From Deltaproteobacteria bacterium (GTDB lineage Bacteria; Bdellovibrionota_B; Oligoflexia; Oligoflexales; CAIYRB01), in NCBI GenBank assembly GCA_016874735.1, contig VGTI01000041.1, forward strand, positions 1 through 32,946: a stretch of DNA of 32,946 nt. The letters run 5' to 3'. This document shows, piece by piece, positions 1 through 32,946 of this stretch. The notes below the pieces were generated by a model. That model made no database searches. It was not told the origin of the DNA and saw only the letters and a list, made by a program, of their open reading frames with translations. Numbering within the stretch: position 1 is the first letter of the stretch; the number at the start of each line of letters is the position of its first letter. Both the position numbers and the translations under genes were made by a program.

Positions 1-2
1 TA

Positions 3-344
3 CCAGTGGCGAGCGCTAAGTTTACGACCAGTGGTGGTCTCATCACTGGTGTTGAGGTGCAGCTTTATCGTTGGAACGGCAGCAACTACGTCAAGATCGA
101 CGACCTGTCTGGATTTAAACGCCTAGTTTCGACCTTCAAGGCTGGGTTCTCAAAAACCAATGGTGGTGATTTCGAAACCACGCTCAAAATTGGTGAGGAC
201 AACAAGATCACTGGCGTATTTAACGGGAACGAGAAGGATGAAAAGAACAGCGTACGTAATCCGCCATTCACAGTGAGTGAGGCTAGAGCTCTCGTTGTTT
301 ACTACGTGATTGGTAGTGCGAGTTACCGTCTTGAATTGCGCTAA
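3..344 (+). CDS. 3' part of an unrecognised protein
   Basis: The reading frame is open from the left edge, so the gene probably begins outside the window. A GTG at base 6 could be a start, but no ribosome binding site can be seen before it. The visible 112-114 residues are polar and rich in Thr, Ser, Gly and Lys, with alternating beta-strand-like stretches (VEVQLYRW, ALVVYYVIG) and end in RLELR. No membrane segment or catalytic motif is visible and I do not recognise the family. It resembles the C-terminal beta domain of an exported protein, but that is only an impression. A strong terminator follows 47 bp after the stop, so the gene ends its transcription unit. Confidence 0.55.
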   Translation, partial: PVASAKFTTSGGLITGVEVQLYRWNGSNYVKIDDLSGFKRLVSTFKAGFSKTNGGDFETTLKIGEDNKITGVFNGNEKDEKNSVRNPPFTVSEARALVVYYVIGSASYRLELR

Positions 345-390
345 TCTCCATTTCTAAAAGCGCTCACAATTTTTCTCTCTCACTAAACAA

Positions 391-417
391 AGCCGACTCT
401 GCTGAGTCGGCTTTTTT
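391..417 (+). terminator. Rho-independent terminator
   Basis: A perfect 9-bp stem AGCCGACTC/GAGTCGGCT with a TGCT loop runs straight into six T. It ends the unit of the partial gene at the left edge and insulates the following deacetylase gene. Confidence 0.9.
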
Positions 418-486
418 ACTGGCAATGTTCTTGAGTTGTGCCTCGACTTCTTGTAAGGCTACCGCTCTAACCAGGAGGTTGCCGCC

Positions 487-1446
487 ATGTTGCGGCGTGT
501 CATCTCACTTAGTACCGTGATTTTCGCTGTTTGTGCGAGTTCGTCGGGCTACGCGCAAGGGAAAATCAAGATCGTCGTCAGTGTGGACTGGGAAGGTGAG
601 GATCTGCGCCCGGAAAATCTGCGGGCGATGGCTCAGTTTCGTCAGCACTTCCCCAACGTTCCGCTGCAACACTTTTTAAACGCGGCTTACTTCACTAAGC
701 CAGGCGTCCAAGCGGCCTCCGTCACGCGCGCCATACGCTCTGTGCTGCGGCCCGGCGATGAGGAGGGGCTGCACATCCATGCATGGCGCAGTTTGGTTGA
801 GGCTGCTGGTGTGCCGTTTAGGCTGGGTCCCTCTTTTGTGGACGAAGATGTGAAGCCTGAGCTTTGCGCCGAAGATTGCGGGATGGATGTAGCCTTGACG
901 GCTTACAAAGTTCAAGAGTTGCGTAAAATTATTCGCACCAGTGTGACGATTCTGGAGGACCAGGGGTTCGCAACGGCGCGTAGCTTTCGCGCCGGTGGGT
1001 GGCAAGCTAACAATGCTGTACTTGAGGCCCTGGCTGACGAAGGATTTACGCTCGACTCTTCAGCGACCCACGCCCCCTATCTCCAAGAAGCGTGGGGCGC
1101 TTACAACCTCGTCAACTTCGTGGCCAAGCTTTGGCCTCATACGGCCCCAGAGTCTCAGCCCTATGTCCACGAAACGCATCGCGGCGGGGCGCTATGGGAG
1201 CTGCCCAATAACGGTTGCCTCGCCGATTACATGACGGCGTCCCAGATGAAGACGGCTTTTGCCAAGCAGATTGCCCTCCTCAGGCAAGACCCAAACCGCG
1301 ACGTCTATCTCTCCATCGGGTTTCATCAAGAAACAGCACAGGACTGGTTAAGTCGGCTGAGGACTGGCCTAGTCCAAATCGAAAGCCTGGCCAAGGCCGA
1401 AAAAGTGGCGATTGAGTACGTCGTCGGTCCCTGGCCAAAGCCATAG
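487..1446 (+). CDS. Exported polysaccharide deacetylase-like protein (NodB/CE4-like)
   Basis: This 319-residue protein has a Sec signal peptide at residues 1-23 (hydrophobic core VISLSTVIFAVCA, likely cut after GYA). The mature part has the layout of metal-dependent polysaccharide deacetylases: VSVDWEGE with Asp34 near the start, GLHIHAW with His96 and His98, FRAGGW at 167-172 followed by a DSS motif, and a late His280 in SIGFHQET. Such enzymes remove acetyl groups from N-acetylated sugars in the periplasm or outside the cell. The substrate cannot be told; the HxH spacing departs from textbook NodB, so it may be a diverged subfamily. AGGAGG lies 8 bases before the ATG, fixing the start. It converges on the tyrosinase gene with only 8 bp between the stops and no terminator visible. 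Confidence 0.75.
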   Translation: MLRRVISLSTVIFAVCASSSGYAQGKIKIVVSVDWEGEDLRPENLRAMAQFRQHFPNVPLQHFLNAAYFTKPGVQAASVTRAIRSVLRPGDEEGLHIHAWRSLVEAAGVPFRLGPSFVDEDVKPELCAEDCGMDVALTAYKVQELRKIIRTSVTILEDQGFATARSFRAGGWQANNAVLEALADEGFTLDSSATHAPYLQEAWGAYNLVNFVAKLWPHTAPESQPYVHETHRGGALWELPNNGCLADYMTASQMKTAFAKQIALLRQDPNRDVYLSIGFHQETAQDWLSRLRTGLVQIESLAKAEKVAIEYVVGPWPKP

Positions 1447-1454
1447 TCGCAAAC

Positions 1455-3008
1455 TTAAGTCCATTCGGTGTAGGTGAGGCGTAAATTGATCGGCCTAAAG
1501 TACTCGACGGCCGGCAGCCCACCTAAACTCGGATCGACCACAATGACGCTTAGATCCAGCTTTTCATCCAGGTCAATGCCGCGACTCACAAGTTTGGGGA
1601 TGATCGACGTTAAGTCGATAGTGAAGTCTACGCTTGATGCACTGGCGTGACCCGCATGACTTGGATGGGAGAAGAATCCAAGCGTAGCGAGGAAGTGAGG
1701 ATCTAAGTGCGATGTCGACTTTGTGACGCTTGGATGATTGGCAAAAAACTTAAGTAAAGTCTTCTGTCGATCCTGATCCTGCGGCACTGGAATACTCATG
1801 ATCGTGAGCACGAGGCTGCACTTGTCGCTACCTCCGGCCAAGAACTTCTTCATGTAAGGCTTCATCTTGTCGTTGTAGGCGACGCTGGCCTTGATCAGCA
1901 TATTGCTCGCGTCTACAGCAGTGACGGCGCGTAGACTTACAGACGATACCTTAAATGTTTCGCGCCGCGACTGTGGTTTAGGCGTGTCAGCCAAAGCAAG
2001 TTTGGCTGCTTGCAATTTATCGCTCACCGTATCGTAAGTATAGGGCTTGGGCATCTTAAGGGTGTCCAGGGTTCCACTGGGTGTTCCCGTCAGGGGGGCG
2101 CCCTTGGGATCCATAAATCCCGTGAGTTTAAAGTTGAGCCAAAACTCCGGCATCAGCTTACTGCGGGGATCCTGCTGTGCGTATGATGACTGATCAGGAA
2201 CACTAGGAAGGCTACTCAGAGGGTGTTTGAGCGCCCATTCGGCCCACAGTCTATCGACATTGGCATGGTGCACCCAAAAGATGGGATCCAGGGGAGACGT
2301 GAAGGTCCCCATATTGCCACCGATTTGAGAATGCACTGTGTTATGCGGCGTACCCTCAAGCTGACCTATGGTGCTGAAGCCACGCTGATCGGGCGATGGT
2401 CCACTGGCGAATGAGTTGAAGTCCTTCACCTGCAGGATGCTGCCAATGACCTCCGCACTGCAAGATTCTGGTGGCAACTTTCCTTGCGGCGGAAAATAAC
2501 GACTGGGATCGGCCAGGGGATTATCAACACCCCAAAATGGCGCTGGTATTCCAGCACTACCCTCGTGCCAAACCCAGTAGGGTAGCGCAAAGTCGTCGCT
2601 TAGCCCACCCTGTCGCAGAGCGTCACGGCAGGCCTCCTCAAAGTGGAATAGATACCAACGGTGCCACGGGAGAAAGAACCAGTTACCATGGGGACAGTAA
2701 GCCTCATGGAGCTTGGCCCAGGCTTGCCAACTGCCGTTCTTACGCATAATGCGGACTGCCGCCCGGTACGACTCCAGATCCTTAGCTCCAGCGGGAGAGT
2801 TCAGATTATTGCGAACCCTAACCCCAGCCGCTGCTGCCGATCCCTCTCCATAGGCAGAGCTGGATTTTTGCTTAGACCCTCCGGGAAGAGTCTTACAAGC
2901 AATCGTGGCGAAAGCACCTAAACCGACAGTGGTTGATACAAACTGACGCCGCGTCTTTGGGTTTTTCAAAAGTGCCCCCGAGGACTTTAGATTTACGGTT
3001 TGATGCAA
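1455..3008 (-). CDS. Tat-exported tyrosinase-family copper protein
   Basis: The protein is a binuclear type-3 copper oxidase of the tyrosinase family, which oxidises phenols to quinones. Numbered from a TTG start at 3008 (517 residues), it has a twin-arginine signal (KTRRQF, Arg20-Arg21, then VSTTVGLGAFATIACK) whose ATIAC could also be a lipobox. The CuA site is formed by His101, His107 and His116 (PWHRW), the CuB site by His222, His226 (HNTVH) and His247 in SPLDPIFWVHHANVD. About 200 residues follow the core; in this family a C-terminal part often shields the active site. The start is uncertain: AGG precedes the TTG at 3008, a TTG at 2969 would put the Tat motif right at the N-terminus, and the frame stays open to 3101. 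It is divergent from the next gene. Confidence 0.85.
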   Translation of the reverse strand: MHQTVNLKSSGALLKNPKTRRQFVSTTVGLGAFATIACKTLPGGSKQKSSSAYGEGSAAAAGVRVRNNLNSPAGAKDLESYRAAVRIMRKNGSWQAWAKLHEAYCPHGNWFFLPWHRWYLFHFEEACRDALRQGGLSDDFALPYWVWHEGSAGIPAPFWGVDNPLADPSRYFPPQGKLPPESCSAEVIGSILQVKDFNSFASGPSPDQRGFSTIGQLEGTPHNTVHSQIGGNMGTFTSPLDPIFWVHHANVDRLWAEWALKHPLSSLPSVPDQSSYAQQDPRSKLMPEFWLNFKLTGFMDPKGAPLTGTPSGTLDTLKMPKPYTYDTVSDKLQAAKLALADTPKPQSRRETFKVSSVSLRAVTAVDASNMLIKASVAYNDKMKPYMKKFLAGGSDKCSLVLTIMSIPVPQDQDRQKTLLKFFANHPSVTKSTSHLDPHFLATLGFFSHPSHAGHASASSVDFTIDLTSIIPKLVSRGIDLDEKLDLSVIVVDPSLGGLPAVEYFRPINLRLTYTEWT

Positions 3009-3092
3009 ATCATTTACCTGTGATTTTAGCAAGTATTTGGTCCACGGGCTAATATGGAAGGGAGAGTCCCTAGCTTGAGGAGTTCCTCGTCC

Positions 3093-4661
3093 ATGGTGCA
3101 AGCCACGGAATCACGCCTGTCCAGACCTTTGACTTTAGTCCTTCTTGCCCTAACAGCCATGTGCTTCTGGCGTGCAGGGCTAAGCCAAGCCCTGCATTGG
3201 GATGATGACCGCTTTCTCGCCTTTGTTAGTAGTCAGGGATCATCGGGGACGGAGCCATTAGTCCGGATCTGGGGCCAGTTCGTCGAGGGCGATTACATCC
3301 CCATACCCTTGACGAGTTTCTGGCTAGAACAAGAAATTTTCAGATTTAGTCCGGGCCTGATCCACATCGACAACGTACTGATCCATCTTTTGAACGTACT
3401 GCTGTTGCTGCGTTTACTAAACTTAATAAATTTGCCCGCGTTCACGTCACTTTTCGTTGTACTTTGTTTTGCCGTCCACCCTTTGCAGGTTGAGCCGGTA
3501 CTTTGGCTGAGTGATCGCAAAAGCTTACTTAACGGCACAGGTTTATTACTTGCGCTCTGGTGCTACCAGCGATTTACTTTGCTGACGGAGCCGCGGAGGA
3601 CCATGTACTTTATCGGTTACTGTGCGGCTTTCCTTTGTTCCCTGCTCTGCAAAGCAACGACCCTGCTACTACCGTTTGGCCTCGTCGTCTTTGAGTGGCT
3701 TATCTGCCGTCAACACTTAGGTAAACGTAAGCTCTGTCAACTAATCCCAATCACGTTAGCATGCGCCTTTGGCGGCCTAAGAATGTACGCCCTAGCAGCG
3801 CATGTTGGGATTGAGTCATCGGCTATCTTCTCTCCCGCACGCCTGCTCACTGCCATCGCGGCATCGCTGACAGCGATAGGCCACTACCTGAAGGCTTTTT
3901 TCTGGCCGCTGGAGCTGTCTCCTTTCTATGCCACCTATGACAGGTTTCCTCATGCCACCCTGCTCGCTTTTGCGGGCTTGGCTTTGCTGAGCCTTTGGGG
4001 TGCATTGGCAGCGTGGACGCGTAGCTCGCTGCAATGGACGAGCTTATTGCTGTACCTAATCTTTCTCGTCCCTGTGCTCCCGCTCTTTCCGCGCGCCAAT
4101 TTTGTCAACGATCGTTACATGTACCTACCCATAATCGGACTCAGCTGCTCTGTCGGTCACATGCTCAACTTGGTGGCCCAAAAACTGCGTTGGCCCCGGA
4201 CCGCGCAACTTGCTTTGCTCCTAGCTGTGGCTTTGGCATTTGCGCTATGCAGCGAGCACCAAAGTCGCATGTGGCAAAACGACGAGACTTTTTGGAAGAT
4301 GGCGGCCAACCGCAATCCACGTAGTGCCCTCGTTTTGAACAATTTAGCGATGCATCTGCGCGATAGGGGACAAGTCGTCGAGGCTACCGCCACGCTACGC
4401 TACGCTCTGGATCTGCCGCCAGAACCGACAGCACCGCGGGGGGCACTTTGGCTAAACTTAGGCGATTTACACGGCGAGAGTAAATGGCCCACACTCTTCA
4501 ATTTGAACACTGCCCTCACCTGCTACCAGCAGGCTCTTGCGTCCGCAGATCGGCCCCAGGACCGTCTGCAGGCGCTGCTGCGCCTTAAAGCGGTTCACAG
4601 TTACCTGGGGCGCACGGAGGATGCTGCCGCTATCGAAGCGCAGCTGCGTCAACAGCCTTAA
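3093..4661 (+). CDS. Polytopic membrane protein with C-terminal TPRs, TMTC/GT-C-like
   Basis: The protein has 522 residues from the ATG at 3093, chosen because AGGAG lies 10 bases upstream; an in-frame ATG at 3054 has no such site. It starts with a membrane segment, then LHWDDDRFL (an acidic first-loop motif as in GT-C transferases), then roughly ten hydrophobic helices. Motifs such as HIDNVLIHLLNVLLLLRLL and VHPLQVEPVLWLSDRKSLL match the TMTC-type layout, in which a GT-C sugar-transfer domain is followed by TPRs. The last 110 residues (NPRSALVLNNLAMHLRDRG, then ALWLNLGDLHG and YQQALASADRP) form about two or three TPR units. The likely role is lipid-linked sugar transfer to exported protein, which is inference. 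The acceptor is unknown. Confidence 0.65.
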   Translation: MVQATESRLSRPLTLVLLALTAMCFWRAGLSQALHWDDDRFLAFVSSQGSSGTEPLVRIWGQFVEGDYIPIPLTSFWLEQEIFRFSPGLIHIDNVLIHLLNVLLLLRLLNLINLPAFTSLFVVLCFAVHPLQVEPVLWLSDRKSLLNGTGLLLALWCYQRFTLLTEPRRTMYFIGYCAAFLCSLLCKATTLLLPFGLVVFEWLICRQHLGKRKLCQLIPITLACAFGGLRMYALAAHVGIESSAIFSPARLLTAIAASLTAIGHYLKAFFWPLELSPFYATYDRFPHATLLAFAGLALLSLWGALAAWTRSSLQWTSLLLYLIFLVPVLPLFPRANFVNDRYMYLPIIGLSCSVGHMLNLVAQKLRWPRTAQLALLLAVALAFALCSEHQSRMWQNDETFWKMAANRNPRSALVLNNLAMHLRDRGQVVEATATLRYALDLPPEPTAPRGALWLNLGDLHGESKWPTLFNLNTALTCYQQALASADRPQDRLQALLRLKAVHSYLGRTEDAAAIEAQLRQQP

Positions 4662-4773
4662 ATCAATATATGCAACAAAATCATCTGGTTAATTAATAAC
4701 CTTCCATCAAACCCGCGAGTTCCACTATACTGCCGGGCTCAAGCCTCGAGATTACCTAAAGGAATCATCTGTA

Positions 4774-6465
<1,692 letters not shown>

Positions 6466-6511
6466 GACGTCAAAGCGCTCGGAAACTGGCTGAGACATGG
6501 TGAGACATGAG

Positions 6512-6535
6512 AAAGGGCCCGTCAGGGCCCTTTTT
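6512..6535. terminator. Rho-independent terminator after ettA
   Basis: A perfect stem AAAGGGCCC/GGGCCCTTT with a GTCA loop is followed by further T. It lies between convergent genes, ettA (+) and the DUF5412-like gene (-). The T run is longer on the + strand, so it mainly serves ettA. Confidence 0.88.
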
Positions 6536-6546
6536 GATAGGAACGT

Positions 6547-7050
6547 TTAGTTAAACATGCTCTCAAGATCCTTGGGCACCGAGCTGACTACGTCGCCAAT
6601 CAGCCCGACGTTCACTCCGGACCACTCGCGGCGATACCTAACCACCTGCGACTGCCGTCCAGGCAGTTGGATGGTCAAGGTCTGGGCGTCGACCCACTGG
6701 ATGTCGAGTAGTTCCTCTGACGGCAGGACTAATACCGTCGAGTTATCCCCCAACTTACCGTCCTTCACTTTGTAGAGGCGCACCTCGGTGGCGACCGCCA
6801 TACTTGTGCCGCAGTCGACTTTGAATTGTTGGGCCATAAACTCACCCGTCGGGCTCGCTACCGCCTGAAGCTCACCACGTTTACACCGGTCCTTCCAGAC
6901 CAAAGCCAGACCTAAGAATGGTAGGAGCAATAGCACTACGAGCACCAGGCCACGCTTTAGTTTGGAGGTCTTATTGTTCGCGGGCGCTGCGGCTCCCTCG
7001 GGATTTGAAGCGTTGTCGTTTAAATTTGTTTGGCTGAGATTTTCGCTCAT
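6547..7050 (-). CDS. Single-pass membrane protein, DUF5412-like
   Basis: The protein has 167 residues from the ATG at 7050 (MSENLSQT). A 35-residue Asn/Ala-rich cytoplasmic tail is followed by KLKRG and one membrane helix (LVLVVLLLLPFLGLALVW). The outer domain contains ASPTGEFMAQQFKVDCGTS and LLDIQWVDAQTLTIQLPG, matching the pattern SPdG...DCG...W.d..tL.I of small DUF5412-type proteins of unknown function. No enzyme motif is visible. Its first 80 bases overlap the 3' end of the topoisomerase III gene in another frame on the same strand, which suggests translational coupling. The frame is open further upstream to 7134, but that part lies entirely inside topB and is less likely. Confidence 0.7.
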   Translation of the reverse strand: MSENLSQTNLNDNASNPEGAAAPANNKTSKLKRGLVLVVLLLLPFLGLALVWKDRCKRGELQAVASPTGEFMAQQFKVDCGTSMAVATEVRLYKVKDGKLGDNSTVLVLPSEELLDIQWVDAQTLTIQLPGRQSQVVRYRREWSGVNVGLIGDVVSSVPKDLESMFN

Positions 7051-9682
7051 AACTGTCAGTCGCCCTTTCCGCAAAGACGAAGGCAATACCGCCCTCGGGC
7101 GTGAGTTGAAGTCGGGCGTTAAATGGACGCCCAAACTTGGATGTAAAACCTTGAAGCTCGTCGGTGATACGCGTCGCGATCAGAGCCTTTACCTCGGCCT
7201 GAGTCAGTTCTCTCTTACACAGGATCCTGGGTATCATCAAGCCACTTGGATTTTGTTCACCCCTGGCAAAGGCAGCAAGGCGCGTCATACAAACATAGGC
7301 GCCCCGTGTCTCTACCACCTGGCAGCCTTCAGGGTGCACGGGACAGGCGGCGACAACGACCCGCTCAACCGGTGGTCCGTCACTAGGCGCCTTAGAGGCG
7401 CCTTGACGCCCAGACTTACTACCAAACCGAGTCCCTGCTCCCCTACCCTTTGGACCTCTACCCATGGCTCCATGAGAATCAGAGCTAACAAACGGATCAC
7501 TGTCGGCCGCAGCTTCGCCGTCCTGGCTGCGCACCACGACCTTGCCCGTGCGGATTACAAGCTGCGCTTTGTAGTCTTGTTTAGACTTGGTCTTGAAGCC
7601 CTCGAGTTCGCCCGTCGCGCCATCCTCAACCAAAGTCGTGGCATTGCTGCGGTCTAGATAGCGCCCTGAGATCTCCTTCCACATACGAAAGCCACAACCA
7701 GTGTTGGGAGCAGTCACTGTGGCGCAGGCGTAGTAAAGACCCCGTTCAAAAACTTTAGGCACGCCGAGCGCAAACTCCGCGTCACTTGCGGCACAGACCG
7801 GACAGTCGCCAAGCGGGTTATCGTCCGGGTAGAGTTGTTGCCAATCTAGCTTCTTGGCCGCATTGACAACCTCAGTCGTATAGCGGCTGATCTCTGTCAT
7901 GAATGTTTGCTCGGGCCTCTTACCAGATTCCACCTCGGCCAGCTCTAACTCTAACCTAGCCGTGAGCTCGGGCGACGTCAGCCGCACGACGTTGAGTCGC
8001 TGCAGCGTCAGAATAAGATGAATGCCTTTAAACGTCGGTCGCAGTGTCTCATCGACGTATTCTTTGATCTTGAGATTCTGGATGATGTCGGCCCGTGTGG
8101 CGGCAGTACCTAGTCCCTCGGCACTGTTGAGCGCTGCCTGTAGTTCTTCGTTATCTATCTGTCGCCCCGCATGTTCCATAAGGCTCAGTAGTCCGGCCTC
8201 GTTGATGCGAGATGGTGGCTTAGTAACTTCAGCCTTCAGGTTACGGTTAGTAATCTGGACGTTGGCATCCTTGTGCTTGAGCGGCGGAAGCTCTTTCGCC
8301 GTACCGTCCTCGGTCTGTCTATCGTAAACACTGAGCCATCCCAGTACGCGCAGAGCTTCCAGAGGCCCCGTCTTAAAATGGTGCCCACCACTCACGGTAA
8401 TACGCTTGACGCGGTCGTAGACCGCAGGCGGGTGGAAGGTCGCAAGAAACCGCCGCACCACTGCATCAAAAAGCTTGGCATCGTCGCCGCTCAAGCCCTT
8501 GAGCTTACCCGTTGGGATGATGGCAAAGTGGTCGCTGACTCCAGCATCGTTAAACGTACGCTTGTCATTGCAGCGGCCGTTCCTCAGAATAGTGGCCGCA
8601 GCATCACCGTAGGTGTCGTGTCCGGCCAGGGCCTTAACCAACCTATCTACTTCAGCTCTGTAGTCGCTCGGCAAACATTGTGAACTCGTCCGTGGATAAG
8701 TAATGACCTTATGACTCTCGTAGCAGCGCTGCGCCGCCTCGAGTGTCCTCTTAGAGGTCCACTTGTAACGTTGCGCCATATACTTCTGCAGCCCGGTCAG
8801 ATGGAAGAGATAGGGCGCATGCCTCAAGCTCTCATCTCTAGTCTCGTTGGCGACCCCCGTGGCCCCATCAAGGCTGGCTGCAATCGCTTGAGCCTTGGAC
8901 TCATCAAATAGGCGATCATCGCGCAGCTCAGGCTGCGTCTCGCTGGCGCGAAACTGAGGGTTAAACCAAGTGCCCTCGTAGCTGTGATCGCCAGCATCAA
9001 ATGTCACGGTGAGGCGCCAATAGGGCCTAGGTCGATGACCTAGGATCTGGAGCTCCCGGTCGACCAAAAGAGCCAGCGTCGGAGTCTGCACCCTACCCAC
9101 CGACCACGGCACCCGCTCGCTGCGCGTGCGCAAGCGCTGGCTGAAGGCGCGCGTAGCATTCATGCCTATCAACCAATCACTGCGGGCACGGCAGGCAGCG
9201 GCTGCACCGAGACCATCGAGGTCAGTCCCGTCCCGCAGCGACTGAAAGCCGGCGCGGATCGCCTCGGTCGTCATCGATTGCAGCCAAAGGCGCCTGACCC
9301 ACTGCTTGGCGCCGACAAAGTCGACAATCTCGCGAAAGATGAGTTCCCCCTCACGAGCGGCGTCACAGGCATTGATGAGGCAGTTGACGTCGGCCCGCTC
9401 GATGAGGGAACGCAGTATTTTAATCCGCTGCTCATGCCCAGGGACGGGCTTCAATTGAAAGGCCTTGGGAATAATCGGCAGCAGCGCGATGTTCCAGCTG
9501 CGGTAGGCGCGATCGATCTCCTCTGGCTCGAGCAGGCTGAAGATGTGACCGACAGCAAAGCTACAAATGTAGCGATCGCTCTCCCAGTAAGCCCCACCCG
9601 ATTTGGCCGTGAAGCCACCGAGAGCCTCGACGATGTCGCGGGCAACACTAGGTTTTTCGGTTATGATGAGGGCTTTGGCCAC
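6971..9682 (-). CDS. topB: DNA topoisomerase III (type IA)
   Basis: This is a type IA topoisomerase of 903 residues from the GTG at 9682, preceded by GGAGG at a 6-base distance; it gives the usual N-terminus MAKALIITEKPSVARD. The TOPRIM domain has the first-strand Glu in ITEKPS and the acidic cluster DAAREGE. The nucleophilic tyrosine is Tyr329 in VITYPRTSS. The central gate motif SVGRVQTPTLALLVDRE is present. Residues 610-720 hold a Cys-rich segment (CPVC, CATVTAPNTGCG) as in topoisomerase C-terminal repeats, then a basic Gly/Arg linker and a last domain (LQGFTSKFGRPFNARLQL). It decatenates DNA and resolves recombination intermediates. It is longer than E. coli TopB (about 650), which fits the long TopB group found in other phyla and on mobile elements. 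Confidence 0.93.
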   Translation of the reverse strand: MAKALIITEKPSVARDIVEALGGFTAKSGGAYWESDRYICSFAVGHIFSLLEPEEIDRAYRSWNIALLPIIPKAFQLKPVPGHEQRIKILRSLIERADVNCLINACDAAREGELIFREIVDFVGAKQWVRRLWLQSMTTEAIRAGFQSLRDGTDLDGLGAAAACRARSDWLIGMNATRAFSQRLRTRSERVPWSVGRVQTPTLALLVDRELQILGHRPRPYWRLTVTFDAGDHSYEGTWFNPQFRASETQPELRDDRLFDESKAQAIAASLDGATGVANETRDESLRHAPYLFHLTGLQKYMAQRYKWTSKRTLEAAQRCYESHKVITYPRTSSQCLPSDYRAEVDRLVKALAGHDTYGDAAATILRNGRCNDKRTFNDAGVSDHFAIIPTGKLKGLSGDDAKLFDAVVRRFLATFHPPAVYDRVKRITVSGGHHFKTGPLEALRVLGWLSVYDRQTEDGTAKELPPLKHKDANVQITNRNLKAEVTKPPSRINEAGLLSLMEHAGRQIDNEELQAALNSAEGLGTAATRADIIQNLKIKEYVDETLRPTFKGIHLILTLQRLNVVRLTSPELTARLELELAEVESGKRPEQTFMTEISRYTTEVVNAAKKLDWQQLYPDDNPLGDCPVCAASDAEFALGVPKVFERGLYYACATVTAPNTGCGFRMWKEISGRYLDRSNATTLVEDGATGELEGFKTKSKQDYKAQLVIRTGKVVVRSQDGEAAADSDPFVSSDSHGAMGRGPKGRGAGTRFGSKSGRQGASKAPSDGPPVERVVVAACPVHPEGCQVVETRGAYVCMTRLAAFARGEQNPSGLMIPRILCKRELTQAEVKALIATRITDELQGFTSKFGRPFNARLQLTPEGGIAFVFAERATDSYERKSQPNKFKRQRFKSRGSRSAREQ

Positions 9683-9779
9683 GGGCAACCTCCAGTGGAA
9701 GGTTGTACCATGGCCCTAGCTAGAAAGCTCACAGTATCCGCCAAGTTGGACGGACATGAGCTAGTCTCAAAGAGGCTGC

Positions 9780-9956
9780 TTAGGCTTCGGCAGCGGCTTC
9801 TTTGGCCTTAGGCTTGAGAACTTTGACCTTACCTGCTGCCTGGAGAGCCTTAGTTTTCTCCTCACCGTTGATCAGGCCACCGCCACGCTTGCGCACTGCA
9901 AAACGACCGTTACGACGCTTAACGACTTTATAATCACTGGCTTTCTTGATGGCCAC
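9780..9956 (-). CDS. Small basic protein, 58 residues
   Basis: A GTG start at 9956 is preceded by AGGAGG with 8 bases between. The product begins MAIKKASDYKVVKRRNGRF, continues with AVRKRGGGLINGEEK and ends in a Lys/Ala tail (KPKAKEAAAEA) like that of histone-like or ribosome-associated proteins. It is very basic and has no membrane segment. The excellent ribosome site and coherent composition argue for a real gene. I do not recognise a named family; nucleic-acid binding is a guess from charge. It lies between topB and a divergent membrane protein gene, and its own promoter would be in the 100 bp shared with that gene. Confidence 0.75.
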   Translation of the reverse strand: MAIKKASDYKVVKRRNGRFAVRKRGGGLINGEEKTKALQAAGKVKVLKPKAKEAAAEA

Positions 9957-10056
9957 CGGGGTATCCTCCTGGTCAGATCATGGGATAAAAAACGAACCCA
10001 TCTTTTATCCCCCGATACCCGTTACGTCAATCATCTGTAGCAGAGGAGCCGCGACC

Positions 10057-10797
10057 TTGACCGAAGCAAAGTCACAGAAGCCGCACTTCACCGAAAGCCC
10101 ACTCAACGGACTCATCTTCAACATCGTGTTACCAGCGGTCATTTTGTTCAAGCTGAGCGCGCCTGAACGCCTTGGACCCATGGGCGCGCTCGTGGCAGGC
10201 CTTATCTTCCCCACAGGTTTTGGCCTCTACGACTTCTACCTGCGTCGCAAGGCCAACCCCATTTCGATCCTTGGGTTCATCAGTATACTGGCCACTGGTG
10301 GCTTTGGTCTCATGCATCTGGATGCCAAATGGTTTGCCGTGAAAGAGGCAACCATTCCGTCGCTCATGGGCATCGCCGTTCTGGCCTCGCTCAAAACCAA
10401 GACGCCCTTTGTGCGCACGCTGCTTTATAACGACAAGGTGATGGACGTTGCCCTGGTCGACCAGGAGCTGGCGACACGCGGCAATACGGAGCAGTTTGAA
10501 AAATTACTCACCTCGACCACATTTCTACTGGCAGCGTCGTTCCTCCTGAGCGCTGCGCTCAATTACACGCTGTCCACGCTGATCATCAAGAGCCCAGCAG
10601 GGTCGGTAGAGTTTAATCAAGAGCTAGGACGCATGACGGCCATAAGCTACCCTGCCATCGTCCTTCCTTGCATGGTGATCACCATGGTTGCGCTTTGGCG
10701 CCTCGTCGTAGGCATCAAAGCGCTTACTGGTCTCGATTTCGATACGGTATTTAAACAAAAACCGACGACAGTTAATGCTACTGCCAAACAAGACTGA
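10057..10797 (+). CDS. Multi-pass inner membrane protein, VC0807-like
   Basis: The protein has 246 residues from a TTG at 10057, chosen because GAGGAG lies 8 bases before it and the product MTEAKSQKP starts cleanly; the frame is open further upstream without a ribosome site. It has about six hydrophobic helices (GLIFNIVLPAVILFKL, GALVAGLIFPTGFGLYDF, ISILGFISILATGGFGLMHL, a pair near 150-175, and a last pair near 195-230). The layout resembles the VC0807/septation-protein-A-like family, whose function is not established. There are no catalytic motifs. Its 3' end overlaps the 3' end of sppA by 20 bp (convergent). Confidence 0.65.
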   Translation: MTEAKSQKPHFTESPLNGLIFNIVLPAVILFKLSAPERLGPMGALVAGLIFPTGFGLYDFYLRRKANPISILGFISILATGGFGLMHLDAKWFAVKEATIPSLMGIAVLASLKTKTPFVRTLLYNDKVMDVALVDQELATRGNTEQFEKLLTSTTFLLAASFLLSAALNYTLSTLIIKSPAGSVEFNQELGRMTAISYPAIVLPCMVITMVALWRLVVGIKALTGLDFDTVFKQKPTTVNATAKQD

Positions 10798-12658
10798 GAT
10801 AACCCGTCCACAGGGTCAACGCTCGGTCAGCCCGACCGGCTCCCGGCTCGGTGGCCCAACGCGCCACCTTGTTCGCGATAGCCTCAGGTCCGGATTCACT
10901 GATCATCATCCTGGTCACAGGTGCCGTCAGCTTGCTGCCGGAGCGTCGCAGACACTCCGCCATACGGCCGGGGCCGCGTAGGCACTGCGATAGACTGAAG
11001 CTGTCACCCTCATACTGCAGCACGGGGTAAAGTTTGTTGGCATCAAAACCGGCAAGCTCCTTAGCCTTAGCCAACGCCACGTCGAGACCGCCGATCTCAT
11101 CGACGAGGCCAATTTCCTTAGCCTGCAGTCCGGTGTAAACGCGGCCCTGGGCAATGGCCTCCACCTTCTCGACTGGGATCTTGCGGCCCTCAGCTACCTT
11201 GCGTGTGAAGGTCCGGTACACGTACGCGATGTTTCTGTCGAGTAAGGCCTTATCCTCGGCACTTGCCTTGCTGCCGAGGTCGAGGAGCTGCTTGCGATCA
11301 CTAGAGCTCACCATGTGGAAGTTAACCCCCCATTTGTCGCCAAAGGCCTCAGCGCTCGGTAGCATGCCGATGACACCGATCGATCCCGTGATCGTCGTCG
11401 GTTCGGCATAGATGCGGCTGGCCGGTGCAGCGATGTAGTAACCGCCTGACGCCGCATAGGCCCCCATTGACACTATGACCGGCTTGGTAGCTGCCAAGGC
11501 ATTGATGTCGTTCCATATCATGTCAGACGCCGTAGCTGATCCACCGGGACTGGAAATGCGCAGCACGATCGCTTTGACGTCTTTATCATTTTGCGCCCAG
11601 AGTAGCTCTTTGCGCATATCCTTGGGATTGATGCCCGAGTCGCTACCAGTAGGACCCGAGGACTCTGCGCTCATATGGATCTCGCCAGTGGCGTTGATGA
11701 GCGCGATCCCGCCCTTATCGCTGACCACCTCCTTTTGTTCAGGATCTCGTTTGGTGGCTGCTAGGTAGTCCTCAAGATGCAGTTTGTCTTCATCCTCCAC
11801 CTGTTGCTCGTTGCTAGGCAAGTAGCCCAGCACATCGACGATACCAGCCTGCCGCGCCTCCTCGGGCGTGAAGAGCGACTTTTTAAACCAACCGCGGACT
11901 GTGGACTCATCCTTACCACGCCCAGCGACGACAGCAGCAACGATGTGGTCAAGCAAGCTCGATTGCATGCTGTTATATTCCTCGAGTGTGGGTTCACTCG
12001 GCGTGTTCTGGACAAAGGGCTCGAAGGCGGACTTGTACTTGCCGGCCCGCACCACCTCAAACGATAGCCCAAGTTTCTTGAGTGCGTCGCCAAAGTAGAC
12101 AAGCTGAAAGGTGGGTCCCGGGAGCGACAGCTCTCCGGCAGGGTTCAAAGTAATTTTAGTCCCTGCCGACGCCACGTAATAAGTCCAATCGCTGACGTCA
12201 GCCAGGTAGACTTGAACCGGTTTACCACTTGTCTCCCGAAACTGGGCGATCGCCTTCCTAAGCGCCGCATACTCCGCAGGTGTAGCCCTGACTGGCATGA
12301 TGTTGATGGCAAATTCCTTGATGCGATCATCCTTGGCAGCTTTGGTGAGCGCCTTGCGAATGGTCGGGAGATAGATCTCATCCTCACCACCTAGGAGCCG
12401 ACTCATCACTAACTCGGAGAAGCTCGGCTCCACCTCAGTCACGCGGCCACTAAGCTCCAGCCAAAGTACCGACGGCTTATCTTTGGACAAGCTCACCTTG
12501 GGTAAATCGAGTTCCATACTACTGCCGCGCTTGAGTGCTACGCCCACGGTGAACAGCAGGACCGTAGTCATAATCCCGACAAACACGAGGTAGTTGCGCA
12601 GTAGGCGCCAAAAACCAAACCACAGCCGGACGAAGAAGTTGGAACTTTTATCGGTCAT
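10778..12658 (-). CDS. sppA: Signal peptide peptidase SppA, 67K type
   Basis: The protein has about 626 residues from the ATG at 12658 (MTDKSSNFF), with AGGA about 10 bases upstream. An N-terminal membrane anchor (LVFVGIMTTVLLFTVGVAL) is followed by two tandem ClpP-fold S49 domains, as in the long SppA of proteobacteria. The N-terminal domain supplies the general-base Lys in AGKYKSAFEPF. The C-terminal domain supplies the nucleophilic Ser in GAYAASGGYYIA, followed by PTTITGSIGVIGM. It degrades cleaved signal peptides in the inner membrane, facing the periplasm. Both catalytic residues are intact. It is transcribed away from the thioesterase gene. Confidence 0.93.
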   Translation of the reverse strand: MTDKSSNFFVRLWFGFWRLLRNYLVFVGIMTTVLLFTVGVALKRGSSMELDLPKVSLSKDKPSVLWLELSGRVTEVEPSFSELVMSRLLGGEDEIYLPTIRKALTKAAKDDRIKEFAINIMPVRATPAEYAALRKAIAQFRETSGKPVQVYLADVSDWTYYVASAGTKITLNPAGELSLPGPTFQLVYFGDALKKLGLSFEVVRAGKYKSAFEPFVQNTPSEPTLEEYNSMQSSLLDHIVAAVVAGRGKDESTVRGWFKKSLFTPEEARQAGIVDVLGYLPSNEQQVEDEDKLHLEDYLAATKRDPEQKEVVSDKGGIALINATGEIHMSAESSGPTGSDSGINPKDMRKELLWAQNDKDVKAIVLRISSPGGSATASDMIWNDINALAATKPVIVSMGAYAASGGYYIAAPASRIYAEPTTITGSIGVIGMLPSAEAFGDKWGVNFHMVSSSDRKQLLDLGSKASAEDKALLDRNIAYVYRTFTRKVAEGRKIPVEKVEAIAQGRVYTGLQAKEIGLVDEIGGLDVALAKAKELAGFDANKLYPVLQYEGDSFSLSQCLRGPGRMAECLRRSGSKLTAPVTRMMISESGPEAIANKVARWATEPGAGRADRALTLWTGYLSLVWQ

Positions 12659-12772
12659 AAGGTTGCGAATCCTGTCCAATAAATGGGTTTGGAACGCTGC
12701 CTCGGCGGCTAAAGCCCTGACAGCGTCTAACCAATATGCAGGAGCAAGAAAAAAATTACGAATAGTTATTGA

Positions 12773-12804
12773 GGCTTGCCGCCCCTCGGGGCGCGGCCTA
12801 AGCC
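12773..12804. other. Stem-loop between sppA and the thioesterase gene
   Basis: An inner perfect stem CGCCCC/GGGGCG with a TC loop is enclosed by GGCTT/AAGCC. There is no T run, so it is not a standard terminator. It lies between two divergent genes, where it could affect either transcript. Its function is unknown. Confidence 0.4.
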
Positions 12805-12879
12805 TTGCATAAAAATCCTAATGAATAGCCGTTTTTAAGACACGGGCAGCGCCCCTACCCGGCTCACTCAGGGACCTAT

Positions 12880-13344
12880 ATGCAGAACTACTTGCGACCC
12901 ATAGTGTTTCGCTCCCAGCACAAACCACGATTTTTCGAGATCGATCCCTACGGTCATTTGAGCATGGTGCACTATGCGGCATACTTTATCGAGCACAGGT
13001 TCCAGGGTATGGCCCAACACTGTGGTCTCAATGCACAGGCGTTGGCCGACATGGGTATCGCGATTTTCTGCGCCAATTTCAGTGTCGACTTCAAAAGTCC
13101 AGTTTTCTTGGACACAGAATTTACGATCGAATCGCATATTGTGAGCCACGGTGGCTCCACGGCCGTCGTCGCTTGTGCTATGCACGACCCTGACGGCAAA
13201 CTACTGGCAAGCTGCCTACTCACCGTCGCCTGTATCGATATCCAGCGCGGCAAACCCACGCGCTGGCCAGAGGCTGTCCTACGACGGTTTTTCCATGACG
13301 CCACCTCCACTGAGCGATCGCCTGATGTGGCTTACTCCGCTTGA
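12880..13344 (+). CDS. Acyl-CoA thioesterase, hotdog fold (4HBT-like)
   Basis: This 154-residue protein has the single-domain hotdog layout. The motif FEIDPYGHLSMVHYAAYFIEHR (residues 19-40) is the 4-hydroxybenzoyl-CoA thioesterase/YbgC-type active site, with Asp22 the expected catalytic acid. Later strands (FSVDFKSPVFLDTEFTIES, VVACAMHDPDGKLLAS) follow the fold. It hydrolyses an acyl-CoA thioester in the cytosol; the chain is not predictable. AGGGA lies 6 bases before the ATG. It converges on a lipoprotein gene 6 bp after its stop, with no terminator seen. Confidence 0.85.
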   Translation: MQNYLRPIVFRSQHKPRFFEIDPYGHLSMVHYAAYFIEHRFQGMAQHCGLNAQALADMGIAIFCANFSVDFKSPVFLDTEFTIESHIVSHGGSTAVVACAMHDPDGKLLASCLLTVACIDIQRGKPTRWPEAVLRRFFHDATSTERSPDVAYSA

Positions 13345-13350
13345 GAGGTC

Positions 13351-13917
13351 TTAGTTCGGGGTCAAAGTCAGCGTGAAACTAGGCGCCTGGATGGAGTTGG
13401 TCTGGTCCACCTCAGATTCACTCACGGTATTTTGCCAATTGACCCAAATATCAAGGCGTCGGTCCTGCGCTTTGGCCACGGTAAATGGTTGGTCATAGGT
13501 CAAAACGGGATTGTCCAAGGTGATCGCAAGGTCATCCTGATAACGCCCAGCACCTGTGACAGCGGAGTCAAAGGTCACGGCGATACTAGAATAAACAACG
13601 CCAGCATCAGTAGCCATGTCGTACGTAGTAATGATCTGCGGGCGACTAATAATGCGCAAATCGATAGGTTCACCGTCGTATCCAGTGACCGTGGTCCCAT
13701 CTGATTTGGTTAAGACTACGGACTTTAGGGTGTAGAGTTGAAATATGGGGTCTTGTGTGCCCACGGCACCCTCTGGCACTGCTGCATTACCGGTCATAGC
13801 AATGTTGAGTTTAGTGGTGACCGTCGTCGCGCTGAGTACGTCGGCGCATCCGCTAAGGATGATGAGGCATGTCAGCTCAGCGGTTCGCTTTATAACGGAA
13901 GTAGGAAAATGTACCAT
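13351..13917 (-). CDS. Predicted lipoprotein, unknown function
   Basis: The ATG at 13917 gives 188 residues beginning MVHFPTSVIKR, followed by the hydrophobic stretch AELTCLIILSGC, a good lipobox (LSGC, Cys24). The frame is open upstream to 13983, but that adds 22 polar residues before the signal, so the later start is preferred despite a weak ribosome site. The mature part is Thr/Ser/Asp-rich and beta-like (TTVTTKLNIAM, YSSIAVTFDSAV, LAITLDNPVLTYDQPF), similar in style to surface or periplasmic beta-sandwich lipoproteins. No family is recognised. It follows another lipoprotein gene in the same direction, 65 bp downstream, and the two probably form one operon. Confidence 0.7.
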   Translation of the reverse strand: MVHFPTSVIKRTAELTCLIILSGCADVLSATTVTTKLNIAMTGNAAVPEGAVGTQDPIFQLYTLKSVVLTKSDGTTVTGYDGEPIDLRIISRPQIITTYDMATDAGVVYSSIAVTFDSAVTGAGRYQDDLAITLDNPVLTYDQPFTVAKAQDRRLDIWVNWQNTVSESEVDQTNSIQAPSFTLTLTPN

Positions 13918-13982
13918 ACGTAAATTGATGCTCTGGTTATGGTTAGAACTTGCGTGTGTTCCCTGACTCACGCCTGATCGCA

Positions 13983-14768
13983 CTAGGGTAACGTAAAGCG
14001 AAACACCTTGGCTTGGTAACTATCTCTGCCACCGGCCACGGCGTAATTGATGGCCATGAGATGCTTTCTGGCATCAACGCTGCGGCTGATGGCACGTGCT
14101 ACTTGCGGTGCGCCTAAGGCCAAAGTATCCAGCCTTATCATGCTACCATCGCCAATCGCGCGTTGCACAATCGGGCGCCCTAGAACGTCTAGTTTGGCCC
14201 CAACACCCGAGTCTTCGATAAAGCGTAAAGCTTCAGCCGGAGTGATCCCTGGCTGAGGCGTAACGATGACCTGGTCAGTTCTAATGGCTCGCAAAGTCGG
14301 GTGGTCGTTCGATCCCAACCAGACGGCATTCGCACTGCTCATGGTCCAATGATCGAGAAGGAGCGGCAACCTAAAAGCCAAATAGCCCTCATCCGTGGCT
14401 ACCACTGCCACCCACGCGGCATCATCTGGTGCAAACACAGGGGCTGCGAGCCAAATATCGACAGTCATGCCGCGGGTCAGTTTTTGTGGGGCTGCACTGC
14501 GGTAGAGAAAATTACGCAAGTGGTCGTAGAACCGCGCATGGAATTCAGTTTTGTTGAATTTGTAAATTTTGCCGATGACCTGCACGGAGTAGTAGCGCTC
14601 GCGTTCACAAATCGTCACCGGATGCTGCGCGTTCTCCTTACTTATGTTGTAGCAAGGGTCAGAGCCTCCACTCAGCACGGGATCACTCGGTGAGCGGAGG
14701 AATAAATAGGAGCAACCACTGGTGCTAAGTCCCAGTATGATGGCTACAAGCCTCATTATGATCGCCAT
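13983..14768 (-). CDS. Predicted lipoprotein, unknown function
   Basis: The protein has 261 residues; GGAGG lies 8 bases before the ATG at 14768. The signal MAIIMRLVAIILGLSTSGC carries a lipobox with Cys19. The mature chain includes DPCYNISKENAQHPVTICER (two Cys that may pair), a middle region with WVAVVATDEGYLAFRLPLLLDHW, and a C-terminal part with DSYQAKVFRFTLP. No enzymatic motif or known family is recognised. It is the first gene of a two-lipoprotein operon and the last chromosomal-looking gene before the recombinase repeat, only 209 bp away. Confidence 0.72.
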   Translation of the reverse strand: MAIIMRLVAIILGLSTSGCSYLFLRSPSDPVLSGGSDPCYNISKENAQHPVTICERERYYSVQVIGKIYKFNKTEFHARFYDHLRNFLYRSAAPQKLTRGMTVDIWLAAPVFAPDDAAWVAVVATDEGYLAFRLPLLLDHWTMSSANAVWLGSNDHPTLRAIRTDQVIVTPQPGITPAEALRFIEDSGVGAKLDVLGRPIVQRAIGDGSMIRLDTLALGAPQVARAISRSVDARKHLMAINYAVAGGRDSYQAKVFRFTLP

Positions 14769-14976
14769 TGTCAGTGCCTCCGCATGACTTACGGGTCGGC
14801 AAGTTTTGCCCGGGGCTTGAGGCAGATGGATTGGTAGACCCTAAGTAAACGGGATTACTTTGAGCTAAGTTGGGCTGTTAGAGGCGATGGGTGAATTGCA
14901 TGGCGTGCCGTCTTGGTTCAAAAATCCCCGATAGAAATCGCATAGCCACGACGCGGTTCCCAGAGGGTATTTTTGG

Positions 14977-15172
14977 CGTTCAAAATTGGGATGTTGAATA
15001 CTGCTGGCTTAGTGACGCAAACTACTAAGATAGCGTCATCAAAATGTAGTTTTTATGCATCTATCAACCTCTTGACGGAGGTTCGACCGATTTGAAGGCG
15101 CCGTGCAATCTCTGATTGGCTTACTCCTCGTTTATGAAGAGTCTTAACCTTATCGGCATGCATACCGGCTGT
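14977..15172 (-). repeat. Direct repeat, left copy
   Basis: This 196-bp segment aligns without gaps to 32,751-32,946. The 69 bp outside the recombinase gene differ at 8 positions, while the last 127 bp (15,046-15,172) are identical. It contains the 3' end of the recombinase gene and a candidate crossover site. The true repeat may be longer, because the right copy is cut by the window edge. Confidence 0.92.
15013..15038. other. Candidate recombination (res-like) site, left
   Basis: TGACGC-N14-GCGTCA forms a 26-bp dyad just downstream of the recombinase stop codon. The right copy at 32,787-32,812 keeps both arms and the spacing but differs at two central positions. Conserved arms with a central crossover region are what small serine recombinases bind. 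Assignment as the crossover site is inference. Confidence 0.45.
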
Positions 15173-15622
15173 CAGTGGTCGGCCATGTGGTCGGCCTTTT
15201 TTACGCGCTTCAGCAATCCCAGCTCTAATTCTTTCGGAAAGAAGATCCCGCTCGAATTCAGCAAAAACGCTGAGCATGCCAGCGAATGCCCGACCTGATG
15301 GGGTTGTGAAGTCAAGTGCTTCAGTAATGGAAACAAAACCAACACCTACTTCTGTTAGGGTTTGCAATGATGAAACTAAATCCACAATGGACCGGCCCCA
15401 GCGATCAAGCTTCCAGACAATGATGGCATCAATTTCCCGTCGAATTGCGGCGCTGATAAGATCTTGTCGCTTCTGTCGGTGAGCTCTTCCTGATCCGACT
15501 TCTTCTACTACTGAAACAAGTTGCCACTTTCTCTTACGAGCATAGGATTTCATAGCCGTTATCTGAGCTGAAAGTGTCTTTTGATCTGATGTTGAGACTC
15601 TTGCATAGCATGCAGCTCGCAT
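15053..15622 (-). CDS. Small serine recombinase (resolvase/invertase family)
   Basis: This 189-residue protein has the size and order of Tn3-type resolvases and invertases. The N-terminal catalytic domain begins MRAACYARVSTSDQ, with nucleophile Ser10 and Arg8. It continues with VWKLDRWGRS (the conserved active-site Arg motif), FTTPSGRAFAGMLSVFAEFERDL and SERIRAGIAEARKKGRPHGR, which links the dimerisation helix to the DNA-binding domain. The C-terminal HTH (VKTLHKRGVSQSEIARRLQIGRTSVKRLI) is intact. The enzyme exchanges strands between paired res or inversion sites. The same 3' end occurs again at the right edge of the window. It diverges from the IS4-type remnant, with a 26-bp palindrome in between. 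Confidence 0.93.
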   Translation of the reverse strand: MRAACYARVSTSDQKTLSAQITAMKSYARKRKWQLVSVVEEVGSGRAHRQKRQDLISAAIRREIDAIIVWKLDRWGRSIVDLVSSLQTLTEVGVGFVSITEALDFTTPSGRAFAGMLSVFAEFERDLLSERIRAGIAEARKKGRPHGRPLTAGMHADKVKTLHKRGVSQSEIARRLQIGRTSVKRLIDA

Positions 15623-15704
15623 GTTTACCCCCTGCCCAAAAACCTATTAAAAATTAGCGGCGAGCGCCGCGGCTTTTACTGCATTAAATTTTCTAAATCT
15701 CACC

Positions 15705-15730
15705 TGCCTAAAAACTATAGTTTTTAGGCA
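15705..15730. promoter_or_regulatory. 26-bp perfect palindrome upstream of the recombinase
   Basis: The half-site TGCCTAAAAACTA is followed by its exact reverse complement, with TATA at the centre. It lies 83 bp upstream of the recombinase start and 52 bp before the IS4-type remnant. It could be an operator or an accessory res subsite; the lack of any spacer favours a dimeric protein site or a cruciform. Confidence 0.55.
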
Positions 15731-15781
15731 AGTAAGCCTATCATCCTATATTGCAATTCATCAACTAATCGAGGTCCCATT

Positions 15782-16165
15782 ATGTCACCCGCTCTGCTGC
15801 CCTTTGGATATTTAATTGGTGCTGAGGAGTTTGCTCGATTTGTAACCAGTTCGCCCGGGAAGCGAAGGCGTATTTACCCCCCTGACGTGACGCTTCGGGC
15901 CTTTTTGTCTCAAGTTGTTGGTCGGGCTGGATCATGCCAAGAAGCCGTCACAGAGGTCTGTTTGGCAAATACACTCAATTCCAAGCGGTCGCCCTCGCTC
16001 AACACGGCATCCTACTCCAGAGCACGAGGTCGTCTGAATGTTGCTGCCATCAAGGACTTGGCGCCCCACCTTGAGGACAAAATGAAGTTCTCACAGCCAC
16101 TTAAGGAAGCACTAGACGCTATGAGACAAAGGATTACAAACAAGGACGGTAGGCCGATGTATTGA
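15782..16165 (+). pseudogene. N-terminal fragment of an IS4-type transposase
   Basis: The 127-residue product resembles the start of IS4-family transposases: IYPPDVTLRAFLSQVVGRAGSCQEAVTEVCL, then NTASYSRARGRLNVAAIKDLA. It stops after about 120 residues, before any of the DDE catalytic region (usual length near 400). GAGG precedes the ATG. No inverted repeats or target duplications could be matched. It is best read as a dead IS remnant, a common mark of mobile DNA. A small stand-alone protein is possible but less likely. Confidence 0.7.
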
Positions 16166-16279
16166 AGCAGTAAGTGTTGAGCCTAAAGTAGCAGTATTCA
16201 TGGGATGTTTTTTGAAAATTCGAAGACCACTAAAGCAATTGCGTAAAGACACCGATAAGAGTACTGTTAAAGATACTTC

Positions 16280-16295
16280 GATGCATCATTGCATC
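16280..16295. promoter_or_regulatory. Candidate operator of the Phd/ParE-like module
   Basis: The inverted repeat GATGCA-TCAT-TGCATC lies 19 bp upstream of the antitoxin start, where Phd-type antitoxins normally bind to repress their own operon. It is short and therefore tentative. Confidence 0.35.
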
Positions 16296-16314
16296 CATCC
16301 GTCCGGAGAAATAT

Positions 16315-16626
16315 ATGGAATTCAAAACGGTTACAGTTACCGACCTAAAAAAAGATGCCAATAGGCTGTTTGCTGATGTGAGCCGAGATAAACCCCTACG
16401 GATTCTTCACAGAGCGCATGACATCAAGGTGGTGATCACATTGGACCACTACCTAGACCTCATTGCCTATTGGCAGAGCGGGACAAAAACCCAACCCACA
16501 GAAAGAACCCCTCTCGGTGAGCAGCTACAGCGCGTACAGCGAGAATTTAACGAGCTAAACAAAATATTAGATACTGACGCTGATGATGGAGGAGTACGAC
16601 TTGGCAGCAAAGTGGCGCTACCGTAA
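16315..16626 (+). CDS. Antitoxin, Phd/YefM-like
   Basis: This 103-residue protein starts MEFKTVTVTDLKKDANRLFADV, continues with KPLRILHRAHDIKVVITLDHY, and ends in a polar tail with QREFNELNKILD. That is the arrangement of Phd/YefM antitoxins: an N-terminal DNA-binding and dimer domain and a flexible toxin-neutralising C-terminus. GGAG lies 6 bases before the ATG. It overlaps the following toxin gene by 44 bp, typical of co-translated toxin-antitoxin pairs. In this context it would help keep the element in the cell. Confidence 0.7.
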   Translation: MEFKTVTVTDLKKDANRLFADVSRDKPLRILHRAHDIKVVITLDHYLDLIAYWQSGTKTQPTERTPLGEQLQRVQREFNELNKILDTDADDGGVRLGSKVALP

Positions 16627-16909
16627 TAAAGAAGTCGAACATCAGGTTGAACTGCGTGCCTTACAGAAAGCTCTTTTTACGGGTGACCTTGGTACAGCTG
16701 CTCGGTATCTGCAAAAGATTGATGAGCTGATTAAAAATATTGAGGCCTTTCCATACATGGGACAGGCATGCGGTAAAGCAAATTACAGGTACAGTGTGCT
16801 CGGTACCGCATCACCCGGAGAAGGTGATGTATTGGTGTGGAGCTGGGACGGGATTAACTTAGTCGGTGAAGGTATCTACCAAAGCTTGCCGCCTGAATAT
16901 TTGCCATAA
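16583..16909 (+). CDS. Probable toxin, RelE/ParE-like
   Basis: The 108-residue product begins MMEEYDLAAKWRYRNKEVEHQ. A long helical hairpin (ALQKALFTGDLGTAARYLQKIDELIKNIEAFP) is followed by beta strands (YRYSVLGTA, DVLVWSWDGINLVGEGIYQ). The helices-then-sheet order, size and partner fit the RelE/ParE fold. The match is weak and I cannot name a catalytic residue, so the assignment leans on the adjacent Phd-like gene. It starts inside the antitoxin gene in another frame, GGAG being provided by the coding sequence around the start. Confidence 0.55.
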   Translation: MMEEYDLAAKWRYRNKEVEHQVELRALQKALFTGDLGTAARYLQKIDELIKNIEAFPYMGQACGKANYRYSVLGTASPGEGDVLVWSWDGINLVGEGIYQSLPPEYLP

Positions 16910-16951
16910 GTTTTTGGCCCTAATTCACACCGGTCTCCGCAATGTTCAACC

Positions 16952-16980
16952 GGTAGGCGCTGGCGCCGCCAGCGCCTACC
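16952..16980. other. Perfect 13-bp-stem hairpin
   Basis: GGTAGGCGCTGGC is followed by GCC and the exact reverse complement. No T run follows, so it is not a clear intrinsic terminator, although it lies 43 bp after the toxin stop. It could be a transcript 3'-end stabiliser or a repeated extragenic element. Confidence 0.5.
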
Positions 16981-17100
16981 GTCGCTAGCACACCAACCGC
17001 TTTGGGTAGGCACTGCATCTGCCCCTGCTGAACCGTATTTCTATCCGATATCCACCCAGCACCTCTTATTGGACTTTTGCAGTATAAGCGGATATGTTTA

Positions 17101-17128
17101 TTTTTGACATTTATGTTATAATATGACA
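17101..17128 (+). promoter_or_regulatory. Promoter/operator of the DUF4258-XRE module
   Basis: A consensus -10 TATAAT sits at 17,117-17,122 in a very AT-rich stretch, giving a leader of about 14 bases before the TTG start. No good -35 is seen. TGACAT occurs on both sides of the -10 (17,105 and 17,124), consistent with a repressor site for the XRE antitoxin overlapping the promoter. Confidence 0.45.
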
Positions 17129-17142
17129 TATGGGGGCTGGAC

Positions 17143-17418
17143 TTGGACTCAGCTAGTCTAAAACGTCGCCTGAGAGATGCTGTTATCAATGGCCAACTTC
17201 GTTATACGGAGCATGCCCTCCAGCGGATGGATGAAAGGGGTTTTGTGTTCCCGGACATCGAAAGGGTGCTTAAAAGTGGCATGCATGACCAAGCCCGCGA
17301 CACTCTGGTTGGAACTAATTGGCGCTATCGAATTTCCGGCACAACAATCGACGGCAATGCTCTAGCGGTTGTCATTGAAATGGAACCAGAGGTCGTCATC
17401 ATCACGGTTATTGGGTGA
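17143..17418 (+). CDS. DUF4258-family toxin-like protein
   Basis: The 91-residue product contains HALQRMDERGFVFPDIERVL, TNWRYRISGTTIDGNALAVV and a C-terminal VVIITVIG strand. That is the pattern of the DUF4258 family, small RelE/MqsR-fold proteins often paired with HTH antitoxins. The start must be a non-ATG codon: a TTG at 17143 fits, since the nearby ATG at 17130 runs into a stop. It overlaps the XRE gene region at its 3' end and is co-directional, so it forms a toxin-first module similar in order to mqsRA and higBA. Confidence 0.7.
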   Translation: MDSASLKRRLRDAVINGQLRYTEHALQRMDERGFVFPDIERVLKSGMHDQARDTLVGTNWRYRISGTTIDGNALAVVIEMEPEVVIITVIG

Positions 17419-17429
17419 AGGAGCTAAGT

Positions 17430-17873
17430 GTGAAAAAAACCATTAAAAAGAAGAATTACGAACTAAAGGGGTTCGGATTTCCAGTAGTCATCGCCGAAGT
17501 AGAATTGGTAGCTAACGGCGATGATTACTATCCCCGCATCGACAGCCGCAAAATACAAGATCTTGTATTCGACAGTTTGCGCCATGCACACTGTAAAATG
17601 ATTGGCTCACAACTAGTTTTCATCAGAAAATATATGGACATGACTCAAGCTGAATTAGCTAAAGCCCTCGGGCTAGCAAGCCACACTACGGTCAGTCAAT
17701 GGGAGTCTAGTGGCTCTAGCGTGCCCAAAGGCTTTGACTCCCTGTATATCGCAGCACTACGAGCACTGATGGCAAAGTATAGAGGCGAAGCAGCACTAGA
17801 TTTAGCAACTTTTACTCGCGCTATCAGTGATGATCTCGATCCCCCTCAAACTGTCCTCGCGATCTCCGCATAA
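17430..17873 (+). CDS. XRE-family antitoxin with N-terminal extension
   Basis: The GTG at 17430 has AGGAG 6 bases before it and gives 147 residues; the frame also starts 5 codons earlier at 17415, overlapping the DUF4258 stop. Residues 1-60 (YELKGFGFPVVIAEVELVANG, then RIDSRKIQDLVFDSL) resemble the toxin-binding or sensor part of MqsA/HigA-like antitoxins but lack zinc-binding CxxC pairs. Residues about 61-110 are an HTH (FIRKYMDMTQAELAKALGL, TVSQWESSG). It would bind the operator upstream of the DUF4258 gene and neutralise the partner. Confidence 0.72.
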   Translation: MKKTIKKKNYELKGFGFPVVIAEVELVANGDDYYPRIDSRKIQDLVFDSLRHAHCKMIGSQLVFIRKYMDMTQAELAKALGLASHTTVSQWESSGSSVPKGFDSLYIAALRALMAKYRGEAALDLATFTRAISDDLDPPQTVLAISA

Positions 17874-18217
17874 TTGCCGACATCCTTTGAGAGCCTAATT
17901 TTGCCATCTATATCATCAAAAAAAACAATTCGATCGAGTTCGTCAGCGTCGAAGAAGTCAACCTCCACGATTACTAGGAGGTCCAGAGCGCAGGGTTCCG
18001 ATGCATTGCAGTTTCTAAACCAGCTCACGGGAAAGCTCACTTTTGCGAAAGTTATTAGGTCAACGAAAAAGGTCGCAAGACTGTCAGTCCAGCTAGGGCT
18101 TGGGCCTGGGCCAAAAAACTTGGCTACCATCCGCAGCAGTGGGCTGAGTTGGCTCTTCAGGATTTGATAGATAAAGAAGGCCTAAAGGGCGTCACTGTTC
18201 GACTTGACGTAGCTTGA
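17874..18217 (+). pseudogene. Decayed coding region between the TA module and avd
   Basis: This gap holds no intact gene I can support. From 18,059 to the stop at 18,217 one frame reads like real protein: VNEKGRKTVSPARAWAWAKK, LGYHPQQWAELALQDLIDKE, then GLKGVTVRLDVA. It has no usable start and stops lie in frame upstream (17,979 region and 18,056). This looks like the C-terminal remnant of a small HTH-type antitoxin. A 94-residue antisense frame (17,846-18,130) also looks plausible in places (LLVIVEVDFFDADELDRIVF) but overlaps the XRE gene end. I could not decide between them. Confidence 0.35.
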
Positions 18218-18228
18218 CCGAAGCACCA

Positions 18229-18264
18229 TTTCTGCGTCTTCCATAATTTCTGCGTCTTCCATAG
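18229..18264. repeat. Tandem 18-bp repeat before avd
   Basis: Two adjacent copies of TTTCTGCGTCTTCCATAA match at 17 of 18 positions and end one base before the TTG proposed as the avd start. They lie where the DGR operon leader should be. No ribosome site is obvious between them and the gene. Confidence 0.7.
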
Positions 18265-18265
18265 C

Positions 18266-18652
18266 TTGGAGTGTGAAACACCCTTGGCCCTCAAAGATCC
18301 CAAAGTAGTGAGCGATTTAAAGAGCCTCAGTGTAGCCGCCTTCCGCGCCACGAAGCTTCTGCCAAAGCACATGCGACCAAAGATCGGCGGAAGGGTAGAG
18401 GATCACTGCCTAGATGCTTGGCTACTAGGCCGGCAGTTTGCCCTGACTACGAAAGAGCTAAAACCAGGCAATAGCCAGCTACTTCAAGAGGCGCTAGGCC
18501 ATCTGGACAGTGTTGGCTGTCTATTCGAGCTGTGTCTTGAGCTTAGAGCTATCAGTGATGGCCAGTTTGGCGAAATCATCGCGCTGACAGAGGCCATCCA
18601 AAAACAACTCCACGGACTTCTCAAGACCTATGCCGTATCACCTAAATCATGA
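18266..18652 (+). CDS. avd: DGR accessory variability determinant, Avd-like
   Basis: The 128-residue product is nearly all helical and contains RATKLLPKHMRPKIGGRVED, LLQEALGHLDSVGCLFELCL and ELRAISDGQFGEIIALTEAI, then QKQLHGLLKTY. This matches Avd and related S23-like four-helix-bundle proteins, which form a basic pentamer that binds the RT and is needed for cDNA synthesis. Length is typical of Avd. The only start that keeps all helices is TTG at 18266, without a clear ribosome site; this may keep expression low. Its last 23 bases overlap the RT start, so the two are translationally coupled. Identification rests on helix pattern plus position. Confidence 0.82.
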   Translation: MECETPLALKDPKVVSDLKSLSVAAFRATKLLPKHMRPKIGGRVEDHCLDAWLLGRQFALTTKELKPGNSQLLQEALGHLDSVGCLFELCLELRAISDGQFGEIIALTEAIQKQLHGLLKTYAVSPKS

Positions 18653-19652
18653 TCTCCTCGGTCAGGTCTCTAACCTTGGCAACGTGACGCGAGCCTTTCG
18701 TGCCTGCGCTCGCGGTAAAAGGGGGTCTCGCGGCTATCAGCTGATGCAGATGCAGTTGGCTCGTGAGCTGGTTGCCATGAGTCACCAGTTGGCCAGCGGT
18801 GATTGGCCTTGGCAAGCCTACAATAGCTTCGTCGTGTGTGACCCTAAACGGCGGACCATTTACGCGGCACCCTTTAGGGACCGAGTCGTCCACCACGCGA
18901 TCCACCAAGTGATTGCACCGCTGATCGAGCCACTTATCCCGCCCAACTCGTGGGCTTGCCGCAAGACGATGGGTAGCCGCAACGCCGTCAGTGCACTGAC
19001 GGCGACTTTAAAAAAGCTGGGTAACGAGCGCTATACGGTCAAACTCGATGTCGCCAACTACTTTGCCTCGATCAGTCACGAGGTCCTTGGCCAGATGCTC
19101 CGCCGTGTGATGCCGGATCCCTCTCTTGATATCCTGCTCGCGTCACTGCTCAGCTCGCACCCGGAGTATGCTAGGTGCCGCCGTGGCATTCCCCTTGGCA
19201 ACCTAACGTCTCAGCTCTTTGCTAACTTTTACCTAAGCCCAGTCGATCATCTCGCCGCGAGACACGAGGGTGACGTCTTTTACATCCGTTACATGGATGA
19301 CATGGTTTTAGTGGGCGCGAGTAAAAAGACTGTGCTCGATCTAAAAGACCAAATCGTCGCCCTTTGCCAGCGGGAGCTCAGGCTCAAGATTCCTGTCCGT
19401 AAGACGGTGCATCTGGCGTCGGATCCCGTGCCCTTTCTTGGCTTCGTTCTTTATGGCACGGGCTACCACGTCCTTGCGCGGACGAAGAGGCGGCATCGAC
19501 GCAAAGTTAATAAGCTCACGAAGGCGGGCAAGAGAGCGAGCGAGATTGCTGCCGTGGTCGAGTCGTTCGCGGCGTTTGCTAACCTGGACGACGCCTTGCG
19601 CATGGTTTCGAACTCGACTACTGTCACGAGCGGTGGACGGCCTAAGGCGTGA
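18630..19652 (+). CDS. DGR reverse transcriptase
   Basis: This 340-residue RT has no maturase, RNase H or endonuclease domain, as usual for DGR enzymes. Motifs in order: RTIYAAPFRDRVVHHAI (75-91), TVKLDVANYFASISH (136-150, catalytic Asp140), GIPLGNLTSQLFANFYLS (186-203), FYIRYMDDMVLVG (217-229, Asp223-Asp224), LRLKIPVRKT (250-259) and VPFLGFVLYG (267-276). The SQ in LGNLTSQ replaces the SP of group II intron RTs and is a known DGR signature linked to selective infidelity at adenines. It overlaps avd by 23 bp and its stop is 10 bp before the TR. The enzyme would copy TR RNA into mutagenised cDNA together with Avd. Confidence 0.96.
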   Translation: MPYHLNHDLLGQVSNLGNVTRAFRACARGKRGSRGYQLMQMQLARELVAMSHQLASGDWPWQAYNSFVVCDPKRRTIYAAPFRDRVVHHAIHQVIAPLIEPLIPPNSWACRKTMGSRNAVSALTATLKKLGNERYTVKLDVANYFASISHEVLGQMLRRVMPDPSLDILLASLLSSHPEYARCRRGIPLGNLTSQLFANFYLSPVDHLAARHEGDVFYIRYMDDMVLVGASKKTVLDLKDQIVALCQRELRLKIPVRKTVHLASDPVPFLGFVLYGTGYHVLARTKRRHRRKVNKLTKAGKRASEIAAVVESFAAFANLDDALRMVSNSTTVTSGGRPKA

Positions 19653-19662
19653 GCAGCGTAGG

Positions 19663-19781
19663 ACGCGCTGCTTCGGGGGGCGAATTGGAACAATGGCTCG
19701 AACGCCGGTCTGTTCGCCGTCAATCTGAACAATGCGCCGACCAACACGAACACGAACATCGGGTTCCGCTGCGCGCTGCAG
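19663..19781 (+). repeat. DGR template repeat (TR)
   Basis: The 119-bp TR has 26 adenines. Aligned to the VR it differs at 15 positions, all TR adenines (6-8 each to G or C, fewer to T); the 93 non-A positions are identical. Read in the VR frame it encodes ALLRGANWNNGSNAGLFAVN and LNNAPTNTNTNIGFRCALQ, with ten AAY codons and no stop. It begins 10 bp after the RT stop, so it is transcribed with the RT. The last 25 bp (19,757-19,781) are unmutated and equal to the VR end: the IMH* segment. Identity to the VR stops at 19,662 on the left and 19,782 on the right. Confidence 0.97.
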
Positions 19782-19801
19782 ACTTGATCGACCATGCAAG
19801 A

Positions 19802-19823
19802 AGTCTGCTCTCACGGGAGCAGA
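19802..19823 (+). other. Stem-loop 20 bp after the TR
   Basis: GTCTGCTC-TCACGG-GAGCAGAC forms a perfect 8-bp stem. No T run follows. In the Bordetella phage DGR the RNA next to the TR is structured and required for cDNA priming, so this hairpin may be part of the functional DGR RNA here. It could also help end the transcript. Confidence 0.55.
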
Positions 19824-19836
19824 CCATGACTCAGGG

Positions 19837-20493
19837 TCAAGGCACCCGGCCGCTCACCTGGGCTGACCCACCGCTTTTGCGGTGGGGGTCCGAACCCCGC
19901 CCGTCAAGCTTGCGCATGAGCGAGCCAAAGGCCGGCAATACGTCGCGCTCAAGAAACTGGGCCGCCTTCTGGTGCCTTTGGTAAAGGGGAGCATCTGCCG
20001 CCAACACACCGATGATGCTGCCAATGGCGGCCCTAGCCTTATCGTAGTTAAGACGCTTTGCCGCACCAAATCCGTAGTAGCCGGCACCGAGGTGAGAAAG
20101 CACGTCGCGGCACCGGGCGTCAACAAAAGCGGCGAGGTCGGGTGTTTCATCGGCAAAGTTGAGCTGATCGCGGGCCGCTAGGAAAAGACGGTAGCAGGCT
20201 AGGTTGTGTATGGCTGCTGTCGCTAGGGATCCTGCCTTTGACTGAGTCGCCTTAGATGGAGGTGAAGGCGGCTCGCTAGTGCTGACGGGTGCCGCCACTC
20301 CTGCTGCCTCTTTCGTCAACTTGGCGTGAAAGCTCATGAGCGAAGCGCGGTCGACGTACCAGCAGTTGGCCACTTTGACGGCGCGGATCGCTTTGAGCTT
20401 GATGTACTTGCGGACGGTCTTTTCTGACATATGAAGGAGGCTCGCCGCCTCGTCTAGGCCAATCTCCGCGGGTGCTTCTTTGCGCTGGGCCAT
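19837..20493 (-). CDS. HTH plus helical-domain protein, candidate DGR accessory
   Basis: The 218-residue product starts at an ATG with AGAGG about 8 bases before it. Residues 10-58 (IGLDEAASLLHMSEKTVRKY, then IKLKAIRAVKVANCWYVDR) are an excisionase/MerR-type winged HTH. A Pro/Ser linker (60-88) leads to an all-helical domain of about 105 residues (IHNLACYRLFLAARDQL, DLAAFVDARCRDVLSHL, KARAAIGSIIGVLAADAP, AAQFLERDVLPAFGSLM). That helical domain is reminiscent of a bundle like Avd, but I cannot show homology. The gene lies between TR and VR on the target's strand, its 3' end 55 bp from the TR. Possible roles are regulator of the DGR or target recognition. An 8-bp-stem hairpin (19,867-19,886) lies inside its 3' end. 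Confidence 0.72.
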   Translation of the reverse strand: MAQRKEAPAEIGLDEAASLLHMSEKTVRKYIKLKAIRAVKVANCWYVDRASLMSFHAKLTKEAAGVAAPVSTSEPPSPPSKATQSKAGSLATAAIHNLACYRLFLAARDQLNFADETPDLAAFVDARCRDVLSHLGAGYYGFGAAKRLNYDKARAAIGSIIGVLAADAPLYQRHQKAAQFLERDVLPAFGSLMRKLDGRGSDPHRKSGGSAQVSGRVP

Positions 20494-21130
20494 CGTGGAT
20501 CCTCTTTCTTTGTATCGTTGCCGTCAGGTGTAGGCGTCGACGAGGTCGTCGATTATGCACGAGCAAGGCAGCCTTCGGGTAGGGAGAAGTGGAAAGCCTT
20601 CCGGAAGTTCCGGAACTTCAGCCGGCAAAAAAGCCAATGATTTACTAATAAACCGCCTTCCGTTTGTTTATAGAAAACTGCAAAAGGATTCATCAGCACC
20701 CATTTTAAAGTGATTAATACCGGATGCTTAAAGAGAACCGGAAAGGCGCAAAATGTTACCGCTCGGACTTTCCACTTCTCCCCCGCCCCTTTCCGGAAGT
20801 TCCGGAAGGGTGCCTAAAAAAGGCCTAAAATACAGAAAAATTAGTAAGAAGTTACCCATAGAAATCGAGTGGTTGTTAGAAAGTTCCGGAACTTCCGGAA
20901 CGTTCCGGTTGGTCCAAGCCCTTCCGGAAGCCCTGAAGTTCCGAAATGGGACGATTTTGCAGGCACCTAAAATCTTGGAGGCTAGTTAAAAAATAGGCAA
21001 ACCAAGTAAAATTAGATGTTTAAGAAAAACGACCCTAGTCCAGACACCGAGAAGTGGAAAGGAGAAGTGGAAAGGCATCCGGAACTTCCGGAACCACCCT
21101 TTCCGGAACTTCCGGAACTTCCGGAAGGCC
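20494..21130. repeat. TTCCGGAA palindrome array in a gene-free stretch
   Basis: No gene is supported here. The stretch holds eleven copies of the palindrome TTCCGGAA (starts 20599, 20608, 20791, 20800, 20884, 20893, 20922, 21086, 21101, 21110, 21119) plus half copies. Neighbours are often exactly 9 bp apart, in pairs or a triplet. GAGAAGTGGAAAG occurs three times (about 20,584, 21,048, 21,061) and once inverted (about 20,764), always beside the palindromes. A 78-codon frame at 20,753-20,989 is built of these repeats and is not believed. The array lies between the HTH gene's promoter and the VR hairpin and may bind a DGR or plasmid protein. Confidence 0.8.
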
Positions 21131-21164
21131 AAAAAAATTTCCGCCCAGCTGTCGCTGGGCGGAA
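21131..21164 (-). terminator. Hairpin downstream of the VR, also a terminator
   Basis: On the minus strand TTCCGCCCAGC-GACA-GCTGGGCGGAA forms a perfect 11-bp stem, followed by ATTTTTTT. It starts 54 bp after the end of the VR. It is a textbook terminator for the target gene. The GACA loop also fits the GRNA tetraloop described for hairpins that follow the IMH in phage DGRs and help target recognition, so it may do both jobs. Confidence 0.85.
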
Positions 21165-21212
21165 GAAACTCAATGATTAATGATCTAATGACACAATGAC
21201 TAAATGATCACC

Positions 21213-24200
21213 CTAAGGCTGCAGCGCGCAGCGGAACCCGATGCCCGTGTGCGTGTAGGTCGGCGCAGAGGCCAGACCGACGGCGAACAGACCGGCGACC
21301 GAGCCATGGTGCCAATCCGCCCCCCGAAGCAGCGCGTTCCCTGCAGCCGTGCAGCCATAGTATTGACCCGCACCGTTCGCGGATGTGAGCGCGCCGCTGG
21401 GGCCTGCGACCTTCTTCTCCCAGTCTGTGACATTGGCGTTATCCCACTGGACCCAGCCAGTGTTGTACCAATTAACACTCGTGCACTGCATATCGGTCCA
21501 CTCCCAGACGTTACCGGAGAGGTCCCAGATCACGTTGCCGTTACTCAGGACGTGGGTGCGCATTTGCGAGTTGTTGGCCGCCCCTGCAGAATAACCAGTG
21601 GTTGCATAGGACTGACCGGTGCCTGAGTAAATGTTGGTGTCTGTCCTAAGTGAGCAGGAAGCATTAGCTGCGTCCGCTAAAGACGCGGTGAGCGTGCAGT
21701 TAGTTACAGCCCCTTCGGTAGTAGCAGCAAGAGCATTAGCTGGGACGTTGTCAGTGTGTCCTGTCGCCAGTTGGATCCCAGCCGTCGAGTTGATATCGTT
21801 AATGGCCGTGGCCTCAATGTTGCGCGCCATCGTCATCCACTCGCCCTCAGTCACAAGATGGGCGCCGACACGCTGGCAGACGTCTTTGGCCTCGTACCAG
21901 CTGATACTGACAAATGGTGTACCGGAAGCGGTTGAGACTGGAAGGCCCGTGGTGCTGTCTTTTTTGGCCTCGTACTTCATGACGCAAAAGTCTTTAAAGC
22001 TAAACCTGTCATCTTTTGGGACTAACACATAGCCGGTGGGACAGGTCCCAGATCCTGAACCGGCGGTGGCATTAATCGTGATCGCGCCAGCCGTATTGTC
22101 GATGGTGACACCGGTGCCTGCCGTGAGAGTTGAAAGAGTGAAACCAGTGCCGTTACCGATGAGTAGTTGGCCGTTCGCTGCGCTCGATCCATCGACACCA
22201 ATGCCGCCTCTAGCTGCACTGAGAGTACCAGAGCTGATCAACGCAGCACTATGTGGCGGGAGATCCGAGGCTTCAAGGGTGAGACCTTCGATGGCGCGGC
22301 CTTTCGCGTCGATTCTAAGTTTGGCGTAGGTACCTGCCACAATGCCGGTAGTTGATAGTGATGCTGTCGCAGATCCAGGCCCTGAGGCGGCGACATCACC
22401 GGTGAGTGCCGTCAGGTAGCTGCCTGCAGCCTGTTTACTGTTAAACGTGGTCCAGTCGGTGGCCGTTAGGTAGCCGTCGGTAGAGGTGGAAGACTGCGGA
22501 ATTTTATTTGCCGGTAGTGCCGGGATTTCTGAGGCTGAGATTGCGGCGACAGTGACAGTGCCACCGTTTGACGTTTGTTTTAGAAACTGACCAGCCCCGC
22601 CCGTGCTAGCTAGATTTGCACCAGTGCCGCCGTTTGCAACTCCAAGAGTGCCGTTCACAGCATTAGTGGAGGCAAGATTCACGGTGCCGAACGTAGGTTG
22701 GTTGCTCGCATTCACCGTTAGGATATTGTACTGACTGCCTGCGGCCGTCGATGAGAGAGCTGAGCTGGACCCGATCACTACACCGTTATTGGTGAAAGCA
22801 CCGACGCCGGTACCGCCGTTGGCTATGGCCAGGGTGCCGGTCGTCAGGCTAGTGGCACTGATGGGTGGAAGATCACCGGGCTCAAGAGTCGCGCCGCTGA
22901 TGACGCGGCCTTTAGAGTCGGTGGTCACTTTAGTATAGTTGCCAGCAGTGCCCACAGCCGCAAGAGTGGGGTCTGGGAAGTTACCAGTGAGATCACCGCC
23001 CGCTGCACCTGTAGGCGCGACACCAGAGACCCAGTTGAGGGTCCCAGTACCGTTGGTTGAGAGCACTTGGCCAGCTGAGCCGTTAGTACCGGGTAGCTCC
23101 CACGTGAGCTGCGACGAAAGCGTATCGGGAGCTTTAAAGGCGACGAAGTTAGTGTTGGCTTTGTCGTTTAAGACGAGCTTGCTAGCGTTTGTACTGTCGC
23201 CTCTGACGGTGACGTCCCCATTAGATGTCACTGTCGAGGCTGTGAGAGCTCCAGTAGCCGCTGTGCCGGTCGTATTGATGGTGGTGGAGCCACCGATACT
23301 TGATGCTCCGTTGATCGTGGCGCCAGTTATAGTTTTGTTGGTCAGTGTTTCTGGGGCATCACGCGTCACGACTACGCCTGAAGCCGGAAACGTGGCTGTA
23401 GAAATGACACCGGTACCACCGTTACTCCTATCCAAGATCCCGCCGACCGAAGCTGCCTTAGAAAGGTCAATAGCACCAAAGGAAGGCTGACCCCCAGCGC
23501 TCGGCACGCGCAGAACCTGGTCAGCGCTCGGTGAGGCCGTCGCCACCAGATTACCGGTGCCGTTACCTAAAAGGACGCCGTTTAGGTTGAAGTTTGTGCT
23601 ACCAGTACCACCTACGGCGACGGCTAGTTGCCCACTCGTAATCTTCGCTGCATTTAACTCTGGGATATCAGCTGCAGCTAAGGCGGTACTGCTTATGACC
23701 TGACCCTGGGCGTTTGTGATGACTTTGGCGTAAGTGCCAGCCGTACCGATATTGGCAAGACTCACGGTCACAGTTCCACTAGCAGGCGAGGCCGCGATGC
23801 CAGTGCCTGCACTAACGCTACTTACTTTATTTGAAAACGATGTGTAATCGGCGTTGGAAATTAGCCCTGCACTGACACCTGCTCCTGCCGAAGCCAGCGG
23901 GATATTGAGTGTATGGACACTGCCCACCGGTGTAAACGCTAGGCTGCTCCCATTGGTGGTGGTAGCAAAACTCTGCTCGCCAGCCGTGACCCCGCCTAGG
24001 CTCGTGACGCCTACGCCAGCTATGCCAAGCGCCTTGACGGCAGAGCCGTCCCAGTATTTGATTTGACCAGAGTTCTCGTTAAACCAGGTTTTGCCTTTGT
24101 CGTTAGTTGTGAGTCCAGTCGGATCCGCTGTGTGTGCGCTAAGGCCTAGGGTCTTAGACGCAGCCATCTCAATACTGCCGGCATTGGCAAGGGCGTTAGC

Positions 24201-26078
24201 GTTCATGTCGATTGCGCCAGTCATGGTGTCGCCACCTTTGTTTAGCGGCGTGTAGCCAAGGGCGTTTTGTTTGGCGTTAAAAGTTGTCCAGTCCGTAGCT
24301 GTCAGATAGCCATCGGTTGAGGTGGTAGCCTGCGGTATTTTATTTGCCGGTAGTGCCGGGATTTCTGAGGCTGAGATAGCGGCGACAGTAACGGTGCCAC
24401 CGTTTGACGTCTGTTTTAGAAACTGTCCTACGCCACCTGTGGCGCTAAGGTCTACTCCCGTACCACCGCTTGCAAGTGGGAGGACACCACTCACGGCAGA
24501 CGGGCTAGCGATGTTTAGAGCGCCAAATGACGGCACACCACCAGTCGTTGGTACCCGCAAGATCTGGTCGGCGCTGCCCGCTGCGGTGGTGAGTAGATTT
24601 CCTGCGTCGTTTCCAAGCACAACACCGTTCGCTGTGAAGTTCGTTGCTCCGGTGCCACCATTGGCGACTCCGAGAGTGCTGGATACCTCCGTTGCAAGGT
24701 TGATGTTGCCGCCACTGGCGGCTTCAGTAATCCGACCTTGTGCATCAACCGTAATCGTAGCGCGTGCGTAAGTGTTTGGGGTCACTCCGGTGGTGGAGAG
24801 ACTGATGGTCCCACTGCTCGTGATCGGGCCGCCGGTAAGCCCAGTCCCCGTAGCCACACTGGTAACAGAGCCGCCACTGGCGAGCTTGGTGTAGGCGCTG
24901 CCATTCTCCGAGACCTTAAATTCGTTTGTACTTTGATCGAAATAAATGCGGCCATGTCCGCTGCTACTCAGCGCTGGGGCTGTGGTTGCTGGGAGTGATA
25001 ACTGCGCAAGAGATAATTCACCAGTCACCGTATCGCCAGCTTTATTGAGCGGTGTGTAACCAAGTGAGGCGGTGATATCAGCGCTAGCGATTGTCCCTAC
25101 CGTGACGATACCGCCAGAGGTCGTTTGTTTGAGGTAGTGCCCTGCGCCACCAGTAGCACTGAGATCGGCACCGGTACCTCCGTTGGCGCGCGCAAGTACA
25201 CCCGTCACAGCAGCAGGCGAGCCCAAATTGACGCGACCAAACTCAGGACCACTGGCGCCCACTACAAGGACGTTATTTTGTACGCCGGGAGCTGTGGCCG
25301 AAATCGGTCCAGCGCCAGCTCCGACCAAGACGCCGTTATTCGTAAAACTTGTAGCTCCGGTCCCGCCACCCAGCACTGCGAGCGCGCCTGAACTAGTGCC
25401 GCTACTCGTGAGCGTTTGCGGCACCCACTCTGTGCCGCTATAGGTCAGCACCTGGCCTGGTTGCGGCGCGGTACTCGAAACCGTTTGTCCCTGGATGCTG
25501 CTGGCTGTTGCCGCGGCGGGAGTGCCCCAGACGAGCTCCCCACCAGCGTTCTTGGTGAGAAACTGGTTCGTAGCTGGAAGGGATTTTAGAGCTAGACCCA
25601 GAGTTCCGTCGCTACCGAAAGAGAGCGTCTTACCGTCTACCGGTACGCGCAACGCAAGAGGCACGTAGCTATACTTCTGACGTGGATAAGTTTTGCCGCC
25701 TGCGGTGATCTCAATAAAAACTGGCTCAGAGCCGTCACCAAATACGGCCTCGACCTGAGAAGGCATGAGATTGATATTAAGACTTATGACGCCGTTAGTG
25801 GGAAATACCCCTGTGTAAGGGTAGTTCTGGCCTAGTTGAGTGCCACCCGCTTCAGCAGTGTAAAACCTCACATCGATGTCGAGAGGCCCATCTATAGGTG
25901 ACCCGTTAGCATTCGTCAGTCGTGCCGAGTAGACGAGTGGGTAGTAAGAAGCAGCTGCCACGGACTCACGGGTAAAAAGTAAACCTAACACCAGCAAGGC
26001 AACTTCAAGACCGTTGCATCGCCGATGTAGTAGTCCTTGTTTTCCCTTTGCTCTGCCCATGGTTCCTGGCCCTGCCAC
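21213..26078 (-). CDS. DGR target: giant exported repeat protein with FGE/C-type-lectin-like tip
   Basis: The 1,621-residue protein starts at GTG 26,078; an ATG six codons later (26,060) is an equally good start. A basic stretch and hydrophobic core (LEVALLVLGLLFTRESVAAA) form a signal peptide. Residues about 45-160 (YPLVYSARLTNANGSPIDG, DIDVRFYT) are a beta domain seen in surface proteins of predatory and Oligoflexia-type bacteria. Residues 160-1340 hold many fibre-like repeats (LGVANGGTGA, NNGVVIG, YLTATDWTTFN, LGYTPLNKGGDT). Residues 1346-1616 form an FGE-sulfatase/C-lectin-type domain (CPTGYVLVPK, GAHLVTEGEW, DLSGNVWEW, GIGFRCALQ). The VR covers 1581-1620, with variable residues 1588, 1590, 1591, 1594, 1601, 1603, 1604, 1608, 1610 and 1612. 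It is probably a cell-surface fibre with a hypervariable binding tip. Confidence 0.93.
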   Translation of the reverse strand: MAGPGTMGRAKGKQGLLHRRCNGLEVALLVLGLLFTRESVAAASYYPLVYSARLTNANGSPIDGPLDIDVRFYTAEAGGTQLGQNYPYTGVFPTNGVISLNINLMPSQVEAVFGDGSEPVFIEITAGGKTYPRQKYSYVPLALRVPVDGKTLSFGSDGTLGLALKSLPATNQFLTKNAGGELVWGTPAAATASSIQGQTVSSTAPQPGQVLTYSGTEWVPQTLTSSGTSSGALAVLGGGTGATSFTNNGVLVGAGAGPISATAPGVQNNVLVVGASGPEFGRVNLGSPAAVTGVLARANGGTGADLSATGGAGHYLKQTTSGGIVTVGTIASADITASLGYTPLNKAGDTVTGELSLAQLSLPATTAPALSSSGHGRIYFDQSTNEFKVSENGSAYTKLASGGSVTSVATGTGLTGGPITSSGTISLSTTGVTPNTYARATITVDAQGRITEAASGGNINLATEVSSTLGVANGGTGATNFTANGVVLGNDAGNLLTTAAGSADQILRVPTTGGVPSFGALNIASPSAVSGVLPLASGGTGVDLSATGGVGQFLKQTSNGGTVTVAAISASEIPALPANKIPQATTSTDGYLTATDWTTFNAKQNALGYTPLNKGGDTMTGAIDMNANALANAGSIEMAASKTLGLSAHTADPTGLTTNDKGKTWFNENSGQIKYWDGSAVKALGIAGVGVTSLGGVTAGEQSFATTTNGSSLAFTPVGSVHTLNIPLASAGAGVSAGLISNADYTSFSNKVSSVSAGTGIAASPASGTVTVSLANIGTAGTYAKVITNAQGQVISSTALAAADIPELNAAKITSGQLAVAVGGTGSTNFNLNGVLLGNGTGNLVATASPSADQVLRVPSAGGQPSFGAIDLSKAASVGGILDRSNGGTGVISTATFPASGVVVTRDAPETLTNKTITGATINGASSIGGSTTINTTGTAATGALTASTVTSNGDVTVRGDSTNASKLVLNDKANTNFVAFKAPDTLSSQLTWELPGTNGSAGQVLSTNGTGTLNWVSGVAPTGAAGGDLTGNFPDPTLAAVGTAGNYTKVTTDSKGRVISGATLEPGDLPPISATSLTTGTLAIANGGTGVGAFTNNGVVIGSSSALSSTAAGSQYNILTVNASNQPTFGTVNLASTNAVNGTLGVANGGTGANLASTGGAGQFLKQTSNGGTVTVAAISASEIPALPANKIPQSSTSTDGYLTATDWTTFNSKQAAGSYLTALTGDVAASGPGSATASLSTTGIVAGTYAKLRIDAKGRAIEGLTLEASDLPPHSAALISSGTLSAARGGIGVDGSSAANGQLLIGNGTGFTLSTLTAGTGVTIDNTAGAITINATAGSGSGTCPTGYVLVPKDDRFSFKDFCVMKYEAKKDSTTGLPVSTASGTPFVSISWYEAKDVCQRVGAHLVTEGEWMTMARNIEATAINDINSTAGIQLATGHTDNVPANALAATTEGAVTNCTLTASLADAANASCSLRTDTNIYSGTGQSYATTGYSAGAANNSQMRTHVLSNGNVIWDLSGNVWEWTDMQCTSVNWYNTGWVQWDNANVTDWEKKVAGPSGALTSANGAGQYYGCTAAGNALLRGADWHHGSVAGLFAVGLASAPTYTHTGIGFRCALQP
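21219..21337 (-). repeat. DGR variable repeat (VR)
   Basis: The 119-bp VR ends two codons before the stop of the target gene. Relative to the TR the ten Asn (AAY) codons now read Asp, His, His, Val, Gly, Ala, Ser, Tyr, His and Gly. No change is seen outside template adenines. The unmutated 25 bp at its 3' end (21,219-21,243) are the expected initiation-of-mutagenic-homing (IMH) site. The first base after it differs (C in place of TR A). Confidence 0.97.
22440..24460 (-). repeat. Internal DNA repeats within the target gene
   Basis: Segments of about 120 bp around 22,467-22,590 and 24,310-24,425 are nearly identical and encode the same KIPQ...STSTDGYLTATDW and TVTVAAISASEIPALPANKI units. Weaker copies of the NGGTG unit recur along the gene. 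Such DNA-level identity points to recent duplication and would allow length change by recombination. Confidence 0.75.
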
Positions 26079-26506
26079 ATCGTAGACATCAGTTCTGTGT
26101 GGCTAAGTTAGGTTATCGGAACCGAAGGGTGAAACTTGAGGTTTAAAAATTGAGCACTTATAGGGTCAAAGTTACGTGAAGTTAGGACCTAGTGTCAGGT
26201 TTTTTTACACCACGCATCTTACGCACGGTGACCCTGGAAACTTGGAGTCCTGCTCCTTGGAAACCCTGTGGCTTTAAAAGCCCCTTCCAATGCCTTTTCC
26301 CTTCGCTTCGCTACGCCTTCGTCCGTCCCTGATGGGACGGCCTCAGTTGCTTTAGTGATTTCTACACACCCTATGCACCTAAAGTGCTGGGGGCGCATCG
26401 CTAGTGGATGCAAGTTGCCGTGATGATGGTCGTTATACGTATACCTACGTATACGATCGTGACACGTACAAGATTCTAATCTTACGGAATCAATGACTTC
26501 TTTCGG

Positions 26507-26532
26507 GTTTAGCGCGGTATACCGCGCTAAAC
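26507..26532. other. 26-bp perfect palindrome
   Basis: GTTTAGCGCGGTA is followed directly by its exact reverse complement, with TATA at the centre. It has the same length and central TATA as the palindrome upstream of the recombinase at 15,705, although the arms differ. It may be a dimeric protein site, a partition site or a plasmid replication signal. Confidence 0.6.
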
Positions 26533-27279
26533 TGCACTAGATTGTGCGCACTCTCTACATAGGACAGGCAGCACATTTTATGTGTGACGGGAGCTAAAAA
26601 ATGCGTGTCTAGCTGCTTCCCAACAACAACAAACGCCCAGCCGCAACCACTACATCACCGGAGCCAAAACCAAGTGGCTCTTTCCGCGCGCTGACAAGTG
26701 AGCCCTGACAAGTTCTTGGTGCTGAGCATGAGCGGGGCCACTGTTGGTGGAATTTTACATTCACCAAAGTGACAAATGACGCTCTACCAAAAAGACCGTG
26801 CCTGGCCCAAAGTGAACCCGCCGGAGCAGGGAGAGATGCGACTTTTTTTTCTGCTCAACACACGATGACACACCGTGGCAACTTGGATCATTCGCCGCAG
26901 TAAAGCGCTCGAGCCGACGGCTGTCCCACTTGCATGTGCAGCCACCCATTGCAGACTCGTGGCTGCGCGGGTCCCAGGGCGTTTAAGCTCTTTTTGGAGG
27001 ACAGGTTTTTGCTCAGTTATTGTCACTCCCAGCTACCCAAAGGTGCGCTCGCTCGCTAGACTGGTGATAAATCACATGCGGAGTTTATATATGCGACTGA
27101 CGGCTCATCTTTGGTCGACGGCAGGCCCGAAGGCACACCCCCTTTCAAAAACACCCTTTGAGAGGCCTAAAACGGGCCTTCCTTCGCGGGATCGAAGCAA
27201 GGGGTACTAGGGGCGAAGCCACTAGCTGGTCGAGCGTAGCGACGACCAGAGACCTGACGCCTTTGGCGTCGCGTCTGGG

Positions 27280-27299
27280 GGGCGCGGCATGCCGCGCCC
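27280..27299. other. 20-bp perfect palindrome
   Basis: GGGCGCGGCA and its exact reverse complement adjoin without spacer. It lies in a cluster of GC-rich hairpins (27,140-27,330) in gene-free DNA. Function unknown; plasmid oriT or single-strand origins have similar structure. Confidence 0.5.
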
Positions 27300-28138
27300 A
27301 TGCTTGCCCTCGCCTTCGAGAGGGGGTTGGAAACATAGTAAGCGCCGCTTTAAACCTATGAGGCCCCGCCGCAGGTGATCATGGGGGCTCTCGCCTAGTC
27401 TCCCCGACAGAGAGGGGCGGCTTTCTAGAAAACCCGCCCCGGAACAACTATGAGCTGAGCGCAGCCAAACAGTGGCAGCCGCATGGCACCTCCATATGAA
27501 ACCGGCCCGACGGGAACTGCGGCAAGTGCCGCGCCTCTCGTGTGTCGTCGAAGCCTGCGTCACATTACCGGGCGGCAGCATGCTTGTGGCACACTGCCGT
27601 GAAAACTATATAACTGGGCGCCCCGCAACTATGTCGGGGGTCTTCTCGCTGCTTGCACACGGCGCGCAAAGAAAGTGTGACCGCCGCCCTTTTTAATAGT
27701 GGCGGCCGCGAGGCCGCTTTATTGGGCAAGCCGCGGCAAAGAAAGTTATCAGGAGTCACATAAACTACAAGTCTCGAGGCTTTTCTGTATTGGTTCCTAG
27801 TGTGGGCCGTTATGTGATTAAGGGTGAGCGAAATATTGGTCAGAGACTGTACGGTAATGTGTACGTGTCTGGCGCTTACTTTGTGCAGAGTTTTTTGTAG
27901 AGGCTGTGTTTTCGATTTAAAGCGAGTCTTGGGTGATTGTGTTTGGGTAGGAGAGCAAGCATGGGGCCAAGTCACTTGCCCCCCTGACATCGCCGCGCTG
28001 TGCTTGCTCGGTCCTGCCGCTCGCTGGCGCTGGCAGCTAGGGGCCTACTAGGCACCCTAATACCCCGATCACGTGCGCTCAGCGATTAAGACTCAGCGTT
28101 ATAGGTTGGCGATAATCTCCGGCCCGATAGTCGGAACT

Positions 28139-28438
28139 TCACCGCTGGCTACGCTTGCGACCTGGCTTTTTGCTGGAAAGATCAAACGGCACCGTTTCGT
28201 CGAACTCTGCCGCCCAAATATCGGCGATATCTTCAATCTCTTCCATTGCGGCTTGGGTTGTTAATTTCTTGGAGCGAAGCCGGTTAACGATTAAGGCGAC
28301 CGCCTGACAGCTCTCCACCGAGGTTTCGTAGAAATGAGATTTATTTGGCGTAGCAGCGGCCAGAGCATCCACACTTTTTTTGACGGAGATACTGACGTGC
28401 CCACGCTTGAGTTCATCTTTTAGTTTCGGTCTTCCCAT
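28139..28438 (-). CDS. Probable antitoxin of the RelE-like module
   Basis: The 99-residue product starts MGRPKLKDELKRGHVSISVK, a basic N-terminus with the alternating pattern of a ribbon-helix-helix strand followed by helices (SVDALAAATP). It then has SFYETSVESCQAV-like helical content, an acidic middle (MEEIEDIADIWAAEFDE) and a basic end (KKPGRKRSQR). It lies 29 bp downstream of a RelE-like toxin on the same strand, so the order is toxin first, as in higBA. It would neutralise the toxin and repress the pair. The family cannot be named with certainty. Confidence 0.55.
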   Translation of the reverse strand: MGRPKLKDELKRGHVSISVKKSVDALAAATPNKSHFYETSVESCQAVALIVNRLRSKKLTTQAAMEEIEDIADIWAAEFDETVPFDLSSKKPGRKRSQR

Positions 28439-28467
28439 TTTTAAGTCTCACTCACTTTAATATTTTA

Positions 28468-28737
28468 TTAACCGCCGCCCGCCTTATACACATCACCGCG
28501 CGAGCCTATTTTGACCACGATGACCAAAAGCTCTTCATCCTCAATCTCGAAGATGACTCGGAAACTTCCGGCTGGAAATCTATAGCGACTATCGAACCCG
28601 GCCATCTTCTCAACCCACACGAGTTTGCGAGGGTCGTCCGCTAACTCATGTATCCTCTCGCTGATGTTGCGCTGGACCTTGGGAGGCAATTTATCGAGTA
28701 CCTTTTGCGCGTCCTTTTTGATTTTGACTTGGTACAC
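28468..28737 (-). CDS. RelE/ParE-superfamily toxin
   Basis: This 89-residue protein has the standard RelE fold pattern: MYQVKIKKDAQKVLDKLPPK (first strand and helix), ISERIHELADDP (second helix), RYRFPAGSFRVIFEIEDEEL and LVIVVKIGSRGDVYK (beta sheet with the conserved R..Y and terminal R..VY). Most relatives cut mRNA on the ribosome, though ParE relatives poison gyrase; the sequence alone does not decide. The start is GTG at 28,737, with GGAG 5 bases before it. The antitoxin candidate follows 29 bp downstream. Confidence 0.85.
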   Translation of the reverse strand: MYQVKIKKDAQKVLDKLPPKVQRNISERIHELADDPRKLVWVEKMAGFDSRYRFPAGSFRVIFEIEDEELLVIVVKIGSRGDVYKAGGG

Positions 28738-29481
28738 AAAGTCTCCGGGCCCCAGTTACTTATCGGCAAATCTCATATTTACTTTAGCCTAAAAAGGCGA
28801 CAAAAACTACGCCGTTAAAAATCATTTGATTTCATATACTTGCCATATATTCGAGTTCGCTTCATTAGGCCGACCACCAGACAGCACCAGGACAACTTTT
28901 CTCCCAGTTTCCCAACCATTTGGCGCCTGCCGATACAGGAGTTAATACATGAGGGCCGCGCCCGACCGTAAGTGCCAGCTAAACGTCTTCGTCTGGTTTG
29001 CATATCGTAGCGCCATTATCAGCGAAGAAAACAGCAGCTCCATCCTCAAAAGTCGTGAGCTATCGCTGCTTCTTCGTATTTGTTCACCTAAAGCGCATTA
29101 CTCGATAGCTAGGGTGTGATTCTTGGCACCGATCAGGCTTGGTCCCAAAGAGAAGGTGCTTGTTCCGGATACCAGCAAAGATGTCATTCGTTCCTGGCAT
29201 GCCTCTATAAACGCCAAAAACCGCCATAGAATCGATTTTTACAGGCCCGGTAATAGTCCGGTATAGGATAACTCAAAAGCCTCTAGAAAGCCGTAGAATG
29301 GGCGTTATTTTTGATCTAGGCGTGAAAACCTTGGGGCTCAGATGTTTCATGATGGTCACCCCTTCGTGGCCGAGGCCTTGACGGCTCACCTAGCGTAACC
29401 TTCTCGCATCGCCAAGACGGTTGGCATCCGGATGGCCGGTACCTCAGGACTATGAATTCTGGTCGCTGTAAGAGACACAAC
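28738..29481. other. Gene-free stretch with coding remnants
   Basis: No intact gene is supported. On the minus strand, 29,087-28,979 reads VNKYEEAAIAHDF and, after a one-base shift near 29,046, EDGAAVFFADNGATICKPDE followed by DV and a stop: it looks like a small frameshifted gene. A 25-codon frame beginning at an ATG near 29,350 (minus, after AAGGGG) gives MKHLSPKVFTPRSKITPIL and could be a tiny gene downstream of the rep candidate. Both are tentative. The first 100 bp should hold the toxin promoter. Confidence 0.35.
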
Positions 29482-30603
29482 TTACTTCCAAGCCTCCGTG
29501 TGATCGCTACTAGCCTCCCCAAACGAAGTATCTTCCTGAGGCTGCTGGTCTTTCTCGTCGAACAAAGTGCGAAAATAGGCATGCCGCTTTTCAAACTCTT
29601 CTGGCGCCGGCCAGCATCCGTTTTGTCGCATTCGCTTCATAAGCAGCGCCAAGGGTTCGTGAATCGTTTTGCCGCTCGACGTGTGGCGTAGCTCGAAATC
29701 AAAGTGCACTAGCGAACGCTGCACGACGTCAAAGGGGATCCCTAAGCTGCGCAACTGGAGAACTTGTGATTTGCCAAACCCGATGTCGGTCAGCATCGAG
29801 TAGTCCAAGTCCGCGGGTGACCATTCATCTTCTATGCGCGCGCGCGTTTCGGCAGTAGTAGTAGTTAAGAAATTAGTATTTATATAACTACTACTACTAG
29901 GGGGATTTGGCTCCGATCCTGGCTCCGATCCTGGCTCCGAATTGGCTCTGTTTTGGCTCCGAATTGGCTCCGATCCGGCTCTGATTTTGCTCACTGTGAG
30001 GTCCCGGTACACCGGCTCGGGGAGTAAATATCGAGTCCAGCCGCCCGGCCCTTTTTTAAACTGGTATCGGGAAACCCAGCCACTCTCTTCTAGTCTCTGC
30101 AAAGCCTTCTTAACCGCGCTGGGAGTGCTTTTCACTGCTGTTGCCAAATCGCCGCTGAAGATTTTTTCGCTCACGCGGCTTCCAGAAAATCGGCACGAGT
30201 CGTACACGAAATCGAGGCAGCGACTTTGAAGGCGCGACAGGTCTGCCAGCCCAAATTTTGGCTCCGATCCTGGCTCCGAATTGGCTCTGTTTTGGCTCCG
30301 AATTGGCTCTGATCCGGCTCCGATCCTGGCTCCGAATTCGGATGTTGGATCACCCACAGCGGCCTCGTTTTGGCTCCGAATTGGCTCTGTTTTGGCTCCG
30401 ATTAGGGGCACTTTTGGCTCCGAATTGGCTCTGTTTTGGCTCCGAATTGGCTCTGTTTTGGCTCCGAATTTATCTGACGTAGTATTTGCCGCCGAAGTTT
30501 CGTGGTCTTCCCAAGGCATTGTTAGAGTTTTCTTGGGTAACTCCTTATTCGATTTGGCAATAATTGTTCGCTTCAACCTCTTGTCGTTAAGAGAGAGTGC
30601 CAT
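29482..30603 (-). CDS. Candidate plasmid replication initiator with internal iterons
   Basis: The ATG at 30,603 follows GGGAGGTGAT, an excellent ribosome site, 3 bp after the parA stop; the two form an operon. The 373-residue product has a basic N-terminus, a low-complexity part (45-118) built on SEPIRSQNRAN units, a winged-helix domain (119-200: LSRLQSRCLDFVYDS, VKSTPSAVKKALQRLEESGW, RYLLPEPVYRDL), a second SEPIRSQNRAN part (207-232), a Ser/Thr stretch and a C-terminal helical domain (YSMLTDIGFGKSQVLQLRS). The repeats come from iteron-like DNA. No exact Rep family is recognised. Its role follows from winged helix, iterons and parA; a regulator of parA is the alternative. Confidence 0.62.
   Translation of the reverse strand: MALSLNDKRLKRTIIAKSNKELPKKTLTMPWEDHETSAANTTSDKFGAKTEPIRSQNRANSEPKVPLIGAKTEPIRSQNEAAVGDPTSEFGARIGAGSEPIRSQNRANSEPGSEPKFGLADLSRLQSRCLDFVYDSCRFSGSRVSEKIFSGDLATAVKSTPSAVKKALQRLEESGWVSRYQFKKGPGGWTRYLLPEPVYRDLTVSKIRAGSEPIRSQNRANSEPGSEPGSEPNPPSSSSYINTNFLTTTTAETRARIEDEWSPADLDYSMLTDIGFGKSQVLQLRSLGIPFDVVQRSLVHFDFELRHTSSGKTIHEPLALLMKRMRQNGCWPAPEEFEKRHAYFRTLFDEKDQQPQEDTSFGEASSDHTEAWK
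29854..29898. other. AT-rich stem-loop beside the iterons
   Basis: AGTAGTAGTAGTTA (29,854-29,867) and its exact reverse complement (29,885-29,898) flank a 17-base loop that is almost all A/T. It lies 10 bp from the first iteron cluster, inside the rep candidate gene. An alternating GCGCGCGCGC run lies just left (29,836-29,846). It is a candidate DNA-unwinding element of an origin. Confidence 0.6.
29909..30470. repeat. Iteron-like repeats within the rep gene (candidate origin)
   Basis: Twenty-two copies of GGCTC begin units close to GGCTCCGAATT or GGCTCTGTTTT. Seven lie at 29,909-29,987 and fifteen at 30,260-30,470; spacing is 11 bp in most cases and 12 in a few, so the repeats face one side of the helix. 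The two alternating types make a 22-bp period, and three units (33 bp) give the 11-residue period SEPIRSQNRAN in the protein. The clusters flank the winged-helix coding segment. Iteron plasmids and phage lambda O show comparable initiator-bound repeats, in lambda also inside the gene. Confidence 0.75.
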
Positions 30604-30606
30604 TCA

Positions 30607-31704
30607 TCACCTCCCTAAAGATCGAGCTTCGGGCGCCCGTTTCTTTTTCGAGGTGACACGATTATGAGCTTCATTAATTGACTGCTGCTTTGCAGCGTCG
30701 TTCAATCGAGCCCACACCTCTAGGATCACTTCACGCATTTCATCAGCGACAATACTTGTTGGACAGTATTCGGGTAGAGAGAGGTGCGATGCGATAGCCT
30801 CTTCACCATGAACCGACTCTCTTATCGCTCCGCCAGTGCAGCCTGGCACGTGTGCCAAATACCAGGAGCGTATTTCGGCACTGAGCTTCCTTGTGGACGT
30901 GAACTTAGTTGGTACGAAGATATGCGCAAAATTACGCCCAGTATCCCTCTTGAAATTATCGAGGTAGGCCTTGAAGGCCTGATAGTTACGAAAGTTGTTT
31001 ATACGACATTCGAGCGGAGAGATAAGAGCATCACAGGCCATCAGAGCATTAGAAATCAGTAAGTTCCAGTTTGGCGAGCAGTCGAGGATGACAAGATCGT
31101 AGCGAGCCCTGAGGGGTTTGATAACTTTATCTCTAAGCCAGAAATCACGCATATTTCGACTAGAGATTTCTCGTTCCAAAGCTACAAGTTCAGGCGTCTC
31201 TGGAATGAAATCTAGCGTTGGAATGTCCGATTTGATGATTATGTCATCGAGAGTAACTTTACCTTGTGCAAAGTCGGACAGACCATACACGGATCCGATC
31301 TTTTCAAGAGCTGAGTCTAGGTTGTCTGATTCATCAAGATCGACTTGGTAGCCCAGTGCGTTTGTAACATCACACTGCATATCTAGACCAATAATGCACA
31401 CCTTCTGATTATGAAGGGCTGCCAATCTACCAAGATTTAGCGCCAAAGTACTTTTAAGAACGCCGCCTTTTGTCGTGAATACAGCAACTACCATTGAGCC
31501 GCTAAGAGGTTTCATGAATCCGTAGCGCTCGCCAATAAGTGGCAAGTCGGCAATAGTCCAATTTCGACGAGGGTTACTTTTACCTCCCTCTCTTGAGGCT
31601 GCTGGAATCAAGCCAGTATTTTCAGCCTTGATGACAGCTTGTCGGGATACGTCGGCACCGAAGATTTTAAGTACCTTTTGAATCGTATACTTATTGGATT
31701 CCAT
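30607..31704 (-). CDS. parA: ParA-type partition ATPase with N-terminal HTH
   Basis: The ATG at 31,704 has GAGG 6 bases upstream and gives 365 residues; the frame is open to 31,737 without a ribosome site. Residues 1-70 (KYTIQKVLKIFGADVSRQAV, RNWTIADLPLIGERYGF) form a MerR-like HTH as in plasmid ParA proteins that repress their own operon. The ATPase domain has deviant Walker A TTKGGVLKST with its signature Lys, Walker A' LDMQCDVTNALG and Walker B YDLVILDCSPNW. It would segregate the element's DNA. No parB is seen; the downstream rep candidate or an unlinked gene may supply the partner. Confidence 0.9.
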   Translation of the reverse strand: MESNKYTIQKVLKIFGADVSRQAVIKAENTGLIPAASREGGKSNPRRNWTIADLPLIGERYGFMKPLSGSMVVAVFTTKGGVLKSTLALNLGRLAALHNQKVCIIGLDMQCDVTNALGYQVDLDESDNLDSALEKIGSVYGLSDFAQGKVTLDDIIIKSDIPTLDFIPETPELVALEREISSRNMRDFWLRDKVIKPLRARYDLVILDCSPNWNLLISNALMACDALISPLECRINNFRNYQAFKAYLDNFKRDTGRNFAHIFVPTKFTSTRKLSAEIRSWYLAHVPGCTGGAIRESVHGEEAIASHLSLPEYCPTSIVADEMREVILEVWARLNDAAKQQSINEAHNRVTSKKKRAPEARSLGR

Positions 31705-31800
31705 AAACGGCCTCATCAAAAAAGTTCCAGCGCACATCGTTTACATTGATGCTAAATAGTATCATAAAAAAGTCAACCAGCAACTGACGACTCATGTTAC
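31705..31800 (-). promoter_or_regulatory. parA-rep promoter region
   Basis: On the minus strand TTGCTG and TACTAT are separated by 16 bases (about 31,752-31,780), a reasonable sigma-70 promoter some 50 bp before the parA start. The stretch is AT-rich and may hold the ParA operator. The hexamers are not perfect. Confidence 0.35.
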
Positions 31801-31944
31801 CACCTTGTGTGCACGGAAGCTGATAATTGACCTCCGACCTAGGCGTGACTAAAGGCTCTGACAACTTCTGGTTTGTTTTTTAAAAAACCAATATATTACA
31901 ATATGTTGCGGCAATTTTCTTGTATCAAAAAAATTTTTGCTAAA

Positions 31945-31961
31945 GTATTTATGGTAAATAC
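31945..31961. promoter_or_regulatory. Candidate operator of the BrnTA module
   Basis: GTATTTA-TGG-TAAATAC is a perfect 7-bp inverted repeat 28 bp before the brnT start, in AT-rich promoter-like DNA. BrnA-type antitoxins repress their own operon from such a site. Confidence 0.45.
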
Positions 31962-31988
31962 CGATAATATTAAAAGTGGAAACCAGCA

Positions 31989-32285
31989 ATGGCGGGTTAT
32001 GATTGGCATGACGAAAAGAACAAAGAAAACATCAAAAAGCACAGAGTCAGCTTCGAAGAAGCGATCACGGTCTTCAGCGATCCGTTCCTCCGAATCGCCG
32101 GTGATCGCAGCGAAGACTACCCAGAAGACCGCTTCATCGCGGTTGGACAAAGTGGTTCAGGACTCAACCTTTTCGTCGTCTTCTGCGAGCGAAAAATCGA
32201 GGAAGAAGAAGTCATCTGGATTATCTCAGCGAGAAAACAAACACCTAAAGAAAAGCGCACCTTGGCAGGACTACGATTACGATAA
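31989..32285 (+). CDS. brnT: BrnT-family ribonuclease toxin
   Basis: The 98-residue product matches the BrnT plan closely: YDWHDEKNKENIKKHRVSFE near the N-terminus, EAITVFSDPFL, EDYPEDRFIAVGQSG, LFVVFCER, and WIISARKQTPKEKRTLAG near the end. BrnT has a RelE-like fold and cuts RNA. The conserved W-x-x-K-N and ISAR motifs are intact, so it should be active. GTGGAAA lies a few bases before the ATG. The partner frame continues downstream on the same strand. A 224-codon frame (31,873-32,547) covers this gene in another frame; only its end is likely real. Confidence 0.9.
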   Translation: MAGYDWHDEKNKENIKKHRVSFEEAITVFSDPFLRIAGDRSEDYPEDRFIAVGQSGSGLNLFVVFCERKIEEEEVIWIISARKQTPKEKRTLAGLRLR

Positions 32286-32547
32286 TTTACCCGAGTTAAG
32301 TCCTGAGCAGCTTTCTACTTTTAAAGTTGTCACTCGGGATCAGCATGCCAGGTTTAAGCGAATGACCGCCAAAGGACGTCGTGGGCGGCCTAAAAAACCA
32401 TCGGATGAGAAAGAGAATATCCATTCAATCCGCCTTTCAGATAAATTCCTTGAAAAACTTAAGCTGCGAGCAGTTGAAAAAGGTTTTAACGCCTGGCAAA
32501 CCTACGCCAAACAGGTGCTAGCAGAGGATATCGATCACGGATCCTAA
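32152..32547 (+). CDS. brnA: BrnA-like antitoxin, start uncertain
   Basis: The C-terminal part is convincing: DYDNLPELSPEQLSTFKVVT, a basic hinge RRGRPKKPSDEK, then SIRLSDKFLEKLKLRAVEKG and WQTYAKQVLAED, the ribbon-helix-helix end expected of BrnA antitoxins. It begins in another frame within or at the end of brnT. No ATG occurs between the brnT stop and this motif. The GTG at 32,152 given here is one option; TTG at 32,143 or a rare start near 32,270 are others. About 87-130 residues result. The pairing with BrnT is the main support. Confidence 0.7.
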   Translation: MVQDSTFSSSSASEKSRKKKSSGLSQRENKHLKKSAPWQDYDYDNLPELSPEQLSTFKVVTRDQHARFKRMTAKGRRGRPKKPSDEKENIHSIRLSDKFLEKLKLRAVEKGFNAWQTYAKQVLAEDIDHGS

Positions 32548-32750
32548 GCTCATCCTGTTAGGATGTCTTGTCTAAGGCTCAAAGTTTTTTTGCGAGTTCT
32601 GGGATCGGAAGAATCAAAGTGTGTTGTTTTTCATCATTGGCTTCTAAGCAATTCGCACGATTTTTAATACTCTGAGGCGTTCAAAAAACCCCATCAAAAA
32701 AGCGGCCTGCAACTCCTTGAGCTGTGCGGGTCGGTAACAGCCGTCGGCAT
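32548..32750. other. Spacer before the right recombinase copy
   Basis: No intact gene is seen. On the minus strand the frame following the recombinase stop stays open from 32,826 to a stop at 32,644 and reads plausibly (NDADGCYRPAQLKELQAAFL, then MGFFERLRVLKIVRIA). It has no start of its own and may be a remnant of a gene or of an extended recombinase C-terminus. Confidence 0.3.
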
Positions 32751-32786
32751 CGTTCAAAAATGAGATCTTGAATACTGCTAGCTTAG

Positions 32787-32812
32787 TGACGCAAACGACT
32801 AGGATAGCGTCA
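32787..32812. other. Candidate recombination (res-like) site, right
   Basis: TGACGC-N14-GCGTCA in the same place relative to the recombinase stop as the left site. The arms are identical and two central bases differ. Confidence 0.45.
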
Positions 32813-32826
32813 TAAAAAGGTAGTTT

Positions 32827-32946
32827 TTATGCATCTATCAACCTCTTGACGGAGGTTCGACCGATTTGAAGGCGCCGTGCAATCTCTGATTGGCTTACTC
32901 CTCGTTTATGAAGAGTCTTAACCTTATCGGCATGCATACCGGCTGT
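32827..32946 (-). CDS. Serine recombinase, second copy (3' end only)
   Basis: The last 39 codons and stop are present and are identical in DNA to the left recombinase gene, covering the end of the linker and the C-terminal HTH (KVKTLHKRGVSQSEIARRLQ). The rest of the gene lies beyond the right edge, so it cannot be said whether it is intact. The same orientation as the left copy makes the interval deletable by recombination. Confidence 0.88.
   Translation of the reverse strand, partial: TAGMHADKVKTLHKRGVSQSEIARRLQIGRTSVKRLIDA

Follow-up and report, generated by a model that had tools for sequence, protein, structure and literature searches.

A diversity-generating retroelement of a Bdellovibrionota bacterium with a putative DNA-binding accessory protein and an iteron array beside the variable repeat

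The window, by which the whole analyzed stretch of 32,946 nucleotides is meant (contig VGTI01000041.1), harbors a genuine diversity-generating retroelement (DGR). Very probably, this is a chromosomal element that rewrites the lectin-like tip of a secreted fiber and is accompanied by an accessory of its lineage, an HTH-bundle protein, which would bind iterons next to the variable repeat (VR), with local control of the element as its likeliest role. How DGRs choose their targets, are retained at them, and are regulated is little understood, and a conserved putative DNA-binding accessory together with matching repeats on the VR side provides a directly testable handle on DGR targeting and regulation. 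An earlier note on this DNA had described the DGR, and this part of the account stands; it had left out the HTH accessory, the iteron array, the structured tail of the RNA of the template repeat (TR), the inversion of the reverse transcriptase (RT) block, and the fiber family. The coordinates of all features are compiled in Table 1.

Table 1. Features of the DGR locus, with positions counted from the first nucleotide of the window
Feature	Position	Strand	Basis or remark
avd-like gene for 128 aa, listed with a TTG start	18266..18652	+	PHROG 3206 "Avd protein of DGR", E 2e-6
DGR RT, 340 aa, LGNLTSQ and YMDD	18630..19652	+	PHROG 1423, E 8e-77
TR	19663-19781	+	Repeat search and alignment; match runs on to 19785
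TR RNA 3' tail: AGACTTG ... CAAGGCAC ... hairpin-GGTCCGAA	19779..19899	+	8-locus alignment
Candidate DGR accessory protein of 218 aa with HTH_17 (Xis-like) and Avd-like four-helix bundle	19837..20493	-	Pfam HTH_17, 5e-8
Four copies of GAGAAGTGGAAAG at 20584, 20768 (reversed), 21049, and 21062	20584..21074		
Iteron array with 11 perfect copies of the palindrome TTCCGGAA, many of them in tandem at 9 bp	20599..21126		Between VR and HTH gene
GC hairpin (21139-21164), then T run on the minus strand	21131..21164	-	Sequence and fold
VR	21219-21337	-	3' end of target gene; match runs on to 21215
DGR target, 1621 aa: signal-peptide-like N terminus, tail-fiber-like repeats, C-terminal FGE/C-type-lectin tip	21213..26078	-	
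N-terminal domain common to the fiber family of the genome	25554..25961	-	Alignment; 47 matches in own genome

Results

The TR and the VR align without gaps over 119 nt and differ at 15 positions, all of which are adenines in the TR (15/15; 7 A>G, 5 A>C, and 3 A>T). The remaining 93 positions of the TR that are not adenine are the same in the VR (93/93); these values, recomputed here, are identical to those of the earlier note. Since the TR contains 26 adenines in 119 nt, the probability that 15 randomly placed mismatches would all fall on A is 1.9e-12. The match can be lengthened to 123 nt, which adds a sixteenth mismatch at an A (position 19782), and the pair was also the longest inverted repeat returned by an independent repeat-finder run on the window. 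AAY codons are a signature of DGR templates. Read in frame with the target, the TR has ten Asn (AAY) codons, each of which is altered in the VR, in this order to D, H, H, V, G, A, S, Y, H, and G. The VR ends at the stop-codon region of the target gene with its FGE tip. A DNA search detected no second VR in the assembled genome, and a single VR allele is seen in it. Judging from the TR/VR pattern of the window, the element is probably active.

The best solved relative of the RT is the DGR RT of Bordetella (8ub7_A, E 2.6e-33), and the motifs LGNLTSQ and YMDD reported earlier were both confirmed at 18630-19652. In a tree of 71 RTs, the RT of the window was placed among the DGR RTs within a clade of 18 sequences (support 100/100). 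Group II RTs of the same order formed a distinct clade, with clade supports of 100/99 and 100/100, so that the phylogenetic check proposed in the earlier note, in which a grouping with group II introns was the adverse outcome, turned out in favor of a DGR-type RT. The named relatives of the RT are mostly MAGs of Oligoflexia, Bacteriovoracia, and Bdellovibrionia, which places the window in a Bdellovibrionota genome of Oligoflexia-like type. An in-frame TAG in three related RTs was interpreted as the normal stop codon of the RT, with the match continuing into the following sequence. The lineage profile of the avd-like protein matched PDB 2gsc (1.8e-5) and, weakly, the Avd structures Bbp7/bAvd (4dwl, 0.017) and DGR Avd (8ub7_B, 0.12).

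In the relatives, target and VR are followed on a single strand by the HTH gene, avd, RT, and TR. In the window, the minus strand still carries the target with its VR next to the HTH gene, and the avd-RT-TR block is inverted in comparison with the relatives; one inversion of this block explains the layout. The RT and the Avd-like gene are present beside the TR as described before, but the arrangement given then had to be corrected to the order avd, RT, TR with target and VR on the opposite strand. Downstream of the TR, an alignment of eight loci revealed a conserved, structured RNA tail with 36 consensus pairs, 17 of which are changed on both sides with pairing kept. The support for this structure is moderate, since covariation contributes close to nothing to the summed energy. 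Rfam gave no match. In the window, the tail runs antisense to the last ~20 codons of the HTH gene. The GC hairpin between the iterons and the VR is either terminator-like or corresponds to the post-VR hairpin of DGRs.

The restriction of TR/VR differences to adenines was found again in related loci, for which the earlier note had asked whether differences at other bases occur. In eight of them, the mismatches located at a TR adenine amounted to 18/18, 15/15, 15/15, 14/14, 14/14, 11/11, 10/10, and 13/14, which results in 125 of 126 when the window and these eight relatives are pooled. Two viral contigs displayed the same pattern (14/14 and 13/13). Three sister pairs allowed for a comparison of VRs among close relatives. 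The first pair, two genomes of the window's genus with a syntenic DGR and flanks that are 95.7% identical, has VRs that differ at 12 TR-A sites and at one T/C site, where the TRs differ identically. In the second pair, which consists of two Bacteriovoracaceae loci, the VRs disagree at 21 A sites and one concerted site, and in the third, two viral-collection contigs, at 13 A sites and three concerted sites. Since all five non-A differences between VRs in these pairs mirror differences between the TRs (5/5), the VR has been copied from the TR in these relatives. The concerted sites are direct evidence of TR-to-VR transfer, obtained from relatives and not from the genome of the window itself, and the concerted pattern is what repeated overwriting of the VR by the TR predicts. 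In a further relative (L041), a scaffold gap falls exactly within the VR, which fits a VR varying in the population but is only suggestive. The earlier statement that the VR of the window was rewritten by mutagenic retrohoming is supported by the adenine-only relatives, the concerted sites, and the RT clade.

The tip of the target was assigned to Pfam FGE-sulfatase (9.7e-7), and its profile matched PDB 5vf4 (2e-8), a DGR variable protein of Thermus aquaticus. The structural model of the tip was too poor for a fold search (pLDDT 31). The tip is carried by a tail-fiber-like shaft of ~1300 residues, the repeats of which match PHROG tail-fiber families. A search of the genome with the N-terminal domain gave 47 matches, and the DGR thus diversifies one member of a large fiber repertoire; FGE tips are few compared with these 47 matches. 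The 5' end of the target gene recurs on contig C57 in a second copy of 93% identity. Two further FGE tips (on C39 and C14) were considered as additional VRs and turned out to be ordinary paralogs with neither a DNA match to the TR nor iterons. From its family, the target is probably displayed as a surface fiber that recognizes other cells (prey, host, or phage).

The HTH gene has relatives in 15 DGR loci of the lineage in the first scan; searches at class and at phylum level covered an identical set of 58 genomes. The gene overlaps avd or is adjacent to it in 14 of the 15 loci, the exception being the rearranged locus of the window. It was also found in a further genome (G049) and in five viral-collection contigs, where it adjoins avd and RT. 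In one locus (G018), the HTH gene is absent and a transposase-like ORF is located directly upstream of the RT. The HTH protein was not found near the distant DGR loci (L044-L083), and the phage and plasmid collections contained no match. The DGRs of this lineage thus appear to carry a conserved putative DNA-binding accessory beside avd in nearly every locus. The AlphaFold model of the protein (mean pLDDT 72) consists of a winged-helix head and a four-helix bundle. Foldseek matches, which are weak by E-value (0.02-0.8), paired the head with Xis (4j2n, rmsd 1.1) and the bundle with the S23/IVP proteins 2gsc and 2rld as well as with the Avd of 8ub7 (8ub7_C, TM 0.71, rmsd 3.0, E 0.81). Sequence kinship of the bundle to Avd was not detected by hhalign (probability 1%), and for this reason the bundle is termed Avd-like in fold only.

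All copies of TTCCGGAA in the 33-kb window lie within the iteron array, where 0.49 copies in the window would be expected from base composition. A search of the 4.65-Mb genome that allowed one mismatch found the 17-mer TTCCGGAA-C-TTCCGGAA at no other site. Across the 15 loci, 181 TTYCSGAA-type motifs were counted in 16.9 kb of VR-to-avd intervals versus 16 in the other 210.7 kb of these loci, an about 140-fold enrichment with the latter as reference. The spacing of the iterons peaks at 8-11, 19-23, and 29-32 bp, and in most loci the array starts 60-140 bp 3' of the VR. The sequence of the sites differs by lineage (TTCCGGAA, TTTCGGAAA, or GCGGAAA). Distant DGR loci have 0.24 iteron-type sites per kb, with clusters never above 4 per 1.2 kb. 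One locus of the lineage (G012) contains HTH gene, avd, RT, and TR but no iterons, and a degenerate remote VR in the same genome has none either, so that the iterons are not a cis signal required by all VRs. This remote VR (on C648) was also rejected as the target of the G012 TR, which it does not match. The simplest reading of the array is that the HTH protein binds the TTCCGGAA-type iterons 3' of the VR.

Discussion

In the mechanism proposed here, the TR and its structured tail would be transcribed, and the RT together with Avd would copy the TR RNA with misincorporation at A, a chemistry taken over by analogy from BPP-1. The resulting cDNA would replace the VR, and as many as ten residues of the tip that face the ligand would change with it. 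The HTH-bundle protein would occupy the phased iterons, most likely for local control of the element, either as autoregulation of the HTH-avd-RT-TR operon or by holding the RT-Avd ribonucleoprotein near the VR. An autoregulator fits the data about evenly well and ill, a role at the target side is the more doubtful of the two, and both roles can coexist.

An autorepressor with its operator and nothing else, silencing the HTH-avd-RT-TR operon while the VR is independent of both, has roughly an even chance of being the complete explanation. In the relatives, the HTH gene heads the operon with the iterons directly upstream, which is the classical operator position, and some iterons are located within the HTH coding region. 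However, an Avd-like bundle would be unexpected in a plain repressor. The window also speaks slightly against it: its inverted avd-RT-TR block has no upstream iterons and VR and TR still differ at A only, although the 11 iterons have stayed by the VR together with an HTH gene that is intact. In a second reading, the HTH-bundle protein would hold the RT-Avd-RNA complex in place at the target via the VR-side iterons, with its Avd-like bundle as docking site. In favor of it, the iterons of most loci start 60-140 bp 3' of the VR, and in the inverted locus of the window they remain with the target. The predicted C-terminal fold of the protein, which resembles Avd, and two orphan target contigs (L130 and L131), which keep HTH remnants beside a VR-like tip, are consistent with such a function. 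Yet these contigs hold at most one TTCCGGAA-type site, the G012 locus has no iterons, and BPP-1 is not known to need a protein of the HTH-bundle type; the probability of tethering is somewhat below even.

It is improbable that iterons and HTH protein take no part in diversification and instead serve the replication, partition, or excision of a mobile element that carried the DGR. The Xis-like HTH, the similarity of the iterons to plasmid origins, the ParA, resolvase, and toxin-antitoxin genes nearby, and the occurrence of related loci on IMG/VR contigs would be in agreement with such a module. On the other hand, the HTH gene follows the RT clade across several families and keeps its place with respect to VR and avd, a toxin-antitoxin-like pair is all that the loci share of the other mobile genes, and two loci (G014 and G017) are flanked by ordinary chromosomal genes; the lack of a match for the HTH protein in the phage and plasmid collections also argues against it. 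An ordinary duplication or a relic of a group II intron as the origin of the TR/VR pair has practically no probability left. The NCBIfam group II RT model does score 99 bits with the RT, far below its cut-off of 300 bits, and the adenine-only changes (p about 2e-12), the RT clade, Avd, and the concerted evolution of TR and VR refute this origin. Returning to the HTH-bundle protein as a local control factor, a more far-reaching proposal is a DGR subtype with a dedicated protein that binds DNA sequence-specifically and, by means of an Avd-like domain, brings the mutagenic RT complex to VR-side iterons, so that a prey- or host-recognition fiber of a predatory-type bacterium is diversified. We consider this unlikely in its entirety. 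If the target is truly a recognition fiber, such hypermutation of a recognition protein, familiar from the tail fibers of phages, would extend to Bdellovibrionota bacteria.

Comparison with known systems

The DGR of Bordetella phage BPP-1 (brt, avd, mtd) shares with the window an RT, Avd, a TR, and a VR at the 3' end of a gene encoding a lectin tip, as well as the A-specific changes. Both have a structured RNA tail after the TR, which in BPP-1 is located at the same position as the tail found here (PMC8867640). Unlike BPP-1, the window has a cellular target with a signal-peptide-like start and an FGE-type tip, an additional HTH-bundle gene with iterons, and an RT block inverted relative to the target. 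The target resembles the FGE/C-type-lectin DGR variable proteins of cellular organisms, reportedly including TvpA of Treponema, in its C-terminal FGE-like tip ending in the VR. It differs from them in that the tip is placed on the long tail-fiber-like shaft and belongs to a large paralogous family.

A large paralogous repertoire is also a feature of the mosaic adhesive trimer (MAT) fibers of Bdellovibrio. These prey-recognition fibers are secreted, have many paralogs with a conserved N-terminal beta domain of ~130 aa after the signal peptide, and combine a shaft with exchangeable tips, including a C-type lectin tip that was compared with Mtd; no DGR was reported in that study (PMC10769870). 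The N-terminal domain of the target matched a profile of Bdellovibrionia fibers, built from ten S74-containing fiber proteins of four genomes, weakly (E 3e-4, probability 40%) over 61 columns from just after the signal peptide, and a direct search in 60 genomes yielded no homologs of the domain at 1e-5. A kinship of this domain to the MAT fibers is suggested by the profile match.

The DGR core is of an already known type, and the HTH-bundle accessory with its iterons may be new within the papers searched. These DGR papers, to which the main large accessory survey (Wu et al.) does not belong, make no mention of the pair. A review lists Avd, HRDC, and MSL as known accessories and one further accessory without Pfam assignment (PMC10053308); the latter may be the HTH-bundle protein, which may thus have been described earlier. 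Like Avd, HRDC, and MSL, the HTH-bundle protein is encoded beside the RT, and the four-helix fold predicted for its bundle resembles that of Avd. It is distinguished from all three by the combination of an Xis-like HTH and a helical bundle with candidate cognate iterons.

Neighborhood of the DGR

The DGR of the window is flanked by plasmid-like genes, and the region containing them continues past the contig end on the right side. The replication-like HTH protein encoded there carries repeated IRSQNRANSEP segments. A Phd-like antitoxin gene and its partner have relatives close to the DGR on IMG/VR contigs; such a toxin–antitoxin-like pair is a recurring neighbor of these DGRs.

Features of the window, of other contigs of its genome (C18, C20, C57) and of compared loci (L numbers)
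Feature	Location	Remark
Phd-like antitoxin and partner gene	window 16315-16909	upstream of DGR
Relatives of this pair	L139 867-1618 and 8615-9323; L142 8308-8977	flank DGR (IMG/VR)
Resolvase, ParE-type toxin pair, ParA, replication-like HTH protein	window 15053-15622 and 28139-31737	joint ranges
Copy of target 5′ end	C57:18239-19027 (L138 8239-9028)	vs window 25422-26211; 93% DNA identity
Long open frames	C18:44574; C20:14296	15,097 aa; 12,490 aa
Target with VR-like tip, truncated HTH gene	L130 2397-4999; L131 2242-3998
NN gap	L041 8664-8667	MAG scaffold of a relative

Related targets and RTs

The 5′ end of the fibre protein gene, the DGR target, is duplicated within the same genome. This copy is interrupted by the end of its contig, and a second target gene with an unseen tip may exist. 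Two very long open frames of this genome begin with the fibre N-terminal domain and possibly encode giant surface proteins of the target's family.

No RT was found near the targets of L130 and L131, which could represent either decayed or trans-acting DGR loci. The gap in the relative's scaffold falls exactly within the VR, as would fit a population whose members carry differing VRs.

Eight loci (L011, L013, L015, L019, L021, L024, L025, and L027) encode RTs of 417–463 aa with the motifs IGNLTSQ or IGSLTSQ and YVDD; a domain scan of one member reported no additional domain. In the RT tree, this clade is placed apart from both the DGR and the group II RTs of the same order.

Follow-up and report, generated by a model that had tools for sequence, protein, structure and literature searches.

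Introduction

The diversity-generating retroelement (DGR) of BPP-1, with its target Mtd, its reverse transcriptase (RT) bRT, and its accessory protein Avd, combines an AAY-rich TR/VR pair with adenine mutagenesis and a C-type-lectin target; its repeats have a GC-rich IMH-like 3' end, and a hairpin with a GRNA loop lies past the VR, at a distance of 4-34 bp in the phage DGRs listed there (PMC3240598). Mutagenesis by bRT is reported to be governed by the 3' neighbor of the adenine, and in BPP-1 cDNA a codon change rate of 68% has been reported (PMC12875486). It is also known that AAY codons turn into NNY codons, which encode 15 amino acids without stops (PMC6328139, PMC12875486). The DGR accessory proteins that have been named are Avd, HRDC, and MSL (PMC10053308), and how DGRs recognize their targets is largely open. 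In the Thermus aquaticus DGR (5VF4; PMC6328139), the variable protein TaqVP is an FGE-type C-type lectin whose variable residues are encoded by AAY codons. The mosaic adhesive trimer (MAT) fibers of Bdellovibrio (Bd2740, bd2133), as described in the passages of PMC10769870 considered here, have a signal peptide followed by a conserved, beta-rich N-terminal domain of about 130 aa, a long shaft, and mosaic tips that include S74 and C-type-lectin types, and they form a large paralogue family; the C-type-lectin tip of Bd2740 has been likened to Mtd, and no DGR on MAT fibers is described in those passages.

The window, that is, the whole stretch of 32,946 nucleotides analyzed here, contains a locus that is securely identified as a DGR with RT, Avd, TR, VR, and a target of the C-type-lectin type. 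It shares with BPP-1 the AAY-rich TR/VR pair, the adenine mutagenesis, an RT with Avd, and the target type, and it has a candidate IMH and a candidate target-site hairpin; it differs from BPP-1 in its probably cellular fiber target, in the inverted orientation of that target relative to RT and TR, in an extra HTH/four-helix protein, and in an array of TTCCGGAA palindromes. Whereas TaqVP is a single-domain prophage protein, the comparable domain here is the tip of a 1.6-kaa fiber, and this fiber is built like a MAT fiber, with a beginning that looks like a signal peptide, a domain near the N-terminus that is conserved among its many paralogues, a long shaft, and tips that differ between those paralogues. 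We give a probability of about 0.9 to the whole DGR explanation, including homing into a MAT-like fiber tip to produce new adhesion specificities. Diversification of AAY codons on its own is textbook DGR behavior; what may be a new variant is the cassette with its extra protein, array, and RNA. The open-access literature, as far as our incomplete coverage of it extends, contained neither a DGR on MAT fibers nor an HTH/four-helix DGR accessory protein, and the novelty is therefore provisional.

Results and Discussion

TR/VR pair, RT, and Avd

The core of the retroelement consists of the following features.

18266..18652, + strand: Avd (accessory variability determinant), overlapping the RT start; match to phrog_3206
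18630..19652, + strand: DGR reverse transcriptase, 340 aa, with LGNLTSQ and YMDD intact
19663..19781, + strand: TR, starting 10 nt after the RT stop; read in the frame of the target, it has ten AAY codons
21219..21337, - strand: VR, the closing codons of the target gene, with ten diversified codons
21219..21239, - strand: candidate IMH, a GC-rich 3' end identical in TR and VR (GGGTTCCGCTGCGCGCTGCAG)

When TR and VR (119 nt) are aligned in the target frame, all 15 mismatches fall on TR adenines and none of the 93 non-adenine sites is changed; with 26 A among the 119 TR nucleotides, the chance of such a distribution is 1.9e-12 (hypergeometric). TR and VR do form a 123-nt inverted repeat of 87% identity, as an ordinary diverged repeat without any DGR would, but the confinement of the mismatches to adenines, together with their one-sided direction, already refutes that reading, to which the adjoining DGR RT and Avd and the recurrence of the same pattern in about 33 TR/VR pairs leave a negligible probability. 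The RT motifs, LGNLTSQ at residue 189 and YMDD at residue 221, are of the DGR type ([ILV]GxxxSQ, YxDD). Avd matches the profile phrog_3206, "Avd protein of DGR" (E=2.1e-6), and our own Avd profile (A5) also picks Avd-like genes next to DGR RTs in other phyla.

A sequence-only reading of the window had reported that every one of ten AAY codons was replaced, and the codon alignment bears this out (10/10, to D, H, H, V, G, A, S, Y, H, and G); among the 20 AAY adenines, 15 are changed, 10/10 at the first and 5/10 at the second position. The VR limits given there, 21,219 to 21,337, are likewise exact. Ungapped extension would add a 16th mismatch at 21,218 (ACT to CCT), which we rejected as a product of adenine mutagenesis, the A lying inside a conserved AGACTTG motif. 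This motif is found 3' of the TR in most relatives with differing TR 3' ends, and we therefore take the homology of the repeats to end at 21,219. By analogy with BPP-1, the GGGTTCCGCTGCGCGCTGCAG end is a candidate IMH. No further VR was found in the same assembly.

For this organism we infer the mechanism, together with surface display, a ligand, and ongoing homing in this strain, along the following lines. RNA transcribed from the TR and from the structured spacer that follows it would be copied by an RT-Avd complex, with misincorporation at template adenines. The mutated cDNA would then take the place of the VR, which closes the fiber gene, and each of the ten AAY codons would turn into an almost random NNY codon, at sites that putatively form the binding face of the C-type-lectin-like tip. 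New adhesion specificities would thus be generated, perhaps toward prey or other cells.

Extent and bias of adenine mutagenesis

To place the window among its kin, 33 TR/VR pairs from related loci were pooled, one per locus and with the window included, after omission of three near-duplicate loci. A DGR of this kind yields natural examples of how adenines are mutagenized in settings other than phages. The relatives that can be named are Oligoflexia, Bacteriovoracia, and Bdellovibrionia MAGs, which makes a host of the Bdellovibrionota type likely. In the other 32 pairs, changes have reached 83% of the AAY codons and 55% of the adenines in them, and every AAY codon is changed in 4 of the 33. A change of 10/10 codons has a probability of 0.16 at the pooled codon rate (0.02 at the 68% reported for BPP-1 cDNA), and one of at least 15/20 adenines has a probability of 0.06 at the pooled rate, 15/20 being the top of the 33 pairs. 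Ten changed codons out of ten are ordinary for DGRs, and the window tops the range without lying beyond it. The sequence-only reading had taken the count of adenines to imply high efficiency or several rounds of homing; the pooled probabilities allow both and imply neither. Full randomization is expected to change 75% of adenines, and the number of rounds and the efficiency per round are indistinguishable from 15/20.

That AAY codons yield NNY, and hence 15 amino acids and never a stop, was correctly stated in the same reading and is already published, as cited above. The repertoire of 15 to the power 10 that was derived from it stands as a nominal figure (5.8e11), but the outcomes are skewed: at the 359 natural AAY sites of the pool, the commonest residues are Tyr (81), Ser (67), Asn (58), Gly (46), and Asp (35), which corresponds to about 8.9 effective residues per site. 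Because of this skew, the nominal figure shrinks to roughly 3e9 equally likely proteins, a value taken from pooled data that are already under selection.

Single adenines in Thr and Ile codons had been described as untouched; they are, but there are four such codons rather than three (ACC, ACG, ACG, and ATC), and their sparing is within chance (P for 0/4, 0.21). A protected class of Thr/Ile adenines was rejected, as 26 of 80 internal single first-position adenines are changed in the pool. Lone adenines before C are changed about as often (34/78) as the second A of AAC (128/280; p=0.80). What does differ is the first A of AAY (232/359) versus the second (169/359; Fisher 3e-6) and, sorted by 3' neighbor, A before A (241/378) versus A before C (162/358; p 5e-7), with A before G having the lowest change rate (12/55). 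This pooled neighbor bias, in which protein selection is mixed, fits the BPP-1 bRT report. The preferred replacement is different, in that second adenines mostly become G here, whereas bRT of BPP-1 in NAC gives C (sense strand).

The target and its fiber family

The target gene and its two terminal regions are as follows.

21213..26078, - strand: target gene, encoding at most 1621 aa; the ATG at 26,060 is the likely start
25590..25949, - strand: target N-terminal domain, 47 matches in the genome
21216..22058, - strand: C-terminal tip region (FGE-type/DGR variable-protein-like), used for alignment A2

Judged by eye, the protein has a signal-peptide-like start, which is followed by the conserved N-terminal domain of about 120 aa, a repetitive shaft, and an FGE-type C-type-lectin-like tip that carries the VR. 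At the sequence level the tip matches the FGE-type C-type lectin family PF03781, and its best PDB profile match is the DGR variable protein TaqVP (5VF4, E=4.6e-8); we place the variable residues within the tip by reference to such homologues, and this placement is a predicted one. An AlphaFold2 model of the tip, made with nine homologues, was discarded (pLDDT 39).

The N-terminal domain has 47 dispersed matches in this genome and 4-36 per genome in congeners (6-36 by profile), and it was not found in one Bdellovibrionia genome (G063). At the sequence level, the paralogues have this domain in common and unlike tips; two contain a Peptidase_S74 chaperone domain, and one matches the solved Bdellovibrio fibers bd2133 (8OND, 2e-12) and 8OJN. 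By its architecture and these paralogue matches, the target is likely a member of the MAT fiber family and is probably displayed at the cell surface as a MAT-like fiber. The alternative that it is a prophage tail fiber draws on a weak match to the phage tail-fiber profile phrog_31660 (1.8e-4) and on phage-like shaft repeats; we consider it very improbable in view of the signal-peptide-like start, the dispersed paralogues with different tips and their similarity to Bdellovibrio surface fibers, and the fact that no phage structural genes were noticed near the target. If the target is indeed a MAT-like adhesin, a DGR acting on it in a relative of predators would provide a route to new adhesion, and possibly prey-recognition, specificities.

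Some further members of the family may be recorded. Copies of the N-terminal domain in this same assembly (G000; C18:44616-44975, C20:14308-14664, and C34:17749-18105) lie in giant fiber-like frames of about 15,097, 12,490, and 4,701 aa, respectively. Another stretch (G000:C57:18238-19027, equal to L133:239-1028) is 93% identical in DNA to window positions 25,422-26,211 over 790 nt; this near-copy is a second gene start including its upstream region, the gene is cut by the contig end, and its tip beyond that end could carry another VR. In G010, a remote VR-like tip (L177, C1011:2685-2750) has the fiber N-terminal domain upstream on the same contig and stands apart from that genome's RT, with no TTCCGGAA alongside.

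Structured RNA, accessory protein, and palindrome array

The stretch from the TR to the VR has four further features.

19766..19901, + strand: conserved structured RNA 3' of the TR (AGACTTG ... CAAGGCAC ... hairpin ... GTCCGAA)
19837..20493, - strand: clade-specific accessory protein, excisionase/MerR-type HTH plus Avd-resembling four-helix bundle
20599..21126, no strand assigned: TTCCGGAA palindrome array with 11 copies, separating the HTH gene from the VR
21139..21164, - strand: hairpin with an 11-bp GC-rich stem and a GACA (GRNA-type) loop, followed by a T run

The RNA shows strong covariation (59 double-sided cells versus 17.6 in shuffles and 8-15 in slid controls) and was found in 16 clade loci, most of these matches being training sequences; it was not found in DGR loci of other phyla, and an Rfam scan of 18,000-21,400 gave no match. 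By analogy, it probably forms the spacer portion of the RNA made by the DGR. Wherever both parts can be seen in a relative, a single strand carries the target, then the HTH protein, then Avd, RT, and TR. In the window, the Avd-RT-TR-RNA block is flipped relative to target and HTH gene, an inversion seen only here, and the RNA reaches, in antisense orientation, into the 3' end of the HTH gene. The C-terminal tail of the HTH protein is unlike that of its relatives at this overlap, which probably marks the inversion junction.

The HTH protein is encoded in 16 DGR loci of the clade and in none from other phyla; related cassettes with enough flank encode it, and in the sampled genomes full-length copies occur at DGR loci only. 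Its structural model (pLDDT 80) combines an HTH resembling that of excisionases with a bundle of four helices. The best structural matches of the bundle, over about 100 residues, are 2GSC (Z 14.2) and the Avd structure 4DWL (Z 12.0), Z values that helical bundles can reach by chance. Sequence-profile comparison with Avd revealed no link; by its fold, the modeled C-terminal half may belong with the Avd/S23 four-helix family.

Downstream of the target stop, 11 exact TTCCGGAA sites were counted versus 0.003 expected from shuffles, and TTCCGGAA-N-TTCCGGAA dimers occur in the array and nowhere else in the 4.65-Mb assembly. Most relatives, though not all, have enriched sites. The motif was rejected as a universal feature of the clade: L036 lacks it, L081, L035, and L075 show it weakly, and it was not found in the DGR locus of G010 or beside that genome's remote VR-like copies. 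The hairpin lies 50 nt beyond the stretch that matches the VR, farther than the 4-34 bp of the phage DGRs in PMC3240598, and may be a target-site hairpin and/or a terminator; a clade-wide target signal of the GRNA type was rejected, as near relatives lack the hairpin.

These parts lead us to speculate that the HTH protein is a DNA-binding relative of Avd by which RT, Avd, and RNA are brought as a complex to the TTCCGGAA array past the VR, a proposal that we hold tentatively and regard as rather doubtful. Were it true, a protein-DNA address would pick the target, instead of or besides a hairpin of the BPP-1 type, and any gene with a VR and a TTCCGGAA array could become a target; with a dedicated partner that binds DNA and an array close by, the question of target recognition would also become testable. 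At even odds stands plain autoregulation of the cassette, with the protein as repressor and the array as its operators and with no role in homing, an explanation that concerns the accessory parts only and is compatible with the DGR reading. The excisionase/regulator type of the HTH speaks for it, as does the array, which at almost every locus is found upstream of the gene for the HTH protein. However, in L084 the main TTCCGGAA cluster stays 141-316 nt past the target stop even though, owing to the insertion of a gene, the HTH start is 2.2 kb away, and an Avd-like C-terminal half would be needless in a plain repressor.

Activity

Among relatives, VR divergence restricted to adenines is observed directly, as are the anatomy of the locus, its adenine-only changes, its intact genes, and its conservation. 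L079 and L080 have TRs identical at 111 of 112 positions and VRs that differ at 13 sites, 12 of them at a TR adenine; for L036 and L075, 126 of 127 TR positions agree, and of the 22 sites at which the VRs differ, 21 fall on a TR adenine. Since these VRs differ almost solely at TR adenines, the clade appears to be active, as judged by this proxy from sequence comparison.

In the window copy, whose VR is known from one consensus assembly, the RT, Avd, HTH protein, and target frames are open and the spacer RNA is intact. It is conceivable that this DGR was recently inactivated, its VR being frozen from past homing after a rearrangement split Avd-RT-TR from the target-HTH operon: the block inversion, which could have uncoupled expression, is unique to the window copy, two congeners (G001 and G004) have no close match to RT or TR/VR, and the decayed VR-like relic in a third (G005) tells us that loss happens. 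The intactness of all parts argues against this, and the 93 of 93 non-adenine VR sites that still equal the TR argue for a recent last homing, so that we judge inactivation improbable and favor a working DGR. The G005 relic (L175, in the region C32:146106-146161) is a fragment with the window's 3' TR end (CATCGGGTTCCGCTGCGCGCTGCAG) that lies outside any intact gene, and it shows that targets can be lost.

Neighboring genes

A script-detected candidate pair at 29.9-30.5 kb was rejected, as its repeats lie inside a Rep-like gene with no DGR. On the - strand, 29,482-30,603 and 30,607-31,737 encode a Rep-like protein with SEPIRSQNRANSEP repeats beside ParA, in a stretch that also has ParE- and BrnT/BrnA-type toxin-antitoxin genes and that, by its gene content, appears plasmid- or island-like and adjoins chromosomal-looking genes. 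Near the DGR are a serine recombinase and a weak Phd/ParE-like pair (15,053-15,622, - strand, and 16,315-16,909, + strand).

Follow-up and report, generated by a model that had tools for sequence, protein, structure and literature searches.

The systems closest to the locus described here are proteins diversified by diversity-generating retroelements (DGRs) and a family of fibres carried by a predatory bacterium. Mtd of Bordetella phage is a virion protein, and bacterial DGRs of the TvpA type have lipoproteins as their targets. TaqVP and TvpA are single-domain monomers, and the variable residues of TaqVP are solvent exposed according to the paper that describes it (PMC6328139). A 2024 paper presents the mosaic adhesive trimers (MATs) of Bdellovibrio bacteriovorus as a repertoire of fibres with tips that have been swapped over evolution. 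According to that paper (PMC10769870), the family was shown on the predator surface, HD100 has 21 MATs, and one member binds a glycan. In MATs, a conserved, beta-rich domain some 130 aa long comes directly after the signal peptide, many members end in S74, and the MAT Bd2740 carries a C-type-lectin tip and trimerises like Mtd. The reference list of PMC10769870 includes a DGR paper. Among the papers listed by literature searches outside bioRxiv and most subscription journals, none on a DGR in the Bdellovibrio group was seen; the parts are known, and the combination of a MAT-type fibre with a DGR appears new among the papers searched.

The window analyzed here is a stretch of 32,946 nucleotides and corresponds to one contig (C41) of a 4.65-Mb assembly in 166 contigs. 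We consider it highly probable that one of its genes encodes a MAT-type surface fibre whose lectin tip is rewritten by a DGR. This gene is read from the minus strand, has a GTG start, and encodes 1,621 aa; the plus-strand reading of the same interval is riddled with stops. An earlier, sequence-only reading had assigned a 1,621-residue protein to this ORF, with a signal peptide, an N-terminal domain, a repeat stalk, and an FGE/lectin tip ending in the VR (variable region). The ORF was borne out, on the minus strand, and each of these parts could be located. The features of the locus are:

21213-26078, minus strand: DGR target, most likely a MAT-type exported fibre of 1,621 aa; GTG start, with an in-frame ATG six codons on
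25950-26078, minus strand: signal-peptide-like N-terminus, residues 1 to about 43 (sequence reading; a hydrophobic leader is found in paralogues too)
25512-25958, minus strand: MAT-type N-terminal domain, the presumed cell-proximal anchor (profile A1, hhalign)
22059-25511, minus strand: fibre stalk with GGTG-type repeats, about 1,150 residues, possibly a trimeric beta fibre (from sequence)
21216-22043, minus strand: predicted FGE-type C-type-lectin tip, residues 1346-1621 (AF2 model, Z scores, profile match to PDB 5vf4)
21215-21337, minus strand: VR, the last ~40 codons of the target; variable residues 1588, 1590, 1591, 1594, 1601, 1603, 1604, 1608, 1610, and 1612
21139-21164, minus strand: hairpin with an 11-bp stem and a GACA loop, ~50 bp past the VR and ahead of a T run; either a candidate DGR target-site cruciform or simply a terminator
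19837-20493, minus strand: HTH_17/excisionase-like gene, kept beside Avd in relatives (HTH_17 E 5.4e-08)
19663-19785, plus strand: core of the template repeat (TR), located by alignment to the VR; it starts 10 nt past the RT stop
18630-19652, plus strand: DGR reverse transcriptase, RT (RVT_1 E 3.7e-22; phrog_1423 E 7.9e-77; tree)
18266-18652, plus strand: Avd-like accessory protein (phrog_3206 'Avd protein of DGR', E 2.1e-06)

By eye, the leader has a basic n-region, a VALLVLGLLF core, and an AxA-type end. The stalk holds eight xGGTG motifs and one GGIG. What had been read as a surface-type N-terminal domain can now be identified as a homologue of the N-domain of MAT-like fibres of Bdellovibrionaceae. 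Profile A1, which represents this domain, has 47 matches in the genome of the window and was also found in all five same-genus genomes, with 6 to 36 matches each. Elsewhere, it was matched 32 times in genome G010, four times in G041, and once in G026, with zero matches in the other 37 of the 46 genomes searched. A Bacteriovoracaceae genome (UBA6200, G060) has 17 strong matches, many of them in a single cluster; none of the 12 genomes of a family that includes a Silvanigrella record (f12) was matched, and two of the eight genomes behind DGR loci were.

The link to MATs runs through genomes of Bdellovibrionaceae, not through HD100 sequences, and starts from weak single-genome E-values: a joint profile, A6, matched 13 of the 61 genomes in the family of a Bdellovibrionaceae MAG, weakly though consistently (E 1e-6 to 9e-4). 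Eleven of the 21 matches were retrieved, and the longest ORF of each opens with a leader followed by the N-domain, as judged by reading. Three of these ORFs were queried against the PDB, and each matched fibre chains of the B. bacteriovorus type. The first matched 8oml, 8on4, 8ol4, and 8ojn, plus a phage long tail fibre (6f45), the second 8okw, and the third 8ond ('bd2133'), 8oml, 8on4, and 8ol4. We take the PDB entries titled 'Cell wall surface anchor family protein' to be MATs as well, based on their numbering beside 8ond and on PMC10769870. Profile A7 was made from the N-domains of 10 of the 11 retrieved ORFs; in hhalign, A1 and A6 scored 96.3% and 98.2% against it, and an unrelated control (A1 vs A5) scored 0.3%. 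S74 and the N-domain share an ORF for two of six S74 matches in the genome of the window (C24, C64) and for seven of eight in the Bacteriovoracaceae genome, two matches being assigned to one ORF when both their contig and their ORF had the same length.

PDB searches with the full target, the N-domain profile (best E 0.25, unrelated), the stalk profile, and one MAT-like protein of the Bacteriovoracaceae genome returned no MAT entry. For the stalk profile, the best matches were the tail fibre chains 6cl5/6cl6 (E 0.011 and 0.017), with no solved MAT beta-helix among them. The published capping-loop motif of MATs, sought as a regular expression, is absent from the target and likewise from five of five MAT-like controls. 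The target resembles the MAT superfamily in its signal peptide, conserved N-domain, long fibre, and exchangeable C-terminal tip, and in that S74-ended paralogues occur beside others. It differs in having an FGE-type tip that appears to be rewritten by a DGR, and its stalk repeats are unlike the solved MAT helices. The N-domain family is also larger here, with 47 matches in one genome compared to 21 MATs in HD100. Taken together, these sequence comparisons make a MAT-superfamily fibre the most likely identity of the target.

Several other ORFs carry the same domain. In the genome of the window, giant ORFs with a leader, this N-domain, and GGTG-type repeats lie on C18 (15,097 aa, open at the contig start), C20 (13984-51453, 12,490 aa), and C34 (17632-31734, 4,701 aa), and a giant N-domain ORF of 9,481 aa is found in the related genome G005. 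If expressed, these would be very long fibres. Moreover, the first 219 codons of the target, together with about 160 bp upstream (window 25422-26239), are duplicated at another contig end of the same genome (C57, 18371-19027) with 93% DNA identity, and N-terminal modules may therefore be shuffled.

The tip was modelled with AF2 from an alignment of 43 tips taken from DGR loci and paralogues (43 of 65 matches, excluding one long match and those that were shorter or incomplete). The model has a pLDDT of 83.8 and a pTM of 0.88, and its fold is that of an FGE-type C-type lectin; a model from 8 aligned tips only reached a pLDDT of 34.8. In structural comparison (Foldseek, VIA-align), the closest match of the tip was TaqVP (2.7 A over 215 residues, Z 19.1), followed by Mtd at Z 14.6 and TvpA at Z 13.3; FGE enzymes scored lower or about the same (Z about 12-13). 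At the sequence level, the tip profile matched TaqVP (5vf4) with E 5e-50 and TvpA with E 0.0019, and Pfam FGE-sulfatase matched the target tip, whose end is the VR, with E 9.7e-07. The VR aligns gap-free to TaqVP. Eight of the ten variable residues pair with variable residues of TaqVP, H1590 and A1603 are without a variable counterpart, and Trp1589 pairs with the invariant Trp349. The sequence-only reading had named structure prediction of residues 1346-1621 as a check, and the outcome favors it: a C-type-lectin fold is predicted, and the variable residues are predicted to be exposed by homology to TaqVP, to whose exposed ones eight of the ten align.

The target thus shares with TaqVP, Mtd, and TvpA an FGE-type C-type-lectin fold, a VR at the extreme C-terminus, and variable positions coded by AAY; none of those three proteins sits on a MAT-type fibre. 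Formylglycine-generating enzyme is alike in fold and differs in its catalytic residues. Ser333 and Cys336 of hFGE superimpose on D348 and N351 of TaqVP (PMC6328139), and the equivalent positions of the target are D1588 and H1591, which are both variable and neither Ser nor Cys. FGE enzyme activity was rejected on this ground. More FGE-type lectin tips are encoded elsewhere in the same genome, namely on C39 (847-aa ORF, L066; at least two in tandem) and C14 (795-aa ORF, L067). No matching TR was found for them in this genome, and they are possibly fixed relics of earlier DGR targets.

The TR and the VR are mutually inverted and are 87% identical across 123 nt. All 16 core mismatches fall at TR adenines, which make up 27 of the 123 bases (chance about 3e-11). 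Five further mismatches lie just upstream, three of them not at A, indicating that the core ends there. The earlier count of ten variable residues was exact, since the TR contains ten AAY codons and all ten are altered in the VR, which has no stop and no non-A mismatch in its core. The TR adenines of codons 1607, 1609, 1611, and 1613 (Thr, Ile) and 1620 (Gln) are all intact in the VR; together with the lack of a stop, this looks like scaffold selection. The theoretical protein diversity of the VR is about 2e15 variants. When the assembly was searched with the TR, the target VR was its sole partner (next best match E 0.17). The RT reading frame is uninterrupted and encodes a YMDD motif. A second reverse transcriptase is encoded in the same genome, at 12597-13262 of C50 (RVT_1 E 4e-45, 482-aa frame).

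In the sister loci of genomes G005 (L060) and G002 (L059), the target, HTH gene, Avd, RT, and TR follow in that order on a single strand, whereas in the window the Avd-RT-TR block is flipped relative to the HTH gene and the target. In phage BPP-1, it makes no difference which way the target is oriented (PMC3240598), and the inverted arrangement therefore need not harm function. A scan of other DGR loci for TR/VR pairs found a pair in 8 of the 16 loci of one set and 5 of the 8 of another. The HTH gene matches neighbors of Avd-RT in three relatives (E 2e-31, 1e-25, and 5e-17) and, by reading, accompanies Avd-RT on phage contigs too; it is a possible accessory or regulator of the DGR. Many short CCGGAA-type repeats lie between the HTH gene and the target (window 20560-21130), and like tracts occur past the VR in some relatives. 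The hairpin is the only one in the window with a GRNA loop and a stem of at least 9, and a counterpart was not found at L059 or L060. Published DGR hairpins are GC-rich, with a consensus stem of 7-10 bp and a GRNA loop, and lie 4-34 bp from the VR (PMC3240598). The hairpin of the window is farther off, at ~50 bp, with a T run after it, and is a candidate for either a DGR target-site cruciform or a plain terminator.

A close relative of the cassette was found on six IMG/VR contigs, where a 1,090-aa target with a leader, N-domain (A1 E 3e-46), stalk, and tip is followed by HTH, Avd, RT, and then TR on those contigs that reach that far. In two of three contig pairs, the copies from different samples showed no difference in the stretches compared. 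Contigs L350 and L351, which also come from different samples, have 14 differences in 13,572 aligned bases, 12 of them among the 114 positions of the VR (12 of 12 at TR adenines) and 2 among 13,458 elsewhere (Fisher p 6e-24). The VR was thus rewritten while the rest stood still. Comparison of G002 with G005 is less sharp and points in the same direction, with 13 differences in 112 positions of the VR (12 at TR A), 1 in 112 of the TR, and 66 in 2,491 of the stretch between them. VR diversification occurs in nature in this phage-borne relative of the cassette. The DGR of the window, whose own cassette is represented by one strain, is probably active as well. L350 encodes a portal (E 3e-97), a gpA terminase (E 1e-236), an integrase (E 3e-32), and a GH108 endolysin (E 1e-48), which identifies it as a temperate phage. 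In L350, the cassette lies between the integrase and endolysin genes, is read from the other strand, and has an antitoxin-like gene in its vicinity; cargo genes are commonly found in such a position.

In a tree of 32 RTs picked from the loci, 16 RTs from the Bdellovibrionota side and two phage RTs form one clade (support 100/100), and the RTs of L150 and L065 fall outside it. The phage RTs adjoin those of G002, G003, and G005 (98/92), and the RT of the window pairs with that of an Oligoflexaceae MAG (98/90), not with its own genus. The cassette has probably moved between lineages, to judge from these placements, and related whole cassettes were found both on chromosomes and on temperate-phage contigs. 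Of 80 genome-contig and 80 viral loci, three (L110, L267, and L268) were found to have an ORF that carries the N-domain, and the pairing of a DGR with a MAT is therefore not the rule in the RT clade. Other DGR targets of this clade are lipoprotein-like and have different stalks (L116, L119, L122, and L063). DGRs with lipoprotein targets (TvpA type; L116, L119, and L122) also have an exported, surface-type target with a C-type-lectin tip; they differ from the target of the window in their lipoprotein-like N-termini and other stalks.

Left of 15 kb, the window contains chromosomal-type genes, such as those for a tyrosinase, an ABC-F-like ATPase, a topoisomerase, and an S49 peptidase; the last matches a phage head-protease family, yet is of host type by Pfam. 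The part that runs from a resolvase at 15,053 to the end of the contig contains ParA and Rep-like genes together with iteron-like repeats, and the locus may therefore sit in an integrated plasmid-like element. The Rep-like and ParA genes lie at 29482-31737, with 11-bp iteron-like repeats within the Rep-like ORF (29920-30490); a nucleotide search of this part against plasmids gave no match. No virion gene was found among the scanned ORFs of the 33-kb window. The earlier statement that no phage genes are nearby holds to this extent, but it needs qualifying, since ParA, Rep-like, resolvase, and excisionase-like HTH genes flank the locus and related cassettes are carried on temperate-phage contigs. 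To judge from neighboring records, the group belongs with lake and sediment relatives of Oligoflexaceae and Silvanigrella, and PMC12865303 names Oligoflexales and a predator of algae.

These surroundings raise the question of whether the protein is a receptor-binding fibre of a phage or prophage remnant, diversified for host range like Mtd of Bordetella phage and left in a mobile element. Intact relatives of the whole cassette on contigs with portal, gpA terminase, integrase, and GH108 endolysin genes would fit such an origin, as would weak stalk matches to tail fibres (phrog_31660, E 1.8e-4; phrog_7389, E 1.5e-3) and the excisionase-like HTH and ParA genes that flank the locus. However, the window protein has a leader, which the phage-borne target keeps and which is needless for virion fibres. 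Likewise, the N-domain, so frequent in this genome, gave no match when 50,697 phage records were searched by tblastn with a single sequence, the scanned window ORFs include no virion gene, the ORFs flanking the G005 cassette are housekeeping-like by reading, and on phage contigs the cassette has integrase and endolysin genes on either side and runs on the other strand. We regard this origin as improbable, and a tail fibre was rejected as the main reading on account of the signal peptide and the lack of virion genes among the window ORFs scanned. That the target is not a phage tail protein, as the sequence-only reading had held, fits an architecture of signal peptide and an N-domain matched 47 times genome-wide.

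It is very improbable that the VR is a dead relic with an inactive RT and old variation. A single TR/VR pair in one assembly and an Avd-RT-TR block inverted relative to the target, unlike in G002 and G005, could be taken that way, but target orientation makes no difference in BPP-1 (PMC3240598), and a relic was rejected as the main reading given the intact RT ORF with its YMDD, ten changed AAY codons with adenine-only core changes and no stop, and VR turnover in phage-borne relatives. A DGR-diversified exported adhesin that serves functions other than prey recognition, such as particle or algal attachment, kin recognition, or phage decoy or defence, is a serious possibility, though short of probable. 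The relatives are lake and sediment MAGs, and DGR targets of the same RT clade have unrelated anchors (L116, L119, L122, and L063). Against this stands the MAT homology, which points to a family of predator fibres with published glycan binding for one member (PMC10769870). Based on the MAT-family homology of the N-domain, prey or surface recognition is the best reading of the function of the target.

In the preferred reading, a MAT-type surface fibre with a lectin tip rewritten by a DGR, the fibre would be exported via its signal peptide and anchored to the cell through its conserved N-domain, and the long repetitive stalk, presumably trimeric, would extend it, with the C-type-lectin tip at its end. 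With Avd and RT, the TR would be copied to cDNA with adenine mutagenesis, overwriting the last ~40 codons of the target. The cells of one clone would then display tips with binding faces that differ at the ten AAY positions. We infer surface display and trimerisation of the target, and a ligand on prey, host, or substrate surfaces. A cell-surface stalk with a hypervariable site, possibly for prey, host, or surface recognition, had been proposed earlier, and both the tip fold and the MAT homology support it.

The locus bears on the question of how bacteria that live as predators or epibionts keep up with prey receptors that constantly change. Whereas MAT tips are swapped over evolution, the binding face is proposed here to be rewritten within a clone, and in a closely related cassette, population data show that the VR has been rewritten. 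This raises a testable question, namely whether tip rewriting alters what the cell binds or eats. In addition, temperate phages of the Bdellovibrio-related group are linked to cell-surface adhesins. A bolder idea, which we regard as speculative and rather unlikely, is that the DGR-plus-fibre cassettes of Bdellovibrionota form a mobile prey-recognition system exchanged by temperate phages and chromosomes, in which a lysogen would gain a self-diversifying adhesin and predator clones would search receptor space somatically. If true, mobile DGR-fibre cassettes would give bacteria an equivalent of an adaptive repertoire for recognition.
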